Assembly (NCBI GenBank): GCA_947630705.1
Contig: CANRIK010000011.1
Location: forward strand, 1-58,917
Length of the DNA stretch: 58,917 nucleotides
Reading direction: 5' to 3'
Origin: an uncultured Clostridia bacterium
Lineage (GTDB): Bacteria > Bacillota > Clostridia > Christensenellales > Borkfalkiaceae
Both the position numbers and the translations under genes were made by a program. Under the pieces are notes generated by a model. The model searched no databases. It was not told where the DNA came from and was given only the letters and a program-made list of their open reading frames with translations. Shown piece by piece: positions 1 to 58,917 of this stretch. The number at the start of each line of letters is the position of its first letter. Positions within the stretch are counted from its first letter, which is position 1.

Positions 1-1
1 T

Positions 2-142
2 AACGGAAACGGAAAAGAAGAAATTGTATCGCTTGAAGAACTTGAAAGTTCAACCTTGTTTTCAGACGGTGCACCAAAACATTGCAAATCCGAACCATCC
101 GCTTATATGAGCAGTTGGTTCGGATTTGCTTTTTATCTGTGA
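2..142 (+). CDS. C-terminal end of an unknown protein (5' partial)
   Basis: An open frame enters from the left edge and gives 46 residues before TGA at 140-142. It begins NGNGKEEIVSLEELESS and has acidic, lysine-containing character. No domain can be recognised from this tail. Its last ~18 codons run through a perfect inverted repeat that is also a terminator, so the annotated end may be a read-through extension of a protein that originally stopped earlier. The frame is a reasonable coding call, but identity is unknown because the body of the gene lies outside the window. Confidence 0.45.
   Translation, partial: NGNGKEEIVSLEELESSTLFSDGAPKHCKSEPSAYMSSWFGFAFYL
84..135 (+). terminator. Rho-independent terminator overlapping the end of the first gene
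   Basis: A 14-bp perfect inverted repeat, GCAAATCCGAACCA at 84-97 and its complement at 116-129, encloses an 18-base loop and is followed by a T-rich run at 130-135. It lies inside the last codons of the partial first gene and separates it from the flavodoxin gene. Confidence 0.75.
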
Positions 143-157
143 GCACTATTTTCATGC

Positions 158-186
158 TTGCTTTATCCATGACTTTATGGTATATT
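158..186 (+). promoter_or_regulatory. Sigma-A-like promoter for the EFR1-type ferredoxin gene
   Basis: TTGCTT at 158-163 and TATATT at 181-186 are separated by exactly 17 bases. They lie 43 bases upstream of the start codon at 229 and directly after the preceding terminator. The match is good but was judged by eye only. Confidence 0.5.
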
Positions 187-228
187 AATGAAGCGATAAA
201 GCCACATACTGTAATTTAACGGAGCGAG

Positions 229-1026
229 ATGGAAAAGAAATATTGCGCCATTTATTTAAGCGGCACCGGAAACACGAAATTTTGCGTTTCAAAACTTATA
301 AAACTGTTAGACGAAAATGCACCAATCGTCGCAATCGAAGACGATGCCGTTATCCATACAGTCAAGACTTACGAAAATATCATTTTCGGATATCCTGTGC
401 AGTTTTCCAATGCTCCGAAAATGGTACGGGATTTTATTCTCGAAAACAAAGATTTATGGAGAGGGAAAAAAGTCCTATGTGTGGCGACAATGGGAGCATT
501 CAGCGGCGATGGCGCAGGCTGTGCGGCAAGACTTTTGAAAAAGTGCGGAGCCTTCATTTTAGGTGGTCTCCACCTCAAAATGCCCGATAGCGTATGCGAT
601 AGTAAACTCTTAAAGAAAAGTGATGAAGAGAAAATACAAATCATTCGCCATGCAGAAGAAAAGATTGAGCGTTTGGTTTTGCAAATCAAGAGCGGAAAAT
701 TCCCACAGGATGGGTTAAGTATTTTTGCTCATGTTGCAGGGCTATTCGGTCAAAGGCTATGGTTCTACAATAAAACGAAGCATTATAGCGGAAAATTAAA
801 GATAGACCAAACGCTTTGCGTGGGATGTGGGAACTGTGTTCATATTTGCCCCATGAAAAATATCTCACTTGAAGGTGGCGACATTTCGACACGCGGAAAA
901 TGTACAATGTGCTATCGTTGCATCAGTCTTTGTCCGAAAAAAGCTATAACTTTGGTAGGCAAACGCATTTACCAACAATATAGAGCCGAGAACTATACCA
1001 ATAAGTTAATAATTAGTGATAGATAA
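229..1026 (+). CDS. EFR1-type flavodoxin/4Fe-4S ferredoxin fusion protein
   Basis: This 265-residue cytoplasmic redox protein probably shuttles electrons. The N-terminal part is flavodoxin-like, with the FMN phosphate-binding loop LSGTGNTKF near residues 10-18. The C-terminus has two classic 4Fe-4S motifs: CVGCGNCVHICP from residue 197 and CTMCYRCISLCP from residue 225. This domain order matches the family annotated as EFR1 ferredoxins in Clostridia. The start is supported by GGAG 4 bases before ATG and by the promoter at 158-186. The electron partner is unknown. The next gene begins 18 bases after its stop and is probably cotranscribed. The region is visibly more AT-rich than the uvrA side, so recent acquisition is possible. 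Confidence 0.85.
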   Translation: MEKKYCAIYLSGTGNTKFCVSKLIKLLDENAPIVAIEDDAVIHTVKTYENIIFGYPVQFSNAPKMVRDFILENKDLWRGKKVLCVATMGAFSGDGAGCAARLLKKCGAFILGGLHLKMPDSVCDSKLLKKSDEEKIQIIRHAEEKIERLVLQIKSGKFPQDGLSIFAHVAGLFGQRLWFYNKTKHYSGKLKIDQTLCVGCGNCVHICPMKNISLEGGDISTRGKCTMCYRCISLCPKKAITLVGKRIYQQYRAENYTNKLIISDR

Positions 1027-1044
1027 ATTTCAATTTAGCGAATT

Positions 1045-1479
1045 ATGAATTGGTTTAATTATTACGGGTTGATTGCGGTTGCAATAATCATGATACCGAA
1101 TATTGTCAGCGCGGCAGTCGATAAAAGCGCGTTTGAAAATCGATTTAACAATAAAGCTATCCTTGTATTAGAACAAATCGGGCGTTATGGTTGTATTGTA
1201 TTTATGATTTTAAATATCCCGTACACCTGTTTTGATTTTTGGTTCGATTCCGCCCTCATTGTTTATCTATCTGTCAATGGAATGTTGCTTGCTCTGTATC
1301 TTTTGAGGTGGATCATCTATCGAAAGGGCAGTAAGACAAAAATGCTTTGGCTCTCCATAACACCCACTGTAATTTTTATGTTCAGCGGTATTATGGTGCT
1401 GTCAATTCCTCTTATAATTTGTTTGGTAATTTTCGGAATAGGACATATTACGATTAGTTGTAAGAATATCGAACGGTAA
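1045..1479 (+). CDS. Small membrane protein, four predicted helices, unknown function
   Basis: This 144-residue protein is not recognised. Hydrophobic stretches at about residues 6-24, 42-64, 70-90 and 98-132 suggest four membrane segments joined by short polar loops, with an RKGSKTK basic loop before the last segment. It follows the EFR1-type gene by 18 bases on the same strand, so it is probably in the same transcript. No catalytic motif or signal peptide distinct from the first helix is visible. The reading frame is clean and the only long one here. No function should be inferred beyond 'membrane protein'. Confidence 0.6.
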   Translation: MNWFNYYGLIAVAIIMIPNIVSAAVDKSAFENRFNNKAILVLEQIGRYGCIVFMILNIPYTCFDFWFDSALIVYLSVNGMLLALYLLRWIIYRKGSKTKMLWLSITPTVIFMFSGIMVLSIPLIICLVIFGIGHITISCKNIER

Positions 1480-1677
1480 ATTTTTCAATTTGGCGGAATA
1501 CCAAGAAAGGTGAGGCCTGTCCTCACTGTCTTATAAGTGAACGCAAGCTGAATTTAGTTCAACTTACGTATATACAAAAACCGAGTCACTGTAAATACGA
1601 ACAGTGCAATAAAAAATCACTCATTCGGATTTAATTTATACTTAAAATTTCAAAACAGCGTTTTTATAAGCAATTTT

Positions 1678-1719
1678 ATAGATACGGCGGCGGCAAAAAT
1701 TTGCCGCCGCCGTATCTAT
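1678..1719. terminator. 20-bp perfect palindromic hairpin after uvrA
   Basis: Positions 1678-1697 and 1700-1719 are perfect complements with a 2-base centre and a GC-rich core GGCGGCGGC. It sits 34 bases past the uvrA stop (minus) and about 200 bases past the membrane-protein stop (plus), so it probably ends both transcripts. Neither side has a clear U-tract. The rest of the 1480-1752 gap contains no convincing gene. Confidence 0.6.
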
Positions 1720-1752
1720 GTTAGTCTGAAAGAATTTTTATGAGTTTCAAAA

Positions 1753-4572
1753 TTATGTTTTCAGAACCTTTTTTAGGAACATTCCTGTATAACTCGTGGG
1801 AATGTTTGCCACGTCCTCAGGCGAGCCTACTGCAAGGACGGTACCGCCCTTGTCTCCGCCTTCGGGTCCCAAATCTATTATCCAATCCGCACATTTAATA
1901 ACGTCGAGATTGTGCTCTATTACAAGTACAGTATTGCCGCCGGAGCGCAAGCGTGTAAGAATCTTTATAAGTTTGTCCACGTCATAGCTGTGGAGACCGG
2001 TTGTGGGTTCGTCGAGAATATAGAGCGTTTTGCCTGTGCTCCTCTTTGAAAGTTCGGTGGCAAGTTTTACCCTTTGAGCTTCGCCTCCGGAGAGCGTCGT
2101 GGAGCTCTGTCCCAACTTGATATAACCGAGACCGACGTCGTTCAACGTAGATATTTTATTATATATGGACGTAATCGGTTTAAAAAATTCGCAAGCCTCA
2201 GCAACTGTCATTTCCAGCACGTCGGATATAGATTTGCCCTTATATTTTACCTCCAAAGTCTCCCTATTGTAGCGCTTGCCGCCGCACACCTCGCAAGGCA
2301 CGTAAATATCCGGCAAAAAGTGCATTTCTATTTGAATTATGCCGTCGCCCTGACAATGTTCGCATCTGCCTCCGGCTATATTGAATGAAAATCTTCCGCT
2401 CTTATATCCTCTCTCTTTTGCGTCCTGCGTTGCCGCAAACAAATCGCGAATAGCCGTAAATACTCCCGTATATGTCGCCGGATTGCTTCTCGGCGTCCTG
2501 CCTATTGGCTGTTGGTCGATGGCTATCACCTTATCGAAATTTTCCATACCCTCGAATCTGTCCGCCTTACCCGTAATTTGACGAGCTCTGTTCAGTTCGT
2601 TCGCAAGATATGGATATATAATCTCATTCACAAGACTTGACTTGCCGCTGCCGGAAACTCCCGTAACCGCCGTTATCAAACCGACGGGAATTTCCACGTC
2701 TATATTTTTAAGGTTGTTTTGCCGACAGCCGTATACTTTCAACCATTTGTCCGTGGGTTTTTGTCTTACTTCCGGCACCTCGATTTTCCTCCTTCCGGCA
2801 AGAAAATCCCCCGTTATCGAACGCGGTTCGTTCATTATATCGCGCAAGGTGCCGCAAGCCACTATCTCACCGCCGTGAACGCCGGCCATTGGTCCTATAT
2901 CCACGATATAATCCGCCGCACGCATGGTATCTTCGTCGTGCTCGACTACTATGAGAGTATTTCCGAGGTCACGCAGACCTTTGAGCGAGGTCAATAATTT
3001 CTCGTTATCGCGCTGGTGAAGTCCGATGCTCGGCTCGTCAAGAATATACAGCACGCCCGAAAGAGCGCTTCCTATCTGCGTTGCAAGACGGATTCGCTGA
3101 CTTTCGCCGCCGGACAGAGTTGCCGCAGAACGTGAAAGAGTCAAATAACCCAATCCCACGTTCTCCAAAAAATTTATTCTGCTGTCGATTTCCTTTATTA
3201 TGCTGTCCGCAATAAGATGCTCCGTTTTATTGAAGAAAGAGAAATCCGCAAATGACTTTAAATCGTCTATCGACATATCGCAAACTTCGGCGATATTTTT
3301 ACCGCCTACGGTTACGGCGAGAGCCTCTTTTTTAAGTCTTTTACCGTGACACAGAGGACAGTCCGAAGTGCGCATATATCTCTCTATATCCCATTTAACG
3401 CTGTCCGACGTGGTTTGATTGTATCTGCGCTGCAAATTAGTCACAAAACCTTCCCAAGCCGTCTTAAAACTGCCAGTAAAGCGATAGGCGTTATAGGCCA
3501 GGTCTATTTGTTCGCCGCCGTTGCCGTACATAAGCATATCGTATACGCCGTCCGGCAAATCTTTTACGGGTACGTCGAGTGAAAATTTATAAATTTTCGA
3601 CAGAGACGTAAGATACATCTGCGTCATGGCCGAGCTGTCGAGATTCCAGCCGCTGATTTTTATGGCCCCCTCGCGGAGGGTCTTCGACTTGTCGGGACAT
3701 ATCAGATCGGGATCGACAATCTGTTTAAAGCCCAAGCCCGAGCACTCCGGACAAGCTCCCCACGGAGTATTGAAAGAGAACAGACGGGGTTCGATTTCTT
3801 CTATCGAAACACCGCAATCGGGACATGCATAGTTGGAAGAATACAGCTCTTCCTTGCCGTCGCAATCAATTATAACGAGCCCGTTTGCAAGTGAGAGAGC
3901 ATTTTCGATACTTTCAGTCAAACGCTTTAAAATACCGTCTCTGATAACCAAGCGGTCTATGACGACCGAAACATTGTGACGAATATTCTTTTCGGGATGG
4001 ATCTCTTCCTGCAAATCATAGATTATGCCGTCGATTTTGACTCTGCCGTATCCGCTCTTCTTCCAGCTTGCAAGTTCCTTTTGGAATTCCCCCTTCTTAC
4101 CTCGCACAACGGGCGCCTCGACTATTATTTTGCTGCTCTCCGGCAGAAGCATGACCCTATCGGTTATTTCGTCCACCGATTGCCTTCTTATCTCTCTGCC
4201 GCAATTAGGACAGTGCGGAATACCTACTCTCGCAAACAGCAGACGGAAATAGTCGTAAATTTCTGTGACCGTTCCAACGGTAGAACGGGGATTATGCGAC
4301 GTCGTTTTCTGATCTATCGAAATGGCCGGCGACAGTCCGTCGATAAGTTCGACGTCGGGCTTTTCCATTTGTCCGAGAAATTGCCGCGCATAAGACGACA
4401 AACTCTCTATATATCTGCGCTGACCCTCTGCGAATATCGTATCGAAGGCAAGAGTAGACTTGCCGCTTCCCGAGAGTCCCGTAAAAACCGTAAGAGTATT
4501 GCGCGGTATGTGCACGTCGATATTTTTAAGATTGTTTTCCTTTGCGCCTTTAACGTAAATTTCTTCTTTCAT
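1753..4572 (-). CDS. uvrA: Excinuclease ABC subunit A
   Basis: UvrA is the damage-sensing ATPase of nucleotide excision repair. It dimerises, loads UvrB at lesions and works in the cytoplasm on DNA. The 939-residue length is normal for the family. Two ABC modules are visible: Walker [10 protein letters not shown] at residues 32-40 and a second GVSGSGKSS in the C-terminal half, with signatures LSGGESQRI and LSGGEAQRV. Zinc-binding cysteine pairs occur as CPNCG, CPDCG and CEHCQGDG...CEVCGG. Its ATG overlaps the uvrB stop in an ATGA arrangement, so translation is coupled and the order is uvrB-uvrA in one operon. It appears intact. Confidence 0.98.
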
Positions 4573-6536
4573 GACTTTTTACTCATAATAAGTTTCTTTT
4601 TAAGTTGAGATATGGTATCGCGAATCTCTATTGCTTTTTCAAAATCGAGCTGTGCCGAAGCCACCTTCATCAATGCCTTCAACTTCTCTATTTCGCTGGG
4701 GATATCTTTCAATTTGATATCGTCGCCAATCGACTTCTTACCCGTTATACCTATCGAATTTTTAACTTCTTTTATTATTGTCTTTGGCACGATACCGTGA
4801 GCAATATTGTATTCGTTCTGAATCTTCCGGCGACGTTTTGTTTCGTCGATAGCGCGCCGCATGCTGCCCGTTATCGTGTCCGCATACATTATTACTCTAC
4901 CCTCTGCATTTCTCGCGGCTCTGCCTATGGTCTGAACAAGGGAAGTTTCGCTTCTCAAAAATCCCTCTTTATCGGCGTCAAGAATGGCTACGAGTTTCAC
5001 CTCCGGCAAATCGAGTCCCTCGCGCAAAAGATTTATGCCGCACAAGACGTCGAATTCGCCGCCGCGCAAGCCGTTGATAATGTCTATACGTTCGAGGGCA
5101 TCGATATCGCTGTGCATATATCGAACTTTAAGGCCGTGCTCTTTGAGATAGTCCGTGAGATTTTCCGCCATACGCTTTGTCATTGTCGTGACAAGTACTC
5201 TGCCGCCTTCCGAAATCACTTTTTTAATTTCACCGAGAAGGTCGTCTATCTGCGTTTTGGTCGGTCGCACTTCCACCTCCGGATCCAATAGCCCCGTGGG
5301 TCTTATAAGCTGTTCAACAATATTTCCGGCCTGCTTCAATTCGTATTCTGCCGGAGTAGCCGAGACGCATATGAGTTGAGGCACGCGTTCGTCGAATTCT
5401 TCAAACGTCAAAGGTCTGTTATCGTAAGCCGATTTCAATCTGAAACCGTAATTCACAAGATTTTCTTTGCGCGAACGGTCGCCGTGATACATTGCGCCTA
5501 TCTGCGGAATGGTCATATGGCTCTCGTCTATAAAAACAAGGAACCTACCGGCCGGAAAATAATCGAGAAGAGTAAAAGAAGGCTGCCCGGGCTGACGGCC
5601 GTCAAAATATCTGCTGTAATTTTCGACTCCGCTGCAATATCCTATCTCGCGCATCATTTCGATATCGTAAGTTGTGCGCTGTTCGAGCCTTTGAGCTTCG
5701 AGGAGTTTACCTTCGTCGCGGAATGCCTTGACCTCGTCGTTCATGTCGCGCTCTATCATTGTCAGAGCCTTCTCCATTTTATCGGAGCCGACCGCATATT
5801 GCGTGGCCGGAAAAATAAGGACGTGTTTAAGCTCCGAAACAATATTTCCGGAAACAGCCTCCTCCTCGCAAATTCTGTCGATTTCGTCGCCGAAAAACTC
5901 AACACGTATTGCTATTTCAGAGTTGGACGCCGGAAAAATTTCAACTATATCGCCGCGCACTCGGAACGAAGAACGCTGGAAATCGATATCCCTGCGCGCA
6001 TACTGTATCTCAACCAATTTGCGTATCAGAGCGTCTCTTTCCATCTCCATTCCCGGCCGCAAAGAAATTGCAAGTCTGAAATATTCTTCGGGTGCGCCCA
6101 AACCGTAGATACAGCTAACCGACGCCACCACAATCACGTCGTTGCGCTCGCCCAATGAGCTTGTTGCGGAGTTGCGAAGTTTATCTATTTCGTCGTTCAG
6201 ACTCATATCCTTCTCGATATATGTATCTGTGGAAGGAATATAACTTTCGGGCTGATAGTAATCGTAATAAGACACGAAATACTCCACTCGGTTGTTCGGG
6301 AAAAATTCTTTGAATTCGTTGCAGAGCTGCGCCGCAAGAGTTTTGTTGTGCGCGATAACCAATGTTGGGCGGTTGACGTTTTTGATTACATTTGCCATGG
6401 TAAATGTTTTTCCGCTGCCCGTAACGCCCAATAGAACCTGTGTGCGTATTCCGTCGAGCACGCCTTCGGTTAAGCTCTCTATGGCCTGAGGTTGGTCGCC
6501 TGTCGGCTGAAATTTTGAATGAAGTTCGAATTTCAT
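4569..6536 (-). CDS. uvrB: Excinuclease ABC subunit B
   Basis: UvrB is the helicase-like subunit that UvrA loads onto damaged DNA and that recruits UvrC for incision. I place the start at the ATG giving [15 protein letters not shown], which has AAGGGA upstream; an in-frame upstream extension of 15 residues has no SD sequence. The protein is then 655 residues, typical for UvrB. Walker A GVTGSGKT lies at residues 38-45, the beta-hairpin region [10 protein letters not shown] near residue 92, helicase motif DESH, and a C-terminal UVR motif ([10 protein letters not shown]). It heads the uvrB-uvrA operon. Confidence 0.97.
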
Positions 6537-6606
6537 AATTCCCTTAAATTTAACTGCTAACGTATATATTCTTTCAGACAACCGTTGCCTACGGTCCGCA
6601 CAAAAA

Positions 6607-6635
6607 ATTATAACCCTTTTCTATTTTATTTACAA
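6607..6635 (-). promoter_or_regulatory. Promoter of uvrB-uvrA
   Basis: On the minus strand, TTGTAA (6635-6630) and TATAAT (6612-6607) are separated by 17 bases, about 70 bases upstream of the uvrB ATG. No obvious LexA-type operator was recognised around it. Confidence 0.55.
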
Positions 6636-6726
6636 CAATTTAATGCCACGAAAAGTTAAATAAACTTATGTTTAAGTATACCAATTTATATATAAAATGT
6701 CAAATATTGCATATGTAAAATTTAAT

Positions 6727-6757
6727 AAAAAAAAGGAGTCTGAATTCCAGCTCCTTT
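6727..6757 (-). terminator. Terminator after the propeller-like gene
   Basis: Minus-strand stem AAAGGAGCTG pairs with CAG-CTCCTTT (one bulge) and is followed by eight T residues. It starts 9 bases after the stop of the gene at 6766-7425. Confidence 0.8.
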
Positions 6758-6765
6758 ATTTGAGT

Positions 6766-7425
6766 TTAAATAAGGTCGGTAAGGGAAAACTCCCCAACGT
6801 CTCGGTTTTCAGGCAGGGGTGCCCATCTCTTTGCTTTCTCCGTAAAGCCCATTATCTGCAATGTTTTATATGCGTTCGCGAAGTCAAAGTCGGAAAAATC
6901 GATTCTCCTTAATCCATATATTCTTTTACCGTCGAAAAATCCCACAAAACCGCTGTTGACTATGCCGTTATTGTGCACGTATCCCAAAAGTATGATATTC
7001 CCGTCGTCAAAACACTCCATATGGGTCAAAATCCTGTTCTCGGCATTTTCGAACAACTTTTCGATCTCCGTAAAGTCTTTTGTCTCATAAGCTATTATTC
7101 GAGTATTCAAGCCGTTATAATTTTCGATTACATACAAAATAGTACCGTCGTAATTGAAACAAAATCCATAGTTTTGATTGCCGGACTTGGAAAAGCGGAA
7201 TTTTTTCAACAGCTTGGCTTCATCTATGGAAAAGACGTAAATTATACCGTCGGTAGATTTTGCTATGAATTTGTTCGTGTTGGGAATAAATGCGGCAAAT
7301 ATAGCGTTTGTAAGGCCTTTGAAAATCAAAATTTCTTTCCCGTTCCTGTCAAATACGCTGACTGAACCTCCGGTGCACGCCAAATCGTAGTCTTCACCCT
7401 TAATATAGCTCCAATAACTTTTCAT
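6766..7425 (-). CDS. Uncharacterised beta-propeller-like protein
   Basis: This 219-residue protein has no signal peptide and no membrane segment. The sequence shows repeating blade-like units of about 40 residues, such as GGSVSVFDRNGKEILIF, TDGIIYVFSIDEAKLLKKF and DGTILYVIENYN. That pattern is typical of WD40/YVTN-type propellers, though four to five visible units are fewer than a closed seven-blade propeller. It stands alone between uvrAB and pnp with its own terminator. I do not recognise an orthologous family, and the propeller assignment is inferred from pattern only. It could act as a protein-interaction scaffold, but nothing in the context shows a partner. Confidence 0.6.
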   Translation of the reverse strand: MKSYWSYIKGEDYDLACTGGSVSVFDRNGKEILIFKGLTNAIFAAFIPNTNKFIAKSTDGIIYVFSIDEAKLLKKFRFSKSGNQNYGFCFNYDGTILYVIENYNGLNTRIIAYETKDFTEIEKLFENAENRILTHMECFDDGNIILLGYVHNNGIVNSGFVGFFDGKRIYGLRRIDFSDFDFANAYKTLQIMGFTEKAKRWAPLPENRDVGEFSLTDLI

Positions 7426-7503
7426 TTTCTCACCCTATAATTTATAAATATTATAAAATCAAAATGCGGCTTTGTCAAGGTCGGATAAGGCTCAAATACG
7501 ATT

Positions 7504-7536
7504 AAAGGCGGCGCAATCAACGGTTGCGCCGCCTTT
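7504..7536 (-). terminator. Terminator after pnp
   Basis: A 13-bp stem AAAGGCGGCGCAA at 7504-7516 pairs with 7524-7536 around a 7-base loop, 17 bases past the pnp stop. It ends in TTT on both strands, so it may act bidirectionally. Confidence 0.75.
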
Positions 7537-7552
7537 GAATAAGTTTTATATA

Positions 7553-9649
7553 TCAGGATAATTTTTCGAGAAGTTTTAAGTCAATACCCTTATCGCCTAT
7601 CTTGATAATCTCTACTTTTACCATGTCGCCGATTTTTACAACGTCCTCTACCTTATCTACGCGCTTGTCCGAAAGTTTGGAAATATGAATCATTCCGTCC
7701 TTACCGGGAGCAAACTCGACGAAGGCTCCGAAGTTGAGAATTCTTACTACCGTTCCCACGAACATATCGCCGACTTCGGGATCGTGAGCAATGGAAAGAA
7801 CTATCGCCTTGGCTCTTTCGGCGTTCTCTATCGGACCCGTACAAGCAATATAGCCTCTTCCGCTGTCGTCCTCGTTGAATTCTATCTCCGTTCCGGTCTC
7901 TTCCATAATTTTCTTTATTACGCAGCCCTGTTTGCCGATGACGTCGCCGATTTTTTCGGGATCGATTTCAAAGCTGATAATCTTCGGAGCATATACGGAA
8001 AGTTGAGGCGAAACCTCAGGCACACATTCGAGCATTTTGGAAAGAATAAACTGTCTGCCCTCGTTCGCCTGATCGATTGCCGTATGCATTATCTCTTCGG
8101 AAATTCCCTTGATTTTGATATCCATCTGAATTGCTGTTATGCCTTTTTGAGTGCCGGCAACCTTGAAATCCATATCGCCGAGGAAATCTTCGAGACCCTG
8201 TATATCGGTAAGAACTTTGAATTCTCCCGTCTCCTGATTCTTTATAAGTCCCATTGCAACGCCGGCTACCGGAGCTTTTATAGGCACGCCGGCATCCATG
8301 AGCGCCATAGTGGAACCGCATACGGAAGCCATTGAGGAAGACCCGTTCGAAGAAAGAATGTCATTTACCACTCTTATGGCATAGGGGAAAGATTCTTCGT
8401 CGGGAAGTACGGGAATAAGCGCACGTTCCGCAAGAGCGCCGTGCCCTATCTCGCGTCTGCCGGGCGAACGAAGAGCTTTGGCTTCACCGGTGCAATACCC
8501 GGGGAAGTTGTACTGATGCATATATCTCTTCGAAGTTTCTTCGTCAAGACCTTCGAGCTTCTGCGCTTCCGTAAGCATTGCAAGAGTGCAAGTCGTCATG
8601 GTTTGAGTTTGTCCGCGAGTGAATATTGCAGAGCCGTGGACACGAGGAAGAATATGTCTTTCGCACCATATGGGACGCACGTCTTTTAAACCTCTGCCGT
8701 CGGGACGGATTCCCTTGTCGAATATCTTTGCACGAACCTTTTCCTTTGTAAGATAGTAGAGGCTGTCTTTGATTTCGCGGCTGTTTTCGGGATAAATTTC
8801 GGCAAAATGCTCCAAAACTTCCTTTTCCGCTTCGTTCTGTCTATGCTCCCTCTCCTGCCTGTCGAAAGTATCTATTGCCCAATCGATTTTAGCCGAAGCA
8901 TACTCGCGCACTTCTTTGTCGAGTTCTTCGGGAACGTGATAGAGTTCTATTTCGCGCTTGGGCTTACCGACTGCCGGTACTATGGTTCCTTCGATATATT
9001 CGCAAATCTTCTGTATTTCCTTATGACCGAACATTATGGCGCCGACCATTTCTTCGTTCGTAACCTCGTTCGCTCCGGCTTCTATCATAAGTATTGCGTC
9101 TTTAGTTCCGGCGAGATTAAGGTGAATATCGCTCTTCTGCCTCTGTGCAAGGTCGGGGTTGATCACGTACTTACCGTCTACAAGCCCTACCACAACCGAA
9201 CCGGTAGGACCTGCCCAAGGAATATCGGAAATTGCTATGGCTACCGAAGAACCTATCATGGCAAGAGGTTCGGGCGAAATGTCGGGTTCAACCGAAATCG
9301 CCTGCGCGGTCACTACCACGTCGTTGAAAAGTCCCTTGGGAAACAGCGGACGAAGGGGTCTGTCGATGAGTCTTGCGGTAAGAATGGCCTTATCGCTTGC
9401 CCTGCCCTCGCGTTTTTTGAAACCGCCGGGAATTTTACCTATTGCATACATTTTCTCTTCGTAGTCTACCTGCAAAGGGAAGAAATCCATTCCCTCGCGA
9501 GGAGCTTCGGACATACATACGGATACCATTACCGCCGTTTCTCCGCAACGCACCACGCAGGAGCCGTTAGTCTGCTCGGCATACTTGCCCGTCTCTATTA
9601 CGACGTCTCTGCCGCCGATCGAAAGTGTGAATTGTTTGTAATTAGTCAT
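7553..9649 (-). CDS. pnp: Polyribonucleotide nucleotidyltransferase (PNPase)
   Basis: PNPase is the phosphorolytic 3'-5' exoribonuclease that degrades mRNA to nucleoside diphosphates and can add 3' tails. The 698-residue length is normal. The sequence shows two RNase PH-like cores separated by the helical linker, a KH domain with the GKQG loop (EKIGDVIGKQGCVIKKI) and a C-terminal S1 domain beginning near GDMFVGTVVRILNFGAFVEF. The start has AAGGAG about 10 bases upstream. It follows rpsO in the usual rpsO-pnp order, separated by a terminator that may limit readthrough. No defect is visible. Confidence 0.98.
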   Translation of the reverse strand: MTNYKQFTLSIGGRDVVIETGKYAEQTNGSCVVRCGETAVMVSVCMSEAPREGMDFFPLQVDYEEKMYAIGKIPGGFKKREGRASDKAILTARLIDRPLRPLFPKGLFNDVVVTAQAISVEPDISPEPLAMIGSSVAIAISDIPWAGPTGSVVVGLVDGKYVINPDLAQRQKSDIHLNLAGTKDAILMIEAGANEVTNEEMVGAIMFGHKEIQKICEYIEGTIVPAVGKPKREIELYHVPEELDKEVREYASAKIDWAIDTFDRQEREHRQNEAEKEVLEHFAEIYPENSREIKDSLYYLTKEKVRAKIFDKGIRPDGRGLKDVRPIWCERHILPRVHGSAIFTRGQTQTMTTCTLAMLTEAQKLEGLDEETSKRYMHQYNFPGYCTGEAKALRSPGRREIGHGALAERALIPVLPDEESFPYAIRVVNDILSSNGSSSMASVCGSTMALMDAGVPIKAPVAGVAMGLIKNQETGEFKVLTDIQGLEDFLGDMDFKVAGTQKGITAIQMDIKIKGISEEIMHTAIDQANEGRQFILSKMLECVPEVSPQLSVYAPKIISFEIDPEKIGDVIGKQGCVIKKIMEETGTEIEFNEDDSGRGYIACTGPIENAERAKAIVLSIAHDPEVGDMFVGTVVRILNFGAFVEFAPGKDGMIHISKLSDKRVDKVEDVVKIGDMVKVEIIKIGDKGIDLKLLEKLS

Positions 9650-9703
9650 TTATCCATATCTCCTTTTCTGTTCTTGTGTCTGCGATACCCACCGCAGACT
9701 TAT

Positions 9704-9733
9704 GAAAAAAGAGCGGAATATAATACCCCGCTC
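9704..9733 (-). terminator. Intercistronic terminator between rpsO and pnp
   Basis: GAGCGG at 9711-9716 and CCGCTC at 9728-9733 form a hairpin; on the minus strand it is followed by a run of T residues (9710-9704). It lies 13 bases past the rpsO stop and probably attenuates rpsO-pnp readthrough. Confidence 0.7.
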
Positions 9734-9745
9734 GATTTTTTTAAT

Positions 9746-10000
9746 TTATTTTCTGAGCCCGAGAGCCGCAACGATTGCACGATATCTTTCGATATCCTTG
9801 CTTTTGAGATAGTCCAAAAGGCCGCGACGACGACCTACCATTTTCAAAAGGCCGCGACGGGAATGATTGTCGTGAATATGCTCTTTAAGATGTTCGTTGA
9901 GGTGATTGATTCTTTCGGTAAGCAGAGCTATCTGCACTTCGGGAGAACCCGTATCGCCCTCCTTTAAAGCATATTTTGCGATGATTTCAGACTTTTCCAT
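9746..10000 (-). CDS. rpsO: 30S ribosomal protein S15
   Basis: S15 binds the three-way junction of 16S rRNA in the platform of the small subunit. The 84-residue protein carries the family signature [15 protein letters not shown] and the basic [18 protein letters not shown] segment. It is a few residues shorter than the E. coli protein, which is ordinary. GGAGG precedes the ATG. It leads the rpsO-pnp unit, with its own promoter about 90 bases upstream and a leader that could fold. Autoregulation by S15 is known in other bacteria, but no specific pseudoknot was identified here. Confidence 0.97.
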
Positions 10001-10085
10001 TTAATTTATCCTCCTATGGAAATATTTGCGTGAAACAAAGCGAGCCGTCGAGTATTCGTACCCCTTTGTATCCGTAACACATAGT

Positions 10086-10114
10086 ATTCTACCATACGCG
10101 CGCGGAAATAGCAA
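10086..10114 (-). promoter_or_regulatory. Promoter of rpsO
   Basis: On the minus strand TTGCTA (10114-10109) and TAGAAT (10091-10086) are spaced by 17 bases. Predicted initiation near 10079 leaves a leader of roughly 80 bases before rpsO. Confidence 0.55.
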
Positions 10115-10354
10115 ATGATTTTAAGGAGAAATTTAACAGATAAAATTTCAAATTGTATTTAAATATTCAATTTTAGCGTAAAAACGCAAAACAAATTATA
10201 ACGAATTGAAGTGGCGACGTAGTGAAAAAATATCGGAACGGATCGAATCAAAACCAAATAAGTATAACGCAAACCATGTCAACGTTTCGGTTGACTGCCT
10301 TTCGAGTTTTGAGGACGAGACGGGCGCAAAAGTAAAATTAAGTGGAAAAGATAA
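10115..10354. other. Intergenic stretch without a recognised gene
   Basis: About 240 AT-rich bases lie between the rpsO promoter and the hemZ terminator. Only short frames exist, for example a 19-codon plus-strand frame near 10278 without a ribosome binding site. No clear RNA gene or repeat was seen. Confidence 0.5.
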
Positions 10355-10386
10355 AATATAAGAGCACGGTTGATTAAACGTGCTCT
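10355..10386 (-). terminator. Terminator after hemZ
   Basis: AGAGCACG at 10361-10368 pairs with CGTGCTCT at 10379-10386 around a 10-base loop and is followed on the minus strand by TTATATTTTAT. It ends the recJ-rel-MBL-hemZ run. Confidence 0.75.
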
Positions 10387-10407
10387 AATGCCATACGTAT
10401 AATGAAA

Positions 10408-11766
10408 TCATTTAAATAACTCAATACGTTTTGAGATTATGGAGTCTATTTTGGAGAGATATGTCGGAATATCTTTGGGTGTTGCGTATCGCTCTATCCT
10501 CTCTTCTTTTGCAAAGACACGCTTGGATATGGCGTTGGCTCCGACCGCAATATTATCGGCAAATTCCTCCATAACGTCTATATTATAAAGGCATGCCTTA
10601 CCGTGCTTGCACCATCCTACGTTTTCATACCCTCCGGCCTGATATTTTTGCCTGTAAAGATAATACGGTTCATAGCCGGCAGTTGTGAGCAATCGCCTTG
10701 AAACGGAAATCATCTCTTCGATTCCGTTTACATGCAATCTCTTTAAATTTTCTTTCAATTTTGCCCCGGATTTAAGAGACAGAGTATGCACTGTTATATT
10801 TGTAGGATCAAGCGATATGGCTTTTTCGACAGACTTCTGAAAATCCGAGTAGGTTTCGTCGGCAAGTCCGGCTATCAGATCGACATTTATATCAAAGCCG
10901 TATGCGGCGGCTTCGGCGTAAGCGTGAAGAGTCTGCTCGCACGTATGCTTTCTGCCTATCGCCTTCAACGTATCGTCGTTGAAGCTCTGTGGATTGACGC
11001 AAATGCGATTCACTCCGTAACGCTTGGAAAGTTCGAGCTTTTCCGGCGTAAAAACGTCTGGTCTGCCGGCTTCAACGGTATATTCCGCATCGTCTTTCAC
11101 GACAGCGGCTACCGCCTCGTAAATGCGGCGAAGATATTCATTCTCCAAAACAAACGGAGTTCCTCCGCCTATATACACGGAACTGACTCCTTTTACAAGA
11201 GGCTCGATACTTTCGATTTCACGTACAAGACAGTCAACGTATTTTTCTATGTACTGCTTTGTTTTATCTACGGGAGCCGTTATAAAAGAGCAATAATCAC
11301 ATTTCGTGGGACAAAAGGGTATGCTTATATAGAGAGATTTGCCGCCGCTGCATACGCCGTTTTGCACTTGAAGAATCTTTTCGACAAGAGCGATGTTTTC
11401 CTTCGACACGCAAAGTTTTTCAAACAGCTCTTTAAAATCGCGGCCGGAGGCCTTCTCCATATAGGCGAGTTTAGTCGGTCTTATACCCGTAAGCGCTCCC
11501 CAGGGGAGATTTATACCTTTAATTTCCGAAAGAACCTTATAGAACGCCAACTTTGCAAAACGTTTTGCATAGCGTTTGAATTCAATATCGTCCGCAGGGT
11601 CAAATTTGTCCTCAAAATCAAAAAATCGAACCCCATATTGTATTGAATTGAAAAATTTGCCGCCGGAATACGAGAAATAATGAGTGAACTCCTCCTCTTC
11701 CATATCGAAAGCTCGGAGCACATCCATTATCTCCGGACGCAAATATTCGCTGTTTGTATTCAACAT
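10408..11766 (-). CDS. hemZ: HemZ-type oxygen-independent coproporphyrinogen dehydrogenase (radical SAM)
   Basis: This is a radical SAM enzyme of the HemN/HemZ group, whose best known members decarboxylate coproporphyrinogen III without oxygen. The 452-residue protein has an N-terminal HemZ extension and then the 4Fe-4S motif FCPTKCDYC with cysteines at 152, 156 and 159, followed by the GGGTP SAM-binding motif. It closes a run of recJ, rel and a metallo-hydrolase with a 3-base gap, an arrangement common in Clostridia. HemZ-like proteins are not always true heme enzymes, since some relatives are heme chaperones or methyltransferases, and no other heme genes are in view. Confidence 0.85.
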   Translation of the reverse strand: MLNTNSEYLRPEIMDVLRAFDMEEEEFTHYFSYSGGKFFNSIQYGVRFFDFEDKFDPADDIEFKRYAKRFAKLAFYKVLSEIKGINLPWGALTGIRPTKLAYMEKASGRDFKELFEKLCVSKENIALVEKILQVQNGVCSGGKSLYISIPFCPTKCDYCSFITAPVDKTKQYIEKYVDCLVREIESIEPLVKGVSSVYIGGGTPFVLENEYLRRIYEAVAAVVKDDAEYTVEAGRPDVFTPEKLELSKRYGVNRICVNPQSFNDDTLKAIGRKHTCEQTLHAYAEAAAYGFDINVDLIAGLADETYSDFQKSVEKAISLDPTNITVHTLSLKSGAKLKENLKRLHVNGIEEMISVSRRLLTTAGYEPYYLYRQKYQAGGYENVGWCKHGKACLYNIDVMEEFADNIAVGANAISKRVFAKEERIERYATPKDIPTYLSKIDSIISKRIELFK

Positions 11767-11769
11767 TTT

Positions 11770-12372
11770 CTACCTTACGTATGGATTGAATTTACGTTCG
11801 AAATTCAAATCTGTATCTTCGCCGTGACCTGTATACACCTTGTAATTCCCCGACAAAGAGAAAAGTTTTTTAACGCTATCCGTTATTTTACGCCAGTCTC
11901 CGGTCGGCAAATCGGTTCTGCCGACGCTGCCGCGAAAAAGGGTATCGCCGGAAAAAAGAAAATCTTCCGTCACATAACACATACTGCCCTCGGTGTGTCC
12001 GGCAGTATGCAATGCAGTAAATTGTATTCCGCATAGAGTAAACTTCTCTCCGCCCTTTAAAACGCGTGAAATTTTAAACGACGGAATATAAACTCCGCCG
12101 AAGATTTCCCTGTTTTCTGGACTGAAAATAAAATCTTTTTCTTTCTCTCCGCATATAATCTCGGCTCCCGATTCATATAACCTGCCGCACATACCCACAT
12201 GGTCGAAGTGTCCGTGAGTAAGCAACACGCTTCGGCAGGATAAATTCTCCCGTTCGAGCGCGTCAATCAATTCGCCAGACGACGGGTCGATTACTACGGC
12301 CGTTTTATCGTCAGCGGTAATTATATACGAATTGCTTTCAAAGCCTTTCGGCTCGATTTTAATTATTCTCAT
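11770..12372 (-). CDS. Metallo-beta-lactamase-fold hydrolase (YqgX/GloB-like)
   Basis: The 200-residue protein has the dinuclear metal motif THGHFDHVG with ligands H53, H55, D57 and H58, followed by HTAGHTEGS and the late SGDTLFRGSVGRTD motif. These are the marks of the glyoxalase II-like branch of the fold. Members hydrolyse thioesters or related substrates, and the substrate is not determined here. The ATG overlaps the rel stop in TGATG, so it is translationally coupled. An alternative TTG lies one codon upstream. The rel-MBL-hemZ order is widely conserved in Clostridia, but this does not explain its role. Confidence 0.85.
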   Translation of the reverse strand: MRIIKIEPKGFESNSYIITADDKTAVVIDPSSGELIDALERENLSCRSVLLTHGHFDHVGMCGRLYESGAEIICGEKEKDFIFSPENREIFGGVYIPSFKISRVLKGGEKFTLCGIQFTALHTAGHTEGSMCYVTEDFLFSGDTLFRGSVGRTDLPTGDWRKITDSVKKLFSLSGNYKVYTGHGEDTDLNFERKFNPYVR

Positions 12373-14501
12373 CAATTATTTGTTCTGTAAACCTCTATAA
12401 TACGGTTGTCGCGCTTCAAACGATTCATAAGAAGGTCAATATCAGAGCGCTTATTCAAAGTTACCTTTATATCGAACTCCGCTTGTTTTTCCTTATTTAT
12501 TCTGCCCACGATATTTGTCATGGATAGTTGCATGGCGGAAATTTCCGCCGTGACGTACGCGATTATACCCGTGTCGTTGGTGGCGATTATTTTTATGCCG
12601 GCTATAAATTCAGACTTGAAATCACCCGTCCACTGCGCGGGTTGAAGCCGTTCTGGTTCGAGTCCGCGCAAATTCGGACAGTCGCAGCGGTGTACAATTA
12701 CTCCTCTGCCGCGCGATATAAAGCCCACTATCTCGTCGCCCGGGACAGGATTGCAGCAGTTTGCAAGACTGACCACAAGTCCGGAAACTCCCTTTACAAT
12801 GACGCTTCCGGCAGGAGTATAGCGGAGCTTTGTTCCGTCGAGCGCCGAAGCGGCTTTGGGCATTTCCTTTTTGTAATAATCTATAAGTTTTACTATTACC
12901 GCGTTTACGCTGACCGCGCCGTAACCTACCGACGCCATCATTTCGTCAACCGAAGCGAAAACCATTTTATTGGAGAGCTTTTTGAAGGAATTCTCCGTGA
13001 GAATATCGCCGAGAGCGTAGCCTCTGCGCTTGGCCTCCGCTTCAAGCATGGTCCTGCCCGTGCGGACGTTCTCCTCCTTCATCTCACGTTTGAAAAACTG
13101 CCTTATTTTAGCCCTTGCGGAGCCGGATTTTACAAATTTAAGCCAATCCCACGAGGGCCCCTTACTGTTAGACTGTGTAAGGATTTCCACTATATCGCCG
13201 GTAGTAAGCGTTGCCGTCAAGGGAACTATTTTGCCGTTTACCTTTGCACCGACGCACTTGTTTCCCACTTCGGAATGTATGGCATAAGCAAAATCCACAG
13301 GAGTTGCGCCGAGCGGAAGCGAAATAACTTTGCCCTTTGGCGTAAAGACAAGCAGTTCGTTGTCGTACAGATCGTTTTTGAGACTGTCGACAAATTCCTT
13401 GCTCTCGCCCATGCTGCCCTGCCAATTCATTACGTCGCGAATCCAGCTCAAACGGTCGTCAAAATCCGTTTTGCTGGTCTTTTGCTCCTTGTACATCCAG
13501 TGGGCGGCAATACCGTATTCGGCCGTCTTGTGCATTTCTACGGTACGTATCTGTATTTCGAAAAACTGACCGAAATTTGTTACGACTGTGGTGTGCAGAG
13601 ACTGATACATATTGCGTTTGGGAGTTGCAATATAGTCCTTTATTCGCCCGGGAACGGGCTTCCATTTATTGTGTATTTTTCCGAGAATTTCATAGCACTC
13701 TATTTCGGTATCCACAATGACTCTGACGGCGGTTATATCGTAAATCTGATCCAACGTCTTATTCTGCGTCTTCATTTTACGGTATATCGAATAAAAATGC
13801 TTCGGCCGACCTATTACTTCGCCACGGATATTGCTCTCTTTTAAAATTTCCTTTATCTCATTTACCACCGAATCCACGAACTCGCGGCGTTCATTTAATT
13901 CCTGATGGATATTCGTTACGAGAAACTCATATGCTTCGGGGTCGAGATATTTCAGGCATAAATCTTCGAGTTCGCATTTTATTTGCGAAATGCCGAGCCT
14001 CCCGGCAATGGGTGCAAAAATTTCAAGAGTTTCCTTTGCAATACGTTGTTGGCGTTCGTTTGAAAGAAAATTCAAAGAACGCATATTATGGAGCCTATCG
14101 GCAAGTTTTATTATTATAACGCGGACGTCGTTTGCCATGGCCACAAAGATTTTGCGGAAATTCTCGGCGTCCTCTTCTTCATGAGAATGATAATTGATTT
14201 TGTCAAGTTTTGTGACGCCCTCTACAAGCGTCATTATTTCGTTGCCGAAACGGGAACGAATATCCTCGTCCGTTGCCGGAGTATCTTCGATGACGTCGTG
14301 CAAAAACGCCGCGGCAACCGTGGGATAATCCAAACCGAGATCGATAAGAATTTCCGCCACTGCGCAGGGGTGAGTAAAATAGGGCTCTCCGGAAGCGCGC
14401 TTCTGCCCTCTATGCATAAGTTCGGCATAGTTATATGCGGACAACAATAACTGTTGCTCGTCGCCGTTGAATTTGCTGTGTATCTTATCAAGAACTGTCA
14501 T
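12372..14501 (-). CDS. relA: Bifunctional (p)ppGpp synthetase/hydrolase RelA/SpoT
   Basis: This is the long RSH enzyme that makes (p)ppGpp on starved ribosomes and hydrolyses it otherwise. At 709 residues all domains are present: a hydrolase domain with HD at 68-69 and ED at 72-73, the synthetase domain (GRPKHFYSIYRKM, MYQSLHTTV), a TGS domain near residues 390-450, the conserved cysteine-containing helical/zinc region (LANCCNPVPGDEI...HRCDCPNL) and a C-terminal ACT domain. The hydrolase motif is intact, so it is probably bifunctional. Its ATG overlaps the recJ stop (ATGA). The usual apt gene between recJ and rel is absent. Confidence 0.96.
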   Translation of the reverse strand: MTVLDKIHSKFNGDEQQLLLSAYNYAELMHRGQKRASGEPYFTHPCAVAEILIDLGLDYPTVAAAFLHDVIEDTPATDEDIRSRFGNEIMTLVEGVTKLDKINYHSHEEEDAENFRKIFVAMANDVRVIIIKLADRLHNMRSLNFLSNERQQRIAKETLEIFAPIAGRLGISQIKCELEDLCLKYLDPEAYEFLVTNIHQELNERREFVDSVVNEIKEILKESNIRGEVIGRPKHFYSIYRKMKTQNKTLDQIYDITAVRVIVDTEIECYEILGKIHNKWKPVPGRIKDYIATPKRNMYQSLHTTVVTNFGQFFEIQIRTVEMHKTAEYGIAAHWMYKEQKTSKTDFDDRLSWIRDVMNWQGSMGESKEFVDSLKNDLYDNELLVFTPKGKVISLPLGATPVDFAYAIHSEVGNKCVGAKVNGKIVPLTATLTTGDIVEILTQSNSKGPSWDWLKFVKSGSARAKIRQFFKREMKEENVRTGRTMLEAEAKRRGYALGDILTENSFKKLSNKMVFASVDEMMASVGYGAVSVNAVIVKLIDYYKKEMPKAASALDGTKLRYTPAGSVIVKGVSGLVVSLANCCNPVPGDEIVGFISRGRGVIVHRCDCPNLRGLEPERLQPAQWTGDFKSEFIAGIKIIATNDTGIIAYVTAEISAMQLSMTNIVGRINKEKQAEFDIKVTLNKRSDIDLLMNRLKRDNRIIEVYRTNN

Positions 14502-16807
14502 TTATGCGCCTCCGACAAAATTGCGCGCACTCTGTTGTATAATGGAGATTTTACCAAATCGGTTTTTATTCCTCTGTATATCGTAAGACTGCCGCTCTCG
14601 AAAGAAATCAATCCCAATTCAATAAATACGTTCAATGCAAAAGCCGTCTGAACGACCGAAAATCCCAAAGAATTATATTTTGCGACCTCTGCCGCGCTTG
14701 ACCCTCGGATATTGTTTACATTTGCGCAAAGAGCCGCAAAGATTTTAAGAAGGCTCTCGCGGTCGGCGGACAGCGAATATATATACGAGGGAATTTTACC
14801 GTCGCTGCAAACGTAAACTTCCGCTCCCGACAGTCCGGACAAGGCGTCGGAATGATTCTGAATAAATATTATCCGATTATAGCCGCTCAAATCGGCGTCT
14901 GGCTGCGGAGATACTAAAATAACGGAAGCAAAATTTCTGGTTGAAGGGACAAATAAATCGACGTTCAACTTATCCGAATTAGCAAACTCCTCCACCGCTT
15001 CGTATTCGTTTGCGATAAAGAGCGTTCCGAAATCCGGGCACTCCGCCATCTCCCTCTCTATTTGTTCTTTTGATATGGGTTTGCATTGATTATTACCGTA
15101 AATCAGAGAACATACGCCGTTTAAAGCTATTTCTTCGGATGCGAATCTGCCGGCTGTTCTGTCGTAAATAATATCTCTTACAAAACCTTTTACATATTCC
15201 TTGCCACGGAAAGTGGAAACATTGTATTCGAAAATCAGCTTTTTGGGAGCGCCGCTTTCCACAAGCGCGGAAAATTTACCGCCGCCGAAAAACATAAGTT
15301 CTATCCTCTCATCCTTTATAGACAGGTGATTGGATTGCGATTTTCCGGAACGAACGTCAGCCGCCCCTTCTTCAAGCATGAATACAGGACGTTTGTTCCC
15401 TACGCCGAAAGGTTCGAGCATTTCGAGTTCCTTTGCAAAAACGGGGGATAAATCGCCTTTGAGAACGCCGCTTATCCTTACGGTAGGTATAAAATCTTCC
15501 TCCGAATATTTTTCGGACATATATCTGTTCAGCGAAGTTTTGAGCGCCTCGAAATCTTCCTTCCTTACGTTTACTCCGGCAGCCTGCGAATGTCCTCCGA
15601 ATTCAGAAATATATTCCTCGCACGCTTTCAGAGCCTCGAAAATATTGACGTTTTCAACCGAACGGGCAGAGCCGCGGAGCATGTCTCCGTGGCGGACAAA
15701 GAGTATTACCGGACGTGCGAACTCGTCGGCGAGACGGGCGGCAACTATGCCCACGAATCCGGAATTCCAATCCTCTCCGGCAAGAATTATAATTTTACCC
15801 GTTACTCCCTCTTCTATAAGCATTTGACGAGCGGAAGCATATAACTCGTCGCAACACCTTTGTCTCTCCATATTATAGGAAGTAAGTTTCGAAGCAAGCT
15901 CGAAAACGACATTTTCATCCGTCTCGTTAAACAAATCGAGCGCAGATCTTGCGTCTCCCATTCTTCCAGCAGCATTGATTTTCGGGGCAATGGAGAATGC
16001 AAGCGTCTGCGAATTGGCCGCTCCCTCCGATTTGTAAAACTGCGAATAACAGGGGCGAGGTTCGGAATTTATAAGTTTCAACCCCTCGTAAACTATGTCG
16101 CGATTCTCTCCCGTGAGCGGAACGCTGTCCGCCACGGTAGCAATAGCCGCAAAATCAAGATATTTATAAGCCTCTTTATCCAATAATGCGCAGGCCACTT
16201 TAAAAGCCACTCCCGCGCCGCAAAGATTGTCGTAAATATAGCCGTCGTTGAACTTGGGATTAATGCAAATGCAGTCCGGCAGAATCTCCGGGAGCTCGTG
16301 ATGGTCGGTCACTATGACCTCCGCGCCTTGCTCCTTTATGTATTCAACTTCGTCGTGACAGGAAATACCGCAGTCTACCGTAATTATCAACTGGGGAAAA
16401 TATTCCTCAAAAAGATTATCTATAAGCTCTGCGGAGAGCCCGTAACCGTTGCGGCGCTCGGGTATACACATTATGGGTTCGATTCCGAAATCTTTCAATG
16501 CCTTCCCCATAATCGTGCATGCGCACACGCCGTCGGCGTCGTAATCGCCGTATACGACTACGCACCACTCCTCGTCGCGCGCACGCGTTATGAGTTCAAC
16601 GGTCTCCCTCATTCCACCCATTTTAAACGGCGAAATAAAATGCCTTTCGGAAGGATGGAGAAACCTATCTATGCTCTCCCTGTCCGTGAAACCTCTGCCA
16701 TAGAGAATTTTAACCGTATCGGGGCACAAATTACATTCGGCCGCAAGGTTCCCTATTATATTAAGTTGTTGCGACGTAAATTCGTACTCCGGTAAAATTC
16801 TTTTCAT
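14498..16807 (-). CDS. recJ: Single-stranded-DNA-specific exonuclease RecJ
   Basis: RecJ is a 5'-3' single-strand DNA exonuclease used in recombination and repair. The DHH phosphoesterase core shows VYGDYDADGVCA and TDHHELPE, and a DHHA1 segment follows with GGHSQAAGVN. I chose the ATG giving MKRILPEYEF. A longer start four codons upstream would begin right against the secF terminator, and neither start has a strong SD. The 769-residue length includes the C-terminal extension seen in Firmicute RecJ. It heads the recJ-rel-MBL-hemZ run, and a terminator separates it from secF. Confidence 0.94.
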   Translation of the reverse strand: MKRILPEYEFTSQQLNIIGNLAAECNLCPDTVKILYGRGFTDRESIDRFLHPSERHFISPFKMGGMRETVELITRARDEEWCVVVYGDYDADGVCACTIMGKALKDFGIEPIMCIPERRNGYGLSAELIDNLFEEYFPQLIITVDCGISCHDEVEYIKEQGAEVIVTDHHELPEILPDCICINPKFNDGYIYDNLCGAGVAFKVACALLDKEAYKYLDFAAIATVADSVPLTGENRDIVYEGLKLINSEPRPCYSQFYKSEGAANSQTLAFSIAPKINAAGRMGDARSALDLFNETDENVVFELASKLTSYNMERQRCCDELYASARQMLIEEGVTGKIIILAGEDWNSGFVGIVAARLADEFARPVILFVRHGDMLRGSARSVENVNIFEALKACEEYISEFGGHSQAAGVNVRKEDFEALKTSLNRYMSEKYSEEDFIPTVRISGVLKGDLSPVFAKELEMLEPFGVGNKRPVFMLEEGAADVRSGKSQSNHLSIKDERIELMFFGGGKFSALVESGAPKKLIFEYNVSTFRGKEYVKGFVRDIIYDRTAGRFASEEIALNGVCSLIYGNNQCKPISKEQIEREMAECPDFGTLFIANEYEAVEEFANSDKLNVDLFVPSTRNFASVILVSPQPDADLSGYNRIIFIQNHSDALSGLSGAEVYVCSDGKIPSYIYSLSADRESLLKIFAALCANVNNIRGSSAAEVAKYNSLGFSVVQTAFALNVFIELGLISFESGSLTIYRGIKTDLVKSPLYNRVRAILSEAHK

Positions 16808-16819
16808 AACAAAAGACAA

Positions 16820-16841
16820 AAAGGCGGGTTGCCCCGCCTTT
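16820..16841 (-). terminator. Terminator after secF
   Basis: AAAGGCGGG at 16820-16828 pairs with CCCGCCTTT at 16833-16841 and is followed on the minus strand by further T residues. It lies between secF and recJ and almost touches the recJ start. Confidence 0.8.
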
Positions 16842-16852
16842 AAAGTTTAAGG

Positions 16853-17845
16853 TTAGTCGCCCTTCTTCAAAGAGGGTGCCGAAATTTTATAGCCTGCTTT
16901 TTTGATTGACAGGTATATTGCAGGAGCGAACAGCAGGTCTCCGTACACCGTGACCGCCAGCCCCAGAAGCGCCGCCAGCGACGGCACAAGCGCAGTTACA
17001 AACGACATGGAACTGATTGCTGTAATCGCAAAGAACAGAATCGCTGTTATAGCCACAAATACCGGAAGCGCAACATTCATTTTCAATGTTTGCTTCGCGC
17101 CGGAATATACGACGTTTTCGATTGGCAAATTTTCATTCGCCGAATCTTTTTTGCTGCGCTTGACTTTTTCGAGAGTAAAGGTTACTCCGATTGCGGTAAC
17201 GAGAGTTATAAGCACCGCAATAACAATGGCCGTCGAATCGACGGGAACACGGCAAATGGCAAGCAATGCCGCATACAACGCGAGGTTATGCAAATCTACG
17301 GCGATTGCCGCAAAAGCCGCGGAAAATCTCAAACGTATCATCGTATATATAAGTTGAGCAACCACTATAACCGTAAGCGCTACGGCAGCTCTCCAAAGCG
17401 AAAATCCTTCGCCGAGCACACCCACTTCTTCTCGGCAAACTGCCTTTGTCTTGGGGGTATCTTCAAATGCGGACACGCTTTCGGCAATTTTGCCGTTTAT
17501 GCTCTCAACGGCTTTGTCAAGAGCCGCGCTGTCGGTATTCAAATCAAATCTGTATCTCAAAACTCCGTTTCCGCTATTCTTTGCCGAATCTTCGGTTTGA
17601 GCGTAATAGCTCACATTCTCGGCGGCAAAAGCCTCGTCGCAAATAGTTTTGAGATCGAAATCGTCGCCGACGCCGTTTACTTCGACAACCGAATAAGCAA
17701 CCGTGACAGAACGATATCCGGAAAACTCACCGCCGTAATTGAAAAATCCGCCGACAACAAAATGCAAAACCGTTCCTATTACCATTCCGATAACGATAAG
17801 AGCGCATGAAATTATATAAACTATGCGAAGATTTAACTTATTCAT
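16853..17845 (-). CDS. secF: Protein translocase subunit SecF
   Basis: SecF pairs with SecD in the membrane to drive late steps of protein export using the proton gradient. I start it at ATG 17845 (MNKLNLRIVY), which has GGAGG at ideal spacing and overlaps the secD stop by 8 bases. A longer open frame upstream lies inside secD. The 330 residues show one N-terminal helix, a periplasmic-type domain and five C-terminal helices. Conserved features such as the glycine-rich segment are weak, so this is a divergent member. The context secD-secF makes the call firm. Confidence 0.9.
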   Translation of the reverse strand: MNKLNLRIVYIISCALIVIGMVIGTVLHFVVGGFFNYGGEFSGYRSVTVAYSVVEVNGVGDDFDLKTICDEAFAAENVSYYAQTEDSAKNSGNGVLRYRFDLNTDSAALDKAVESINGKIAESVSAFEDTPKTKAVCREEVGVLGEGFSLWRAAVALTVIVVAQLIYTMIRLRFSAAFAAIAVDLHNLALYAALLAICRVPVDSTAIVIAVLITLVTAIGVTFTLEKVKRSKKDSANENLPIENVVYSGAKQTLKMNVALPVFVAITAILFFAITAISSMSFVTALVPSLAALLGLAVTVYGDLLFAPAIYLSIKKAGYKISAPSLKKGD

Positions 17846-19376
17846 CGTCTTCCACCTCCCTCGCAAAGCCGCAGAAGGCAAATTTGTTTTTCGACGGCGA
17901 CGAAAGAACATACCACATAAATCTTGTAAACCAATAAAGAATGAACGAAGCCACCGAGCCGATAAGGAAAATCAGACCGCAGGCGGCGAGTTCGCCAACG
18001 CCGACAAGCGACATTATGATTGACGCGACAATCATTATCACGTGTATGTCTATTACGCAAAGCATGGATTTTTTATATCCGAGTTTAACAGCCGCGCCGA
18101 TAGTTCTGCCGAGAGCCGTTTCTCCCCTTACCGCTTCGAACGTAAAGAAATTCGCAAACGACAAGAGCAGAAACCCTATAATAGCGGTAAATATTCCGCT
18201 GACGGTAAGCTCTATTCCTATCAAGAATATCGCGGTTGTCAAGGCAATGGCATAAGTCAAAACCATTATTGCGTTTACAAGTCCGAGTTTTTTATATTTA
18301 ATAACAGGTAAAAACGCGGCGGCAAGAACGATTATCAACGCGAACACGGCAACGTATACCGCGAAATGAGCACCGGTTACAGGCGTTGCCGTAACAAGCG
18401 ACACGCTGTTTTCGTCGTTGTACTTGTTTGCAAGCATCTTGCCGTGCGCCACGGAATTGATAAGAATCGCATAGTCTTCGGCATAGTCGCGCGACGTAGC
18501 GTCAAAATAAATGGTCTTTTCGATTGCTTCGCCCATAGTGAACGTGAGCTGGATATTCGTATCTCCGACAAAGAGATACGCGCTCGAACTGTCGTCATCG
18601 TCCGACGAAGCAGTAAGGATATCGTTTATGGTGTCATATCCCTCGTCGGTCAGATTTATCTGGACGGCGTTGGCGCCGCTTCTCGAAAGAACCGACGCGC
18701 CGGCAATAAAGCTGTTGAATTTATGGGGATTGTTTTTGTCCAATTCCTTATAAAGAGCGTTGTTATCTTCATAAGTTTCACCGGAACGCAAACTCAATTC
18801 GCCGTCGAGCGAAAGAGAGCTCATTGTATGACTAATTACGCTCAACGCACTCGAACGGGCGGCGGAATCATTACCTTTATACGCCGCATAAGTCAATCCG
18901 GAAGGCACTCCGACTTTGATGATATAGTCATCTACAACGGAAACGGAATATGAAGTATAGCCTTTTTCTGCAAATCTTTCCGAAATTATCTGCGCGTCGG
19001 CTTTGATTGAAGCAATAAAAGCCTCGCGAGCGTCATTCTCGGTTCCGTTTACCGTATCGTACAGCCTGTCCTTTTCGACATACAGACCGGATTCCTCAAT
19101 CAACTCGTATTTATCCGCGTATTCTTTGATCTTATCTTCGTCGGCACCGTAAATTTCGCGTTCATACTGCGATTCGGTCAAAACGCCCGACGGATAAAAC
19201 ATCATGGAAGATTCGCCGGTAAATTCACTTCCGAGAGGTATGCTCGAAATAAACGAATTATATCTGTTTACACCGTTTGAACCCGGTAAATCGCACGATA
19301 TTGTGGCAAAAAGCGTCAACACAATGATTGACGCCAACAACAGCGCAGTTATTATCGCCGATTTAACTTTGCCCAT
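17838..19376 (-). CDS. secD: Protein translocase subunit SecD
   Basis: SecD is the large partner of SecF in the accessory export complex. The 512-residue protein has an N-terminal hydrophobic helix (residues 7-27), a long extracytoplasmic domain and a C-terminal bundle of about five helices from residue ~345 (GAHFAVYVAVFALIIVLAA). Sequence conservation to well-studied SecD is low in the first domain, and the usual GLDLxGG motif near the start is not evident, only IPLGSEFTG. AAAGGAG precedes the ATG. The yajC-...-secD-secF order supports the assignment. The function of the reduced motif is unknown. Confidence 0.88.
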   Translation of the reverse strand: MGKVKSAIITALLLASIIVLTLFATISCDLPGSNGVNRYNSFISSIPLGSEFTGESSMMFYPSGVLTESQYEREIYGADEDKIKEYADKYELIEESGLYVEKDRLYDTVNGTENDAREAFIASIKADAQIISERFAEKGYTSYSVSVVDDYIIKVGVPSGLTYAAYKGNDSAARSSALSVISHTMSSLSLDGELSLRSGETYEDNNALYKELDKNNPHKFNSFIAGASVLSRSGANAVQINLTDEGYDTINDILTASSDDDDSSSAYLFVGDTNIQLTFTMGEAIEKTIYFDATSRDYAEDYAILINSVAHGKMLANKYNDENSVSLVTATPVTGAHFAVYVAVFALIIVLAAAFLPVIKYKKLGLVNAIMVLTYAIALTTAIFLIGIELTVSGIFTAIIGFLLLSFANFFTFEAVRGETALGRTIGAAVKLGYKKSMLCVIDIHVIMIVASIIMSLVGVGELAACGLIFLIGSVASFILYWFTRFMWYVLSSPSKNKFAFCGFAREVEDDE

Positions 19377-19428
19377 CGTATATCTCCTTTAATATTGAAC
19401 AAAAACAAAATCTAACTACTATATTATA

Positions 19429-19464
19429 TAGAAAAAAAACTATGCCGTCAATAAATTTTTGACG
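19429..19464 (-). terminator. Terminator after the SCIFF maturase
   Basis: On the minus strand CGTCAA (19464-19459) pairs with TTGACG (19451-19446) and, after six bases, is followed by eight T residues. It sits 4 bases past the maturase stop, before secD. Confidence 0.7.
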
Positions 19465-19467
19465 TTA

Positions 19468-20796
19468 TTAGCGATTTTTAAGCTCTTTTTTGTGCGCCAG
19501 AGCATGCATACCGCACTCTATCCGTTTTTTCATCATGGAACAGGTAATTTTATACGGAACGTTTATGTCGCCCTCGTACCGATAATTATTCGCCGCGCAA
19601 CCTCCGCTGCAAATAAATTTTGCAAAGCAATTCTCGCACCCCTTTCTTGTAAAAAGGCACGAATCGGCGAATTTGCTACGTATTTCTGCATTCAGAACGC
19701 CCTCAAAAACATTGCCCATAAGAAATTTTTTGTCTCCGGCAAACTGGTGGCAAGGATAAATATCGCCGTTGGGAACCACCGAGAAATACTCATTTCCGGC
19801 TCCGCACGCCGACACCTTCTTTTGCAGACATACTCCGCCTTCGAGATCGACGTTGAAATGGAAGAAATTAAAGCCCTCTCCCTTGTCGTATTTTTCGAGG
19901 TATTTTGCAAGCAGATTCTCATACTCTGCATTTATGTCGTCGAGATGCTCGCTTCTTATTTCAAGGTCGGGAATATCAGTCACGACGGGTTCCATAGAAA
20001 TGCTGTCAAAACCGTTCTCTGCAAGAAAAATCACGTCTTTGGAAAAATCGAGATTTTTGGACGTAAAGGTCCCTCGCACATAGTACGACTTGTCCCCTCT
20101 GCTCCTCACAAATTTTTTGATTTTGTCGATTATAAGGTCAAAACTGCCCTTGCCGTTGATTGTCTTTCTTATAGCGTCGTGCACTTCTTTGCGGCCGTCA
20201 ACGCTCAACACGACGTTTTCCATTTCGCGATTGAAAAAATCGATAGCGTCGTCATCTAAAAGCAACGCATTCGTAGTAGTCGTGAAAAGAAATTTTTTGC
20301 CGACCTTTTCGGATTGCTCCCGTGCGTAAGCCACAACGTTTTTTATGGTAGGCAGACACATGAGTGGCTCTCCGCCGAAGAAATCGACTTCGAGTACTTT
20401 TCTTTGTCCGCTGTTTTTTATTAGAAAATCTATTGCCCTCTTTGCCGTATCCTCGCTCATAAATTCGCGAGCGGAATGATACGCTCCCTCGTCTGCAAAG
20501 CAATAGCGGCAACGCAGATTGCAATCGTGGCATATGTGCAGACACAGAGCCTTTATTTCAGTGGATTTCAAAGGATAAGTTTTAATCTCTTCGGCAAGAA
20601 AAAGTCCCTCTTTTTTCAGCGCTTCGAGCTCGAATTCTATTTCTCTTATCTTTTCTTCCGTAAAAGCGGACAAATCTCCGCAGGACTCATACTTTGCGGC
20701 GACGTAATTTTTTGTATCTTCGTCGCACTCGTGCAAACTGTCGCTGCCCGAGTCGTATATGTAAAATTTATTCTGACATTTAAAAGCGTGTACCAT
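19468..20796 (-). CDS. scfB: SCIFF ranthipeptide maturase, radical SAM/SPASM
   Basis: This enzyme installs thioether bonds between cysteines and other residues of the SCIFF peptide encoded just upstream. The 442-residue protein has an N-terminal peptide-recognition region, the radical SAM motif CNLRC-type with cysteines at 92, 96 and 99 (CHDCNLRCRYCF), the GGEPL motif and a C-terminal SPASM region with many cysteines (CLQKKVSACGAG, CENCFAKFICSGGC) for auxiliary clusters. Gene context with a six-cysteine peptide, TIGR04086-like protein, YajC and SecDF is the conserved SCIFF neighbourhood of Clostridia. No strong SD is visible before its ATG. Confidence 0.93.
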   Translation of the reverse strand: MVHAFKCQNKFYIYDSGSDSLHECDEDTKNYVAAKYESCGDLSAFTEEKIREIEFELEALKKEGLFLAEEIKTYPLKSTEIKALCLHICHDCNLRCRYCFADEGAYHSAREFMSEDTAKRAIDFLIKNSGQRKVLEVDFFGGEPLMCLPTIKNVVAYAREQSEKVGKKFLFTTTTNALLLDDDAIDFFNREMENVVLSVDGRKEVHDAIRKTINGKGSFDLIIDKIKKFVRSRGDKSYYVRGTFTSKNLDFSKDVIFLAENGFDSISMEPVVTDIPDLEIRSEHLDDINAEYENLLAKYLEKYDKGEGFNFFHFNVDLEGGVCLQKKVSACGAGNEYFSVVPNGDIYPCHQFAGDKKFLMGNVFEGVLNAEIRSKFADSCLFTRKGCENCFAKFICSGGCAANNYRYEGDINVPYKITCSMMKKRIECGMHALAHKKELKNR

Positions 20797-20805
20797 AGAA
20801 AAATT

Positions 20806-20828
20806 AAGGAGCAGTTTTTCTGCTCCTT
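20806..20828 (-). terminator. Hairpin between SCIFF peptide and maturase (attenuator candidate)
   Basis: A 9-bp perfect stem AAGGAGCAG/CTGCTCCTT with a 5-base loop is followed on the minus strand by TTAATTTTTC. It starts 14 bases after the peptide stop and ends 9 bases before the maturase ATG. It probably lowers maturase expression relative to peptide; this is inferred from position. Confidence 0.65.
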
Positions 20829-20841
20829 GAAAATCCTTTAT

Positions 20842-20997
20842 TTACTTAACTTTTTCGGGGTTCTGTTCTCTTGTAATTCTCTCGCAGCTCTGATTGCCTA
20901 CCGTGCAACTTGTCTTGCATGCCGACTGGCAGGTGCTCCTGCATTCGCCGCATCCCGTTATCTTTTTCTCTACGGGTTTTGCAACTGTTTTTATCAT
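20842..20997 (-). CDS. scfA: SCIFF ranthipeptide precursor
   Basis: A 51-residue peptide starts at ATG 20997 with AAGGAG 9 bases upstream. It has exactly six cysteines (positions 16, 19, 23, 27, 31 and 38) in the core CGECRSTCQSACKTSC, the hallmark of SCIFF ('six cysteines in forty-five'). The N-terminal leader-like part is basic (MIKTVAKPVEKKITG). SCIFF peptides are modified by the neighbouring radical SAM enzyme to form thioether bridges, and their biological role is not established. This gene is short and easily missed by automated gene callers. The position directly before the maturase and near secDF/yajC matches the conserved cluster. Confidence 0.93.
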   Translation of the reverse strand: MIKTVAKPVEKKITGCGECRSTCQSACKTSCTVGNQSCERITREQNPEKVK

Positions 20998-21072
20998 TTT
21001 GAAACTCTCCTTAAAATCATATTGTATTTATTACATTATAGAGTAACCGCATAAAAAAATCAAGCAATTTCA

Positions 21073-21438
21073 TTACTTTCTTTTTATATTGACAGCAATT
21101 ACGCCCGTGACTGCTCCGGCAAGCGCGCCAATAAGCAATTCTATAACGAATTTCCAGTCGCAAGACAGCGTTCCGGCTATTGCGCCGAAGAGCAAAAATG
21201 TGAGAATTACGGTAATAAGTCCGTGAATAGCCCCTTTGACAAGTCCCTTTTCTCCGCGTATAAAAATCAATCCGCCGGCGCAGATGGCAAGCACTTTGAA
21301 TACCTGATTTACAGGTTTTACGGCTGTCGGCGGCACTGAAAATAATTGAATGATTACGGTAAAAACAAGTACGAAAGCAAGCGAAAACAGTATTGCCCCC
21401 AAAACGGCTTTGGCAATCTGAAAGATATGTACACGCAT
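21073..21438 (-). CDS. TIGR04086-like membrane protein of the SCIFF neighbourhood
   Basis: This 121-residue protein has four hydrophobic segments, at about residues 8-32, 46-62, 69-90 and 97-116, and ends with the basic NIKRK. Its size, topology and place between yajC and scfA match the membrane protein family TIGR04086, which co-occurs with SCIFF in Clostridia. Family membership is recalled from context and topology rather than from a search. Function is unknown. It could relate to peptide handling or simply belong to the export cluster. Confidence 0.75.
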   Translation of the reverse strand: MRVHIFQIAKAVLGAILFSLAFVLVFTVIIQLFSVPPTAVKPVNQVFKVLAICAGGLIFIRGEKGLVKGAIHGLITVILTFLLFGAIAGTLSCDWKFVIELLIGALAGAVTGVIAVNIKRK

Positions 21439-21443
21439 AATTT

Positions 21444-21475
21444 AAGACCTCCGCTATACTATATGCGGAGGTCTT
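21444..21475 (-). terminator. Hairpin between yajC and the TIGR04086-like gene
   Basis: AAGACCTCCGC at 21444-21454 pairs with GCGGAGGTCTT at 21465-21475. On the minus strand the stem is followed by AAATTATG, so a U-tract is weak, while the plus side has TTTTAA. It likely ends yajC transcripts partly. Confidence 0.6.
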
Positions 21476-21486
21476 TTAAGTTATTA

Positions 21487-21906
21487 TTATTTTGTTTCCG
21501 GTTGCTCGGAGGCTTCCTGTTTTTCGGCTCCCTCTTCATTACCGACAGTGGGAGCTTCCGACGTTTCGGGCTGTTCCTGTTCCGCGGCGCTCTCCTCTGC
21601 TTCGGGCTTGGGAGGTTCTACAACGGCGTCGGTCTGATAGATTGCCTGCTTATCGAACTTGATATAACTCTTTCCGGAAGTTTCGGAACCTGTTTCGAGA
21701 ATAAAAGTATTCTCTTCGTTGTCCACTTCCACCACTATGCCGCATACGCCGCCGATAGTCTTTACTTTGTTCCCGGGGCCTACCGCATTTATGAGATTCT
21801 GTGCGTCCTGCTCCTGCTTTTTACGTTTTTTACTGCTGAAAATCATCCAGACTATAAGAATTAAAATAAATGCGCCTAAAATTACGCCGAGCACCCAACT
21901 AGGCAT
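21487..21906 (-). CDS. yajC: Preprotein translocase accessory subunit YajC
   Basis: YajC is a single-span membrane protein that associates with SecDF. The 139 residues show a membrane segment at about 5-24 (VLGVILGAFILILIVWMIF), a short cytoplasmic domain with the family motif NAVGPGNKVKTIGGVCGIVVEV, and an unusually long acidic tail rich in Pro, Glu and Gln from about residue 95. The tail is low complexity and probably disordered. GGAG precedes the ATG. Order tgt-yajC-...-secD-secF resembles many bacteria, including E. coli. Confidence 0.93.
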   Translation of the reverse strand: MPSWVLGVILGAFILILIVWMIFSSKKRKKQEQDAQNLINAVGPGNKVKTIGGVCGIVVEVDNEENTFILETGSETSGKSYIKFDKQAIYQTDAVVEPPKPEAEESAAEQEQPETSEAPTVGNEEGAEKQEASEQPETK

Positions 21907-22039
21907 AGATAGCTCTCCTTTTTGATTTTTTAACCTTTTATTTAATTATAATGTTTTTTGAAATTTTAGCAAGCAATTTGAACGGTTATCCCTTAATTTT
22001 TCATTGAATTTACATATTGCAAATTTTTGAGAATAAATA

Positions 22040-23221
<1,182 letters not shown>

Positions 23222-23350
23222 TTATAAATAATGATTTCAATATTAAATTATTGATCGGATACAATTCGTTTGCGGAGCGGTAGCCTCGGCAAACGAGCAT
23301 ACAACAGGTTATTACAAAAAGCAAGTTTAATCACTGCATTTCGACGATAA

Positions 23351-23683
23351 TAAGACAAGCATCGCGCCGCCGATACTTACGGGAAACAGAATTGCTTGTT
23401 TTTAGAAACGAGCAAGACAAGGAGAACGCGTAAGCGACGATGAGAGCGTACTATGGCGTACGTGACCGAGGAGTGCGCAAGTTCGACACAGTATTGCGAA
23501 GTTTATAAGACAAGCATCACATCCCCGATACTTACGGGAGACAGAATTGCTTGTTTTTAGAAACGAGCAAGACAAGGAGAACGCGTAAGCGACGATGGAA
23601 GCGTACTATGGCGTACGTGACCGAGGAGTGCGCAGGTTCGACACAGTATTGCGAAGTTTATAAGACAAGCATCGCATCGCCGA
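23351..23683. repeat. 155-bp tandem repeat at the 3' end of queA
   Basis: Two full units (23351-23505 and 23506-23660) differ at only a few bases. A third partial copy of the first ~23 bases coincides with the last codons of queA (23661-23683). Each unit therefore begins with a copy of the queA tail TAAGACAAGCATC. Inside each unit are GTACTATGGCGTAC and a GCTTGTTT/AAACGAGC hairpin. No ORF with a ribosome binding site is supported. The rest of the 23171-23350 gap shows no gene and should contain the tgt promoter. Confidence 0.9.
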
Positions 23684-24683
23684 AGGAAAAAAATCTATAT
23701 TTTTCCCTCACCGCAGTTTCATACACCGACAAAATCTCTTCTCTTCCGCACATGGCGGCCACAAGCATTATAAGCGTACTTTCCGGAAGGTGGAAATTTG
23801 TTATAAGTGCGTCAACGCACTTGAACTTATACGGCGGATAAATAAATATCTGCGTGCTGCCCTTTTGAGGTATGACTACGCCGTTCTCGTCCGTTGCGCT
23901 TTCGAGAGTGCGCACCGAAGTCGTTCCTACGGCTATGATTCTTCGGCCTTCGCGCTTGGCGGAGTTTATCTTTGCCGCGGCGGTCTCGGAAACCTCGTAA
24001 TATTCGGAATGCATTTTGTGGTCTGTTATTATTTTTTCTTTGACAGGTCGGAAAGTACCCAGACCGACGTGCAGGAGCACTTCTACTATCTCTACTCCCA
24101 TATCCTTAATCTTTTTCAGCAATTCGGGAGTAAAATGAAGTCCGGCGGTGGGCGCCGCGGCGGAACCGTCGTACTTTGCATAGACCGTCTGATACCTGTT
24201 TTTGTCTTTTAGCTTTTGCTTTATATATGGCGGAAGAGGCATATTCCCCACTCTATCGAGAATTTCCTCGAAAACTCCGTCAAATTCGAATTTGACTATG
24301 CGCTCTCCGCTATCCGTCACAGATTGAACGGTTAAAGAAAGTTCGTCCGAAACTACGAGTTTTTTGCCGACAGTACATTTTTTACCCGGCTTTACCAGCA
24401 CTTCCCAAGTATCGATATCCAGCCTTTTTAAAAGCAAGACTTCTACTGCTCCGCCGTTTTGAGTATGCGCATAGAGACGGGCCGGAAGCACCTTTGTATT
24501 ATTTATAACCAACACGTCTCCGGACTTTAAATATTCCGTAACGTCTCTGAATATACGGTGCTCTATGTTTCTCTTTGCCCTGTCGTACACCAACAGCCTC
24601 GACGAATCGCGCGGAGTCGCCGGCGTTTGTGCTATCAATTCTTCCGGTAAATCGTAATAAAAATCGCTTTTTTTATACTGCAT
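23658..24683 (-). CDS. queA: S-adenosylmethionine:tRNA ribosyltransferase-isomerase
   Basis: QueA transfers and isomerises the ribose of S-adenosylmethionine onto preQ1-tRNA to give epoxyqueuosine, the step after Tgt. The 341-residue protein is full length and starts with the family's typical [14 protein letters not shown]. Conserved blocks include [31 protein letters not shown] and [12 protein letters not shown], and it ends SFGDAMLVL. Its stop lies 23 bases inside the tandem-repeat array, and the terminal codons supply the repeat's seed sequence. ruvB ends 1 base upstream of its start, so ruvCAB-queA is one transcript. Confidence 0.97.
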
Positions 24684-24684
24684 G

Positions 24685-25764
24685 CTAATCTTCGTCTCTA
24701 AAATCCTTGTCGAACATGGAAACCTGCTGTCTCTGTTTTTCGCTCATTTTATAACCGAGATGTTCATATCCCCCACGTAAAATCATTCTGCCGCGAGGAG
24801 TGCGAGCAATAAATCCGAGCTGTAAAAGATAGGGCTCGTAAACATCCTCTATTGTACCCGGGTCTTCGTTTATAGTGGCCGCGAGCGTTTCGAGTCCGAC
24901 AGGCTTTCCGTCGAACTTTTCTATCATGGCGCGCAAAAGGGCGCGGTCCACTTCATCGAGCCCGAGTTCGTCAACTTCCATTTTAGTCAGCGCAAACTTT
25001 GCGTCGGCCGCCGTCACGGCAGAATTTCCGTTTATCGTGGAAAAGTCGCGCACACGCTTCAAAAGCCTGTTGGCTATACGGGGAGTGCCTCTGCTGCGAC
25101 GTGAAATTTCTTCGGAAGCGGCGTCTTGTATATCGATACCGAGCGTATGTGCGGAACGCGCGACTATTTCTTTCAGTTCCTCCGGAGAATACATTTCAAG
25201 ACGGCAGATTATTCCGAATCTGTCTCTCAAAGGATTGGCTATCATTCCTGCTCGCGTCGTCGCGCCTATAAGAGTAAATTTTTTGAGCGAAAAACGGATA
25301 TTCCTTGCGCTTGGACCCTTGCCGACTATTATATCGAGAGCGTAGTCCTCCATGGCGGAATACAGTATCTCCTCCACGCTGTGATTCAAACGGTGTATTT
25401 CGTCGATAAAGAGTACGTCTCCCTCATTCAAATTCGTCAGAATGGCGGCAAGGTCGCCGCTGCGCTCTATCGCCGGAGCGCTGGTCATTTTCAACTGTCC
25501 GCCCATTTCGTTGGATATAATATGCGCGAGGGTTGTTTTGCCGAGTCCGGGAGCGCCGTATAGGAGAACGTGCTCCAAAACTTCGCCGCGCTGTTTGGCG
25601 GCGTTCATATACACTTTTAAATTCTCTTTGACCTTCGTCTGACCGACGTACGCGTCGAGCGTTTTCGGACGAAGCACGTTTTCTTCAAAATCGTATTCGC
25701 CCTTTGTGCTCTGAACCAAACGCTGTTCGCCGTCGCCGAATTCCTCATCCTCTTCGAAAAACAT
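24685..25764 (-). CDS. ruvB: Holliday junction branch migration ATPase RuvB
   Basis: RuvB forms the hexameric ring motor that pulls DNA through RuvA-bound Holliday junctions. The 359-residue protein has Walker [10 protein letters not shown], Walker [10 protein letters not shown], sensor region GATTRAGM, and the C-terminal winged helix with TPRGR. The N-terminal extension ([18 protein letters not shown]) is acidic and ordinary. It is packed between ruvA, 2 bases upstream, and queA, 1 base downstream. All three ruv genes are together and appear intact. Confidence 0.98.
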
Positions 25765-25766
25765 AT

Positions 25767-26360
25767 TTACATCCCTTTAAGTGCGTTCATTATTATATCT
25801 TCCACAGAGTTTGCTCCGTTCTCTTTTGCGCGAGCAATGGCCTTAACGCTCTCCTGACGCGTAAAGCCGAGAGTCATTAACGCCACTACCGCATCTTCGT
25901 CGTCTGCGGATACGGAAGGCATTGCCGCGGCTTTGGATTCGCCTTCGGCAGTCGAGATAACGGCAACCTTTTCGCGGAGCTCCAAAATAATACGCTCCGC
26001 CGTCTTCTTACCGAGCCCCTTAACGGAGGAAAGACGCTTCAAGTCGTTTGTGGCTATCGCCGCCGCAATCTCTCCGGCGCGCATGCCGGAAAGTATTGAA
26101 ATACCCATTTTGGGACCGACGCCGGAGACGGAGATAAGTTTTAAAAACATCTCCTTTTCTTCCGTAGACGCAAAGCCGTACAGAGACATTCCGTCCTCTT
26201 TGACTTGAAGATATGTGTAGAGCTCTCCCTCAGTCTTGCCGGCAAGTTTGTCGTATGCCGACGAGGAAACGGAGAGTTCGAAACCGACGCCCGATGACGT
26301 CACGATCAGCGCGGTGTCCGTATTCAGAGATTTGATTTGTCCTTTAACGTATCCTATCAT
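25767..26360 (-). CDS. ruvA: Holliday junction DNA-binding protein RuvA
   Basis: RuvA tetramers bind the four-way junction and recruit RuvB. The 197 residues show the N-terminal OB fold starting MIGYVKGQI, two helix-hairpin-helix motifs ([12 protein letters not shown] and [16 protein letters not shown]) and the C-terminal domain III that contacts RuvB ([18 protein letters not shown]). Spacing to ruvC and ruvB is 2 bases on both sides, so the genes form one operon. No anomaly is seen. Confidence 0.97.
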
Positions 26361-26362
26361 AA

Positions 26363-26860
26363 CTACCTTATGCCGAATAGTTTTCCGAAACGCGAAGTGT
26401 GTGCATGACAGAGTGCAACCGCAAGAGCGTCTGCGGCGTCGTCGGGACGCGGAATTTTCTGCAAATGCAAAAGAGACGTAACTACATGCTGCATCTGTAT
26501 CTTATCTGCCTTTCCGTAGCCCGTGAGCGACTGTTTTATCTGGTTGGGAGTATATTCGTACAGCTTGCCGCAATATTTAATGCAGGTGAGTAGCATGACG
26601 CCCCTCGCATGGGCAACCGGTATTCCCGTAGTGATGTTTTTAGAGAAAAACAGCTCTTCTACCGCTATTTCTTCGGGCTTATACTTGTTGAGAATCTTAT
26701 TTATCCCCTCTTCGAGCATTGCCAAACGAACGGGCAGACTCTCGTCCTTTGGAGTAAGAACCACTCCGTAATCCACCGCAACGGTGTTGTCGTTTGCTTG
26801 TTTTTCCACGACTCCGTAACCCATTGTAGCGAGCCCGGGGTCAAGTCCCAGAATAATCAT
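26363..26860 (-). CDS. ruvC: Crossover junction endodeoxyribonuclease RuvC
   Basis: RuvC cuts Holliday junctions symmetrically. The 165-residue protein has the RNase H-like catalytic acids: D7 in GLDPGLA, the glutamate pair in AVEELFFSKN near residue 69, and the C-terminal DDAADALAVALCH. It is the first gene of ruvC-ruvA-ruvB-queA. Its start is about 100 bases from the divergent argH, so the intergenic region holds both promoters. Confidence 0.96.
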   Translation of the reverse strand: MIILGLDPGLATMGYGVVEKQANDNTVAVDYGVVLTPKDESLPVRLAMLEEGINKILNKYKPEEIAVEELFFSKNITTGIPVAHARGVMLLTCIKYCGKLYEYTPNQIKQSLTGYGKADKIQMQHVVTSLLHLQKIPRPDDAADALAVALCHAHTSRFGKLFGIR

Positions 26861-26881
26861 CGCGTATCCCCGACAAAAAAC

Positions 26882-26910
26882 TTGATTTATCGGCTTTTTT
26901 TATTTATAAT
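26882..26910 (+). promoter_or_regulatory. Promoter of argH
   Basis: TTGATT at 26882-26887 and a perfect TATAAT at 26905-26910 are separated by 17 bases, 55 bases before the argH ATG. No ArgR box was recognised. Confidence 0.65.
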
Positions 26911-26964
26911 TATATTGTAATTAAATTTTGCCAATAAGTCAACTTATTAAAGGACGGTAAAGGA

Positions 26965-28350
26965 ATGAAACTGTGGGAAGGACGTTTTGAAAAGCCGACC
27001 GCAAAGAGCGCGGACCTTTTCAACGACTCGCTGCCATTCGATAAAAAGCTGTGGGCGGTTGATATAACCGCTTCCGTAGCGCACGCCACCATGCTCGGCA
27101 AGTGCGGCATAATTTCAGACGAAGAATGCGATAAGATCGTCGGCGGTCTCAAAACCATATACGGCCGCATAGAACGCGGAGAACTTGAAATTGTCGGCGC
27201 CGAGGACATTCACTCGTTCGTGGAAAACGAGCTTGTAAAGGAAATAGGCGAAACAGGCAAGAAATTACATACGGCAAGAAGCCGCAACGATCAGGTAGCA
27301 ACCGATTTCAGACTGTATGTCAGAGCCTCGTTCGACAAAATAAAAAATAGTCTCGGACGATTGATACGCTCGCTTTGCGACCGCGCGAACGACGGGCTCA
27401 AATACATAATGCCCGGGTACACGCATTTGAGAAAAGCGCAGCCCATATGCGCCGGACATTTCTTCAATGCATATTCGGAAATGTTTTTAAGGGATATGGA
27501 GAGAGTTACCGAAAGCAGATTGCGCATGAACGTCATGCCGCTCGGCAGCGGCGCGCTCGCCGGAACCTCCTATCCTATCGACAGAAATATAACCGCAAAA
27601 CTTCTCGGTTTCGATAAACCGTGCGGAAATTCTTTGGACGGAGTTTCCGACAGGGATTTCGTCGCCGAATATCTCTTCGACGGCTCGATGATCTTATCTC
27701 ATCTCTCCCGTCTTTGCGAGGACATTATCTTATATTCCACCGAGGAATTCGGATACTTTGAAATCTCCGACGAATATTCCACGGGGTCGTCCATAATGCC
27801 GCAGAAAAAAAATCCCGATATCCCCGAACTCATCCGCGGAAAAACGGGAAGAGTTTACGGCCATCTGATGGCGATTCTGACTACCATCAAAGCCATTCCT
27901 CTCGCTTACAATAAGGACCTGCAAGAGGACAAAGAGGGATTATTCGACGCCGAAGCTCAAATTATCGGGTGCATTGATATTATGGCGGAATTACTCCGCA
28001 ACATATCTTTAAAACACGCGAACATGAAGAGAGCGGCCGAGAGCGAATTCTGTTGCGCGACCGACGTGGCCGACTACCTCGCTAAAAAGGGCATGCCCTT
28101 CCGTTCGGCGCATGCGGTAACCGGAAAAATCGTGCGTTGGTGCATCGAAAACAAGCGTACTCTGCAAAATATGACCGCAGAAGAATATAAAACGTTCGAC
28201 CCTCTATTTGAAGAGGATATCTGCGAAGTCGTAAAAGCGTGGGCTTGCGCAAAGGCGCGCACTTCGGAAGGCGGAGCCTCCCCCGTTTCCGTAAGACAGA
28301 ATCTAAAAACCATCAAAAAACGTTTGGACAAATTGACCGAAACCCGATAA
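26965..28350 (+). CDS. argH: Argininosuccinate lyase
   Basis: ArgH cleaves argininosuccinate into arginine and fumarate, the last step of arginine synthesis. The 461 residues are full length. The family signature GSSIMPQKKNPD with the catalytic serine loop is present, as are TARSRNDQVATD, PGYTHLRKAQP and GTSYPI. AAGGA lies about 10 bases before the ATG. It stands alone, without argG or other arginine genes, between divergent ruvC and a convergent aminotransferase. The fumarate it releases could feed the fumarase encoded at 51867-53221, though nothing links their regulation. Confidence 0.97.
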   Translation: MKLWEGRFEKPTAKSADLFNDSLPFDKKLWAVDITASVAHATMLGKCGIISDEECDKIVGGLKTIYGRIERGELEIVGAEDIHSFVENELVKEIGETGKKLHTARSRNDQVATDFRLYVRASFDKIKNSLGRLIRSLCDRANDGLKYIMPGYTHLRKAQPICAGHFFNAYSEMFLRDMERVTESRLRMNVMPLGSGALAGTSYPIDRNITAKLLGFDKPCGNSLDGVSDRDFVAEYLFDGSMILSHLSRLCEDIILYSTEEFGYFEISDEYSTGSSIMPQKKNPDIPELIRGKTGRVYGHLMAILTTIKAIPLAYNKDLQEDKEGLFDAEAQIIGCIDIMAELLRNISLKHANMKRAAESEFCCATDVADYLAKKGMPFRSAHAVTGKIVRWCIENKRTLQNMTAEEYKTFDPLFEEDICEVVKAWACAKARTSEGGASPVSVRQNLKTIKKRLDKLTETR

Positions 28351-28362
28351 CTTAAAATTCGA

Positions 28363-28398
28363 AAAGCCGCCGCGCAAACACATTTGCGCGGCGGCTTT
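28363..28398. terminator. Bidirectional terminator between argH and the aminotransferase
   Basis: A 16-bp perfect stem, AAAGCCGCCGCGCAAA at 28363-28378 and its complement at 28383-28398, has a 4-base loop. It lies 12 bases after argH and 32 bases after the convergent aminotransferase stop, so it can serve both. Confidence 0.85.
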
Positions 28399-28430
28399 GA
28401 TTTCGGCACAACTCCTCCGAAATATCAGAA

Positions 28431-29618
28431 CTATTTATAACTTTCCGCCAAGGATTTGAAAGCCGGAAGCGAACGCCGTATCATTTCCGGCGAAACGCAG
28501 TATGAAATCCTCACATATCCCGACGCGCCGAAATCGTCGCCGGCCACAAGCAACAACTCGTAACGTTTTGCACGCTCCGCAAAGCGAACGGCGTCCTCTT
28601 CGAGAGCTTTTACAAACATATAAAAAGCGCCGTCGGGCCTTACAACGCTGTATCCGTATTCTTCAAGCGCGGACATGAGAATATCGCGGTTGCTTTTGTA
28701 AACGTCTATATCGGAAGTTTTATCGTAGACTTTTGCAACGAGCCTCTGGAACAAATTGGGAGCGCAGACATAGCCGAGAGCTCTTCCGGCGCCGCATATT
28801 CCGGCATAGACTTCTTCCCATTCCCCCATGCTATTGTTTACGGCTATATATCCTATTCTTTCGCCGGGCAGCGAAAGACTTTTGGAATACGAATAGCACA
28901 CTATACTGCGTTTATAATAATTCATTATATAGGGAACTTTTATCGATTTGTCAAACACGAGCTCGCGATAGGGCTCGTCTGATATAATATATATCTCCGT
29001 TCCGTGCTCGGAAGAATATTTTTCAAGCATTTTCGCAAGACGCTCTATTTCCTCTTCGCCGTAAACCACGCCCGACGGATTGTTTGGAGAATTTATAATA
29101 ACTGCCTTGGTCTTTGGAGAAAGCGCCCTTTCTATTTGTTTGAAGTCTATACGGAAGGTGTCTTTCAGACATTCCGCCACAACGAGTTTTCCTCCGGCAT
29201 TTTCAACAAACACTCTGTACTCCGGAAAAAAAGGAGCCAGCACCACAACCTCTTCGCCCACATTCAAAATGGCGTTCAACGTTATGGTAAGCGAGGCCGC
29301 CGCGCCGCAAGTCATGTAGAGGCAGTCCGCAGAAAGCGTTGTAGAAAAGCGGCTGTTTATGTAATCGGCAATGGCCTTGCGCACGGAAAAATCTCCTTGG
29401 GCGGAAGTATAACCGTGCAGAGCCACCGGATCGGTGTTTGCAATAATCTCTTCAAGCGCGCTCTTCACTTCCGGCGGAGCCGGAACGCTGGGATTGCCGA
29501 GAGAAAAATCATACACATTCTCCTCGCCTATTTCCGCCTTGCGCTTTTTTCCGTATTCGAACAGCTCGCGTATTGACGAACGAACCTTGCCGAGATTTAC
29601 GTTTTTGACGTTTAACAT
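28431..29618 (-). CDS. Pyridoxal phosphate-dependent class I aminotransferase
   Basis: This is a fold-type I aminotransferase of the aspartate/aromatic branch. I start it at ATG 29618 (MLNVKNVNLGKVRSSIRELF), which has AAGG upstream, giving 395 residues; the longer frame is unlikely. The substrate-contact motif NSPNNPSGVVY, the PLP-binding SYSKSLSLPGERIGY with its Schiff-base lysine, and YDFSLGNPSVPAP are visible. Similar proteins in Clostridia are annotated as AspB-like, and the exact substrate cannot be told. It has its own promoter and lies between argH and the spoIIA operon. Confidence 0.88.
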   Translation of the reverse strand: MLNVKNVNLGKVRSSIRELFEYGKKRKAEIGEENVYDFSLGNPSVPAPPEVKSALEEIIANTDPVALHGYTSAQGDFSVRKAIADYINSRFSTTLSADCLYMTCGAAASLTITLNAILNVGEEVVVLAPFFPEYRVFVENAGGKLVVAECLKDTFRIDFKQIERALSPKTKAVIINSPNNPSGVVYGEEEIERLAKMLEKYSSEHGTEIYIISDEPYRELVFDKSIKVPYIMNYYKRSIVCYSYSKSLSLPGERIGYIAVNNSMGEWEEVYAGICGAGRALGYVCAPNLFQRLVAKVYDKTSDIDVYKSNRDILMSALEEYGYSVVRPDGAFYMFVKALEEDAVRFAERAKRYELLLVAGDDFGASGYVRISYCVSPEMIRRSLPAFKSLAESYK

Positions 29619-29646
29619 TTTATACCTTCGTAAATTATTATTTTCG

Positions 29647-29675
29647 ATTATAACACCGAAAAGCTCTTTTGACAA
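29647..29675 (-). promoter_or_regulatory. Promoter of the aminotransferase, overlapping the sigF terminator
   Basis: On the minus strand TTGTCA (29675-29670) and TATAAT (29652-29647) are 17 bases apart. The same bases form a weak CTCTT/AAGAG hairpin followed by CTTTTC that could end sigF transcripts. Confidence 0.6.
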
Positions 29676-29678
29676 GAG

Positions 29679-30404
29679 TTATCCCGTTAAATCTTTACGG
29701 AATGAGCGCATTATTCTGTTCTCTATGCGCGAAACCTGCACTTGCGAAACGCCGAGCATTCCGGCCACTTCGCTCTGGGTCATATCTCTGAAATAGCGGA
29801 GTATTATGACTTTTCTGTCTCTTTCGGGCAAATTCGATATGGCGGCCTTTAATTGCAGAGAATCTATTATTTCTTCCTGATTGTCCAAAGAGGGGAGTTT
29901 GTCCAAAAGTTCCTGCCCCTTCTCGTCTTTATAGTCTCCGCGGTCGTATATCGAAACGGGCATGCGCGTTGAGCCCATGGTAAAGACAACTTCACTCTCC
30001 GGCATATTGAATTGTTCGGATATATCTTTTACCGTCGGCTGTGCGCCGTGGTCGGAAGAGTATTGCTCTATAAACTTATTTATTTGTTTTGCGGCGCTTT
30101 TTATGGCTCGGGAAACCTTTATGCTGCCGTCGTCGCGCATAAATCTTTTTATCTCTCCGGCAATCATCGGCACGGCATAAGTCGAAAAACGTACGCCGAA
30201 AGACTCGTCAAACCCGTTTATGGCTTTTAACAGCCCGAGTCCGGCAAGCTGATAGAGGTCGTCGTACTCCACGCCTTTATTCAGATATCTGCGCACGATA
30301 GACTTGATTAAATTATTATTTTCCATCAACAAAACTTCTTTTGCCGATGAATCTCCGTTCTTTGCTCTGCGTATGAGGTCGTTCGTCTCTTCGACGTCAA
30401 GCAT
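29679..30404 (-). CDS. sigF: Forespore RNA polymerase sigma-F factor
   Basis: Sigma-F is the first compartment-specific sigma factor of sporulation and acts in the forespore. I start it at ATG 30404 (MLDVEETNDLIRRAKNGD) with GGAGA nearby, giving 241 residues. Region 2 (RYLNKGVEYDDLYQLAGLGLLKAINGFD), region 3 and the region 4 helix-turn-helix ending MTQSEVAGMLGVSQVQVSRIE are present. The start overlaps the spoIIAB stop. The position behind spoIIAA and spoIIAB separates it from the related sigma-G and sigma-B. Confidence 0.96.
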   Translation of the reverse strand: MLDVEETNDLIRRAKNGDSSAKEVLLMENNNLIKSIVRRYLNKGVEYDDLYQLAGLGLLKAINGFDESFGVRFSTYAVPMIAGEIKRFMRDDGSIKVSRAIKSAAKQINKFIEQYSSDHGAQPTVKDISEQFNMPESEVVFTMGSTRMPVSIYDRGDYKDEKGQELLDKLPSLDNQEEIIDSLQLKAAISNLPERDRKVIILRYFRDMTQSEVAGMLGVSQVQVSRIENRIMRSFRKDLTG

Positions 30405-30834
30405 TCTCCACTTCCGGTTTAAAACTTTTTGACATATAGACGACCGTACCTTCACCGCTGACGGATTCCACGTTGAATTCGTCCATAAAAGTCTGCATTA
30501 TGGTAAAGCCCATACCGCTGCGTTCGTCGGAAGGCATCGACGTATAAAAGGGCTGTATCGCCTTTTTTATATCGGCTATACCCGTACCCCTGTCGCTTAC
30601 CTTTATATGTAGTTTATCCTCCTCTATCTCACACTCCACCGTAACCATGCCGCATGTATCTTTATACGCGTGTACCGTGCAGTTTGTAACCGCTTCGGAC
30701 ACCGCCGTCTTAACGTCTGACAAATCGGAGAGCGACGGATTGAGTTCGAGGCAAAAAGCCGCAACCGCGTCGCGTGCAAACGCCTGATTTCTCGGATAGG
30801 AATAGAATTGAAGTTTTAAATAATTTTTGCTCAT
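30397..30834 (-). CDS. spoIIAB: Anti-sigma-F factor SpoIIAB
   Basis: SpoIIAB is a GHKL-type serine kinase that holds sigma-F inactive and phosphorylates SpoIIAA. The 145-residue protein shows the N box (TAVSEAVTNCTVHAY), the G1 box DRGTGIADI and the G2 region SGMGFTIMQTFMD. It overlaps sigF by 8 bases and follows spoIIAA by 10 bases, the classical spoIIA operon. Length and motifs are ordinary. Confidence 0.96.
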   Translation of the reverse strand: MSKNYLKLQFYSYPRNQAFARDAVAAFCLELNPSLSDLSDVKTAVSEAVTNCTVHAYKDTCGMVTVECEIEEDKLHIKVSDRGTGIADIKKAIQPFYTSMPSDERSGMGFTIMQTFMDEFNVESVSGEGTVVYMSKSFKPEVENA

Positions 30835-30844
30835 ACGCTCCTCT

Positions 30845-31156
30845 TTACTCCGCCTTGGGAATAATTGAATATATACCGCTTAAATTCAAAATTTTATCGG
30901 CGGAAAAGTTGGGTTTTTGCACATATATCGGCACATTCAGTTTGTCGGCTTTTTTGTATCTGCCTATAAGAAAACCTATGCCCGTGGAATCCATAAACGC
31001 AACCTCGGAAAGATCTATAATGATTTTTTTAACGTTGGAATTTTCGTCTATCAGTCTGTCGCAACGCGAACGTGCTTCTCGCGACGAATATTCGTCCATC
31101 TCTCCCGACAGGTTTATATAGAGAATTCTATCCCTTATATACCCCGTAACTACCAT
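30845..31156 (-). CDS. spoIIAA: Anti-sigma-F factor antagonist SpoIIAA
   Basis: SpoIIAA is the STAS-domain protein that, when unphosphorylated, frees sigma-F from SpoIIAB. The phosphorylation site lies in FMDSTGIGFLIGRYK, with the serine directly after aspartate as in B. subtilis. I choose ATG 31156, 7 bases after GGAG; an in-frame ATG two codons upstream is only 1-2 bases from that SD. The protein is about 103 residues. It is first in the operon. The 31163-31298 stretch upstream is very AT-rich, and I could not recognise a sigma-H promoter there. Confidence 0.94.
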   Translation of the reverse strand: MVVTGYIRDRILYINLSGEMDEYSSREARSRCDRLIDENSNVKKIIIDLSEVAFMDSTGIGFLIGRYKKADKLNVPIYVQKPNFSADKILNLSGIYSIIPKAE

Positions 31157-31298
31157 ACGCATACTCCGTGGTTTTTTAAAAATATTACTATATAACATTG
31201 CAAAAAATATGTAAAAAGTTGCAAAAACAGGCGAAATTTTGTCGTTTGCACATTTTGCGTTTGTTTTAAAAAAATCTGTTGAAACAAAGAAAAATCAC

Positions 31299-31327
31299 TT
31301 GACAAAATTTTAAGGGTATATTATTAT
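31299..31327 (+). promoter_or_regulatory. Promoter of the tRNA cluster
   Basis: A consensus TTGACA at 31299-31304 and TATTAT at 31322-31327 are spaced by 17 bases. The first tRNA begins 36 bases downstream. The sequence also offers TATAAT at 31325-31330 with a longer spacer. Confidence 0.7.
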
Positions 31328-31362
31328 AATTTAGCGTTGCGCGAGAGCGTAAACAGTTGCGA

Positions 31363-31439
31363 GGGACTTTAGCTCAGTTGGTTAGAGCGGTCGGCTCATA
31401 ACCGATTGGTCCGCGGTTCGAGTCCGTGAAGTCCCACCA
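31363..31439 (+). tRNA. tRNA with CAU anticodon, probably tRNA-Ile2 (or elongator Met)
   Basis: This 77-nt gene has a perfect GGGACTT/AAGTCCC acceptor stem, encoded CCA, discriminator A, D-loop AGCTCAGTTGGTTAGAGC and anticodon loop CTCATAA. The body resembles Firmicute tRNA-Ile2, in which C34 is changed to lysidine by TilS, more than elongator Met (usually TTCATAC). The initiator is unlikely because it pairs at the first acceptor position. Identity is therefore probable, not certain. Confidence 0.9.
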
Positions 31440-31485
31440 TTCGCCGCAATGCGGCAACCTCTCCATATAGGCAATATGGAAGTAC

Positions 31486-31562
31486 GGCCCGATAGCTCAG
31501 TTGGTTAGAGCGCCAGCCTGTCACGCTGGAGGTCGACGGTTCGAGCCCGTTTCGGGTCGCCA
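31486..31562 (+). tRNA. tRNA-Asp (GUC)
   Basis: This 77-nt gene has acceptor GGCCCGA/TCGGGTC (one G-U pair), discriminator G and encoded CCA. The anticodon GTC sits in CCTGTCACG and the T-loop is TTCGAGC. As a GUN tRNA it would be a Tgt substrate for queuosine. Confidence 0.97.
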
Positions 31563-31595
31563 AACTTATTTTTATTCTGCGCCGAAAGGCGTTTC

Positions 31596-31671
31596 GCCTT
31601 GGTAGCTCAGTCGGTAGAGCGGTGGACTGAAAATCCATATGTCGGCGGTTCGATTCCACCCCAAGGCACCA
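31596..31671 (+). tRNA. tRNA-Phe (GAA)
   Basis: This 76-nt gene has a perfect acceptor GCCTTGG/CCAAGGC, discriminator A, encoded CCA and anticodon GAA in CTGAAAA. Its anticodon and discriminator match the specifier UUC and the T-box variable base before pheS in this window. Confidence 0.97.
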
Positions 31672-31686
31672 CCCCTGTGGGTTCGT

Positions 31687-31762
31687 GCTGGTGTAGCTCA
31701 ACTGGCAGAGCAGCTGATTTGTAATCAGCAGGTTGTGGGTTCGATTCCAATCACCAGCTCCA
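31687..31762 (+). tRNA. tRNA-Thr (UGU)
   Basis: This 76-nt gene has a perfect acceptor GCTGGTG/CACCAGC, discriminator T, encoded CCA, anticodon TGT in TTTGTAA, and T-loop TTCGATT. Confidence 0.97.
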
Positions 31763-31805
31763 CAAGTCAACTGCCCCACGAAAAATGTGGGGTTAAAATA
31801 TATTC

Positions 31806-31890
31806 GGGCGGATTGCAGAGTGGCCAAATGCATCAGACTGTAAATCTGACGTCTCCGACTTCGGTGGTTCGAATCCACCTCCTCCCACCA
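31806..31890 (+). tRNA. tRNA-Tyr (GUA)
   Basis: This 85-nt class II tRNA has a long variable arm (GTCtccGAC), anticodon GTA in CTGTAAA, discriminator A and encoded CCA. The acceptor GGGCGGA/TCCTCCC contains one C-U mismatch at the fourth pair. It would be a Tgt substrate. Confidence 0.93.
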
Positions 31891-31924
31891 GCAACAGGCA
31901 CTGACAAAAGTCAGTGCCTGTTGC
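31891..31924 (+). terminator. Strong hairpin directly after the tRNA cluster
   Basis: A 15-bp perfect stem, GCAACAGGCACTGAC and its complement, has loop AAAA and starts at the base after the tRNA-Tyr CCA. There is no U-tract, so it may help processing; a second candidate terminator follows at 31983. Confidence 0.75.
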
Positions 31925-31965
31925 CGTGTGTACGGATATGTTCAATCCATCCGCTGTTCCGGCAA

Positions 31966-32005
31966 GCAAACGGAGTTTGCAATGCTCTGCCGAGGAGCAC
32001 CTTTT
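31966..32005 (+). terminator. Two small hairpins, the second with a T-run
   Basis: GCAAAC/GTTTGC at 31966-31980 is followed by TGCTC/GAGCA at 31983-31999 and then CCTTTTT. The second has the form of a terminator and probably ends the tRNA transcript. Confidence 0.5.
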
Positions 32006-32061
32006 TGAGAAACGGCGGAATTTACCTACACTATTACATATTATATATTCCATATATATTA

Positions 32062-32093
32062 AAAGACGGGCGTTACAATTAACGCCCGTCTTT
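32062..32093 (-). terminator. Terminator after the SLOG-small protein pair
   Basis: AAAGACGGGCGTT at 32062-32074 pairs with 32081-32093 around a 6-base loop. It ends the minus-strand unit, and its TTTATAA tail on the plus side could also stop tRNA readthrough. Confidence 0.8.
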
Positions 32094-32106
32094 ATAAACT
32101 CGATTT

Positions 32107-32319
32107 TTATTTTTTTACGCTCGATTTTAACGTATTTAAATCAGTCTCGATACCTACGCTCTTTAAAAACTCAACATCCTTTTCGGTAAATACATTTGCC
32201 TTGTCGTTCGCCGCACTTCGGGCGAGTTTTTTATCGACTTTTCTTACAGACAGCCAAACAAACGGATAAGAAACGAAATGCCAAAGCGCAAGAAAGAAGT
32301 CTTTGATTTTTTGCTTCAT
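32107..32319 (-). CDS. Small protein downstream of the SLOG gene, unknown function
   Basis: This is a 70-residue protein. The N-terminus (residues 7-25, DFFLALWHFVSYPFVWLSV) is hydrophobic and aromatic, suggesting one membrane-associated helix, and the rest is charged and helical. GAGG lies 10 bases before the ATG. It begins 28 bases after the SLOG-like gene and ends just before a terminator, so the two form a pair. I do not recognise the family. The short length lowers certainty, but the SD, spacing and terminator support it. Confidence 0.6.
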   Translation of the reverse strand: MKQKIKDFFLALWHFVSYPFVWLSVRKVDKKLARSAANDKANVFTEKDVEFLKSVGIETDLNTLKSSVKK

Positions 32320-32347
32320 AACGGCTTAAACCTCTAAATTATTTTCT

Positions 32348-32824
32348 TTACTTATCAGTCAATGCAAGATTGACAATTTTCTTGTGAGATTTTACGGCGT
32401 ATTGATATGTCTTGTATGCGCCGCTGTTTTCCCGTTCTTCCACATAGAACAGCACCAAATCGCTATCGTCTATCATCGAAACGTTGCGAAAGAATATCGA
32501 AGTGTACCACCACTCCTTGCGTTTCAGAGGACAGCAAAGATCCTCATACTCCTTTCGCCGAAACCAATGCGGAGGTTTGCGTAAGTCCCTTTCGAGCGGA
32601 AAACAAAATATCCTCTGAATATTATACTCCGGAGCCTGCGCTTTTTTTGCCGTTACAATGTCATACACAAGATCGTCAAAACTACTCAAACCGCCAAAAA
32701 GAAAAGTGCGAACACCGTCTGCAATCGCCCTATCGATTTCCATTACAGTCCTTGCTTTCAGTTCTTCGGTTATCTCAACCTCAAAATGTCCGAAGCAAGA
32801 GCATACTTTTTCCGTATCACACAT
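32348..32824 (-). CDS. SLOG-like (DUF1273/YpsA-type) nucleotide-binding protein
   Basis: This 158-residue soluble protein starts MCDTEKVCSCFGHFEVEITEE and continues with a GVRTFLFGGLSSFDDLVYDIV segment and a late strand DLVLFYVEERENSGAYKTYQYAVKSHKKIVNL. This layout, a strand ending in a GH, then a glycine-rich GGLSSFD helix, is that of SLOG-superfamily proteins related to YpsA/DUF1273, which bind nucleotides or their derivatives. The cysteine-rich start (C2, C8, C10) is unusual. The ATG abuts the 161-bp RNA-like repeat copy 1, whose hairpin contains the only SD-like GGGAG. Function is unknown, and family membership is by pattern only. Confidence 0.65.
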   Translation of the reverse strand: MCDTEKVCSCFGHFEVEITEELKARTVMEIDRAIADGVRTFLFGGLSSFDDLVYDIVTAKKAQAPEYNIQRIFCFPLERDLRKPPHWFRRKEYEDLCCPLKRKEWWYTSIFFRNVSMIDDSDLVLFYVEERENSGAYKTYQYAVKSHKKIVNLALTDK

Positions 32825-32986
32825 AAGAAGCGCCGCTCCCGAGAGAACGGCACTCCGTAGAATACCGTTCCATGGTTGCTACGCCAAATAAACCCTTTCT
32901 TGTAGAAAAAAAACAGTTTGAAACAGGTATCACTACCATTATTCATATGTTTTTTTTCTACAAATAATACGTTCTATCCTGTTAAG
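32825..32986 (-). ncRNA. Candidate structured leader RNA, copy 1 (upstream of the SLOG gene)
   Basis: This 162-bp element is repeated at 33108-33268. On the minus strand it forms a 13-bp stem GTAGAAAAAAAAC/GTTTTTTTTCTAC, an AACGG/CCGTT stem, a possible closing AGAACG/CGTTCT pairing and a CTC-tcg-GGAG hairpin 11 bases before the SLOG ATG. Differences from copy 2 keep pairing on the minus strand mostly through G-U pairs. No known riboswitch class was recognised. Confidence 0.5.
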
Positions 32987-33062
32987 GGCAAAATGAGAGT
33001 TTATTAAATTCAGCGTAGCAATAATATTATAACACTTATATTTAAAAATATCAACAAAGTAC

Positions 33063-33084
33063 GAGCAAAAAATTTTTTTTGCTT
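33063..33084 (-). terminator. AT-rich hairpin after repeat copy 2
   Basis: AGCAAAAAA at 33064-33072 pairs with TTTTTTGCT at 33075-33083. It lies downstream of copy 2 on the minus strand, before copy 1, and could terminate a short copy-2 transcript. The stem is weak apart from its GC ends. Confidence 0.4.
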
Positions 33085-33107
33085 GTTTATTTTTATCCCG
33101 TAAAATA

Positions 33108-33268
33108 AAGAAGCGCCGCTCCCGAGAGAACAGCGCTCCGTAGAATACCGTTCCATGGTTGCGACTCCATATAAACTCCTTTCTTGCAGAAAAAACAGTT
33201 TGAAACAGGTATTACTGCCATTATCCATATGCCTTTTCTACGCAAAAAACGTGTTCTGCTCTTACAAG
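33108..33268 (-). ncRNA. Candidate structured RNA, copy 2 of the 161-bp element
   Basis: It is a diverged direct repeat of 32825-32986, 283 bp away. Core blocks such as ACCATGGAACGGTATTCTAC are identical. Stems survive as GTAGAAAAGGC/GTTTTTTCTGC (three G-U pairs), AACGG/CTGTT (one G-U) and AGAACA/TGTTCT. It contains a 25-codon frame starting MESQPWNGIL with AAGGAG upstream, but copy 1 breaks that frame. Remaining flanks (32987-33107 and 33269-33404) show no gene. Confidence 0.45.
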
Positions 33269-33404
33269 AACATTATCGAAGTTTTATTTATCATGAAGTC
33301 GCATTAATGTTATAGCATGCCCACTTTAAAATATCAACAAAGTGCAGGCATAAAAATTTCTTTATAATTATTGTATGTCTCAATTACGGATATCGGATAT
33401 ATGT

Positions 33405-33433
33405 TTGACATATCAAGCGAAATAAATTAAAAT
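33405..33433 (+). promoter_or_regulatory. Promoter of the gene at 33524
   Basis: A consensus TTGACA at 33405-33410 and TAAAAT at 33428-33433 are separated by 17 bases, about 90 bases before the start codon. Confidence 0.6.
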
Positions 33434-33523
33434 TGGAATACGTCGGAGACGAAAGAAAGCACGTTCCGCGAGCCGCCGCTTCGAGGGCGGAGGAACGAAA
33501 ACTTATCCGGAAGAGGTACTCAA

Positions 33524-34075
33524 ATGGGCAAAGGAAAAAATTTAAAGATGCAATTATTGCAGAATTATTTCTCAATCGAGGGAAATATTGCAACGTTGAA
33601 ACTTGTATACGACACTTTTTCGGAGCTCATAAATCCGAATTTCGGAGACGGGAACATAGAGAAACTGAACGACAAACTCTTTTCCGACGTGCACGAGGCC
33701 GTATCGCTGCTGCCGCGGAAATTCAAGCTGAATTTGCAGATAGTCATAAAAGATTTCGGCGATTACGACAAAGAGGAATGTGATAAAATAATCAAGCAAA
33801 ACATATACCTTGCCGCATACCGCACAATTAAAGAAAACAACAAAAAATTGGTCAGCGGCTGGTCTTTGATAGGCGTCGGAGCAATCATTCTGGTCATAAG
33901 TTACTTCTTACATAATTATAATTTATGGTTCGACTTAATAAATATAAGCGGCACGCTATTTGTCTGGGAGGGCGTAAACACGGCTTTTCTGCAAAGAAAT
34001 CTCGAAAATAAGGCCACAAGGACTCTCGCAAAGTCCATTGAGAACATTACGATCGTCGGTTCCGACGAAATATAA
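33524..34075 (+). CDS. Unknown protein with a C-terminal two-helix membrane hairpin
   Basis: This 183-residue protein is unrecognised. Residues 1-105 are soluble and helical, with many charged residues (YDTFSELINPNFGDGNIEKL). Two hydrophobic helices follow at about 111-129 (GWSLIGVGAIILVISYFL) and 133-150, then a basic/helical tail (RNLENKATRTLAKSIENI). GAGG sits about 9 bases before the ATG, and promoter and terminator flank it, so it is a complete single-gene unit. It lies next to the RNA-like repeats, but no functional link is visible. Confidence 0.7.
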   Translation: MGKGKNLKMQLLQNYFSIEGNIATLKLVYDTFSELINPNFGDGNIEKLNDKLFSDVHEAVSLLPRKFKLNLQIVIKDFGDYDKEECDKIIKQNIYLAAYRTIKENNKKLVSGWSLIGVGAIILVISYFLHNYNLWFDLINISGTLFVWEGVNTAFLQRNLENKATRTLAKSIENITIVGSDEI

Positions 34076-34091
34076 TCAGATAAACATAACA

Positions 34092-34119
34092 AGAGGCGCC
34101 GAAACAATTCGGCGCCTCT
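34092..34119 (+). terminator. Terminator after the 33524 gene
   Basis: AGAGGCGCCGAA at 34092-34103 and its complement at 34108-34119 form a perfect 12-bp stem with a 4-base loop, 17 bases after the stop. It can also serve the convergent gene at 34168. Confidence 0.8.
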
Positions 34120-34167
34120 CGCTTAAAATGGGTAAATCACAAATTTTTCGCGTCAAAATACGGAATT

Positions 34168-34332
34168 TTACTCGTGGTCCATTACCCAATAACCGCCCTC
34201 ATGCTGTAAAGGCGGAAAAGTCGTACCCTTTTCAAGATAGGTCTTTTCGTTGTCGTGGCTGTTGCCGTTTTTATCGTATGCCTTATAGTGGCAAGACATA
34301 GGAACGGTATCTCCGGACCTGAATTTTTCCAT
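34168..34332 (-). CDS. YjzC-like small protein
   Basis: This 54-residue protein is read from ATG 34332, which has GGGGGAA about 6 bases upstream. The longer frame from 34377 has no such signal. The sequence MEKFRSGDTVPMSCHYKAY, then DKNGN..., a KGTTFPPLQHEGGYWV end, resembles YjzC-type proteins: SG-D-P, YK-YD-G, kG-FPP and a W near the C-terminus. Members are small and poorly understood. The assignment is by motif pattern and moderately sure. It stands alone and converges on the gene at 33524. Confidence 0.6.
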   Translation of the reverse strand: MEKFRSGDTVPMSCHYKAYDKNGNSHDNEKTYLEKGTTFPPLQHEGGYWVMDHE

Positions 34333-34465
34333 AATTATTCCCCCTATACCTCTATTATGCGCCGCTCGTCGGGACATTATGTAAGCTCGGGAAAAAGAAA
34401 TTTTTAAAATTCGGAAATTGCCCGTTTAAAAATAAATAAAATGCGGTATATATTAAATGAACAAA

Positions 34466-34556
34466 GGAAGACGGTAGGCGTCGGGCGGCAGAGTTACCTG
34501 TTGGGTACGTGCCCGAAAACGGGTTGCCTCTTCTGCGACCACCGCAGCCTCCCCAA
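34466..34556 (+). ncRNA. Candidate structured 5' leader of hsp20
   Basis: About 90 GC-rich bases in an AT-rich gap can form GACG-gtagg-CGTC (34470-34482), CCCG-aaaa-CGGG (around 34512-34523) and CTGCG-accac-CGCAG (34533-34547). The segment GGGTacgtGCCC competes with the CCCG/CGGG hairpin for the same CCC bases. It ends 33 bases before the hsp20 ATG. No CIRCE element and no Rfam family was recognised. The flanks 34378-34465 hold only a weak promoter-like region. Confidence 0.4.
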
Positions 34557-34588
34557 GTTATAAATTTTATAATTGAAGGAGATTTGTT

Positions 34589-35005
34589 ATGAAACATTAT
34601 TTACAGACCAGAAACAACAACAATTACGACCTTTTTGACGCTTTCGACGACTTCTTCAAGCCCATGTTCTTCGATGAAAGCAAGGAATTGAGGACGGACA
34701 TCAAGGAAACGGACAGCGCATATGAACTCGATATGGAATTGCCCGGCTACGCAAAGAACGAAATCAAGATTTCGCTCGACAACGGATATCTGAACATAGA
34801 AGCCTCCAAGCAGAAAAAAGAAGAGAACAATAAAAAGTATTTGCGGAGAGAAATTTCCGAAAGGACTTCGAGAAGCTATTATGTAGGCTCCGACGTAAAG
34901 CGCGAACAAATCAAAGCCAAATATGAAAACGGCATGCTTACTTTGACTCTTCCCAAAGAATCCCCGAAGCAAATACAGTCCAACAACTTTATAGACATCG
35001 AATAA
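34589..35005 (+). CDS. Hsp20/alpha-crystallin family small heat-shock protein
   Basis: Small heat-shock proteins bind unfolding proteins without ATP and form oligomers. The 138-residue protein has a short N-terminal arm (NYDLFDAFDDFFKPMF), the alpha-crystallin core starting at LRTDIKETDSAYELDMELPGY, the ALTL-like consensus NGMLTLTLPKE near residue 113, and a C-terminal tail ending FIDIE. AAGGAG precedes the ATG. It is monocistronic, with the folded leader upstream and a strong terminator downstream. Normal in length for bacterial Hsp20. Confidence 0.96.
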   Translation: MKHYLQTRNNNNYDLFDAFDDFFKPMFFDESKELRTDIKETDSAYELDMELPGYAKNEIKISLDNGYLNIEASKQKKEENNKKYLRREISERTSRSYYVGSDVKREQIKAKYENGMLTLTLPKESPKQIQSNNFIDIE

Positions 35006-35013
35006 AATTATAT

Positions 35014-35048
35014 AAAGCGCCCCACGGAATGTTCCGTGGGGCGCTTTT
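35014..35048 (+). terminator. Terminator after hsp20
   Basis: A 16-bp perfect stem, AAAGCGCCCCACGGAA at 35014-35029 and complement at 35032-35047, is followed by TTTTATTT. It lies 8 bases past the stop. Confidence 0.9.
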
Positions 35049-35059
35049 ATTTATTTTCA

Positions 35060-35107
35060 CTTTATTATATTTCCGCTTTATTATATTTCCGCTTTATTAT
35101 ATTTCCG
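35060..35107. repeat. Triple 16-bp tandem repeat over the histidine kinase stop
   Basis: CTTTATTATATTTCCG occurs three times without spacer (35060-35075, 35076-35091, 35092-35107). The last copy contains the stop codon of the histidine kinase (35097-35099). It is a short slippage-type repeat, with no clear function. Confidence 0.9.
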
Positions 35108-36566
35108 ACTTTCTCTGATTTTGCCCGTCGTCGTCCTCAATTTCGGCAGAAACGGCCGGAAAATCCACCCAAAAAGTGGCTCCGCTGCCCTCTTCGCTGT
35201 CAACTCCGAAATCAAACGAATGATTCTCCAATATCACCTTCACTATATTCAGACCCAACCCCGTGCCTTTTACCGGCCGCGTGTGGTTTTCCTCCGAACG
35301 AAAATATCTATCCCAGATATTGGGAATATCTTCCTTCGATATACCCTTGCCCGTGTCGCGGACGGACAGTTTTATTCTGGTTCCGTCCAAATTCGATTTC
35401 AGACTGACATAGACGGTCTTATCCTCTCCCGTATAACTTACGGCATTGCCCAAGAGATTGTAAATGACCTGCGATATCTTCTCCTCATCCGCGCGAGTAT
35501 ACCTGTCCGCCTCGATATCGACCATAAGATTGTATCCGCTCTCTTGCAAATAGCCGAACTTATTTATTATGCCGTAAAGCAATTCGGTGAGATTGAATAC
35601 TTTGGCGTTTATCATGTCGAGGTTCGAACTTACCTTCGACACCGAAAGGACATCGTTGACGAGACCGGTGAGCCTGTCCGCCTCGTCTATAATCACTTGA
35701 AGGTGTTTATTGCGTTTTTCGGGATTGTCGCCGGAAATTTCACGCACCATCGAGGCGTAGGCCTTTATCATCGTCAACGGGGTCTTTAAATCGTGCGTGA
35801 CGTTGGCGAGTATCTCGCGCTGGAAGTCGCCGCTTTTCTTCACTTCGTCGCGAACTTCGTTCAAAGTGTCGGAAAGCTGCGCCACTTCGCGATAATCCGC
35901 ATTGCTGAATTGCACGGAATAGTCGCCCTTTGCAAGGCGGACTGCCGAATCCGACAGGGATTTGAAGCCGCGCGTGAGTTTTTGAGAGATGGAATAGGCT
36001 ATTATGAACGCGATAAACAGAGCCACTACGCTTATGAGCAGCAGATAAATCTGCATTGCCGTAACCGTATCGCGCACGACTCCGAGAGGACTTGAAACGA
36101 GGAGCACTCCGTTTCCGCCGTCATAATGCACATTTGTGCAAAAATTCATAAAGCCTTCGGAACGGTATACGGCGTCTTTATCGCCCGTAAGCGAGGCGTG
36201 TTTCAACGCCTCGGAAATCCTGTCCGCGGAGACCTCTGTACCGGAAGGGCTCAACACTTCGCCGTCCTCGGAAAACACATAGGCGACTATTCCCTCTTCG
36301 CGATAGTGCAAAAACACGCTTTCGAGTATTTGGGCGTCCGGTCCGAAATCCATTGCCATGACTACTTCTTTGCCTACGTTTACCACTCTTTCACGATATT
36401 GGGCTTCGAGCGTTGTGGAGACGACGATATAGAACACCACGTCCACAAGCACGAGCAAAATGACGCTCAAAAGGCAAAAATACGCAAACAGAACAGTATT
36501 CACGCTTTTCAGTTTGAGTTTTTTCGACGGACTTTTTTCAGACTTCAAATTTATACCCCAGCCCAC
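35097..36566 (-). CDS. Two-component sensor histidine kinase
   Basis: This membrane-bound sensor phosphorylates the adjacent regulator. The 489-residue frame shows an N-terminal helix (SVNTVLFAYFCLLSVILLVLV), an extracytoplasmic domain, a second helix near 175-195, a HAMP segment, the HisKA box ILANVTHDLKTPLT with the phosphoacceptor His, and HATPase_c boxes (NLLGNAVSYT, DTGKGISKED, GTGLGLNIV). The start is uncertain: GTG at 36566 lies inside the regulator gene without SD, while a TTG at 36548 has GGGG upstream. The signal is unknown. Confidence 0.95.
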   Translation of the reverse strand: MGWGINLKSEKSPSKKLKLKSVNTVLFAYFCLLSVILLVLVDVVFYIVVSTTLEAQYRERVVNVGKEVVMAMDFGPDAQILESVFLHYREEGIVAYVFSEDGEVLSPSGTEVSADRISEALKHASLTGDKDAVYRSEGFMNFCTNVHYDGGNGVLLVSSPLGVVRDTVTAMQIYLLLISVVALFIAFIIAYSISQKLTRGFKSLSDSAVRLAKGDYSVQFSNADYREVAQLSDTLNEVRDEVKKSGDFQREILANVTHDLKTPLTMIKAYASMVREISGDNPEKRNKHLQVIIDEADRLTGLVNDVLSVSKVSSNLDMINAKVFNLTELLYGIINKFGYLQESGYNLMVDIEADRYTRADEEKISQVIYNLLGNAVSYTGEDKTVYVSLKSNLDGTRIKLSVRDTGKGISKEDIPNIWDRYFRSEENHTRPVKGTGLGLNIVKVILENHSFDFGVDSEEGSGATFWVDFPAVSAEIEDDDGQNQRKSEI

Positions 36567-37200
36567 GCAGAGTGACTATAAACTTGCGATATTGTTTCAG
36601 ATTGGAGCGGAGCATTTTTATGTGAGTATCGACCGTTCTGTCGTCTCCGTAAAAATCGAAGCCCCAAACGTCCATCAATAATTTTTCGCGAGTCAACGCT
36701 ATTCCCTTATTCTTCACGAAATAAAACAGAATTTCGTATTCTTTGGGGGTCAAATCTATTTTTTCGCCGTCAACATACACGTTTCTGCCCGTCATATCCA
36801 CCGTAAGTCCCTCGAAAGAAACTATATCGCCGGAGACGTCGTCGCGATAACGTTTTAATACGGCATGAATTCTTGCCATGACTTCTTTGGGCGAAAACGG
36901 TTTGGTCACATAGTCGTCCGCGCCGATTTCGAAGCCGAAAAGTTTGTCGTACTCTTCTCCGCGAGCGGAGAGCATGATAACAGGAATATTCTTGATTTTT
37001 TTGATTTCCTTGACGGCGGAAAAGCCGTCGAGGCGAGGCATCATTACATCCATGAGAATGATATCGAAGTCGGATTCCCGACACATTCTTACGGCCTGCA
37101 TGCCGTCCGCGGCCTCGTATGCCTCTCCTCCCTCGAATTCAACATATTCTTTCAGAACGTTCCTTATCATTTCTTCATCGTCGGCAATTAAAACTTTCAT
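36538..37200 (-). CDS. OmpR/PhoB-type response regulator
   Basis: This DNA-binding regulator is paired with the kinase just downstream. The 220-residue protein has a receiver domain with DDEE near residue 8, the phosphoacceptor Asp in IILMDVMMPRLDG, the conserved Lys in VTKPFSPKEV, and a C-terminal winged helix (LTPKEYEILFYFVKNKG...RTVDTHIKMLRSNL). I prefer ATG 37200, 6 bases after GGAG, to the ATG one codon upstream. It overlaps the kinase gene. Target genes are not indicated. Confidence 0.96.
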   Translation of the reverse strand: MKVLIADDEEMIRNVLKEYVEFEGGEAYEAADGMQAVRMCRESDFDIILMDVMMPRLDGFSAVKEIKKIKNIPVIMLSARGEEYDKLFGFEIGADDYVTKPFSPKEVMARIHAVLKRYRDDVSGDIVSFEGLTVDMTGRNVYVDGEKIDLTPKEYEILFYFVKNKGIALTREKLLMDVWGFDFYGDDRTVDTHIKMLRSNLKQYRKFIVTLRGLGYKFEV

Positions 37201-37353
37201 CATCTACTCCGTTTGATTTAAATATACTTCACTTTAATAATAAACTCCGATACAGACAATTATTTAATACAAATATGAAATATAAGTGAAATTTAAAGAA
37301 AGTGTAACATAAAAATATTTTCAAGTCAATTAAAAATATTTTATCGAAAAGCG

Positions 37354-37382
37354 TTGACAGAGCCGACAAAGGGTGCTATAAT
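37354..37382 (+). promoter_or_regulatory. Near-consensus promoter of the radical SAM/UDG pair
   Basis: TTGACA at 37354-37359 and TATAAT at 37377-37382 have an exact 17-base spacer. Predicted initiation near 37389 leaves about 140 bases of leader. Confidence 0.8.
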
Positions 37383-37449
37383 GCATATACAAACAAATGT
37401 TTACATGCTGTTTTTCGGGTAATTTATTGCAGATGTAAGCAGAAATCGG

Positions 37450-37496
37450 AAATTTCCGTCGGGAAAGCCAGTTCTCCATTCTCCCGACGGGAATTT
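37450..37496 (+). promoter_or_regulatory. Leader hairpin before the radical SAM gene
   Basis: Positions 37450-37464 (AAATTTCCGTCGGGA) pair with 37482-37496 over 15 bp including one G-U, around a 17-base loop, followed by TCAATTTAAAA. It lies 35 bases before the start codon. It could be an attenuator or an mRNA-stabilising stem; no known riboswitch was recognised. Confidence 0.55.
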
Positions 37497-37531
37497 TCAA
37501 TTTAAAAATATATGCGAGGCGTTAAAAGTCA

Positions 37532-38788
37532 ATGATTGACGAGAGAAAACTTGAAATTCTGACGGAGAGCGCAAAGTATGACGTGAGCTGTTCTTCGTCG
37601 GGTTCGAAAAGAAAGAATACCTCCGACGGGCTTGGAAACGCTTCCGTCGGGGGCATCTGCCATTCGTTTACGCCCGACGGACGATGCATTTCTCTTTTGA
37701 AAATTCTAATGAGCAACGAGTGTCTGTACGACTGCGAATATTGTCCGAACAGGCGCAGCGCAGACGTGCCCAGAGCAAGGCTGACTCCCGACGAGATATG
37801 CGAGTTGACTGTAAATTTTTATAAAAGGAATTATATAGAAGGGCTATTCCTCTCGTCCGCAGTATTCGACGCTCCCGATAAGACGATGGAGCTTTTGTGC
37901 GAAACTGTGACAAAGCTCCGAAAAACATACAATTTCAACGGATATATTCACCTGAAAGGCATACCTAACGCCGACAGCGCCCTTATGATGCGCGCGGCGA
38001 AGATTGCAGACAGAATGAGTTACAATATCGAGCTACCCAGCGAGAAGTCGCTGAAACTTCTGGCGCCGCAGAAAAGCAAACAGAGCCTTCTCTTGCCCAT
38101 GCGCGAGCTGAAAGAGGCGATGGATTACGACCGAATAAACAAAGTGCGGAAAAACAGGGTTTTGCCGGCCGGACAGACCACGCAGATGATAATAGGCGCG
38201 TCGCCCGAAAGCGACGGAAAAATTTTAAAGCTGACAGAATCGCTTTACAGAAATATGAATTTGAAAAGGGTGTACTACTCCTCTTATATTCCCGTGGTAA
38301 AGTCGCCGAAATTGCCGACGGTCGGCGTGGGACTGCTTCGGGAACACAGACTGTATCAGGCGGATTGGCTAATAAGGTTTTACGGATTCGACGTGGACGA
38401 AATTTGCGGCGAGGACGAAAATCTTTCTGCCGATTACGATCCGAAATGCGCATGGGCCTTGAAAAATATGCAGCTGTTCCCCGTTGAAATAAACAGCGCG
38501 CCGCTCGCTATGCTGTTACGCGTGCCCGGGATCGGCGCGAAGGGGGCATATAAGATATGCGAGGCGAGAAAATTCGGGAAACTCGACTTCGATAATCTTG
38601 CAAAAATGCGCATAATATTGAAAAGGGCCAAGCATTTTATCACATGCAAGGGGAAATTTTACGGTTCGGATAGCCTTGCGCAAGTTAAAACTTCGCTTTT
38701 ATTGGAGGGTACGGAGCAATCTCGCGTTCAACTTTCGATGTTTTCGGACCTCTCCACTTCGCTTTCGGTCCTGACCGGTGAATTATGA
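37532..38788 (+). CDS. Putative DNA modification/repair radical SAM protein (TIGR03916-like)
   Basis: This 418-residue protein has a radical SAM motif with spacing CLYDCEYC (MSNECLYDCEYCPNRRS), then a core domain, and a C-terminal helix-hairpin-helix DNA-binding region (LLRVPGIGAKGAYKICEARKFGKLDFDNL). This fusion matches the family described as a radical SAM protein linked to a UDG-like partner (TIGR03916). Activity is not established. The next gene, its usual partner, overlaps its end by 4 bases. Start: GAGG lies about 13 bases before ATG 37532, which is longer than usual, and a stronger start is not evident. Confidence 0.88.
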   Translation: MIDERKLEILTESAKYDVSCSSSGSKRKNTSDGLGNASVGGICHSFTPDGRCISLLKILMSNECLYDCEYCPNRRSADVPRARLTPDEICELTVNFYKRNYIEGLFLSSAVFDAPDKTMELLCETVTKLRKTYNFNGYIHLKGIPNADSALMMRAAKIADRMSYNIELPSEKSLKLLAPQKSKQSLLLPMRELKEAMDYDRINKVRKNRVLPAGQTTQMIIGASPESDGKILKLTESLYRNMNLKRVYYSSYIPVVKSPKLPTVGVGLLREHRLYQADWLIRFYGFDVDEICGEDENLSADYDPKCAWALKNMQLFPVEINSAPLAMLLRVPGIGAKGAYKICEARKFGKLDFDNLAKMRIILKRAKHFITCKGKFYGSDSLAQVKTSLLLEGTEQSRVQLSMFSDLSTSLSVLTGEL

Positions 38789-39510
38789 AAATTTTTATTA
38801 CCGACGGCGGCTCCGACAGTTTCTTTACCGCCGTATTCGAGGCGTATAATCAGAGCGAGTGCGCGATAACCTCTAACAATCAGATTCAGATGAGCTTTGA
38901 CAGCCAGATAATTTACGTTGCCGCCGACCAACGCAAAAGCGCTCGCGTTCAACGGGGAATTTCCAAATACGACGACAGAGCGATTGGGGACATTCTGCTC
39001 GTTTTGAGAAGCGGCGACAACATGAAGGAACAAATAGCCTATGAATATATCAGACGCATACTCGAACGCAAGACGCCTATAAATAAGGCTTACAACATAC
39101 CGGAAGTCATAATTTTTAACGAGTTGAAAGAGAAAGTGACAGGCGAAATCCATAACATGAAGGGATTTATGCGATTTATGGAGAGCGGCAACGGCGCCTA
39201 TTACGCGCCTTATGCTCCGGACCACGACATAACCGACCTGCTTATGCCGCACTTTGCAAGGAGATTCTCAAACGAAAAATTCGTAATTCACGACGTCCGA
39301 AGAAAGATTGCCGGAATATATGACGGGCACGATTGGGTCATCGGATACGCAGGCGAAGCGGAAGTCTATCTCTCCGAATACGAAAAGGCATTTCAAACGC
39401 TGTGGAAAATGTACTATAATTCCGTAAATATAAAAGAGCGCCCTCACGAAAAACAAATGAAGGGCTACATGCCTGTGAGATATTGGAAATTTATGCCTGA
39501 AAAAAATTGA
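38785..39510 (+). CDS. UDG-fold/DUF4130 partner of the radical SAM protein (TIGR03915-like)
   Basis: This 241-residue protein is the companion called a probable DNA metabolism protein in the radical SAM/UDG pair. The body shows the DUF4130-like pattern: MKGFMRFMESGNGAYYAPYAPDHDI, PHFARRFSNEKFVIHDVRRK and IGYAGEAEVYLSEYEKAFQTLWKMYYNSVNIKERPH. Relatives have a uracil-DNA glycosylase-like fold, but the classic UDG motif is not evident here. ATGA overlap with the radical SAM gene shows coupled translation. A strong terminator follows. Substrate and chemistry are unknown. Confidence 0.85.
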   Translation: MKIFITDGGSDSFFTAVFEAYNQSECAITSNNQIQMSFDSQIIYVAADQRKSARVQRGISKYDDRAIGDILLVLRSGDNMKEQIAYEYIRRILERKTPINKAYNIPEVIIFNELKEKVTGEIHNMKGFMRFMESGNGAYYAPYAPDHDITDLLMPHFARRFSNEKFVIHDVRRKIAGIYDGHDWVIGYAGEAEVYLSEYEKAFQTLWKMYYNSVNIKERPHEKQMKGYMPVRYWKFMPEKN

Positions 39511-39544
39511 AATCGGAAAAGTTTTATAATTCCGGAGGAATAAA

Positions 39545-39567
39545 AAAATGCCGCCGAGCGGCATTTT
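39545..39567. terminator. Shared terminator between the UDG-like gene and mrp
   Basis: AAAATGCCGC at 39545-39554 pairs with GCGGCATTTT at 39558-39567 around CGA, with A and T runs on both sides. It can terminate both convergent genes. Confidence 0.85.
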
Positions 39568-39568
39568 T

Positions 39569-40387
39569 CTATTCCGTTATTTTTTTCATAAAGTCGGCGA
39601 GTACGCCGTCATAAGATTCTATCTTTCCGAGGTCGGCAGCAAGAGTCAATTCGGGATCGATGGGGATTTTTGCAACCGCCGGAATACCGTATTCGAGAGC
39701 GAGCGCGTCAACTCCGCTTTCGCCGAATACGGAAATCTTTCTGCCGCAATCGGGACATTTAATATAGCTCATATTCTCTACTATTCCCAAAACCGGAATA
39801 TTCATCATATTGGCCATATTTACGGCCTTTTTGACTATCATTCCGACGAGATCCTGCGGAGTAGTTACAACCACTATTCCGTCGATGGGAATACTTTGGA
39901 ATACCGTGAGAGGCACGTCGCCGGTGCCGGGAGGCATATCTATAAACATTATGTCTACTCCCGTCCAAATAACGTCCGTCCAGAATTGCATAACCGTACC
40001 GGAGATTAACGAGCCGCGCCAAACTACGGGTTCCTCTTCGTTTTCAAGGAGAACGTTCATGGAAATAAGCTGAATTCCGCTCTCCGTAACGACCGGCAAT
40101 ATTCCGAGGTCGCTTCCCGTTGCGCGCTCTTTTACTCCGTACATTTTCGGAATGGACGGACCGGTTATGTCGGCGTCCATTACCGCGGTAACTTTTCCGC
40201 TCGATTGCGCCGCGGCAGCGAGCAAAGCGCAAGTCATGGATTTACCCACTCCGCCCTTACCGCTTACTACGGCTATTACTTTTTTTATCTGGCTCAATTC
40301 GTGAGGTTTTTTAATAAGACTCTGCTTATCTCGCGAGGAACAGTTCTTACCGCACGACGAGCAATCGTTGTTGCAATTTTCCGCCAT
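39569..40387 (-). CDS. Mrp/NBP35-family P-loop ATPase
   Basis: This 272-residue protein is a MinD-type ATPase that probably carries and transfers iron-sulfur clusters. The N-terminus has cysteines MAENCNNDCSSCGKNC, like NBP35 proteins, then the deviant Walker A GKGGVGKSM near residue 44, MDADITGPS, IDMPPGTGDVPLT, and the C-terminal CPDCG pair that can bridge a 4Fe-4S cluster. It is monocistronic, converges with the UDG-like gene and is flanked on the other side by the SRP RNA. Intact. Confidence 0.93.
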   Translation of the reverse strand: MAENCNNDCSSCGKNCSSRDKQSLIKKPHELSQIKKVIAVVSGKGGVGKSMTCALLAAAAQSSGKVTAVMDADITGPSIPKMYGVKERATGSDLGILPVVTESGIQLISMNVLLENEEEPVVWRGSLISGTVMQFWTDVIWTGVDIMFIDMPPGTGDVPLTVFQSIPIDGIVVVTTPQDLVGMIVKKAVNMANMMNIPVLGIVENMSYIKCPDCGRKISVFGESGVDALALEYGIPAVAKIPIDPELTLAADLGKIESYDGVLADFMKKITE

Positions 40388-40481
40388 AGTTCTCCTTATA
40401 ATATTCAGTCTGTTTCGACAATTAATATCCTATTCATTTTAAATAGGAGACAAAAAAAAGTCAAGCTATAAAGCAATTTAC

Positions 40482-40510
40482 TTGCAAAATAAAAAAATAT
40501 CTGCTAAAAT
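40482..40510 (+). promoter_or_regulatory. Promoter of the SRP RNA
   Basis: TTGCAA at 40482-40487 and TAAAAT at 40505-40510 are 17 bases apart. The RNA's 5' end is predicted at about 40511-40517. Confidence 0.6.
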
Positions 40511-40786
40511 AGCTGTACTGTGCTGGGTGGGGAGTTTGCGGTGCCCTGAACCTGCAATCCGCAATAGCAGGACCGACCGTCTTTCCCGACGGAGCATGTG
40601 GAAGGCCGCGCCTTATAAGGAGTGTTGATTTCAAGGTCTCATGCAATCGCAGGCTGCGAACCGTGTCAGGATAGGGATATAGCAGCACTAAACAGTTATC
40701 GCGGTGTGCCATGAGGTAGCTTTGACGGAGCCACCTGTAAGGTTTACGCTTCGGCATGCGCCGGCAAAAAAGACTGCACAGCTTTT
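40511..40786 (+). ncRNA. ffs: Signal recognition particle RNA, large Alu-containing form
   Basis: This ~275-nt RNA targets membrane proteins with Ffh. It has the 5' Alu-like GTGCTGGGTGGGG, the helix 8 core GTCAGG-atagggatat-AGCAGC at 40665-40686 (a variant of the GGAA-capped loop), and closing ends AGCTGT (40511-40516) with ACAGCT (40778-40783), followed by TTTT. Long SRP RNA of this type is usual in spore-forming Firmicutes. Exact ends are estimated. Confidence 0.9.
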
Positions 40787-40793
40787 GAAGAGA

Positions 40794-40818
40794 ACGGCTG
40801 CGGAAATTCCGCAGCCGT
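40794..40818 (+). terminator. Hairpin after the SRP RNA
   Basis: ACGGCTGCGGAA at 40794-40805 and its complement at 40807-40818 give a perfect 12-bp stem with one central base, followed by AATTATT. It probably ends the SRP RNA transcript. Confidence 0.7.
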
Positions 40819-40859
40819 AATTATTAGGCAGATTTAGGCATATTTTCCATAAAACTTTA

Positions 40860-40884
40860 AGCGCCGCGGCAGAACCGCGGCGCT
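40860..40884 (-). terminator. Terminator after uppP
   Basis: AGCGCCGCGG at 40860-40869 pairs with CCGCGGCGCT at 40875-40884 around CAGAA. It is 11 bases past the uppP stop, and the minus side continues TTAAAGTTTT. Confidence 0.7.
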
Positions 40885-40894
40885 AATTTTCATT

Positions 40895-41713
40895 TTAAAA
40901 ATATCCTGTACACTTTAAGACAACGCACGTTATCGCAAGCAGAACGAGATAGATACTGAACCACTTGTACTCGGCCTTTTGTATGACCTTCAACATAACC
41001 TTTATTGCAAACAGTCCGGCAATCGCCGATGTGATAAAGCCGAGAGCTATCGCCCAACCGAAGTTGCCGCCGTATGTAGCGAATTCGGCCTGTAAAGTTC
41101 CCTTATATAGTCCCTTGCCGAGTTCGAGAACAAAACCTCCCAAAATGACGGGTATGGACATGAGAAAAGAGAATTTTGCGACTTCCTCGCTCTTTCCTCC
41201 CGCGAGCGTTCCGGCACATATGGTAGATCCGCTGCGCGAGATGCCCGGGAAGATTGCAAGCGCCTGCGCGATACCCATGGGTATCGCCGTTTTATAGCCT
41301 ATGGGCAAGGTATTCTCCTTTCGCTTTGCAATTATTTCAGTTATGAACAGCACGGCCGCGGTGATAAGGAAACATATGCAGAGCAATACGGCCGCCCACT
41401 CCCAATCATAGAAATAATAATCCAAATCAAGAACGGACGAAACGACGCCCAATATAACCGCCGGAATGGTAGCAAGCACCAAAAAACCCAGAGTTTTAAA
41501 CGGCTTTTTGAAGAGAGCTATTATGTCTTTATAAAATATCACACATACGGCCACGAGAGTGCCGAGATGCAACATTACTGATATAAATTGAGCGTTTGCG
41601 CTGCTTACGCCGAGTACATTCTGAAAAAACGAGAGATGTCCCGACGAAGATACGGGTAAAAATTCCGTAAGTCCTTGTACAAGTCCGAGGACTACCGCTT
41701 GCCAGATTTCCAT
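40895..41713 (-). CDS. uppP: Undecaprenyl-diphosphatase (BacA family)
   Basis: UppP dephosphorylates undecaprenyl pyrophosphate to recycle the lipid carrier of wall synthesis. It is an integral membrane enzyme. The 272 residues show about eight helices, the motif EFLPVSSSGHLSF near residue 18 and GISRSGSTICAG near residue 155, both active-site signatures. Overproduction of family members confers bacitracin resistance. It follows the PrsA-like lipoprotein with a 17-base gap, so both belong to the mfd-side minus-strand run and concern the envelope. Confidence 0.96.
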   Translation of the reverse strand: MEIWQAVVLGLVQGLTEFLPVSSSGHLSFFQNVLGVSSANAQFISVMLHLGTLVAVCVIFYKDIIALFKKPFKTLGFLVLATIPAVILGVVSSVLDLDYYFYDWEWAAVLLCICFLITAAVLFITEIIAKRKENTLPIGYKTAIPMGIAQALAIFPGISRSGSTICAGTLAGGKSEEVAKFSFLMSIPVILGGFVLELGKGLYKGTLQAEFATYGGNFGWAIALGFITSAIAGLFAIKVMLKVIQKAEYKWFSIYLVLLAITCVVLKCTGYF

Positions 41714-41730
41714 GTCGAACCTTCCTTAAA

Positions 41731-43935
41731 TTATTTACCTAAATCAAGCAAATCCTGATAGGTGGATTGATTTTTCGTAACCGTCTCTTCTTTGTTGAAT
41801 TGAGTCATTATCTGCGTTCTGCGAATTGAAGAAATTTCGGAAATGTTCTGACTCTTTACCCATTCATAAAAGAGATTTTCGAAAGTGCCATCCACTTCCG
41901 TATTGGCTTCCCAATTCGCCTCGGAATATACTTCGCCGCCTTCGCTTGTGTAAGTATTGGTTACGTAAATAAGGTGCCAACCGTAATCGCCGGCGCACAC
42001 GTTAAACGAGCCCGGGCCCTTATCTATCGCTTTTTGCGCCGCACATTCAAATTCTTTGATATATCCGGTAGAATCGCCAATATTTACCGAATAGCCGAGA
42101 TACTTCGAAAGTATCGCCGTATCGGTCGTATAAGCGTACTGCAATTCGTTCACTGCGGAAAGAGCCTTATACTGCACGCTGTCCTTTCTGAACATGTCGA
42201 CTTTGAAAGCCGCATTGTTTTCGGGAAGCTCGACTTCGCCTTCCGCATATATAAATTTGCCGTAATCTATTTCCTTCTTTTGAGAATCCGAATAGAGATT
42301 TTCGGCAGTGAGCGAGGTGTAATAACCCTCGTTTCCCGTTGCCGGATCGTAATCCGTAAATTTAACTTTATCGCCGCCGAGAACAAAATCAACGTAGGCC
42401 TTGAACTCCGCAAGCATATCGTCTATCGTGAGTCTGTTAGGAATGAGCCGATAGCCTCCGTCTTCCAATTCGTAAACTTTTCCGTTGTAAGAATATTGAC
42501 CGATATATTTATCGAGAGGCTTATATTGAGAGTCGTTGATAAGATTGTTTTTAAAGAAAAGATAATTTCTGTCGTTATCCTTGCCGGCATAGTACTTTTC
42601 GCCTGCAACCCACCCTTCGTCATCGGCCTTGAAAGAATAATCGGTAGCGCCGTTGAACCAAGCGCCGCGCTGGTCGGTGGTGATTATCTTCTTCATCAAT
42701 TTGTTTCTTTCGATATAGTAATCGGCCTTATAACCGCTCTCCTCCGTGTCGTCGGCGTAGAGAGTCTGTAACGTCTTTAAATTCGCGCTCTGTCTTGCGC
42801 TGAACGGCAGCAGTATATTGTAGACATAGCCGAATGTGCCGCCGCCGTCGGTCGAGGGAGAATAGAGTATGAAAGAAGTATCGGAGAGACTGTCCATTGT
42901 AGACGTAAAGCCGGACGCGTCCGCAGAGAGCTGTTGACTGTCAACAAGGCTCTTGTAAACGGAAGCGAGATAGAGGTATTTACCGTCGTCGGTAAGTTTA
43001 CTCTCCTGCTCCTTTTCGTACAAGTCGTAATATTTGTTAATCACTCGGTTTTCAAGTTGAGCCACATATTCGTCGTTTATATACGATATACCGGTTTCTA
43101 CATCCAAAAGGTCGTCGGTTTCGGGATTAACAAGATTATTTGTGATAAGCGTCGATATAAAATTATTATATGCCTCTGTACGCGAAACTCTGTTTGTTCC
43201 TTCGAGAGCGTCGTCTTTATATGCGCCGCTGTCCGCAAGCTGATTTCCCGGGTAACCCGTGTAAACCTTATAGTCGAGAGATTTATCCGTATCCGACTTT
43301 GCCGGATAGTAGTCGTCCACTTCCGCGTCCACTCCATCGGGAATATCGTGAGTTTCTGTTCCGGCAGTCGAATCTTTCTCTTCGAGAATTGCCTGTTCAT
43401 AGGAATCGAGAGAATCGTTCAAAGATTTATATAGCGTATATTTCGCTATTTTTATATCTTTTTCGGGATCGTCATAAGAAGAATCGGTGAGCAGATATTG
43501 AAGTTTCTCCGCATAAGTGCTCTTGGAATTATACTCTTCGAGAACTGTCGCGGCAGAACCCGTTCCGGCCTTATAGTCGAGAAGATACATTATGGAGTAC
43601 TGCGTTATTACGGCGTTTTCGACAAGTCCGTCAACGAGCATGTTGAAAACCTGCTCATAAGTATATCCGCTGTTCACATAGGATATGCCGGCGTTGAGAT
43701 AATAGGCAATAAGTTCGTCCTTATAGATTTCCGTTGTGCCCACAGCGGTTTTATAGTTTGAAATAAGTTCGCTGTCAAAAGCGTCTGTACCTTCCGCATT
43801 GGAAATATTTACCGTGGCTATACACTGTTTCATGTCCGCGTCGGAATTGGACGAGACGAGAGAACAGCCCGTAAAAGAAGCCGCAACAGCGATTGATGAC
43901 GCTAAAAGCACGCCCACTACACTTTTCTTTTTCAT
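41731..43935 (-). CDS. PrsA-like extracytoplasmic lipoprotein foldase (parvulin-like)
   Basis: The 734-residue protein starts at ATG 43935 (MKKKSVVGVLLASS), four codons past an alternative. It has a hydrophobic signal and a lipobox SFTGC with Cys24. An N-terminal SurA/PrsA-like chaperone region (DELIAYYLNAG...YEQVFNMLVDGLVENAVI) precedes a long middle and a C-terminal segment GSFNVCAGDYGWHLIYVTN, which resembles the end of a parvulin peptidyl-prolyl isomerase domain. It is about twice the length of PrsA, so the middle is an addition. Isomerase activity is unproven. It precedes uppP. Confidence 0.75.
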   Translation of the reverse strand: MKKKSVVGVLLASSIAVAASFTGCSLVSSNSDADMKQCIATVNISNAEGTDAFDSELISNYKTAVGTTEIYKDELIAYYLNAGISYVNSGYTYEQVFNMLVDGLVENAVITQYSIMYLLDYKAGTGSAATVLEEYNSKSTYAEKLQYLLTDSSYDDPEKDIKIAKYTLYKSLNDSLDSYEQAILEEKDSTAGTETHDIPDGVDAEVDDYYPAKSDTDKSLDYKVYTGYPGNQLADSGAYKDDALEGTNRVSRTEAYNNFISTLITNNLVNPETDDLLDVETGISYINDEYVAQLENRVINKYYDLYEKEQESKLTDDGKYLYLASVYKSLVDSQQLSADASGFTSTMDSLSDTSFILYSPSTDGGGTFGYVYNILLPFSARQSANLKTLQTLYADDTEESGYKADYYIERNKLMKKIITTDQRGAWFNGATDYSFKADDEGWVAGEKYYAGKDNDRNYLFFKNNLINDSQYKPLDKYIGQYSYNGKVYELEDGGYRLIPNRLTIDDMLAEFKAYVDFVLGGDKVKFTDYDPATGNEGYYTSLTAENLYSDSQKKEIDYGKFIYAEGEVELPENNAAFKVDMFRKDSVQYKALSAVNELQYAYTTDTAILSKYLGYSVNIGDSTGYIKEFECAAQKAIDKGPGSFNVCAGDYGWHLIYVTNTYTSEGGEVYSEANWEANTEVDGTFENLFYEWVKSQNISEISSIRRTQIMTQFNKEETVTKNQSTYQDLLDLGK

Positions 43936-44015
43936 AAAATACAAACTCCCAAAGAGGTCGTTACGATAAAATCATTTACAATTATATAATATTTAAAATA
44001 TTATAGCAATTCTTT

Positions 44016-47000
44016 TTATGCGTTTTGAAGGGCAAATTTCAAAAATTTTGTCATGTTCAGCATTGTTTTTATGGGAGAAAGACCTTCCCTGAACACCACG
44101 AGGGGTGCGCGAGCCATCGAGAGAGTCACTTCTCCACGCCATCTTTCGAGCGCCGCCGACAGTCCTTTGCTTTCAAGACTGTTTACAGACGGCAATTCGA
44201 AATTGTTCGATTCTTTCGACACGGTAATCTTTTTAACGTTGAATTTCTGTGCGTAAGATTTGAGAACCGCTATTACGAGAAGATTCAGAACCTCGTCGGG
44301 CATTTCGCCGTAGTTATCCTCAATCGAACGGCAGACGCGCTTGTAGTCGTCTACCGACCGTATTTCGGCAATCTGCTTATAGCAATCGAGTCTGCCTGCG
44401 CTGCTCTCAATATATTTTTCGGGGATATACGCCGTAACTTTAATATCCAGCTCGGCAGAAAATTGAGCTTCGCCCGTGAGCTCCTCTTTTAGAAGTTTGG
44501 AATACAGCTCGTAACCCACTTTGTCCATATGTCCGTGCTGTTCGGCGCCCAAAACATTGCCCGCGCCGCGGATTTCGAGGTCGCGCATGGCTATCTTGAA
44601 GCCAGAACCGAGTTCGGTGAACCTCATTATGGCTTTGAGGCGTTCCGTGGCGTCGGATGTAAGTACTTTCTCGCCTTTGAAAGTAAAATACGCCTGCGCA
44701 AGTCGAGAACTTCTGCCCACTCTTCCGCGTAATTGATACAGTTGGGAAATACCGAGTCTGTCGCTGTCTATGACTATCAGCGTATTGGCATTCGGAAGGT
44801 CTATTCCGTTTTCGATTATGGTGGTAGTCACAAGCACATTGTTTTCTCCGCGATAGAAAGAAAATACGGAATTTTCGAGAGTTTCTCTGTCCATTCTGCC
44901 GTGTGCATAGGTCACTCGCGCCTCCGGAATTATGCTTCGTATTCGCTCGGTAAACGCCGCTATGCTCTCCACTCGGTTGTAGAGTATAAACACCTGCCCT
45001 CCGCGTGAAATTTCACGTATTACGGCGTCGCGTATCAAAGTTTCGCTCTCTTCAACCACATATGTCTGGACGGGCAGACGCTTCTGCGGAGGAGTATTTA
45101 TCGTTGAAATATCGCGTATTCCGGCAAGCGACATGTGCAAAGTCCGAGGTATCGGCGTGGCCGTCATTGTGAGACAGTCCACGTCCTTTTTGACATGCTT
45201 GATTTTCTCTTTGTGTTCGACGCCGAAGCGTTGCTCTTCGTCAAGCACCAAAAGCCCGAGGTCGTAGAATTTAACGTCGTCGGAAAGAAGCCGATGAGTG
45301 CCGATTATGAGGTCTATATCTCCGTCGGCGAGAGCTTGGAGGGCCTGCGCCTGCTGTGCCGGAGTTTTAAAGCGGTTGAGTTTATCCACGCGAACTCCGA
45401 ACTCCTCAAAGCGACGTACGGCCGTGTTATAATGCTGTTCGGACAGTATTGTGCTGGGGCACATTATGGCGGCCTGTTTGCCGCCGAGCACGGCGAGATA
45501 CACCGCGCGCAGAGCTATTTCCGTTTTACCGTAGCCAACGTCGCCGCAGAGAAGTCTGTCCATTACTTTTTCGGAGCACATATCGCGCTTTATTTCCTCA
45601 ATCGAAAGTAATTGGTCGGGAGTTTCTTCATATTCGAAGCTGTCCTCGAATTCCTGCATCATTACCGTATTTTCGGGGAAAGCATATCCGCGCTTTGCGC
45701 TCCTTTCCGCATACAGCTCTTTCAAGTCGAAAGCCAGCTTTTTTATGGATTGGCGCACCTTTTCCTTTACGCGCTCGAAATCGGCTCCGCCAATCTTCGA
45801 AAGCGTCGGCGAGCCGTCACCGACGTACTTTGACAATATATCCATCTGTTCCACGGGAACATAGAGCGTATCGCCGCCCCTGTATTCTACGGCTACATAC
45901 TCCTTTATTCCGTCGGTTGTTTCAATCTTTTTCGTGCCTGTAATTTTACCTATACCGTGCTTTTCATGCACGCAGAAGTCGCCTATTTCGGGTGCAACGA
46001 ACATGTCTCCGCGGCGACGTTTTATACGTTTCGTTACGGATTTGGTATATAAATCGGAGCTTCCTATGATTACGAGTTTACATTCGTGCAAAATCAATCC
46101 ATGCGCCAACTCATCGGACGAGACGGCAATTCCGCGCAGCGCTTCGAGCCTGTCGGGCAAAGGATATACGGGCAGGTATTCGTCTGTAAAAGCGTCGGAA
46201 AGTTTTTGACATCTCTCTACGTTTCCGCAAAAAACCAGAATCCGATAGCCGTTCTGCAACCAATTCTTTGCGTCAATCATAAGCTGCGGCAACGAGTTCA
46301 GATACGACGGCGAAGGCGTCGAACGAAAATTGAACGTTTTCAAAGGGCGGAAAAACGATGTTGACGAAGTGAATGTCTGTACGGCGAAATTTCTGAATTT
46401 TGAAAATCCGTTTATCAAATATTCGGGCGAAACAAGTTGATTGACGGAGAAATCAAATGCTTCTCCTCCCTTTTTCAAATCGGCAACGCGCTCCGAATGT
46501 TCCTGATATATGCCGTTTATTCTATCGGATATAGCTTTACATTCGTCAAATATTATGAGGGTATCGGAAGGCAGAAAACTGAATACGGTTTGAGAATTTT
46601 CCAAAAGCGGCATGATAAACGACGCCCCCGTAAAAGGCGCGCCGACGGCCATTTTTTCTCTTATCTCTCCCGCTATGGCGCAGGCGCGTTCATAGGCTTT
46701 GACATCGGACATTTTCTTTGTTTCCGAAGCAAGAATTCCGCCTACGCGAGAGACGTCGGCATCAGTGTACACAACGTCCGTCGCCGCTACTATGCGCAAG
46801 TCGTCGCACTCGTCGAGGCGCTCGCCGCCGATCTGGTCGTACGGACGTATCTTTTCCACGGTGTCGCCGAAAAAGTCTACGCGCGCCGGATTTTCGGAAT
46901 TTACGGGAAAAATATCGAGTATATCACCGCGAAGCGCAAAACACCCCCTGCTGTCTGCGGCATATTCGCGTACGTAACCCATAGACACAAGTTTTTGCGG

Positions 47001-47429
47001 CAGTAAAGAATAGTCGTACTCTTCGCCTTTTTTAAGAGTCAAAACCTCCACGCGAGAAGGAACAAGCTGCATGAGAGCTTCTGCGTCTGCAACTATCAAT
47101 TCTGCACCCTCGGAAATGTCCGCAAGCGCGCAAATACGCTTGAAAAGTGCGTCTTTCGAAAGGGCGTCCTTATATAAAATCACCTCGTCCTTCGCAGTAA
47201 GAAGCGCACATTTTTTGCCTGACAGCGCCGAGACGGTCTCATATGCGTTGCGAGCGGAAACGGCGTCCGCCGTCACGTATAATACAGTCCCTTCCGCCGC
47301 CGAAGCCAAGAGATATTTATGCGGATCGGATATGCCGAAAGCCGCCGTCGGCGTGCCGCGGCGGAGTTCTTCTCCGAGGGAGAGACAGTCTCCCGACAGA
47401 TTGCGGTAAGTAAAAAACTTTCGGTTCAA
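44016..47429 (-). CDS. mfd: Transcription-repair coupling factor
   Basis: Mfd removes stalled RNA polymerase and recruits UvrA to lesions in transcribed strands, linking it to the uvrBA operon in this window. The 1137 residues contain the UvrB-like N-terminal region (RGDILDIFPVNSENPARVDFFGD), the RNA polymerase interaction domain (DMFVAPEIGDFCVHEKHGIGKI), the RecG-like motor with Walker A GDVGYGKTEIA and DEEQRFG, and the C-terminal TRCF domain. Full length. pth lies 64 bases upstream on the same strand. Confidence 0.97.
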   Translation of the reverse strand: MNRKFFTYRNLSGDCLSLGEELRRGTPTAAFGISDPHKYLLASAAEGTVLYVTADAVSARNAYETVSALSGKKCALLTAKDEVILYKDALSKDALFKRICALADISEGAELIVADAEALMQLVPSRVEVLTLKKGEEYDYSLLPQKLVSMGYVREYAADSRGCFALRGDILDIFPVNSENPARVDFFGDTVEKIRPYDQIGGERLDECDDLRIVAATDVVYTDADVSRVGGILASETKKMSDVKAYERACAIAGEIREKMAVGAPFTGASFIMPLLENSQTVFSFLPSDTLIIFDECKAISDRINGIYQEHSERVADLKKGGEAFDFSVNQLVSPEYLINGFSKFRNFAVQTFTSSTSFFRPLKTFNFRSTPSPSYLNSLPQLMIDAKNWLQNGYRILVFCGNVERCQKLSDAFTDEYLPVYPLPDRLEALRGIAVSSDELAHGLILHECKLVIIGSSDLYTKSVTKRIKRRRGDMFVAPEIGDFCVHEKHGIGKITGTKKIETTDGIKEYVAVEYRGGDTLYVPVEQMDILSKYVGDGSPTLSKIGGADFERVKEKVRQSIKKLAFDLKELYAERSAKRGYAFPENTVMMQEFEDSFEYEETPDQLLSIEEIKRDMCSEKVMDRLLCGDVGYGKTEIALRAVYLAVLGGKQAAIMCPSTILSEQHYNTAVRRFEEFGVRVDKLNRFKTPAQQAQALQALADGDIDLIIGTHRLLSDDVKFYDLGLLVLDEEQRFGVEHKEKIKHVKKDVDCLTMTATPIPRTLHMSLAGIRDISTINTPPQKRLPVQTYVVEESETLIRDAVIREISRGGQVFILYNRVESIAAFTERIRSIIPEARVTYAHGRMDRETLENSVFSFYRGENNVLVTTTIIENGIDLPNANTLIVIDSDRLGISQLYQLRGRVGRSSRLAQAYFTFKGEKVLTSDATERLKAIMRFTELGSGFKIAMRDLEIRGAGNVLGAEQHGHMDKVGYELYSKLLKEELTGEAQFSAELDIKVTAYIPEKYIESSAGRLDCYKQIAEIRSVDDYKRVCRSIEDNYGEMPDEVLNLLVIAVLKSYAQKFNVKKITVSKESNNFELPSVNSLESKGLSAALERWRGEVTLSMARAPLVVFREGLSPIKTMLNMTKFLKFALQNA

Positions 47430-47493
47430 AATTTTTCCTTATCCCTTACAGTTTTATATTTTATATGCGTTATATGCGCCTTTATATGGCTGT

Positions 47494-48057
47494 TCAGCCG
47501 TTGAAAGAGGTCATTACCTCATCAACCGACTTACCTCTCACGAGGTCGAGAACAGCGTCTGCGGCGCGATTGCACGCGGTCACAAACAAATCATAGTCCT
47601 CTTTTTTTACTTCGGAAAGGACATAGTTTATCAGCGGTATATCCGACTCTTCGTCGCGTATGCCTATTCTTATTCGCGTAAAATTCTGCGCGCCCGTCTC
47701 GGCTATAACGGAGCGCATGCCGTTATGCGTTCCGGCGCTGCCGTAGGGACGAATACGTATCTTGCCCTTGGGAAGGTCATAATCGTCGTAAATTACGATA
47801 AGCTCTTCGGTGGTCGCCTTGTATTTTGCGAGAAGTTGCTTTACCGCCCTGCCGCTGTTGTTCATATAGGTCACAGGTCGGGCTATTATCACCTTTTCAC
47901 CGCTGACGTTGGCTTCCGCGACAAAGGCTTCGCACTCTTTCTTTTTAAACTTCACGTTCAATTTTGCCGCAACGTCGCCAACAGCTATATAGCCCATATT
48001 ATGAAATGTTTTCAGATATTTTTCTTCGGGATTGCCGAGACCCACTATTATATACAT
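47494..48057 (-). CDS. pth: Peptidyl-tRNA hydrolase
   Basis: Pth frees tRNA from prematurely released peptidyl-tRNA. The 187-residue protein has the N-terminal GLGNPEEKYLKTFHNMGY with the catalytic histidine at residue 20, VTYMNNSGRAV, DDYDLPKGKIRIR and GTHNGMRS. It lies between prs and mfd, an order common in Firmicutes, with a terminator separating it from prs. Intact. Confidence 0.97.
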   Translation of the reverse strand: MYIIVGLGNPEEKYLKTFHNMGYIAVGDVAAKLNVKFKKKECEAFVAEANVSGEKVIIARPVTYMNNSGRAVKQLLAKYKATTEELIVIYDDYDLPKGKIRIRPYGSAGTHNGMRSVIAETGAQNFTRIRIGIRDEESDIPLINYVLSEVKKEDYDLFVTACNRAADAVLDLVRGKSVDEVMTSFNG

Positions 48058-48085
48058 TTTTCAATTCCGAACCGTCAAGGTATAA

Positions 48086-48111
48086 AAAAGCCGCAGAACA
48101 CTGCGGCTTTT
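48086..48111 (-). terminator. Terminator between prs and pth
   Basis: AAAAGCCGCAG at 48086-48096 pairs with CTGCGGCTTTT at 48101-48111, followed on the minus strand by extra T residues. It is 6 bases past the prs stop. Confidence 0.85.
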
Positions 48112-48116
48112 GTCTT

Positions 48117-49100
48117 TTAATCGTAAATTTTCGACATGGATTTGTCGAGATAAACGTTTTCGATTGCCGACGCGAAAATCGGCGCAGTGGAAATCATTTT
48201 GAATATGGGAAGCATCTTCTCCTGAGGGATATTTATAGTATCGAGCATGGCAAGTTCGGTTATCGGCGAGCTTGCGAGCCGCTCGATTGCCGGACCGGAA
48301 AGCACGCCGTGAGAACAGCAGGCGTAAATCTCCTTTGCGCCGGCCTCTTTGAGGGCTTTTGCACCCTGCACTATCGTACCGGCCGTATCTATCATATCGT
48401 CTACCATAAGGCAATTCTTGCCTTCGACGTCGCCTATTATGTTCATAACTTCCATAACGTTGGCCTTCGGGCGGCGTTTATCGATTATCGCCATTTTAGC
48501 GTCCATTCTTGCCGCTACCTTTCTCGCCCTCGCAACCGAACCGATATCGGGTGAAACGACGACAAAATTTTCGTCTACCTTGGGTTTGAAATAATTATAG
48601 AGCGTAGGTCCGCCGACAAGATTATCGAGGGGGATATCGAAGAATCCCTGAATCTGCATACAGTGCAAATCCATCGTGAGCACTCTGTCCGCGCCCGCGC
48701 TTGTGATCAAATTTGCAACGAGTTTTGCCGTAATGGGCTCGCGCGAACGAGCCTTTCTGTCCTGACGCGCATATCCGAAGTAGGGTATTACCGCCGTAAT
48801 TCTTCCGGCGCTGGCGCGCTTTGCCGCATCAATCATTATGAGCAGTTCCATAAGATTGTTATTGACCGGATTACTTGTGGACTGAACAAGGAACACGTCC
48901 ATTCCGCGAATGGTTTCATCGAAACGGACATAAATTTCTCCGTCGGAAAAGTGTGTAACTTCCATTTTTCCGAGAGTGGTATTCAGCCTTTCGGCAATAG
49001 CGTTTGCCAAAGGAAGGTTGGAGTTGCCCGCAAAAATCTTGATTTCGTTGCCGTGGTTAATCACTGAGGTTTTCTCCTTCGATTTCTTTTGTACAGCCAT
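48117..49100 (-). CDS. prs: Ribose-phosphate pyrophosphokinase
   Basis: Prs makes phosphoribosyl pyrophosphate from ribose 5-phosphate and ATP for nucleotide and histidine/tryptophan synthesis. I start it at ATG 49100 ([17 protein letters not shown]); the frame extends 16 residues further but that part lies over the promoter region. The ~327 residues have [30 protein letters not shown] and the PRPP loop [13 protein letters not shown]. Length is slightly long because of a basic N-terminal tail. Confidence 0.96.
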
Positions 49101-49131
49101 GGCATTTACCTGCCATAAACCGCTTATATAT

Positions 49132-49159
49132 TTTATAATGCCCGACATTATAAAGTCAA
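49132..49159 (-). promoter_or_regulatory. Promoter of prs
   Basis: On the minus strand TTGACT (49159-49154) and TATAAA (49137-49132) are spaced by 16 bases, about 32 bases before the ATG at 49100. Confidence 0.6.
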
Positions 49160-49227
49160 CTCAAAACCGTAAGTTTTGAAATTGAAAAATTTACACACGG
49201 AAATTTTGCAAATTAACGAAATCGCAA

Positions 49228-49680
49228 TCAAACTTTTTCTCTTCTGCGCATATCGGAGAAAAAATCGGAAAGTATTTCGGAACACTCCTTTTCCATGACT
49301 CCGCCCTCCGTTTCCACGGTATGATTGAGAAGATTCGAAGTCGCAAGTTCACGGGTGAGCGACCTGCCCTTGGCCTCGTATGCGCCGAAATATACTTTTT
49401 TTATACGCGCGTTCAACACCGCTCCCATGCACATCGGACAGGGTTCCAGCGTTACATAGAGCTCGCACTCCGGTATGCGCCAGCTCTTTAATTTTTTGCA
49501 TGCCTTTTCTATCGCCTCTATTTCCGCATGCGCGGTGGCAATCTGTTTTTTTGTTCTTCTGTTGTGCCCGCGCGAAATTATTTTGCCTTCGCACACGACG
49601 ACCGCGCCTATGGGAACTTCTCCCTCCGAAAGCGCAGTCTGCGCGCAACGAAGCGCGGCTTTCATGAATTTATTTTCCAT
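49228..49680 (-). CDS. tadA: tRNA-specific adenosine deaminase
   Basis: TadA deaminates adenosine 34 to inosine in tRNA-Arg(ACG). The 150 residues show the zinc site HAEIEAI, with the catalytic glutamate, and PCPMCMGAV. The start overlaps the upstream M14 peptidase by 11 bases, with ATGGAAAATAA shared. It is the last gene of the CPBP-rlmH-M14-tadA run. Confidence 0.95.
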   Translation of the reverse strand: MENKFMKAALRCAQTALSEGEVPIGAVVVCEGKIISRGHNRRTKKQIATAHAEIEAIEKACKKLKSWRIPECELYVTLEPCPMCMGAVLNARIKKVYFGAYEAKGRSLTRELATSNLLNHTVETEGGVMEKECSEILSDFFSDMRRREKV

Positions 49681-50401
49681 AGTTCAATATAAAAAAACTC
49701 AACACGTTATAGCATTTTTTGAGTTTATAAAGTTTTTTGATGGGATGAGCGAGCCTGTCGGAGCCGCACTCCAAGGTGTATGCCGGAATACGTAATTTTT
49801 GAATACACCAATCCTTGTATCCGCCGCAACTGCCGTAAATTTTGCACACCTTATATCCCGTTGATTTAGCCAAAATGTCGGCGCCGCGCCTGTCGCCCCT
49901 GCCGCCGTATTCATAGTAAATTTCACCTCCCTTTGTGTGAAAACTCAACGTAACGTAAGGTTTGATTTTGAGAGTAAAATTTCTTACCGCCGCAGTCTCG
50001 GGTTCCGAAAAAGGGCTGTCCCCTATGCAGTTTTCACTGCCTCTTACGCGAGTATTCGTTCTGCCGCATCCCCAATCGGCGTCGAAATTGCAATTTATAT
50101 CCACTCCGCGCGCATTCGCCTTCCATAAAGGGTCGCCGCTCTGCGCGCGCGCCGCACCGTCGGGATTGACGAGCGGAATGACCCAGCCTCCTCCGCTCTT
50201 CAAACCTTTTCTGATATGTTTTAAAGCCAACTTTGCGGTTATCCACTCCCTGCCGTGCACGGCGTATATCGCAATAAACTGCTTGCCGAAATTATCGCCT
50301 ATATGAAACGCATATATTTCACGGCCGCGGCATGAGTAGCCTATAACGCATTTCTTGCCCGTATAGCTCAAATAGAAACTTTTTATTTCATCGTATATCA
50401 C
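49670..50401 (-). CDS. M14-family zinc carboxypeptidase-like protein
   Basis: This 243-residue protein has the metal motif HGREW with H49 and E52, NPDG near residue 79, a later SFHTKGGEI histidine, and TLECGSD supplying the catalytic glutamate. This is the M14 fold of the MpaA/gamma-D-glutamyl-peptidase branch, but it lacks a signal peptide, so it is probably cytoplasmic and may recycle wall peptides. The usual Asn-Arg dipeptide that holds a substrate C-terminus appears as VDINCNFD, with Cys in place of Arg. It overlaps tadA by 11 bases. Substrate unknown. Confidence 0.8.
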   Translation of the reverse strand: MIYDEIKSFYLSYTGKKCVIGYSCRGREIYAFHIGDNFGKQFIAIYAVHGREWITAKLALKHIRKGLKSGGGWVIPLVNPDGAARAQSGDPLWKANARGVDINCNFDADWGCGRTNTRVRGSENCIGDSPFSEPETAAVRNFTLKIKPYVTLSFHTKGGEIYYEYGGRGDRRGADILAKSTGYKVCKIYGSCGGYKDWCIQKLRIPAYTLECGSDRLAHPIKKLYKLKKCYNVLSFFILNYGK

Positions 50402-50420
50402 ACAATAAAATATGTTTGTT

Positions 50421-50858
50421 TTATTTGTGATATTCGCCTCCGGAGTTAATCATGAACGCGCGATAAATCTGTTCGAGAAGTATGACCCTCATGAGCTGAT
50501 GAGGAAAAGTCATATCTGAAAAAGAGAGTCTGAAATCGCACTGATTTTTAACCTTTTGAGACAGACCGCACGAAGAACCTATAATGAAGGAGATTTCCTC
50601 GCCGATATCGGTGAGACTCCTCAACTTTTCGGCAAAACGCTCGCTTGAAAGTTTTTCACCCTCTATGCAAAGAGCTATTTTATAGCCCTTTGCCGCCCCG
50701 ATCACGGCCTCAGCCTCCTCTTCTATGGTGCGCTCTTCTTTCAACTCCCTGACCTCAACCTTTGCAAACCGCGAGAGGCGTTTGAGATATTCGAACGTTG
50801 CAGAGCGGAGATATTCTTCCTTTATCTTGCCTACGCACACAATATTTATCTTTTGCAT
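50421..50858 (-). CDS. rlmH: 23S rRNA pseudouridine-1915 N3-methyltransferase RlmH
   Basis: RlmH is a SPOUT methyltransferase that modifies pseudouridine 1915 in helix 69. I use ATG 50858 (MQKINIVCVGKIKEEYLR), overlapping the CPBP stop in TAATG with GAGG upstream; a longer frame extends into the CPBP gene. The 145 residues show the trefoil-knot region ISFIIGSSCGLSQKV and the C-terminal FSDMTFPHQLMRVILLEQIYRAFMI typical of the family. Length is close to the usual 155-159. Confidence 0.95.
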   Translation of the reverse strand: MQKINIVCVGKIKEEYLRSATFEYLKRLSRFAKVEVRELKEERTIEEEAEAVIGAAKGYKIALCIEGEKLSSERFAEKLRSLTDIGEEISFIIGSSCGLSQKVKNQCDFRLSFSDMTFPHQLMRVILLEQIYRAFMINSGGEYHK

Positions 50859-51769
50859 TACAACCTCGTAACGAATGAAACTATCCAAAGGACAATCAGA
50901 ATTATTATTCCGGCAGACGCCGTGATGAAAAAGGAGAGAACTCCGCCCTTCGTACATTTTGTCAGCGGTTTTTTATCGAATATCAACCACAGCACGCTCG
51001 CAACGAACGCAACTGCCGCCAATACGGTCAAAGCTATGTCGGCGCTCTCCGCAATCATTAAATTTCCCATGGAGTCCACAGCGCCGCAGGCGCAGAAAAT
51101 GATTATCAACGCGTTGTTTATAAAGTGCATCAGCATGCATGGAAGAATCGACCCCGAACGCACGGCAAGAAAGGAAAACGCACAACCGCAAATAAATTGA
51201 TATACCGTCTGCTCGGGCGAGGCATGAAAGAGAGCGAATGCAAATCCGCATATGAACACAGTGCGGATATCTCCGATTTCGGGACGGCAGTTGTTCAGTA
51301 TCAGACCTCGGAACAGCAGTTCTTCGAACAGCGCGGGCAATACTGCCATAACCATGAGAGCCGGAACGATCATTCCCCCTTCCAAAGAGGGCATATACAA
51401 ATTCTGCCCTTTCGGGTGGTACCCCATGATTTTCAGAAGTTCGGCGACGGGTTGGCTTATTTTCCCGACGGAAAACAGAAGCCCGAAAACCATCAAAAGA
51501 GCAATTATATAATACTTATAATTGCATTTTATCGGCGCGACGGAGGATATTTTCTGTTTAAAAAGAGAGACTATCGCAAAAAAACCTATGGCAAGCGCCA
51601 CGGGAGCCGTCAAGTACGCAAGATATTTGTAACCGTCGGTATCTTCCGTCAGTGAAGCCGCAGAAGCTATGGCCGTAAATAACAGATTGACTATAAGATA
51701 TATTGCCACGTTTGCCGTATAAGCCAAACCCGCCGTTGACGGATTGAGTTTTTGGTTGACTTGCTTCAT
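50858..51769 (-). CDS. CPBP-family intramembrane metalloprotease
   Basis: This membrane protein starts at ATG 51769 (MKQVNQKLNPSTAG) after GGGAT; the frame runs 5 codons further upstream. The 303 residues have about eight helices. The CPBP (Abi) motif appears as FEELLFRGLI near residue 149 and FALFHASPEQ near residue 178, with the EE and H residues of the protease site. Members process prenylated or bacteriocin-related peptides, but the target is not indicated. It heads the run leading to rlmH, M14 and tadA. Confidence 0.88.
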   Translation of the reverse strand: MKQVNQKLNPSTAGLAYTANVAIYLIVNLLFTAIASAASLTEDTDGYKYLAYLTAPVALAIGFFAIVSLFKQKISSVAPIKCNYKYYIIALLMVFGLLFSVGKISQPVAELLKIMGYHPKGQNLYMPSLEGGMIVPALMVMAVLPALFEELLFRGLILNNCRPEIGDIRTVFICGFAFALFHASPEQTVYQFICGCAFSFLAVRSGSILPCMLMHFINNALIIIFCACGAVDSMGNLMIAESADIALTVLAAVAFVASVLWLIFDKKPLTKCTKGGVLSFFITASAGIIILIVLWIVSFVTRL

Positions 51770-51813
51770 ATCCCGATTATACATTAAAATTAAAATTTAG
51801 TAAACGGTTTTAA

Positions 51814-51842
51814 TTTACTTTTTTTACCGATTGTATTACAAT
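51814..51842 (+). promoter_or_regulatory. Promoter of the fumarase genes
   Basis: TTTACT at 51814-51819 and TACAAT at 51837-51842 are spaced by 17 bases, 24 bases before the start codon. A divergent CPBP promoter must share this short region. Confidence 0.5.
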
Positions 51843-51866
51843 GTAGAAAATCGAGAGGAATTATTT

Positions 51867-52706
51867 ATGCGGATTGTCAACACAAAAGAAATCTCCGAAG
51901 CCGTATACAGAATGGCTCTTCACGCCGGAGTGAATCTTACTCCGACATGCCAAAACGCGCTGAAAAAGGCATGCTCGGAAGAAAAAAGCGAAGCTGCCGG
52001 ATTTGCGCTTGAAACGCTACTGAAAAATGCGGAAATCGCCAAAAAAAATGCGATGCCCGTGTGTCAGGATACGGGTATGGCGGTCGTAATCATGGAAATC
52101 GGGCAGCAAGTTTACCTTGAAGGCGAGCTTTTGCGCGACGCGGTGAACGACGGCGTTCGCAGAGCCTATAATGACGGATATTTCAGAAAATCAGTGTGCA
52201 ATCCGATTACGCGCGAGAACACCGGAGATAACACTCCGGCGGTTATTCATACCGAAATAGTTTCGGGCGATAAAATTAAAATCACATTCCTTCCGAAAGG
52301 TTTCGGAAGCGAGAATATGTCTAAAATGTATATGCTTAAACCGGCGCAAGGCGTTGAAGGAATAATCTCCGCCATTGTGGAAACCGTGCGGCTTGCAGGT
52401 TCGCGGCCCTGTCCTCCCGTTTACGTCGGCGTCGGCATAGGCGGAACGTTCGACACCTGCGCGTTTCTCGCCAAAAAAGCTATAACGCGAGACGTGGGAA
52501 CCTCCAATCCAGATAAAAAAATAGCAGAAATAGAGGCCGAAGCCCTTAAAAGGATAAACGAACTTGATATCGGATGTCAGGGCTTCCACGGCAGCACGAC
52601 CGCGTTGGGCGTAAGTTGCGAGTGGGCTCCGACACATATAGCCGGACTGCCGGTTGCGGTAAATATACAATGCCACTGCGTACGCTGTGAGAAGGAGATA
52701 TTATGA
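51867..52706 (+). CDS. Fumarate hydratase class I, alpha subunit
   Basis: Class I fumarase interconverts fumarate and malate with an oxygen-sensitive 4Fe-4S cluster. The 279-residue protein (ATG 51867 with GAGAGGAA upstream) has PVCQDTGMAVV, NTGDNTPAVIHTEIV, PKGFGSENMS, GVGIGGTFDTCA and a late cysteine-containing region VNIQCHCVRCEKE. Such two-gene fumarases are typical of anaerobes. Its stop overlaps the beta-subunit start (ATGA). The related L(+)-tartrate dehydratase shares this architecture, so the substrate is inferred. Confidence 0.9.
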   Translation: MRIVNTKEISEAVYRMALHAGVNLTPTCQNALKKACSEEKSEAAGFALETLLKNAEIAKKNAMPVCQDTGMAVVIMEIGQQVYLEGELLRDAVNDGVRRAYNDGYFRKSVCNPITRENTGDNTPAVIHTEIVSGDKIKITFLPKGFGSENMSKMYMLKPAQGVEGIISAIVETVRLAGSRPCPPVYVGVGIGGTFDTCAFLAKKAITRDVGTSNPDKKIAEIEAEALKRINELDIGCQGFHGSTTALGVSCEWAPTHIAGLPVAVNIQCHCVRCEKEIL

Positions 52707-53221
52707 AGAATATAACTTTGCCGATGGATAAAGAGACGGTCAAGTGTCTCAAAGCCGGAGACAGCGTACTTATTTCCGGAACAATCATGACCGCTCGCGA
52801 CTGTGCGCACAAACGGATTTTCGAATACATTAAAGACGGCAAGACATTGCCGTTCGAATTAAAAGACTCCGTAATCTACTATGCCGGTCCCTGTCCGGCA
52901 AAGCCCGAAATGGCTTCGGGAAGCTGCGGCCCCACCACCTCCGCCAGAATGGACAGTTTTGCCCCTACTCTGTTGAATATGGGATTGGGAGGAATGATAG
53001 GCAAGGGAGAAATGTCGGACGAGGTGCGCGAAGCGATAAAGAAAAATACCTGCGTTTACTTTGCGGCAATCGGCGGAGCCGGAGCGCTATACGGAAGCGC
53101 CATTAAAAAGAGCGAATGTATAGCTTTCCCCGACCTACTGTCGGAGGCGGTCTACAAGCTGGAAGTTGAAAACTTCCCCGTTGTGGTAGCGTACGACTGT
53201 TTCGGCGGCTCCATTTACTGA
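52703..53221 (+). CDS. Fumarate hydratase class I, beta subunit
   Basis: The 172-residue C-terminal half of class I fumarase has GDSVLISGTIMTARDCAHKR, PGPC-like YYAGPCPAKPEMASGSCGPTTSARMD, and GAGALYGSAIKKSECIAFPDL. It is translated with the alpha subunit by overlap. After its stop, 53222-53379 contains no gene or clear signal. Tartrate dehydratase beta is the closest alternative. Confidence 0.9.
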   Translation: MKNITLPMDKETVKCLKAGDSVLISGTIMTARDCAHKRIFEYIKDGKTLPFELKDSVIYYAGPCPAKPEMASGSCGPTTSARMDSFAPTLLNMGLGGMIGKGEMSDEVREAIKKNTCVYFAAIGGAGALYGSAIKKSECIAFPDLLSEAVYKLEVENFPVVVAYDCFGGSIY

Positions 53222-53379
53222 AACCTTTAAAATTTCGGACATTGAATGTTCCGCGGTTCGGCGGAGCGTATCGGACATATCGAATAGACGCTTATACTGT
53301 CTTAAAATGCGATAAATCGATTACTTTTCAAAAGAAAACAATGTCGTAAATTTAGAAATTCAATAAGAGACAAAATAAG

Positions 53380-53408
53380 TTGACAACGGCAAAAATTTAA
53401 AATATAAT
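53380..53408 (+). promoter_or_regulatory. Consensus promoter of the pheST T-box leader
   Basis: TTGACA at 53380-53385 and TATAAT at 53403-53408 are 17 bases apart, close to the ideal sigma-A promoter. Initiation near 53415 starts the T-box RNA. Confidence 0.85.
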
Positions 53409-53414
53409 TTTGTT

Positions 53415-53720
53415 GTCGTTGCAGGAGCAGAGCTCCTCTTCGTTACAAAAAACCGCAGAAACGAAAACTGTTTTTTGTAAATTATCTCAATATAAAGGCG
53501 TTGAACGGGACAGACGGACGCATAAGCCCCTTTCAGAGAGAAAAATCCGAGGCTGAAAGATTTTTTACGGGGTGCGGACGGTATTCACCCACGAGCCGAG
53601 CGCATGAAATTTTTAAAGTAATGCTCTCCGCTTCCCTTTGCGTTATAAGGAAATAAGGCGGCGTATGCCGTGAAATCAGGTGGTACCGCGTCAATCGCCC
53701 TGTGTTTGCAGGGCGATTTT
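53415..53720 (+). promoter_or_regulatory. T-box leader controlling pheST
   Basis: This roughly 300-nt leader senses uncharged tRNA-Phe. The T-box sequence AGGTGGTACCGCG lies at 53678-53690, and the AGAGAG/GGCTGAAAG distal stem I signature lies near 53545-53575. A specifier TTC at 53584-53586 matches the Phe codon. The terminator AATCGCCCTG/CAGGGCGATT spans 53693-53718 and ends in TTTATTTT. The variable T-box base U matches discriminator A of the tRNA-Phe in this window. Assignment of the specifier position is by eye. Confidence 0.92.
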
Positions 53721-53748
53721 ATTTTGAGCAAAATATACAGGAGTTTTT

Positions 53749-54777
53749 ATGGAGATTGAATCGGATATCAAAAAAACTGACCAAGACGTTGACGAGGCGT
53801 TGGAGAGCGTAAGTTCTTCAAAACAACTTCAAGACGTTAAAATGAAATTCCTCGGCAAAACGGGCAGAGTTTCGGAATTGATGAAATGTATGCGCGACGT
53901 GGTTGCCGAAAAGAAGCGCGAAGTCGGACAGCTTTTAAACGAATTGCGCGCAAGAACGGAAGCAAAATTCAACGCTCTCAACGAAAAATTGAAGAAAAAA
54001 GAGCTTGAAGAACGTTACGCCGCAGAGACGATAGACGTTACTATGCCCGGCAGAAAGAGCGCAAACGGCGCTTTTCATCCCAACACGCTCATAAAAGACG
54101 AGCTGGTCTCCATTTTTTCCGGCATGGGTTTTGAAGTGTTCGAAGGTCCGGAAATAGAGAACGATTACTATAACTTTACCGCTCTCAACACGCCGGCGGA
54201 CCATCCGGCGAGAGATATGCAGGATACGTTCTATCTCTCCCGAGATCTCCTTTTGAGAACGCAGACCTCGGCAGGACAGATAAGGGTCATGGAAAACAAG
54301 AAGCCGCCCATTAAAATACTTTCTCCCGGGAAAGTTTACAGAAGCGACGACGACGCCACGCACTCCCCTATGTTCTCGCAGATGGAAGGGCTCGTTGTAG
54401 ACAAGGGCATTACGCTGTGCGATTTGAAAGGTATGCTGGACGAGTTTGCCAAAAAAGTATTCGGAAATGATGTTAAAACGAGACTCCGCCCCTCCTACTT
54501 CCCTTTTACCGAACCTTCTGTTGAAGTTGACGTAAGCTGTTTCGAATGCGGCGGCAAAGGCTGCCGGCTCTGCAAGGGCACGGGCTGGATAGAAGTTCTC
54601 GGCGCCGGAATGGTGAACAGACGGGTTCTCGAAGGCTGCGGCGTAGACCCCGACGTGTATACGGGCTTTGCCTTCGGCATGGGCATAGAGAGAATTGCCA
54701 TGCTGAAATACGGCATTAACAATATGAAGCTCCTGTTCGAGGGAGACACAAGATTTTTAAAACAGTTCAAGGATTGA
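53749..54777 (+). CDS. pheS: Phenylalanine-tRNA ligase alpha subunit
   Basis: PheS is the catalytic subunit that charges tRNA-Phe. The 342-residue protein has the N-terminal coiled coil, class II motif 2 ([23 protein letters not shown]), motif 3 ([17 protein letters not shown]), and the cysteine-rich insert [17 protein letters not shown] common in Clostridial PheS. AGGAG precedes the ATG. It is under the T-box at 53415-53720. Confidence 0.98.
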
Positions 54778-54785
54778 GGTAAAAT

Positions 54786-57197
54786 ATGAAGGCACCTTTA
54801 AGTTGGCTTAAAGATTACGTAGATATAGACGTTTCGGCAGAACAACTGATGCAAAAGCTGTTTTCGTGCGGATTCGAAGTCGAGGAGCTTATCGAGGTAG
54901 GCAAAGACATTTCGGGCGTAGTTGTCGGCGAAGTGATAGAATGCGAACCCGTGGAAGGCACTCACCTGCACGTCTGCAAAGTGGATTGCGGCGCGCATGG
55001 AATTTTGCAGATCTGCTGCGGCGCAGACAATGTTAAAAAGGGAATTAAAGCCCCCGTCGCTCTTGTGGGTGCGACAGTATATGCGACTGCGAAAGACCAT
55101 GTGACCGTCGAAGGAGTGGTAACGATCAAGAAGGGTAAACTGCGCGGAATAGAAAGCGACGGCATGCTGTGTTCGGGCGTTGAAATAGGCGTAAACGGCG
55201 ACATGTTCGAGGGCGGCGACTACTGCGGACTTCTTCTCCTTCCCCAAAACAGCGAAAACGGCGCGGACATCAAACCTATCGTCGGACTCGACGACTATAT
55301 TTTCGATATAGCCGTGACCGCAAACCGTCCCGATTGTCAATCGGTTTTCGGCATCGCTCGCGAAGTGGCAGCCGTACTCGGAAAAAAAGTCAAAGAACCC
55401 GACTACTCTTACTCCGCCGTCTCCGGCAAATACGAAGATATAAAAATTTCCGATCTCGCTCCCGAAATATGCCCCAGATATATAGGTCACTACGTCAAGG
55501 ACGTAAAGATAGCCCCCTCTCCCATGTGGATAAGAAAGAGGCTGGCGCTGTGCGGTTTGAGGTCGATAAACAATGTCGTCGATATAACGAATTTTGTGTT
55601 GCTTGAAATGGGACAGCCTATGCATGCGTTTGACCTTGCAACTCTCGGCGGACGCGAGATAGTTGTAAGAAGAGCGCGTGAAAACGAAAAAATCGTTACG
55701 CTCGACAACAACGAATTCGGCCTCTGCCCCGAAAATTTAGTTATCTGCGACGGAGAAAAACCCGTTGCTCTTGCCGGCGTCATGGGCGGATTGAACAGCG
55801 AAATAACCGAAAATACAAAAGAAGTGCTTTTTGAAGCGGCAAAATTTGCGCGCGACAGCGTGAGAAAAACGGCTCGCTCTCTGGGACAGCATACAGACAG
55901 CTCCGCGCTCTTCGAAAAAGGCGTAAACGAGTACACTACCGAAAGGGCGATGGCGCGCGCTCTGAATCTCATTCAAAGACTTAACTGCGGCACCGTTACG
56001 GACGTTCACGTGGACGTAAAGACCGAATACTCCAAAACGGAAAGCAAGAAAATGACGGTGAGCGCGAAAAAAATAAACGATCTTTTAGGCATTACCGTTC
56101 CGACAGAAAAAATGGCGGAAATATTGAATAATTTGAGCTTTAAGGTAATCAGAAAGGGCGACGAGCTTGATCTCACCGTACCCGATTGGCGCGAGGACAT
56201 CGATTTGTATCCGGATATCGCCGAAGAAATAATACGTTTGTACGGATATGAGCATATTAACGGAACGTTTATGCCGTCCGCGGCCATAACAAACGGCGGT
56301 TATTCGGCGGAACAGAAAGCCGAAATAAAATTAAAGCGCGCATTGAGCGAAAAAGGCATGTATGAAATCTCGACCTACTCCTTCTATTCGCCCAAGGATT
56401 TTGACATGTTGCACATTCCGGAAGGAGACAATCGCAGAAACGCAATTAAAATTCTGAACCCCATTAGTGAAGAATTGTCGATAATGCGAACCACATTGGC
56501 TCCGTCGGTTATGCAGGTCATAGTAAGAAATTTAAGGCGCGGAAATATGGAGGGCAGAGTTTACGAGCTTGCGAAAATTTATCTGGCGGATAAACTGCCC
56601 ATAGAAACATTCCCCGAAGAAAGAAAAATTCTTGCGCTCGGCATGTGGGGCAAATGCGATTTCTTTGATTTGAAAGGCGTTACGGAGTGCGTTGCGGACG
56701 TTCTCAATACAAAATTCGAGTACGTGCCCACAAAGAAAGATTATCTTCACCCGGGAATTACCGCAACCGTATTATGCGACGGAGTCGAAGTGGGATATCT
56801 CGGAATGGTGTCTCCCGAAATAGCGCAGGAGCTTGCGCTCGAACGTCCGGCATTCATTGCCGAGCTTGACTATGAGGAGCTCAAAAAACACGCAAGAACT
56901 TTCCGCTACTCCCCTCTTCCCAAATTCCCCGTTGAAACGCGCGACCTCGCGCTCGTTTGCGACAAAAAAATAACCTGCGGCGAAATAGAGAAAGCCGTTT
57001 ACGGCGCTTGCAAATATGTAACGGACGTCAGATTATTCGACGTATACGAGGGCGGACAGGTAGGAGAAGGTAAAAAGTCCATGGCGTTTACCGTGACATT
57101 TACCCCAAACGACGAAGAAATCACCTCTCGCATAGACGGATTTGTAAAAAAGATTTTGGGCAATCTTAAATTCAATTTGGGAGTTGAATTGAGATAA
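54786..57197 (+). CDS. pheT: Phenylalanine-tRNA ligase beta subunit
   Basis: PheT completes the alpha2-beta2 enzyme and edits tyrosyl-tRNA-Phe. The 803 residues include an N-terminal tRNA-binding OB domain (GVVVGEVIECEPVEGTHLHVCKVD), the B3/B4 editing region, the B5 domain and a C-terminal anticodon-binding FDX-ACB domain (RYSPLPKFPVETRDLALV). It begins 8 bases after pheS, with GAGG upstream. Full length. Confidence 0.98.
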   Translation: MKAPLSWLKDYVDIDVSAEQLMQKLFSCGFEVEELIEVGKDISGVVVGEVIECEPVEGTHLHVCKVDCGAHGILQICCGADNVKKGIKAPVALVGATVYATAKDHVTVEGVVTIKKGKLRGIESDGMLCSGVEIGVNGDMFEGGDYCGLLLLPQNSENGADIKPIVGLDDYIFDIAVTANRPDCQSVFGIAREVAAVLGKKVKEPDYSYSAVSGKYEDIKISDLAPEICPRYIGHYVKDVKIAPSPMWIRKRLALCGLRSINNVVDITNFVLLEMGQPMHAFDLATLGGREIVVRRARENEKIVTLDNNEFGLCPENLVICDGEKPVALAGVMGGLNSEITENTKEVLFEAAKFARDSVRKTARSLGQHTDSSALFEKGVNEYTTERAMARALNLIQRLNCGTVTDVHVDVKTEYSKTESKKMTVSAKKINDLLGITVPTEKMAEILNNLSFKVIRKGDELDLTVPDWREDIDLYPDIAEEIIRLYGYEHINGTFMPSAAITNGGYSAEQKAEIKLKRALSEKGMYEISTYSFYSPKDFDMLHIPEGDNRRNAIKILNPISEELSIMRTTLAPSVMQVIVRNLRRGNMEGRVYELAKIYLADKLPIETFPEERKILALGMWGKCDFFDLKGVTECVADVLNTKFEYVPTKKDYLHPGITATVLCDGVEVGYLGMVSPEIAQELALERPAFIAELDYEELKKHARTFRYSPLPKFPVETRDLALVCDKKITCGEIEKAVYGACKYVTDVRLFDVYEGGQVGEGKKSMAFTVTFTPNDEEITSRIDGFVKKILGNLKFNLGVELR

Positions 57198-57208
57198 GCC
57201 GATTTTAT

Positions 57209-57246
57209 AAGGGCGGCCGTGCTCAAATGCGCGGCCGCCCTTTTTT
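57209..57246 (+). terminator. Terminator after pheT
   Basis: AAGGGCGGCCG at 57209-57219 pairs with CGGCCGCCCTT at 57232-57242, followed by TTTTTT to 57246. It also lies just past the convergent yunB stop. Confidence 0.9.
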
Positions 57247-57262
57247 CGTTCGTAAAAGTAAT

Positions 57263-57931
57263 TTACGGAACAAGAGCTTCGTCCCCTCCCATCCACGACG
57301 CTTGAAGATAGGTATCCGGAATTTGTCCGGCAATCATACTTTCGCATATGAGCACCTCGGTAGTCGAGGCGAGATTTGTGGATTTTGAGGGCATGATTAT
57401 TGATATATCGGAGACTATTTCAAGATACAGAGAGTGAAGCGTCTGGTTTATTCCGGCTTCTTTGAATTTTGAAACGAAGCGACACTCCACGTTTGATATT
57501 GGGATTATTTTAATGTTTATGGGCTTGCCGAAGCCTGCAAGCGCCTCTATGCCCGTGAGCGCACCTATCGGAACCATAATGCCCTCCGCGCTCATTCTGT
57601 TGAGATTTTCCTGCGAGAGATACGCAGTGTCTCTCGCTATACGGTTTATTTTCAGACTGTCGGTAGTTATCGAAGTGACGTTGCCGTTTTCATCGCGTTG
57701 AATATCTATTAAATCTTCATAGCGCACGGCGTCGTTTAAAGTATAATATATGGCGTCGTTGACCGCTACCGTGGTTATAGAACGTATTGTGGCCTCGCTT
57801 ATTGAAATGAGCACGCGAGTTACGTTTCTCTGGAAATAGACAAGCACGCATACCACGAGCAGACAAATTATAACCACAAGCACTTTAAACCGTCGGAATT
57901 TTGTGTTTTTATGCACTTTTTTACGCGCCAT
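57263..57931 (-). CDS. yunB: Sporulation protein YunB
   Basis: YunB is a sporulation membrane protein of unknown mechanism. The 222-residue protein starts at ATG 57931 (MARKKVHKNTKFRRF), has one helix at about residues 17-37, and a conserved outer domain with NVTRVLISISEATIRSITTVAVNDAIY and the late PIGALTGIEALAGFGKPINIKI. The start codon lies inside a 30-bp palindrome, without a visible SD; earlier in-frame starts are TTG at 57958 and 57976. Next to spoVA genes the sporulation role is consistent. Confidence 0.88.
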   Translation of the reverse strand: MARKKVHKNTKFRRFKVLVVIICLLVVCVLVYFQRNVTRVLISISEATIRSITTVAVNDAIYYTLNDAVRYEDLIDIQRDENGNVTSITTDSLKINRIARDTAYLSQENLNRMSAEGIMVPIGALTGIEALAGFGKPINIKIIPISNVECRFVSKFKEAGINQTLHSLYLEIVSDISIIMPSKSTNLASTTEVLICESMIAGQIPDTYLQASWMGGDEALVP

Positions 57932-57951
57932 ACAATATTGTATGGCGCGTA
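57922..57951. repeat. 30-bp perfect palindrome over the yunB start
   Basis: Bases 57922-57951 equal their own complement (TACGCGCCATACAAT and mirror). The yunB ATG lies within it. No U-tract follows on the minus strand. It could be an operator or an mRNA hairpin. Confidence 0.9.
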
Positions 57952-57972
57952 TATTCAAAACTTGTTTAATTG

Positions 57973-58356
57973 TCAATTACGTTTTGTACGAGACTTGAAA
58001 ATCAAAGCCATAATAAATGCGAATACCACGGCGGCAGTGACTCCTGCCGCAGCCGCGGAGAGTGAACCCGTTATCGCATAGAAAAGTCCCTTCTCCGCTC
58101 CCTTCATGGCTCCATTCGCTAAAAGGTATCCGAATCCCGAAATCGGTACCGTAGCTCCTGCGCCGGCAAACTCCACCAAAGGCTGATAGAGTCCCAAAGC
58201 GGTCAGAACTACGCCGGCCAACATAAAGTAGACAAGTATTTTACCTGCGGTAAGATCGGTAAAATTAATTATTATCTGCGCTATAAGACATATTCCCCCA
58301 CCCACGGCAAAGGCCTTGATATAAGCGAGTAATATTGCTAACATTTCCGCTTCCAT
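57973..58356 (-). CDS. spoVAE: Stage V sporulation protein AE
   Basis: SpoVAE is part of the SpoVA channel that moves dipicolinic acid into the forespore and out on germination. The 127-residue protein has a membrane region with about four helices and the family core AFAVGGGICLIAQI, PISGFGYLLANGAMKGA. It starts 2 bases after the spoVAD stop with GAGG upstream, so the two are coupled. It appears complete. Confidence 0.93.
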   Translation of the reverse strand: MEAEMLAILLAYIKAFAVGGGICLIAQIIINFTDLTAGKILVYFMLAGVVLTALGLYQPLVEFAGAGATVPISGFGYLLANGAMKGAEKGLFYAITGSLSAAAAGVTAAVVFAFIMALIFKSRTKRN

Positions 58357-58358
58357 AA

Positions 58359-58754
58359 TTATACCTCAATCTGAACGGCGTGGCTTATACATGGAATAGA
58401 TTCGCCCTGACCGGAAGATACCGTTGAGAGCAGAGCTCCGGTTGCCGCAAACAGCACTCGCTTATACAGTCCGGCGTCCATTTTTGTAAGCACATAGGAA
58501 TTAAGAACGGTTGCGGAACATCCGGCGCCGCTGCCGCCCTGAAATTCACTCTCTATAACCTTATAGACAATTTCGCCGCAGTCCACGTGTTTCGAAGATA
58601 TATCATATCCCTTTTCCCACGTCAAATCCTTTAAAATACGGCTTCCGAGCGCCCCGAGGTCGCCTGTCAATATCATGTCATAGTCTTCCGGAGACGTGTT
58701 TGTATCCTTAAAATGGCGCAATATGGTATCTGCTGCCGCAGGGGTAAATGTCAA
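58359..58754 (-). pseudogene. spoVAD: 5'-truncated spoVAD (stage V sporulation protein AD)
   Basis: The frame gives 131 residues that match the C-terminal part of SpoVAD, normally near 340: FTPAAADTILRHFKDTN, DYDMILTGDLGALGSRILKDL and a long Gly/Cys-rich GGSGAGCSATVLNSYVLTKM ending. The open frame begins at a TTG (58754), and an in-frame TGA lies 30 bases further upstream. The N-terminal thiolase-like half and spoVAC are missing. The break lies inside the gene at about 58755, where the sequence changes character. A contig error or a rearrangement could both explain it. Confidence 0.85.
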
Positions 58755-58788
58755 TATTACACCATAAATTTCTTTAAAAATTTTTCAT

Positions 58789-58824
58789 GGGGTGGACAAG
58801 TTCGCCCACCCCGTTATTTTTTCG
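58789..58824 (+). terminator. Terminator in the unrelated right flank
   Basis: GGGGTGG at 58789-58795 pairs with CCACCCC at 58806-58812 around a 10-base loop, followed by GTTATTTTTT. In this window there is no plus-strand gene for it to terminate. Confidence 0.7.
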
Positions 58825-58877
58825 TCTTTTTATTCCCCTAAAATAACTATCAATTATTTGAAGGAATTAAAGATAAT

Positions 58878-58917
58878 ATGAAAATTTCAATTATAATAAC
58901 CTTTTATAAAAATTTCA
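58878..58917 (+). CDS. N-terminus of a family 2 glycosyltransferase (3' partial)
   Basis: Only 13 codons are inside the window: MKISIIITFYKNF. This matches the first strand of GT2 enzymes (usually SIIIPFYN), which use nucleotide sugars. AAGGA lies 12 bases before the ATG. The call rests on a very short sequence, so it is tentative. Confidence 0.5.
   Translation, partial: MKISIIITFYKNF

What the first reader, a model, noticed from the sequence alone, without database searches (positions are those of the whole stretch)
32825..33268. Duplicated ~161-bp element that looks like a new structured RNA in front of a SLOG-like gene
Two diverged copies (32825-32986 and 33108-33268) share identical blocks. 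Read on the minus strand, differences keep stems paired mostly through G-U: GTAGAAAAAAAAC/GTTTTTTTTCTAC becomes GTAGAAAAGGC/GTTTTTTCTGC; AACGG/CCGTT becomes AACGG/CTGTT; AGAACG/CGTTCT becomes AGAACA/TGTTCT, a full pair change. On the plus strand several of these would be A-C mismatches, which points to a minus-strand transcript. One hairpin there (GGTA/TACC) is not preserved in copy 2, so not all helices agree. Copy 1 ends at the start codon of the SLOG gene, and its CTC-tcg-GGAG hairpin contains the only SD-like sequence, as in a translation-controlling riboswitch. Copy 2 is followed by an AT-rich hairpin. I recognise no known RNA class.
Basis: partly seen in the sequence, partly recalled or inferred. 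Interest (0 to 1): 0.78.

Follow-up and report, generated by a model that had tools for sequence, protein, structure and literature searches.

The report
New gene-switch RNA in gut Clostridia
The two look-alike stretches are tandem copies of a folded RNA that we found in no catalogue, seen in many gut Clostridia, that carries its own promoter and a stop-or-go terminator and probably switches the next gene (here a nucleotide-binding SLOG-type protein; elsewhere often surface proteins) on or off in response to an unknown signal.

Summary
Each copy is a minus-strand cassette: sigma-70-type promoter, 200-nt RNA starting on the first base of a closing helix P1, and an intrinsic-terminator hairpin (units 33019-32820 and 33302-33103). 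No Rfam 15 family reaches its threshold at the units scanned. Covariance models made here match 22 of 93 genomes of the genus, 64 of 301 of a family sample, 97 of 396 of an order sample and 71 of 391 of a class sample; in a phylum sample of 299, at a stricter cut-off, only the own genome. Helices covary, and 135 of 160 units have a near-consensus promoter that the models do not contain. After P1, strands pair 1:2, 2:3 and 3:4; strand 2 fits both partners, as in a transcription attenuator. SLOG (YpsA-fold) genes follow 34 of 111 genus and family units; of 39 loci retrieved by SLOG protein, 37 carry the RNA upstream. Other downstream proteins include BspA-type leucine-rich-repeat and lipoproteins. 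Best reading: a new attenuator class that works like an orphan riboswitch, ligand unknown. Copy 1 probably controls SLOG; copy 2 probably makes a short RNA. No expression data exist here.

The parts
33026..33054 (-). promoter of copy 1 (TTGATA 33054-33049, 17-nt spacer, TATAAT 33031-33026); the -10 box ends 6 nt before P1
   Evidence: sequence; 12 of 12 consensus matches
32820..33019 (-). RNA unit, copy 1 (match of model R1), ending over the SLOG start codon
   Evidence: fold z -6.8
33011..33019 (-). P1 5' strand, copy 1
   Evidence: helix covaries in A1 and A5
32878..32886 (-). P1 3' strand, copy 1
32900..32963 (-). long hairpin P2 of copy 1 (arms 32900-32915 and 32948-32963)
   Evidence: (I3)
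32926..32937 (-). P3 hairpin GGUA-GUGA-UACC (GNRA-type loop), copy 1; its 3' side is part of strand 1
32920..32924 (-). strand 1b (GUUUC), pseudoknot partner of strand 2, copy 1
32860..32871 (-). strand 2 (GGAACGGUAUUC), pairs with strand 1 or strand 3, copy 1
32844..32856 (-). strand 3 (GGAGUGCCGUUCU), antiterminator or terminator 5' strand, copy 1
32827..32840 (-). strand 4 (GGGAGCGGCGCUUC), terminator 3' strand that holds the SD-like sequence of the SLOG gene, copy 1
33309..33337 (-). promoter of copy 2 (TTGATA 33337-33332, TATAAC 33314-33309)
   Evidence: 11 of 12 consensus matches
33103..33302 (-). RNA unit, copy 2 (match of model R1); no gene of its own, followed by the promoter of copy 1
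   Evidence: fold z -3.2
33293..33302 (-). P1 5' strand, copy 2 (GCGACUUCAU)
33161..33170 (-). P1 3' strand, copy 2 (AUGGAGUCGC)
33143..33154 (-). strand 2, copy 2
   Evidence: sequence, A1 columns
33127..33139 (-). strand 3, copy 2
   Evidence: sequence
33110..33123 (-). strand 4, copy 2, followed by a U-rich run
   Evidence: sequence
32348..32824 (-). SLOG (YpsA-fold) gene, 158 aa, probable target of copy 1
   Evidence: AlphaFold model pLDDT 91.9; first PDB match 2nx2 YpsA
32107..32319 (-). 70-aa gene next in line; homologues directly follow the RNA in G069 (L063, L083)
   Evidence: similarity seen by eye

Best explanation
A new class of cis-acting transcription attenuator, built as a promoter-sensor-terminator cassette. 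RNA polymerase starts on the first base of P1 (inferred from promoter spacing). The body folds into P1 enclosing P2 and P3 and leaves a free strand 1 (P1 and, in class B, P3 shown by covariation). As strand 2 emerges after P1 it can pair with strand 1 (pseudoknot) or, later, with strand 3; strand 3 can instead pair with strand 4 to form a terminator hairpin (pairings supported, dynamics inferred). If 1:2 holds, 3:4 forms and transcription ends; if 1:2 is prevented or released, 2:3 forms, the terminator is blocked and strand 4, with the SD of the SLOG gene, is freed (inferred). The most likely input is a small molecule bound by the P2/P3 core with its conserved GGUAG, that is, a riboswitch (inferred, about 55%); a protein or RNA factor is the alternative. 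Copy 2 is a complete cassette without a gene and should yield a terminated RNA of about 200 nt or rare read-through into copy 1.
For: No Rfam family reaches its gathering score at a unit in the window or in 40 scanned loci, while tRNA, SRP and tmRNA are found in the same scans. Relatives in 97 of 396 order genomes, 76 of them outside the family that supplied the model, and 71 of 391 class genomes, 64 outside the order; none but the own genome of 299 in the phylum sample. Covariation on MAFFT alignments: class B, 91.1% of cells paired, 19 of 28 pairs with a change on both sides, score 0.377 against 0.241 in shuffles (0 of 500 reach) and at most 0.136 when slid; class A, 97.9% paired, score 0.233 against 0.150 (0 of 500) and at most 0.096 when slid. 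Promoter not in the models: 97 of 110 units score 10 of 12 or more against 2.8% of shuffles; 135 of 160 in the larger set. Strand 2 fits both partners: 1:2 scores 17.5 against 14.3 (sd 0.31) with swapped partners and 2:3 20.8 against 15.6 (sd 0.35), 0 of 200 reach; swaps with the nearest relative are worse in 51 and better in 11 (27 ties) and worse in 49 and better in 14 (26 ties). U-run of 4 or more in 152 of 161. SD-like sequence in the 22 nt before the start, in or near strand 4, in 20 of 23 units whose SLOG gene starts at the unit end. Of 39 loci retrieved by SLOG protein, 37 have the RNA upstream.
Against: No transcript data. The terminator is more stable than the antiterminator in the folding model (mean -18.1 against -12.2 kcal/mol; antiterminator within 4 kcal in 45 of 152 units), so switching has to be kinetic. 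The 1:2 test has a composition effect: a reversed-strand control also exceeds its swaps (13.7 against 12.9, sd 0.26, 0 of 200 reach), though by a quarter of the 1:2 excess. In class A two measures are weak: 57 of 500 shuffles reach the number of pairs changed on both sides and 32 of 500 the number of pair types, and the pseudoknot pairs hardly vary there. The counted structures were drawn partly from RNAalifold on the same alignments, which favours them over slid versions. Pseudoknot cells in A5 pair in only 77.7%. P3's GGUA/UACC is broken in copy 2. For 38 of 161 units no ORF of 45 codons was found near the end, some because of contig ends. Downstream genes show no metabolic theme, unusual for a riboswitch. 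SLOG genes follow only 4 of 50 order and class units.
Confidence: 0.72

Rival explanations
1. A stand-alone trans-acting small RNA family: the terminator is simply its 3' end and neighbouring genes are incidental or read-through passengers.
For: Own promoter at a fixed distance from P1; tandem arrays with no gene between units, 12 adjacent pairs in the 161 units examined and four in a row in G073 and G171; 38 of 161 units without an ORF found close by.
Against: Start codon directly at the unit end and SD-like sequence in or near strand 4 in SLOG units; 37 of 39 SLOG loci carry it upstream; strand 2 fits strands 1 and 3, which an sRNA terminator does not need.
Confidence: 0.15
2. A protein-controlled attenuator: an RNA-binding antiterminator protein (possibly the SLOG protein itself, as feedback) binds the core instead of a metabolite.
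For: Large conserved core; downstream genes of unrelated families, which suits a global regulator; SLOG is the commonest neighbour found in the own genus and family.
Against: 46 of 50 order and class units have no SLOG next to them; no candidate binding protein identified; not tested.
Confidence: 0.25
3. Type III toxin-antitoxin-like pair: RNA repeats as antitoxin of the SLOG protein.
For: RNA, then terminator, then gene, with tandem RNA copies.
Against: Units are about 140-250 nt with their own promoters, not short repeats under one promoter; many other genes follow; no PADLOC model matches the 33 SLOG proteins.
Confidence: 0.03
4. Leader-peptide attenuator, in which a ribosome on a small upstream ORF decides between 1:2 and 2:3.
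For: Four-strand logic as in amino-acid attenuators (recalled); copy 2 does contain an SD-preceded short ORF (by eye).
Against: Only 22 of 161 units have any SD-preceded start codon in the leader, and that frame is broken by TAG in several relatives (by eye).
Confidence: 0.03

Closest known systems
Orphan riboswitch candidates and transcription-terminating riboswitches (kind, not family)
   Same: Conserved core enclosed by P1, pseudoknot, mutually exclusive antiterminator and terminator, position before genes
   Different: No Rfam 15 family reaches its threshold; start site fixed on P1; whole promoter-sensor-terminator cassettes in tandem; downstream surface proteins and SLOG genes
Four-strand attenuators such as the trp leader (recalled)
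   Same: 1:2, 2:3, 3:4 relay
   Different: No conserved leader peptide; strand 1 lies in a P1-enclosed core, so 1:2 is a pseudoknot
Tandem riboswitches (review PMC9481103, start of abstract seen in a search listing only)
   Same: Two related elements in series
   Different: Here each copy has its own promoter and terminator, so they are separate transcription units
Type III toxin-antitoxin (ToxIN; recalled)
   Same: RNA repeats, terminator, then gene
   Different: Unit size, own promoters, varied downstream genes, no PADLOC match
YpsA / SLOG superfamily (downstream protein)
   Same: AlphaFold model matches YpsA 2nx2 first (E 1.5e-6, TM-score 0.73 by query length); 17 of 33 RNA-linked SLOG proteins match Pfam PF06908
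   Different: The window's own protein falls below Pfam detection; 16% identity to YpsA

Membership tests
Any Rfam 15 family | gathering score reached at the unit | tested here: not met
   window and 40 loci scanned. Sub-threshold matches touch a few units: E 1 or worse in the window, rli38 on the other strand in L110 (E 0.35), Leu_leader by 3 nt in L069 (E 0.05)
Riboswitch | conserved structured core with covariation | tested here: met
Riboswitch | expression platform with mutually exclusive structures | tested here: met
   strand 2 fits strands 1 and 3; 3:4 terminator hairpin; switching itself not shown
Riboswitch | located in 5' leaders of genes | tested here: met
   an ORF of 45 codons or more starts from 12 nt before to 110 nt after the end of 123 of 161 units
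Riboswitch | direct binding of a ligand that changes expression | not testable with these tools
   needs in-line probing or reporter assays
T-box | match to the T-box model | tested here: not met
   no match (that Rfam holds a T-box model is recalled)
Leader-peptide attenuator | conserved SD-preceded small ORF in the leader | tested here: not met
   22 of 161 units have any SD-preceded start in the leader
Type III toxin-antitoxin | short RNA repeats under one promoter before a toxin of a known family | tested here: not met
   near-consensus promoter at 135 of 160 units; no PADLOC match
SLOG / YpsA (protein) | YpsA-type fold | tested here: met
   (predicted model)
SLOG / YpsA (protein) | Pfam PF06908 match of the window's own protein | tested here: not met
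   17 of 33 relatives do match

The most novel reading that the evidence does not exclude
A Clostridia-wide orphan riboswitch for a nucleotide-type signal, also handled by the SLOG proteins, that coordinates surface proteins with a conflict or stress response; and the gene-less tandem cassettes are functional short RNAs that soak up the signal or regulator (decoy aptamers), a use of riboswitch-like RNA in arrays that would be new.
Probability: 0.12. Interest if true: 0.92.

Novelty: new variant of a known kind. Interest (0 to 1): 0.77.

Why it matters
A structured RNA matched in about a quarter of the sampled order genomes and a fifth of the class genomes, with seven hits in some genomes although only the seven best candidates per genome were scored, is missing from Rfam 15. 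It points to an unknown regulon (BspA-type leucine-rich-repeat surface proteins, lipoproteins, SLOG proteins) in little-studied gut bacteria and gives a ready-made assay, terminator read-through, for finding the signal. Its fixed start site and promoter-complete tandem copies also raise the question whether gene-less copies act in trans.

Tried and rejected
Known RNA family: rejected. Phage origin: five exact patterns in viral contigs gave 0, 4, 1, 1 and 0 stretches; model R2 confirmed none of the six. blastn against phages found nothing; one scan with the window's SLOG protein in viral contigs found no relative. Leader peptide: rejected. My first broad test of 1:2 over the whole internal region was weak (17.8 against 16.5, sd 0.32) and was replaced by a window after the GGUAG motif; units lacking that motif or a good P1 were dropped: 13 of 78, 35 of 161, where 37 near-duplicates were removed too (89 left). 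A P3 column choice was wrong (helix 23.6% paired) and was corrected. Two regular expressions for SLOG missed the CSCFGH group. c-di-GMP as signal can be neither shown nor excluded; the genome has two GGDEF matches. Published description: six paper searches that ran and passages of two papers (PMC11109978; PMC8040213) showed none; supplements and subscription journals were not seen.

Full report
1. What is there. On the minus strand the repeat is a whole transcription cassette. Each copy has a promoter (TTGATA, 17 nt, TATAAT in copy 1 and TATAAC in copy 2), then, 6 nt after the -10 box, the first base of a helix P1, then about 200 nt that end in a G+C-rich hairpin and a U-rich run. Copy 1 (33019-32820) ends over the ATG of the 158-aa gene; copy 2 (33302-33103) ends about 50 nt before the promoter of copy 1. 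No Rfam family reaches its gathering score in the window at the units; with lax thresholds the best overlapping match has E 1.

2. Relatives. blastn found the unit in 14 of 93 genomes of the genus, own included. A covariance model R1 from 14 units (A1), which come from 9 genomes of the genus, matched 22 of 93 genomes in the genus and 64 of 301 in a family sample, 7 of 18 genera (E <= 0.01). A second model R2 from 31 more distant units of the genus and family (A5) matched 97 of 396 genomes in an order sample, 76 of them outside the family, and 71 of 391 in a class sample, 64 of them outside the order (E <= 0.001). The samples overlap; only a handful of first-look candidates per genome were scored in the large searches (7), so these are lower bounds. 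In a phylum sample only the own genome of 299 matched, at a stricter E <= 0.0001; at least nine of those 299 were of the same class and also had none. The own genome holds five units: two in the window and one each on C15, C3 and C18, the last three before a membrane protein and two lipoprotein-like proteins (by eye). Rfam scans of 40 loci (20 each) reach no gathering score at a unit; two sub-threshold matches overlap unit ends (L110 rli38, other strand, E 0.35; L069 Leu_leader by 3 nt, E 0.05). Named records carrying the RNA-SLOG pair are metagenome bins, mostly titled uncultured Clostridia bacterium; the gut origin is read from titles, and the class name of the window's own genome is inferred from them.

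3. Independent support. The promoter is not in the models. In 110 of 111 genus and family units with enough upstream sequence, 97 score 10 or more of 12 consensus bases, against 2.8% of shuffled upstream sequences; where printed, the spacer is nearly always 17 and the -10 box ends 6 nt before P1. In the set enlarged by 50 order and class units the count is 135 of 160. Exceptions include three units of the G171 array, which score 7, 9 and 9.

4. Structure. P1 varies but stays paired: GCGAC/GTCGC, GCTAC/GTAGC, GTCAC/GTGAC, ACCAC/GTGGT, GGCAC/GTGCC. On MAFFT alignments, class A (14 rows) has 97.9% of cells paired, covariation 0.233 against 0.150 in shuffles and at most 0.096 when slid, but 57 of 500 shuffles reach its five pairs changed on both sides; class B (31 rows) 91.1%, 0.377 against 0.241 and at most 0.136, with 19 of 28 pairs changed on both sides and 0 of 500 shuffles reaching that. 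The structures were drawn partly from RNAalifold on these alignments. P1 is best supported in both; P3 covaries in class B. The pseudoknot columns pair in 100% of cells in A, where four of five never vary, and in 77.7% in B. In the 14 class A rows the P3 loop is always GNRA-like and the loop before strand 3 UACG or UGCG, UNCG-like (A1; loop classes recalled).

5. The switch. After P1 come strands 2, 3 and 4; strand 1 is the 3' side of P3 plus the free GUUCC (class A) or UCGC (class B). In 89 non-redundant units (of 161; 35 dropped for lacking a clear P1 or GGUAG motif, 37 as near-duplicates) the best 1:2 helix scores 17.5 against 14.3 (sd 0.31) with partners swapped between units, and 2:3 scores 20.8 against 15.6 (sd 0.35); 0 of 200 permutations reach either. 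Swapping with the nearest relative makes 1:2 worse in 51, better in 11, equal in 27; 2:3 worse in 49, better in 14, equal in 26 (the pairs are not all independent). A reversed-strand control also exceeds its swaps (13.7 against 12.9, 0 of 200 reach), so about a quarter of the 1:2 excess may be composition. Strand 3 also pairs with strand 4, the terminator, in 95.5-95.8% of cells, and 152 of 161 units have a U-run of at least 4 at the end. One strand that fits two partners is what a switch needs. The terminator is the more stable hairpin, so antitermination has to win by forming first.

6. Genes. A SLOG gene starts within 150 nt of 34 of 111 units, in 31 genomes. The opposite direction: of 39 loci retrieved from named genomes by SLOG protein similarity, 37 have the RNA upstream on the same strand (36 by R1; L181, cut by a contig end, by R2; not L201 and L202). 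None of 20 distant SLOG loci (24-34% identity) matches R2 (R1 was not run on them). The window's SLOG model (pLDDT 91.9) matches YpsA 2nx2 first, then ShosA, DprA and, lower, the ThsA SLOG domain with 3'cADPR. Where the SLOG gene starts at the unit end, an SD-like sequence lies in the 22 nt before it, in or near strand 4, in 20 of 23. Of 123 first downstream ORFs I scanned 81, leaving out most SLOG proteins and some short or doubtful frames: Pfam finds LRR_5 in 14, LRR_8 in 10, Listeria-Bacteroides repeats in 5, zinc ribbons in 3, YpsA in 2.

7. Tandem copies. Twelve adjacent pairs were found among the 161 units, with gaps of 47-166 nt. G073 has four units before a SLOG gene that is cut by the contig end; G171 has four with no SLOG gene seen after them. 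Upstream copies keep P1 and, in 10 of 12, a strong promoter. In L216, L218, L220 and L240 the two units of a pair have different P1 types, so they are not recent duplicates. In the window P1 of copy 2 differs from copy 1 by two full pair changes and three one-sided changes that keep pairing (A1). I infer that gene-less copies are under selection.

8. Verdict. The structured RNA family is close to certain; transcription attenuation is likely; a small-molecule ligand is a guess slightly better than even. It reaches the threshold of no catalogued family tested.

Noticed in passing
32107-32319 (-) and L063, L083: The 70-aa protein after SLOG has homologues that directly follow the RNA twice in genome G069, without SLOG; function unknown.
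   Followed up: partly
L010 / G059:C93:721-1187: A SLOG gene behind an RNA unit is split into two overlapping reading frames (probably a frameshift); described only.
   Followed up: no
L127 (G171:C138), 442-1524: Four tandem units, three with weaker promoters, and no SLOG gene seen after them.
   Followed up: partly
L216, L218, L220, L240: Recurrent pairs in which an ACCACA-type unit precedes a GCGACA-type unit, each with promoter and terminator; looks like a conserved serial arrangement.
   Followed up: partly
L176, L200: The RNA-SLOG pair also sits on short contigs binned as Gastranaerophilales and Scatousia; transfer or binning error.
   Followed up: no
L166, 3208-3458: A more diverged unit lies behind the SLOG gene of the same contig as the double unit, before another gene (starts MKKKILALL).
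   Followed up: partly
window 31363-31887 (+): Cluster of five tRNA genes.
   Followed up: no
window 40518-40781 (+): Bacterial large SRP RNA.
   Followed up: no
window 34168-34377 (-): YjzC-like small protein (Pfam PF14168).
   Followed up: no
window 33524-34075 (+): 183-aa protein with a hydrophobic stretch, divergent from the cassettes, no Pfam match.
   Followed up: no
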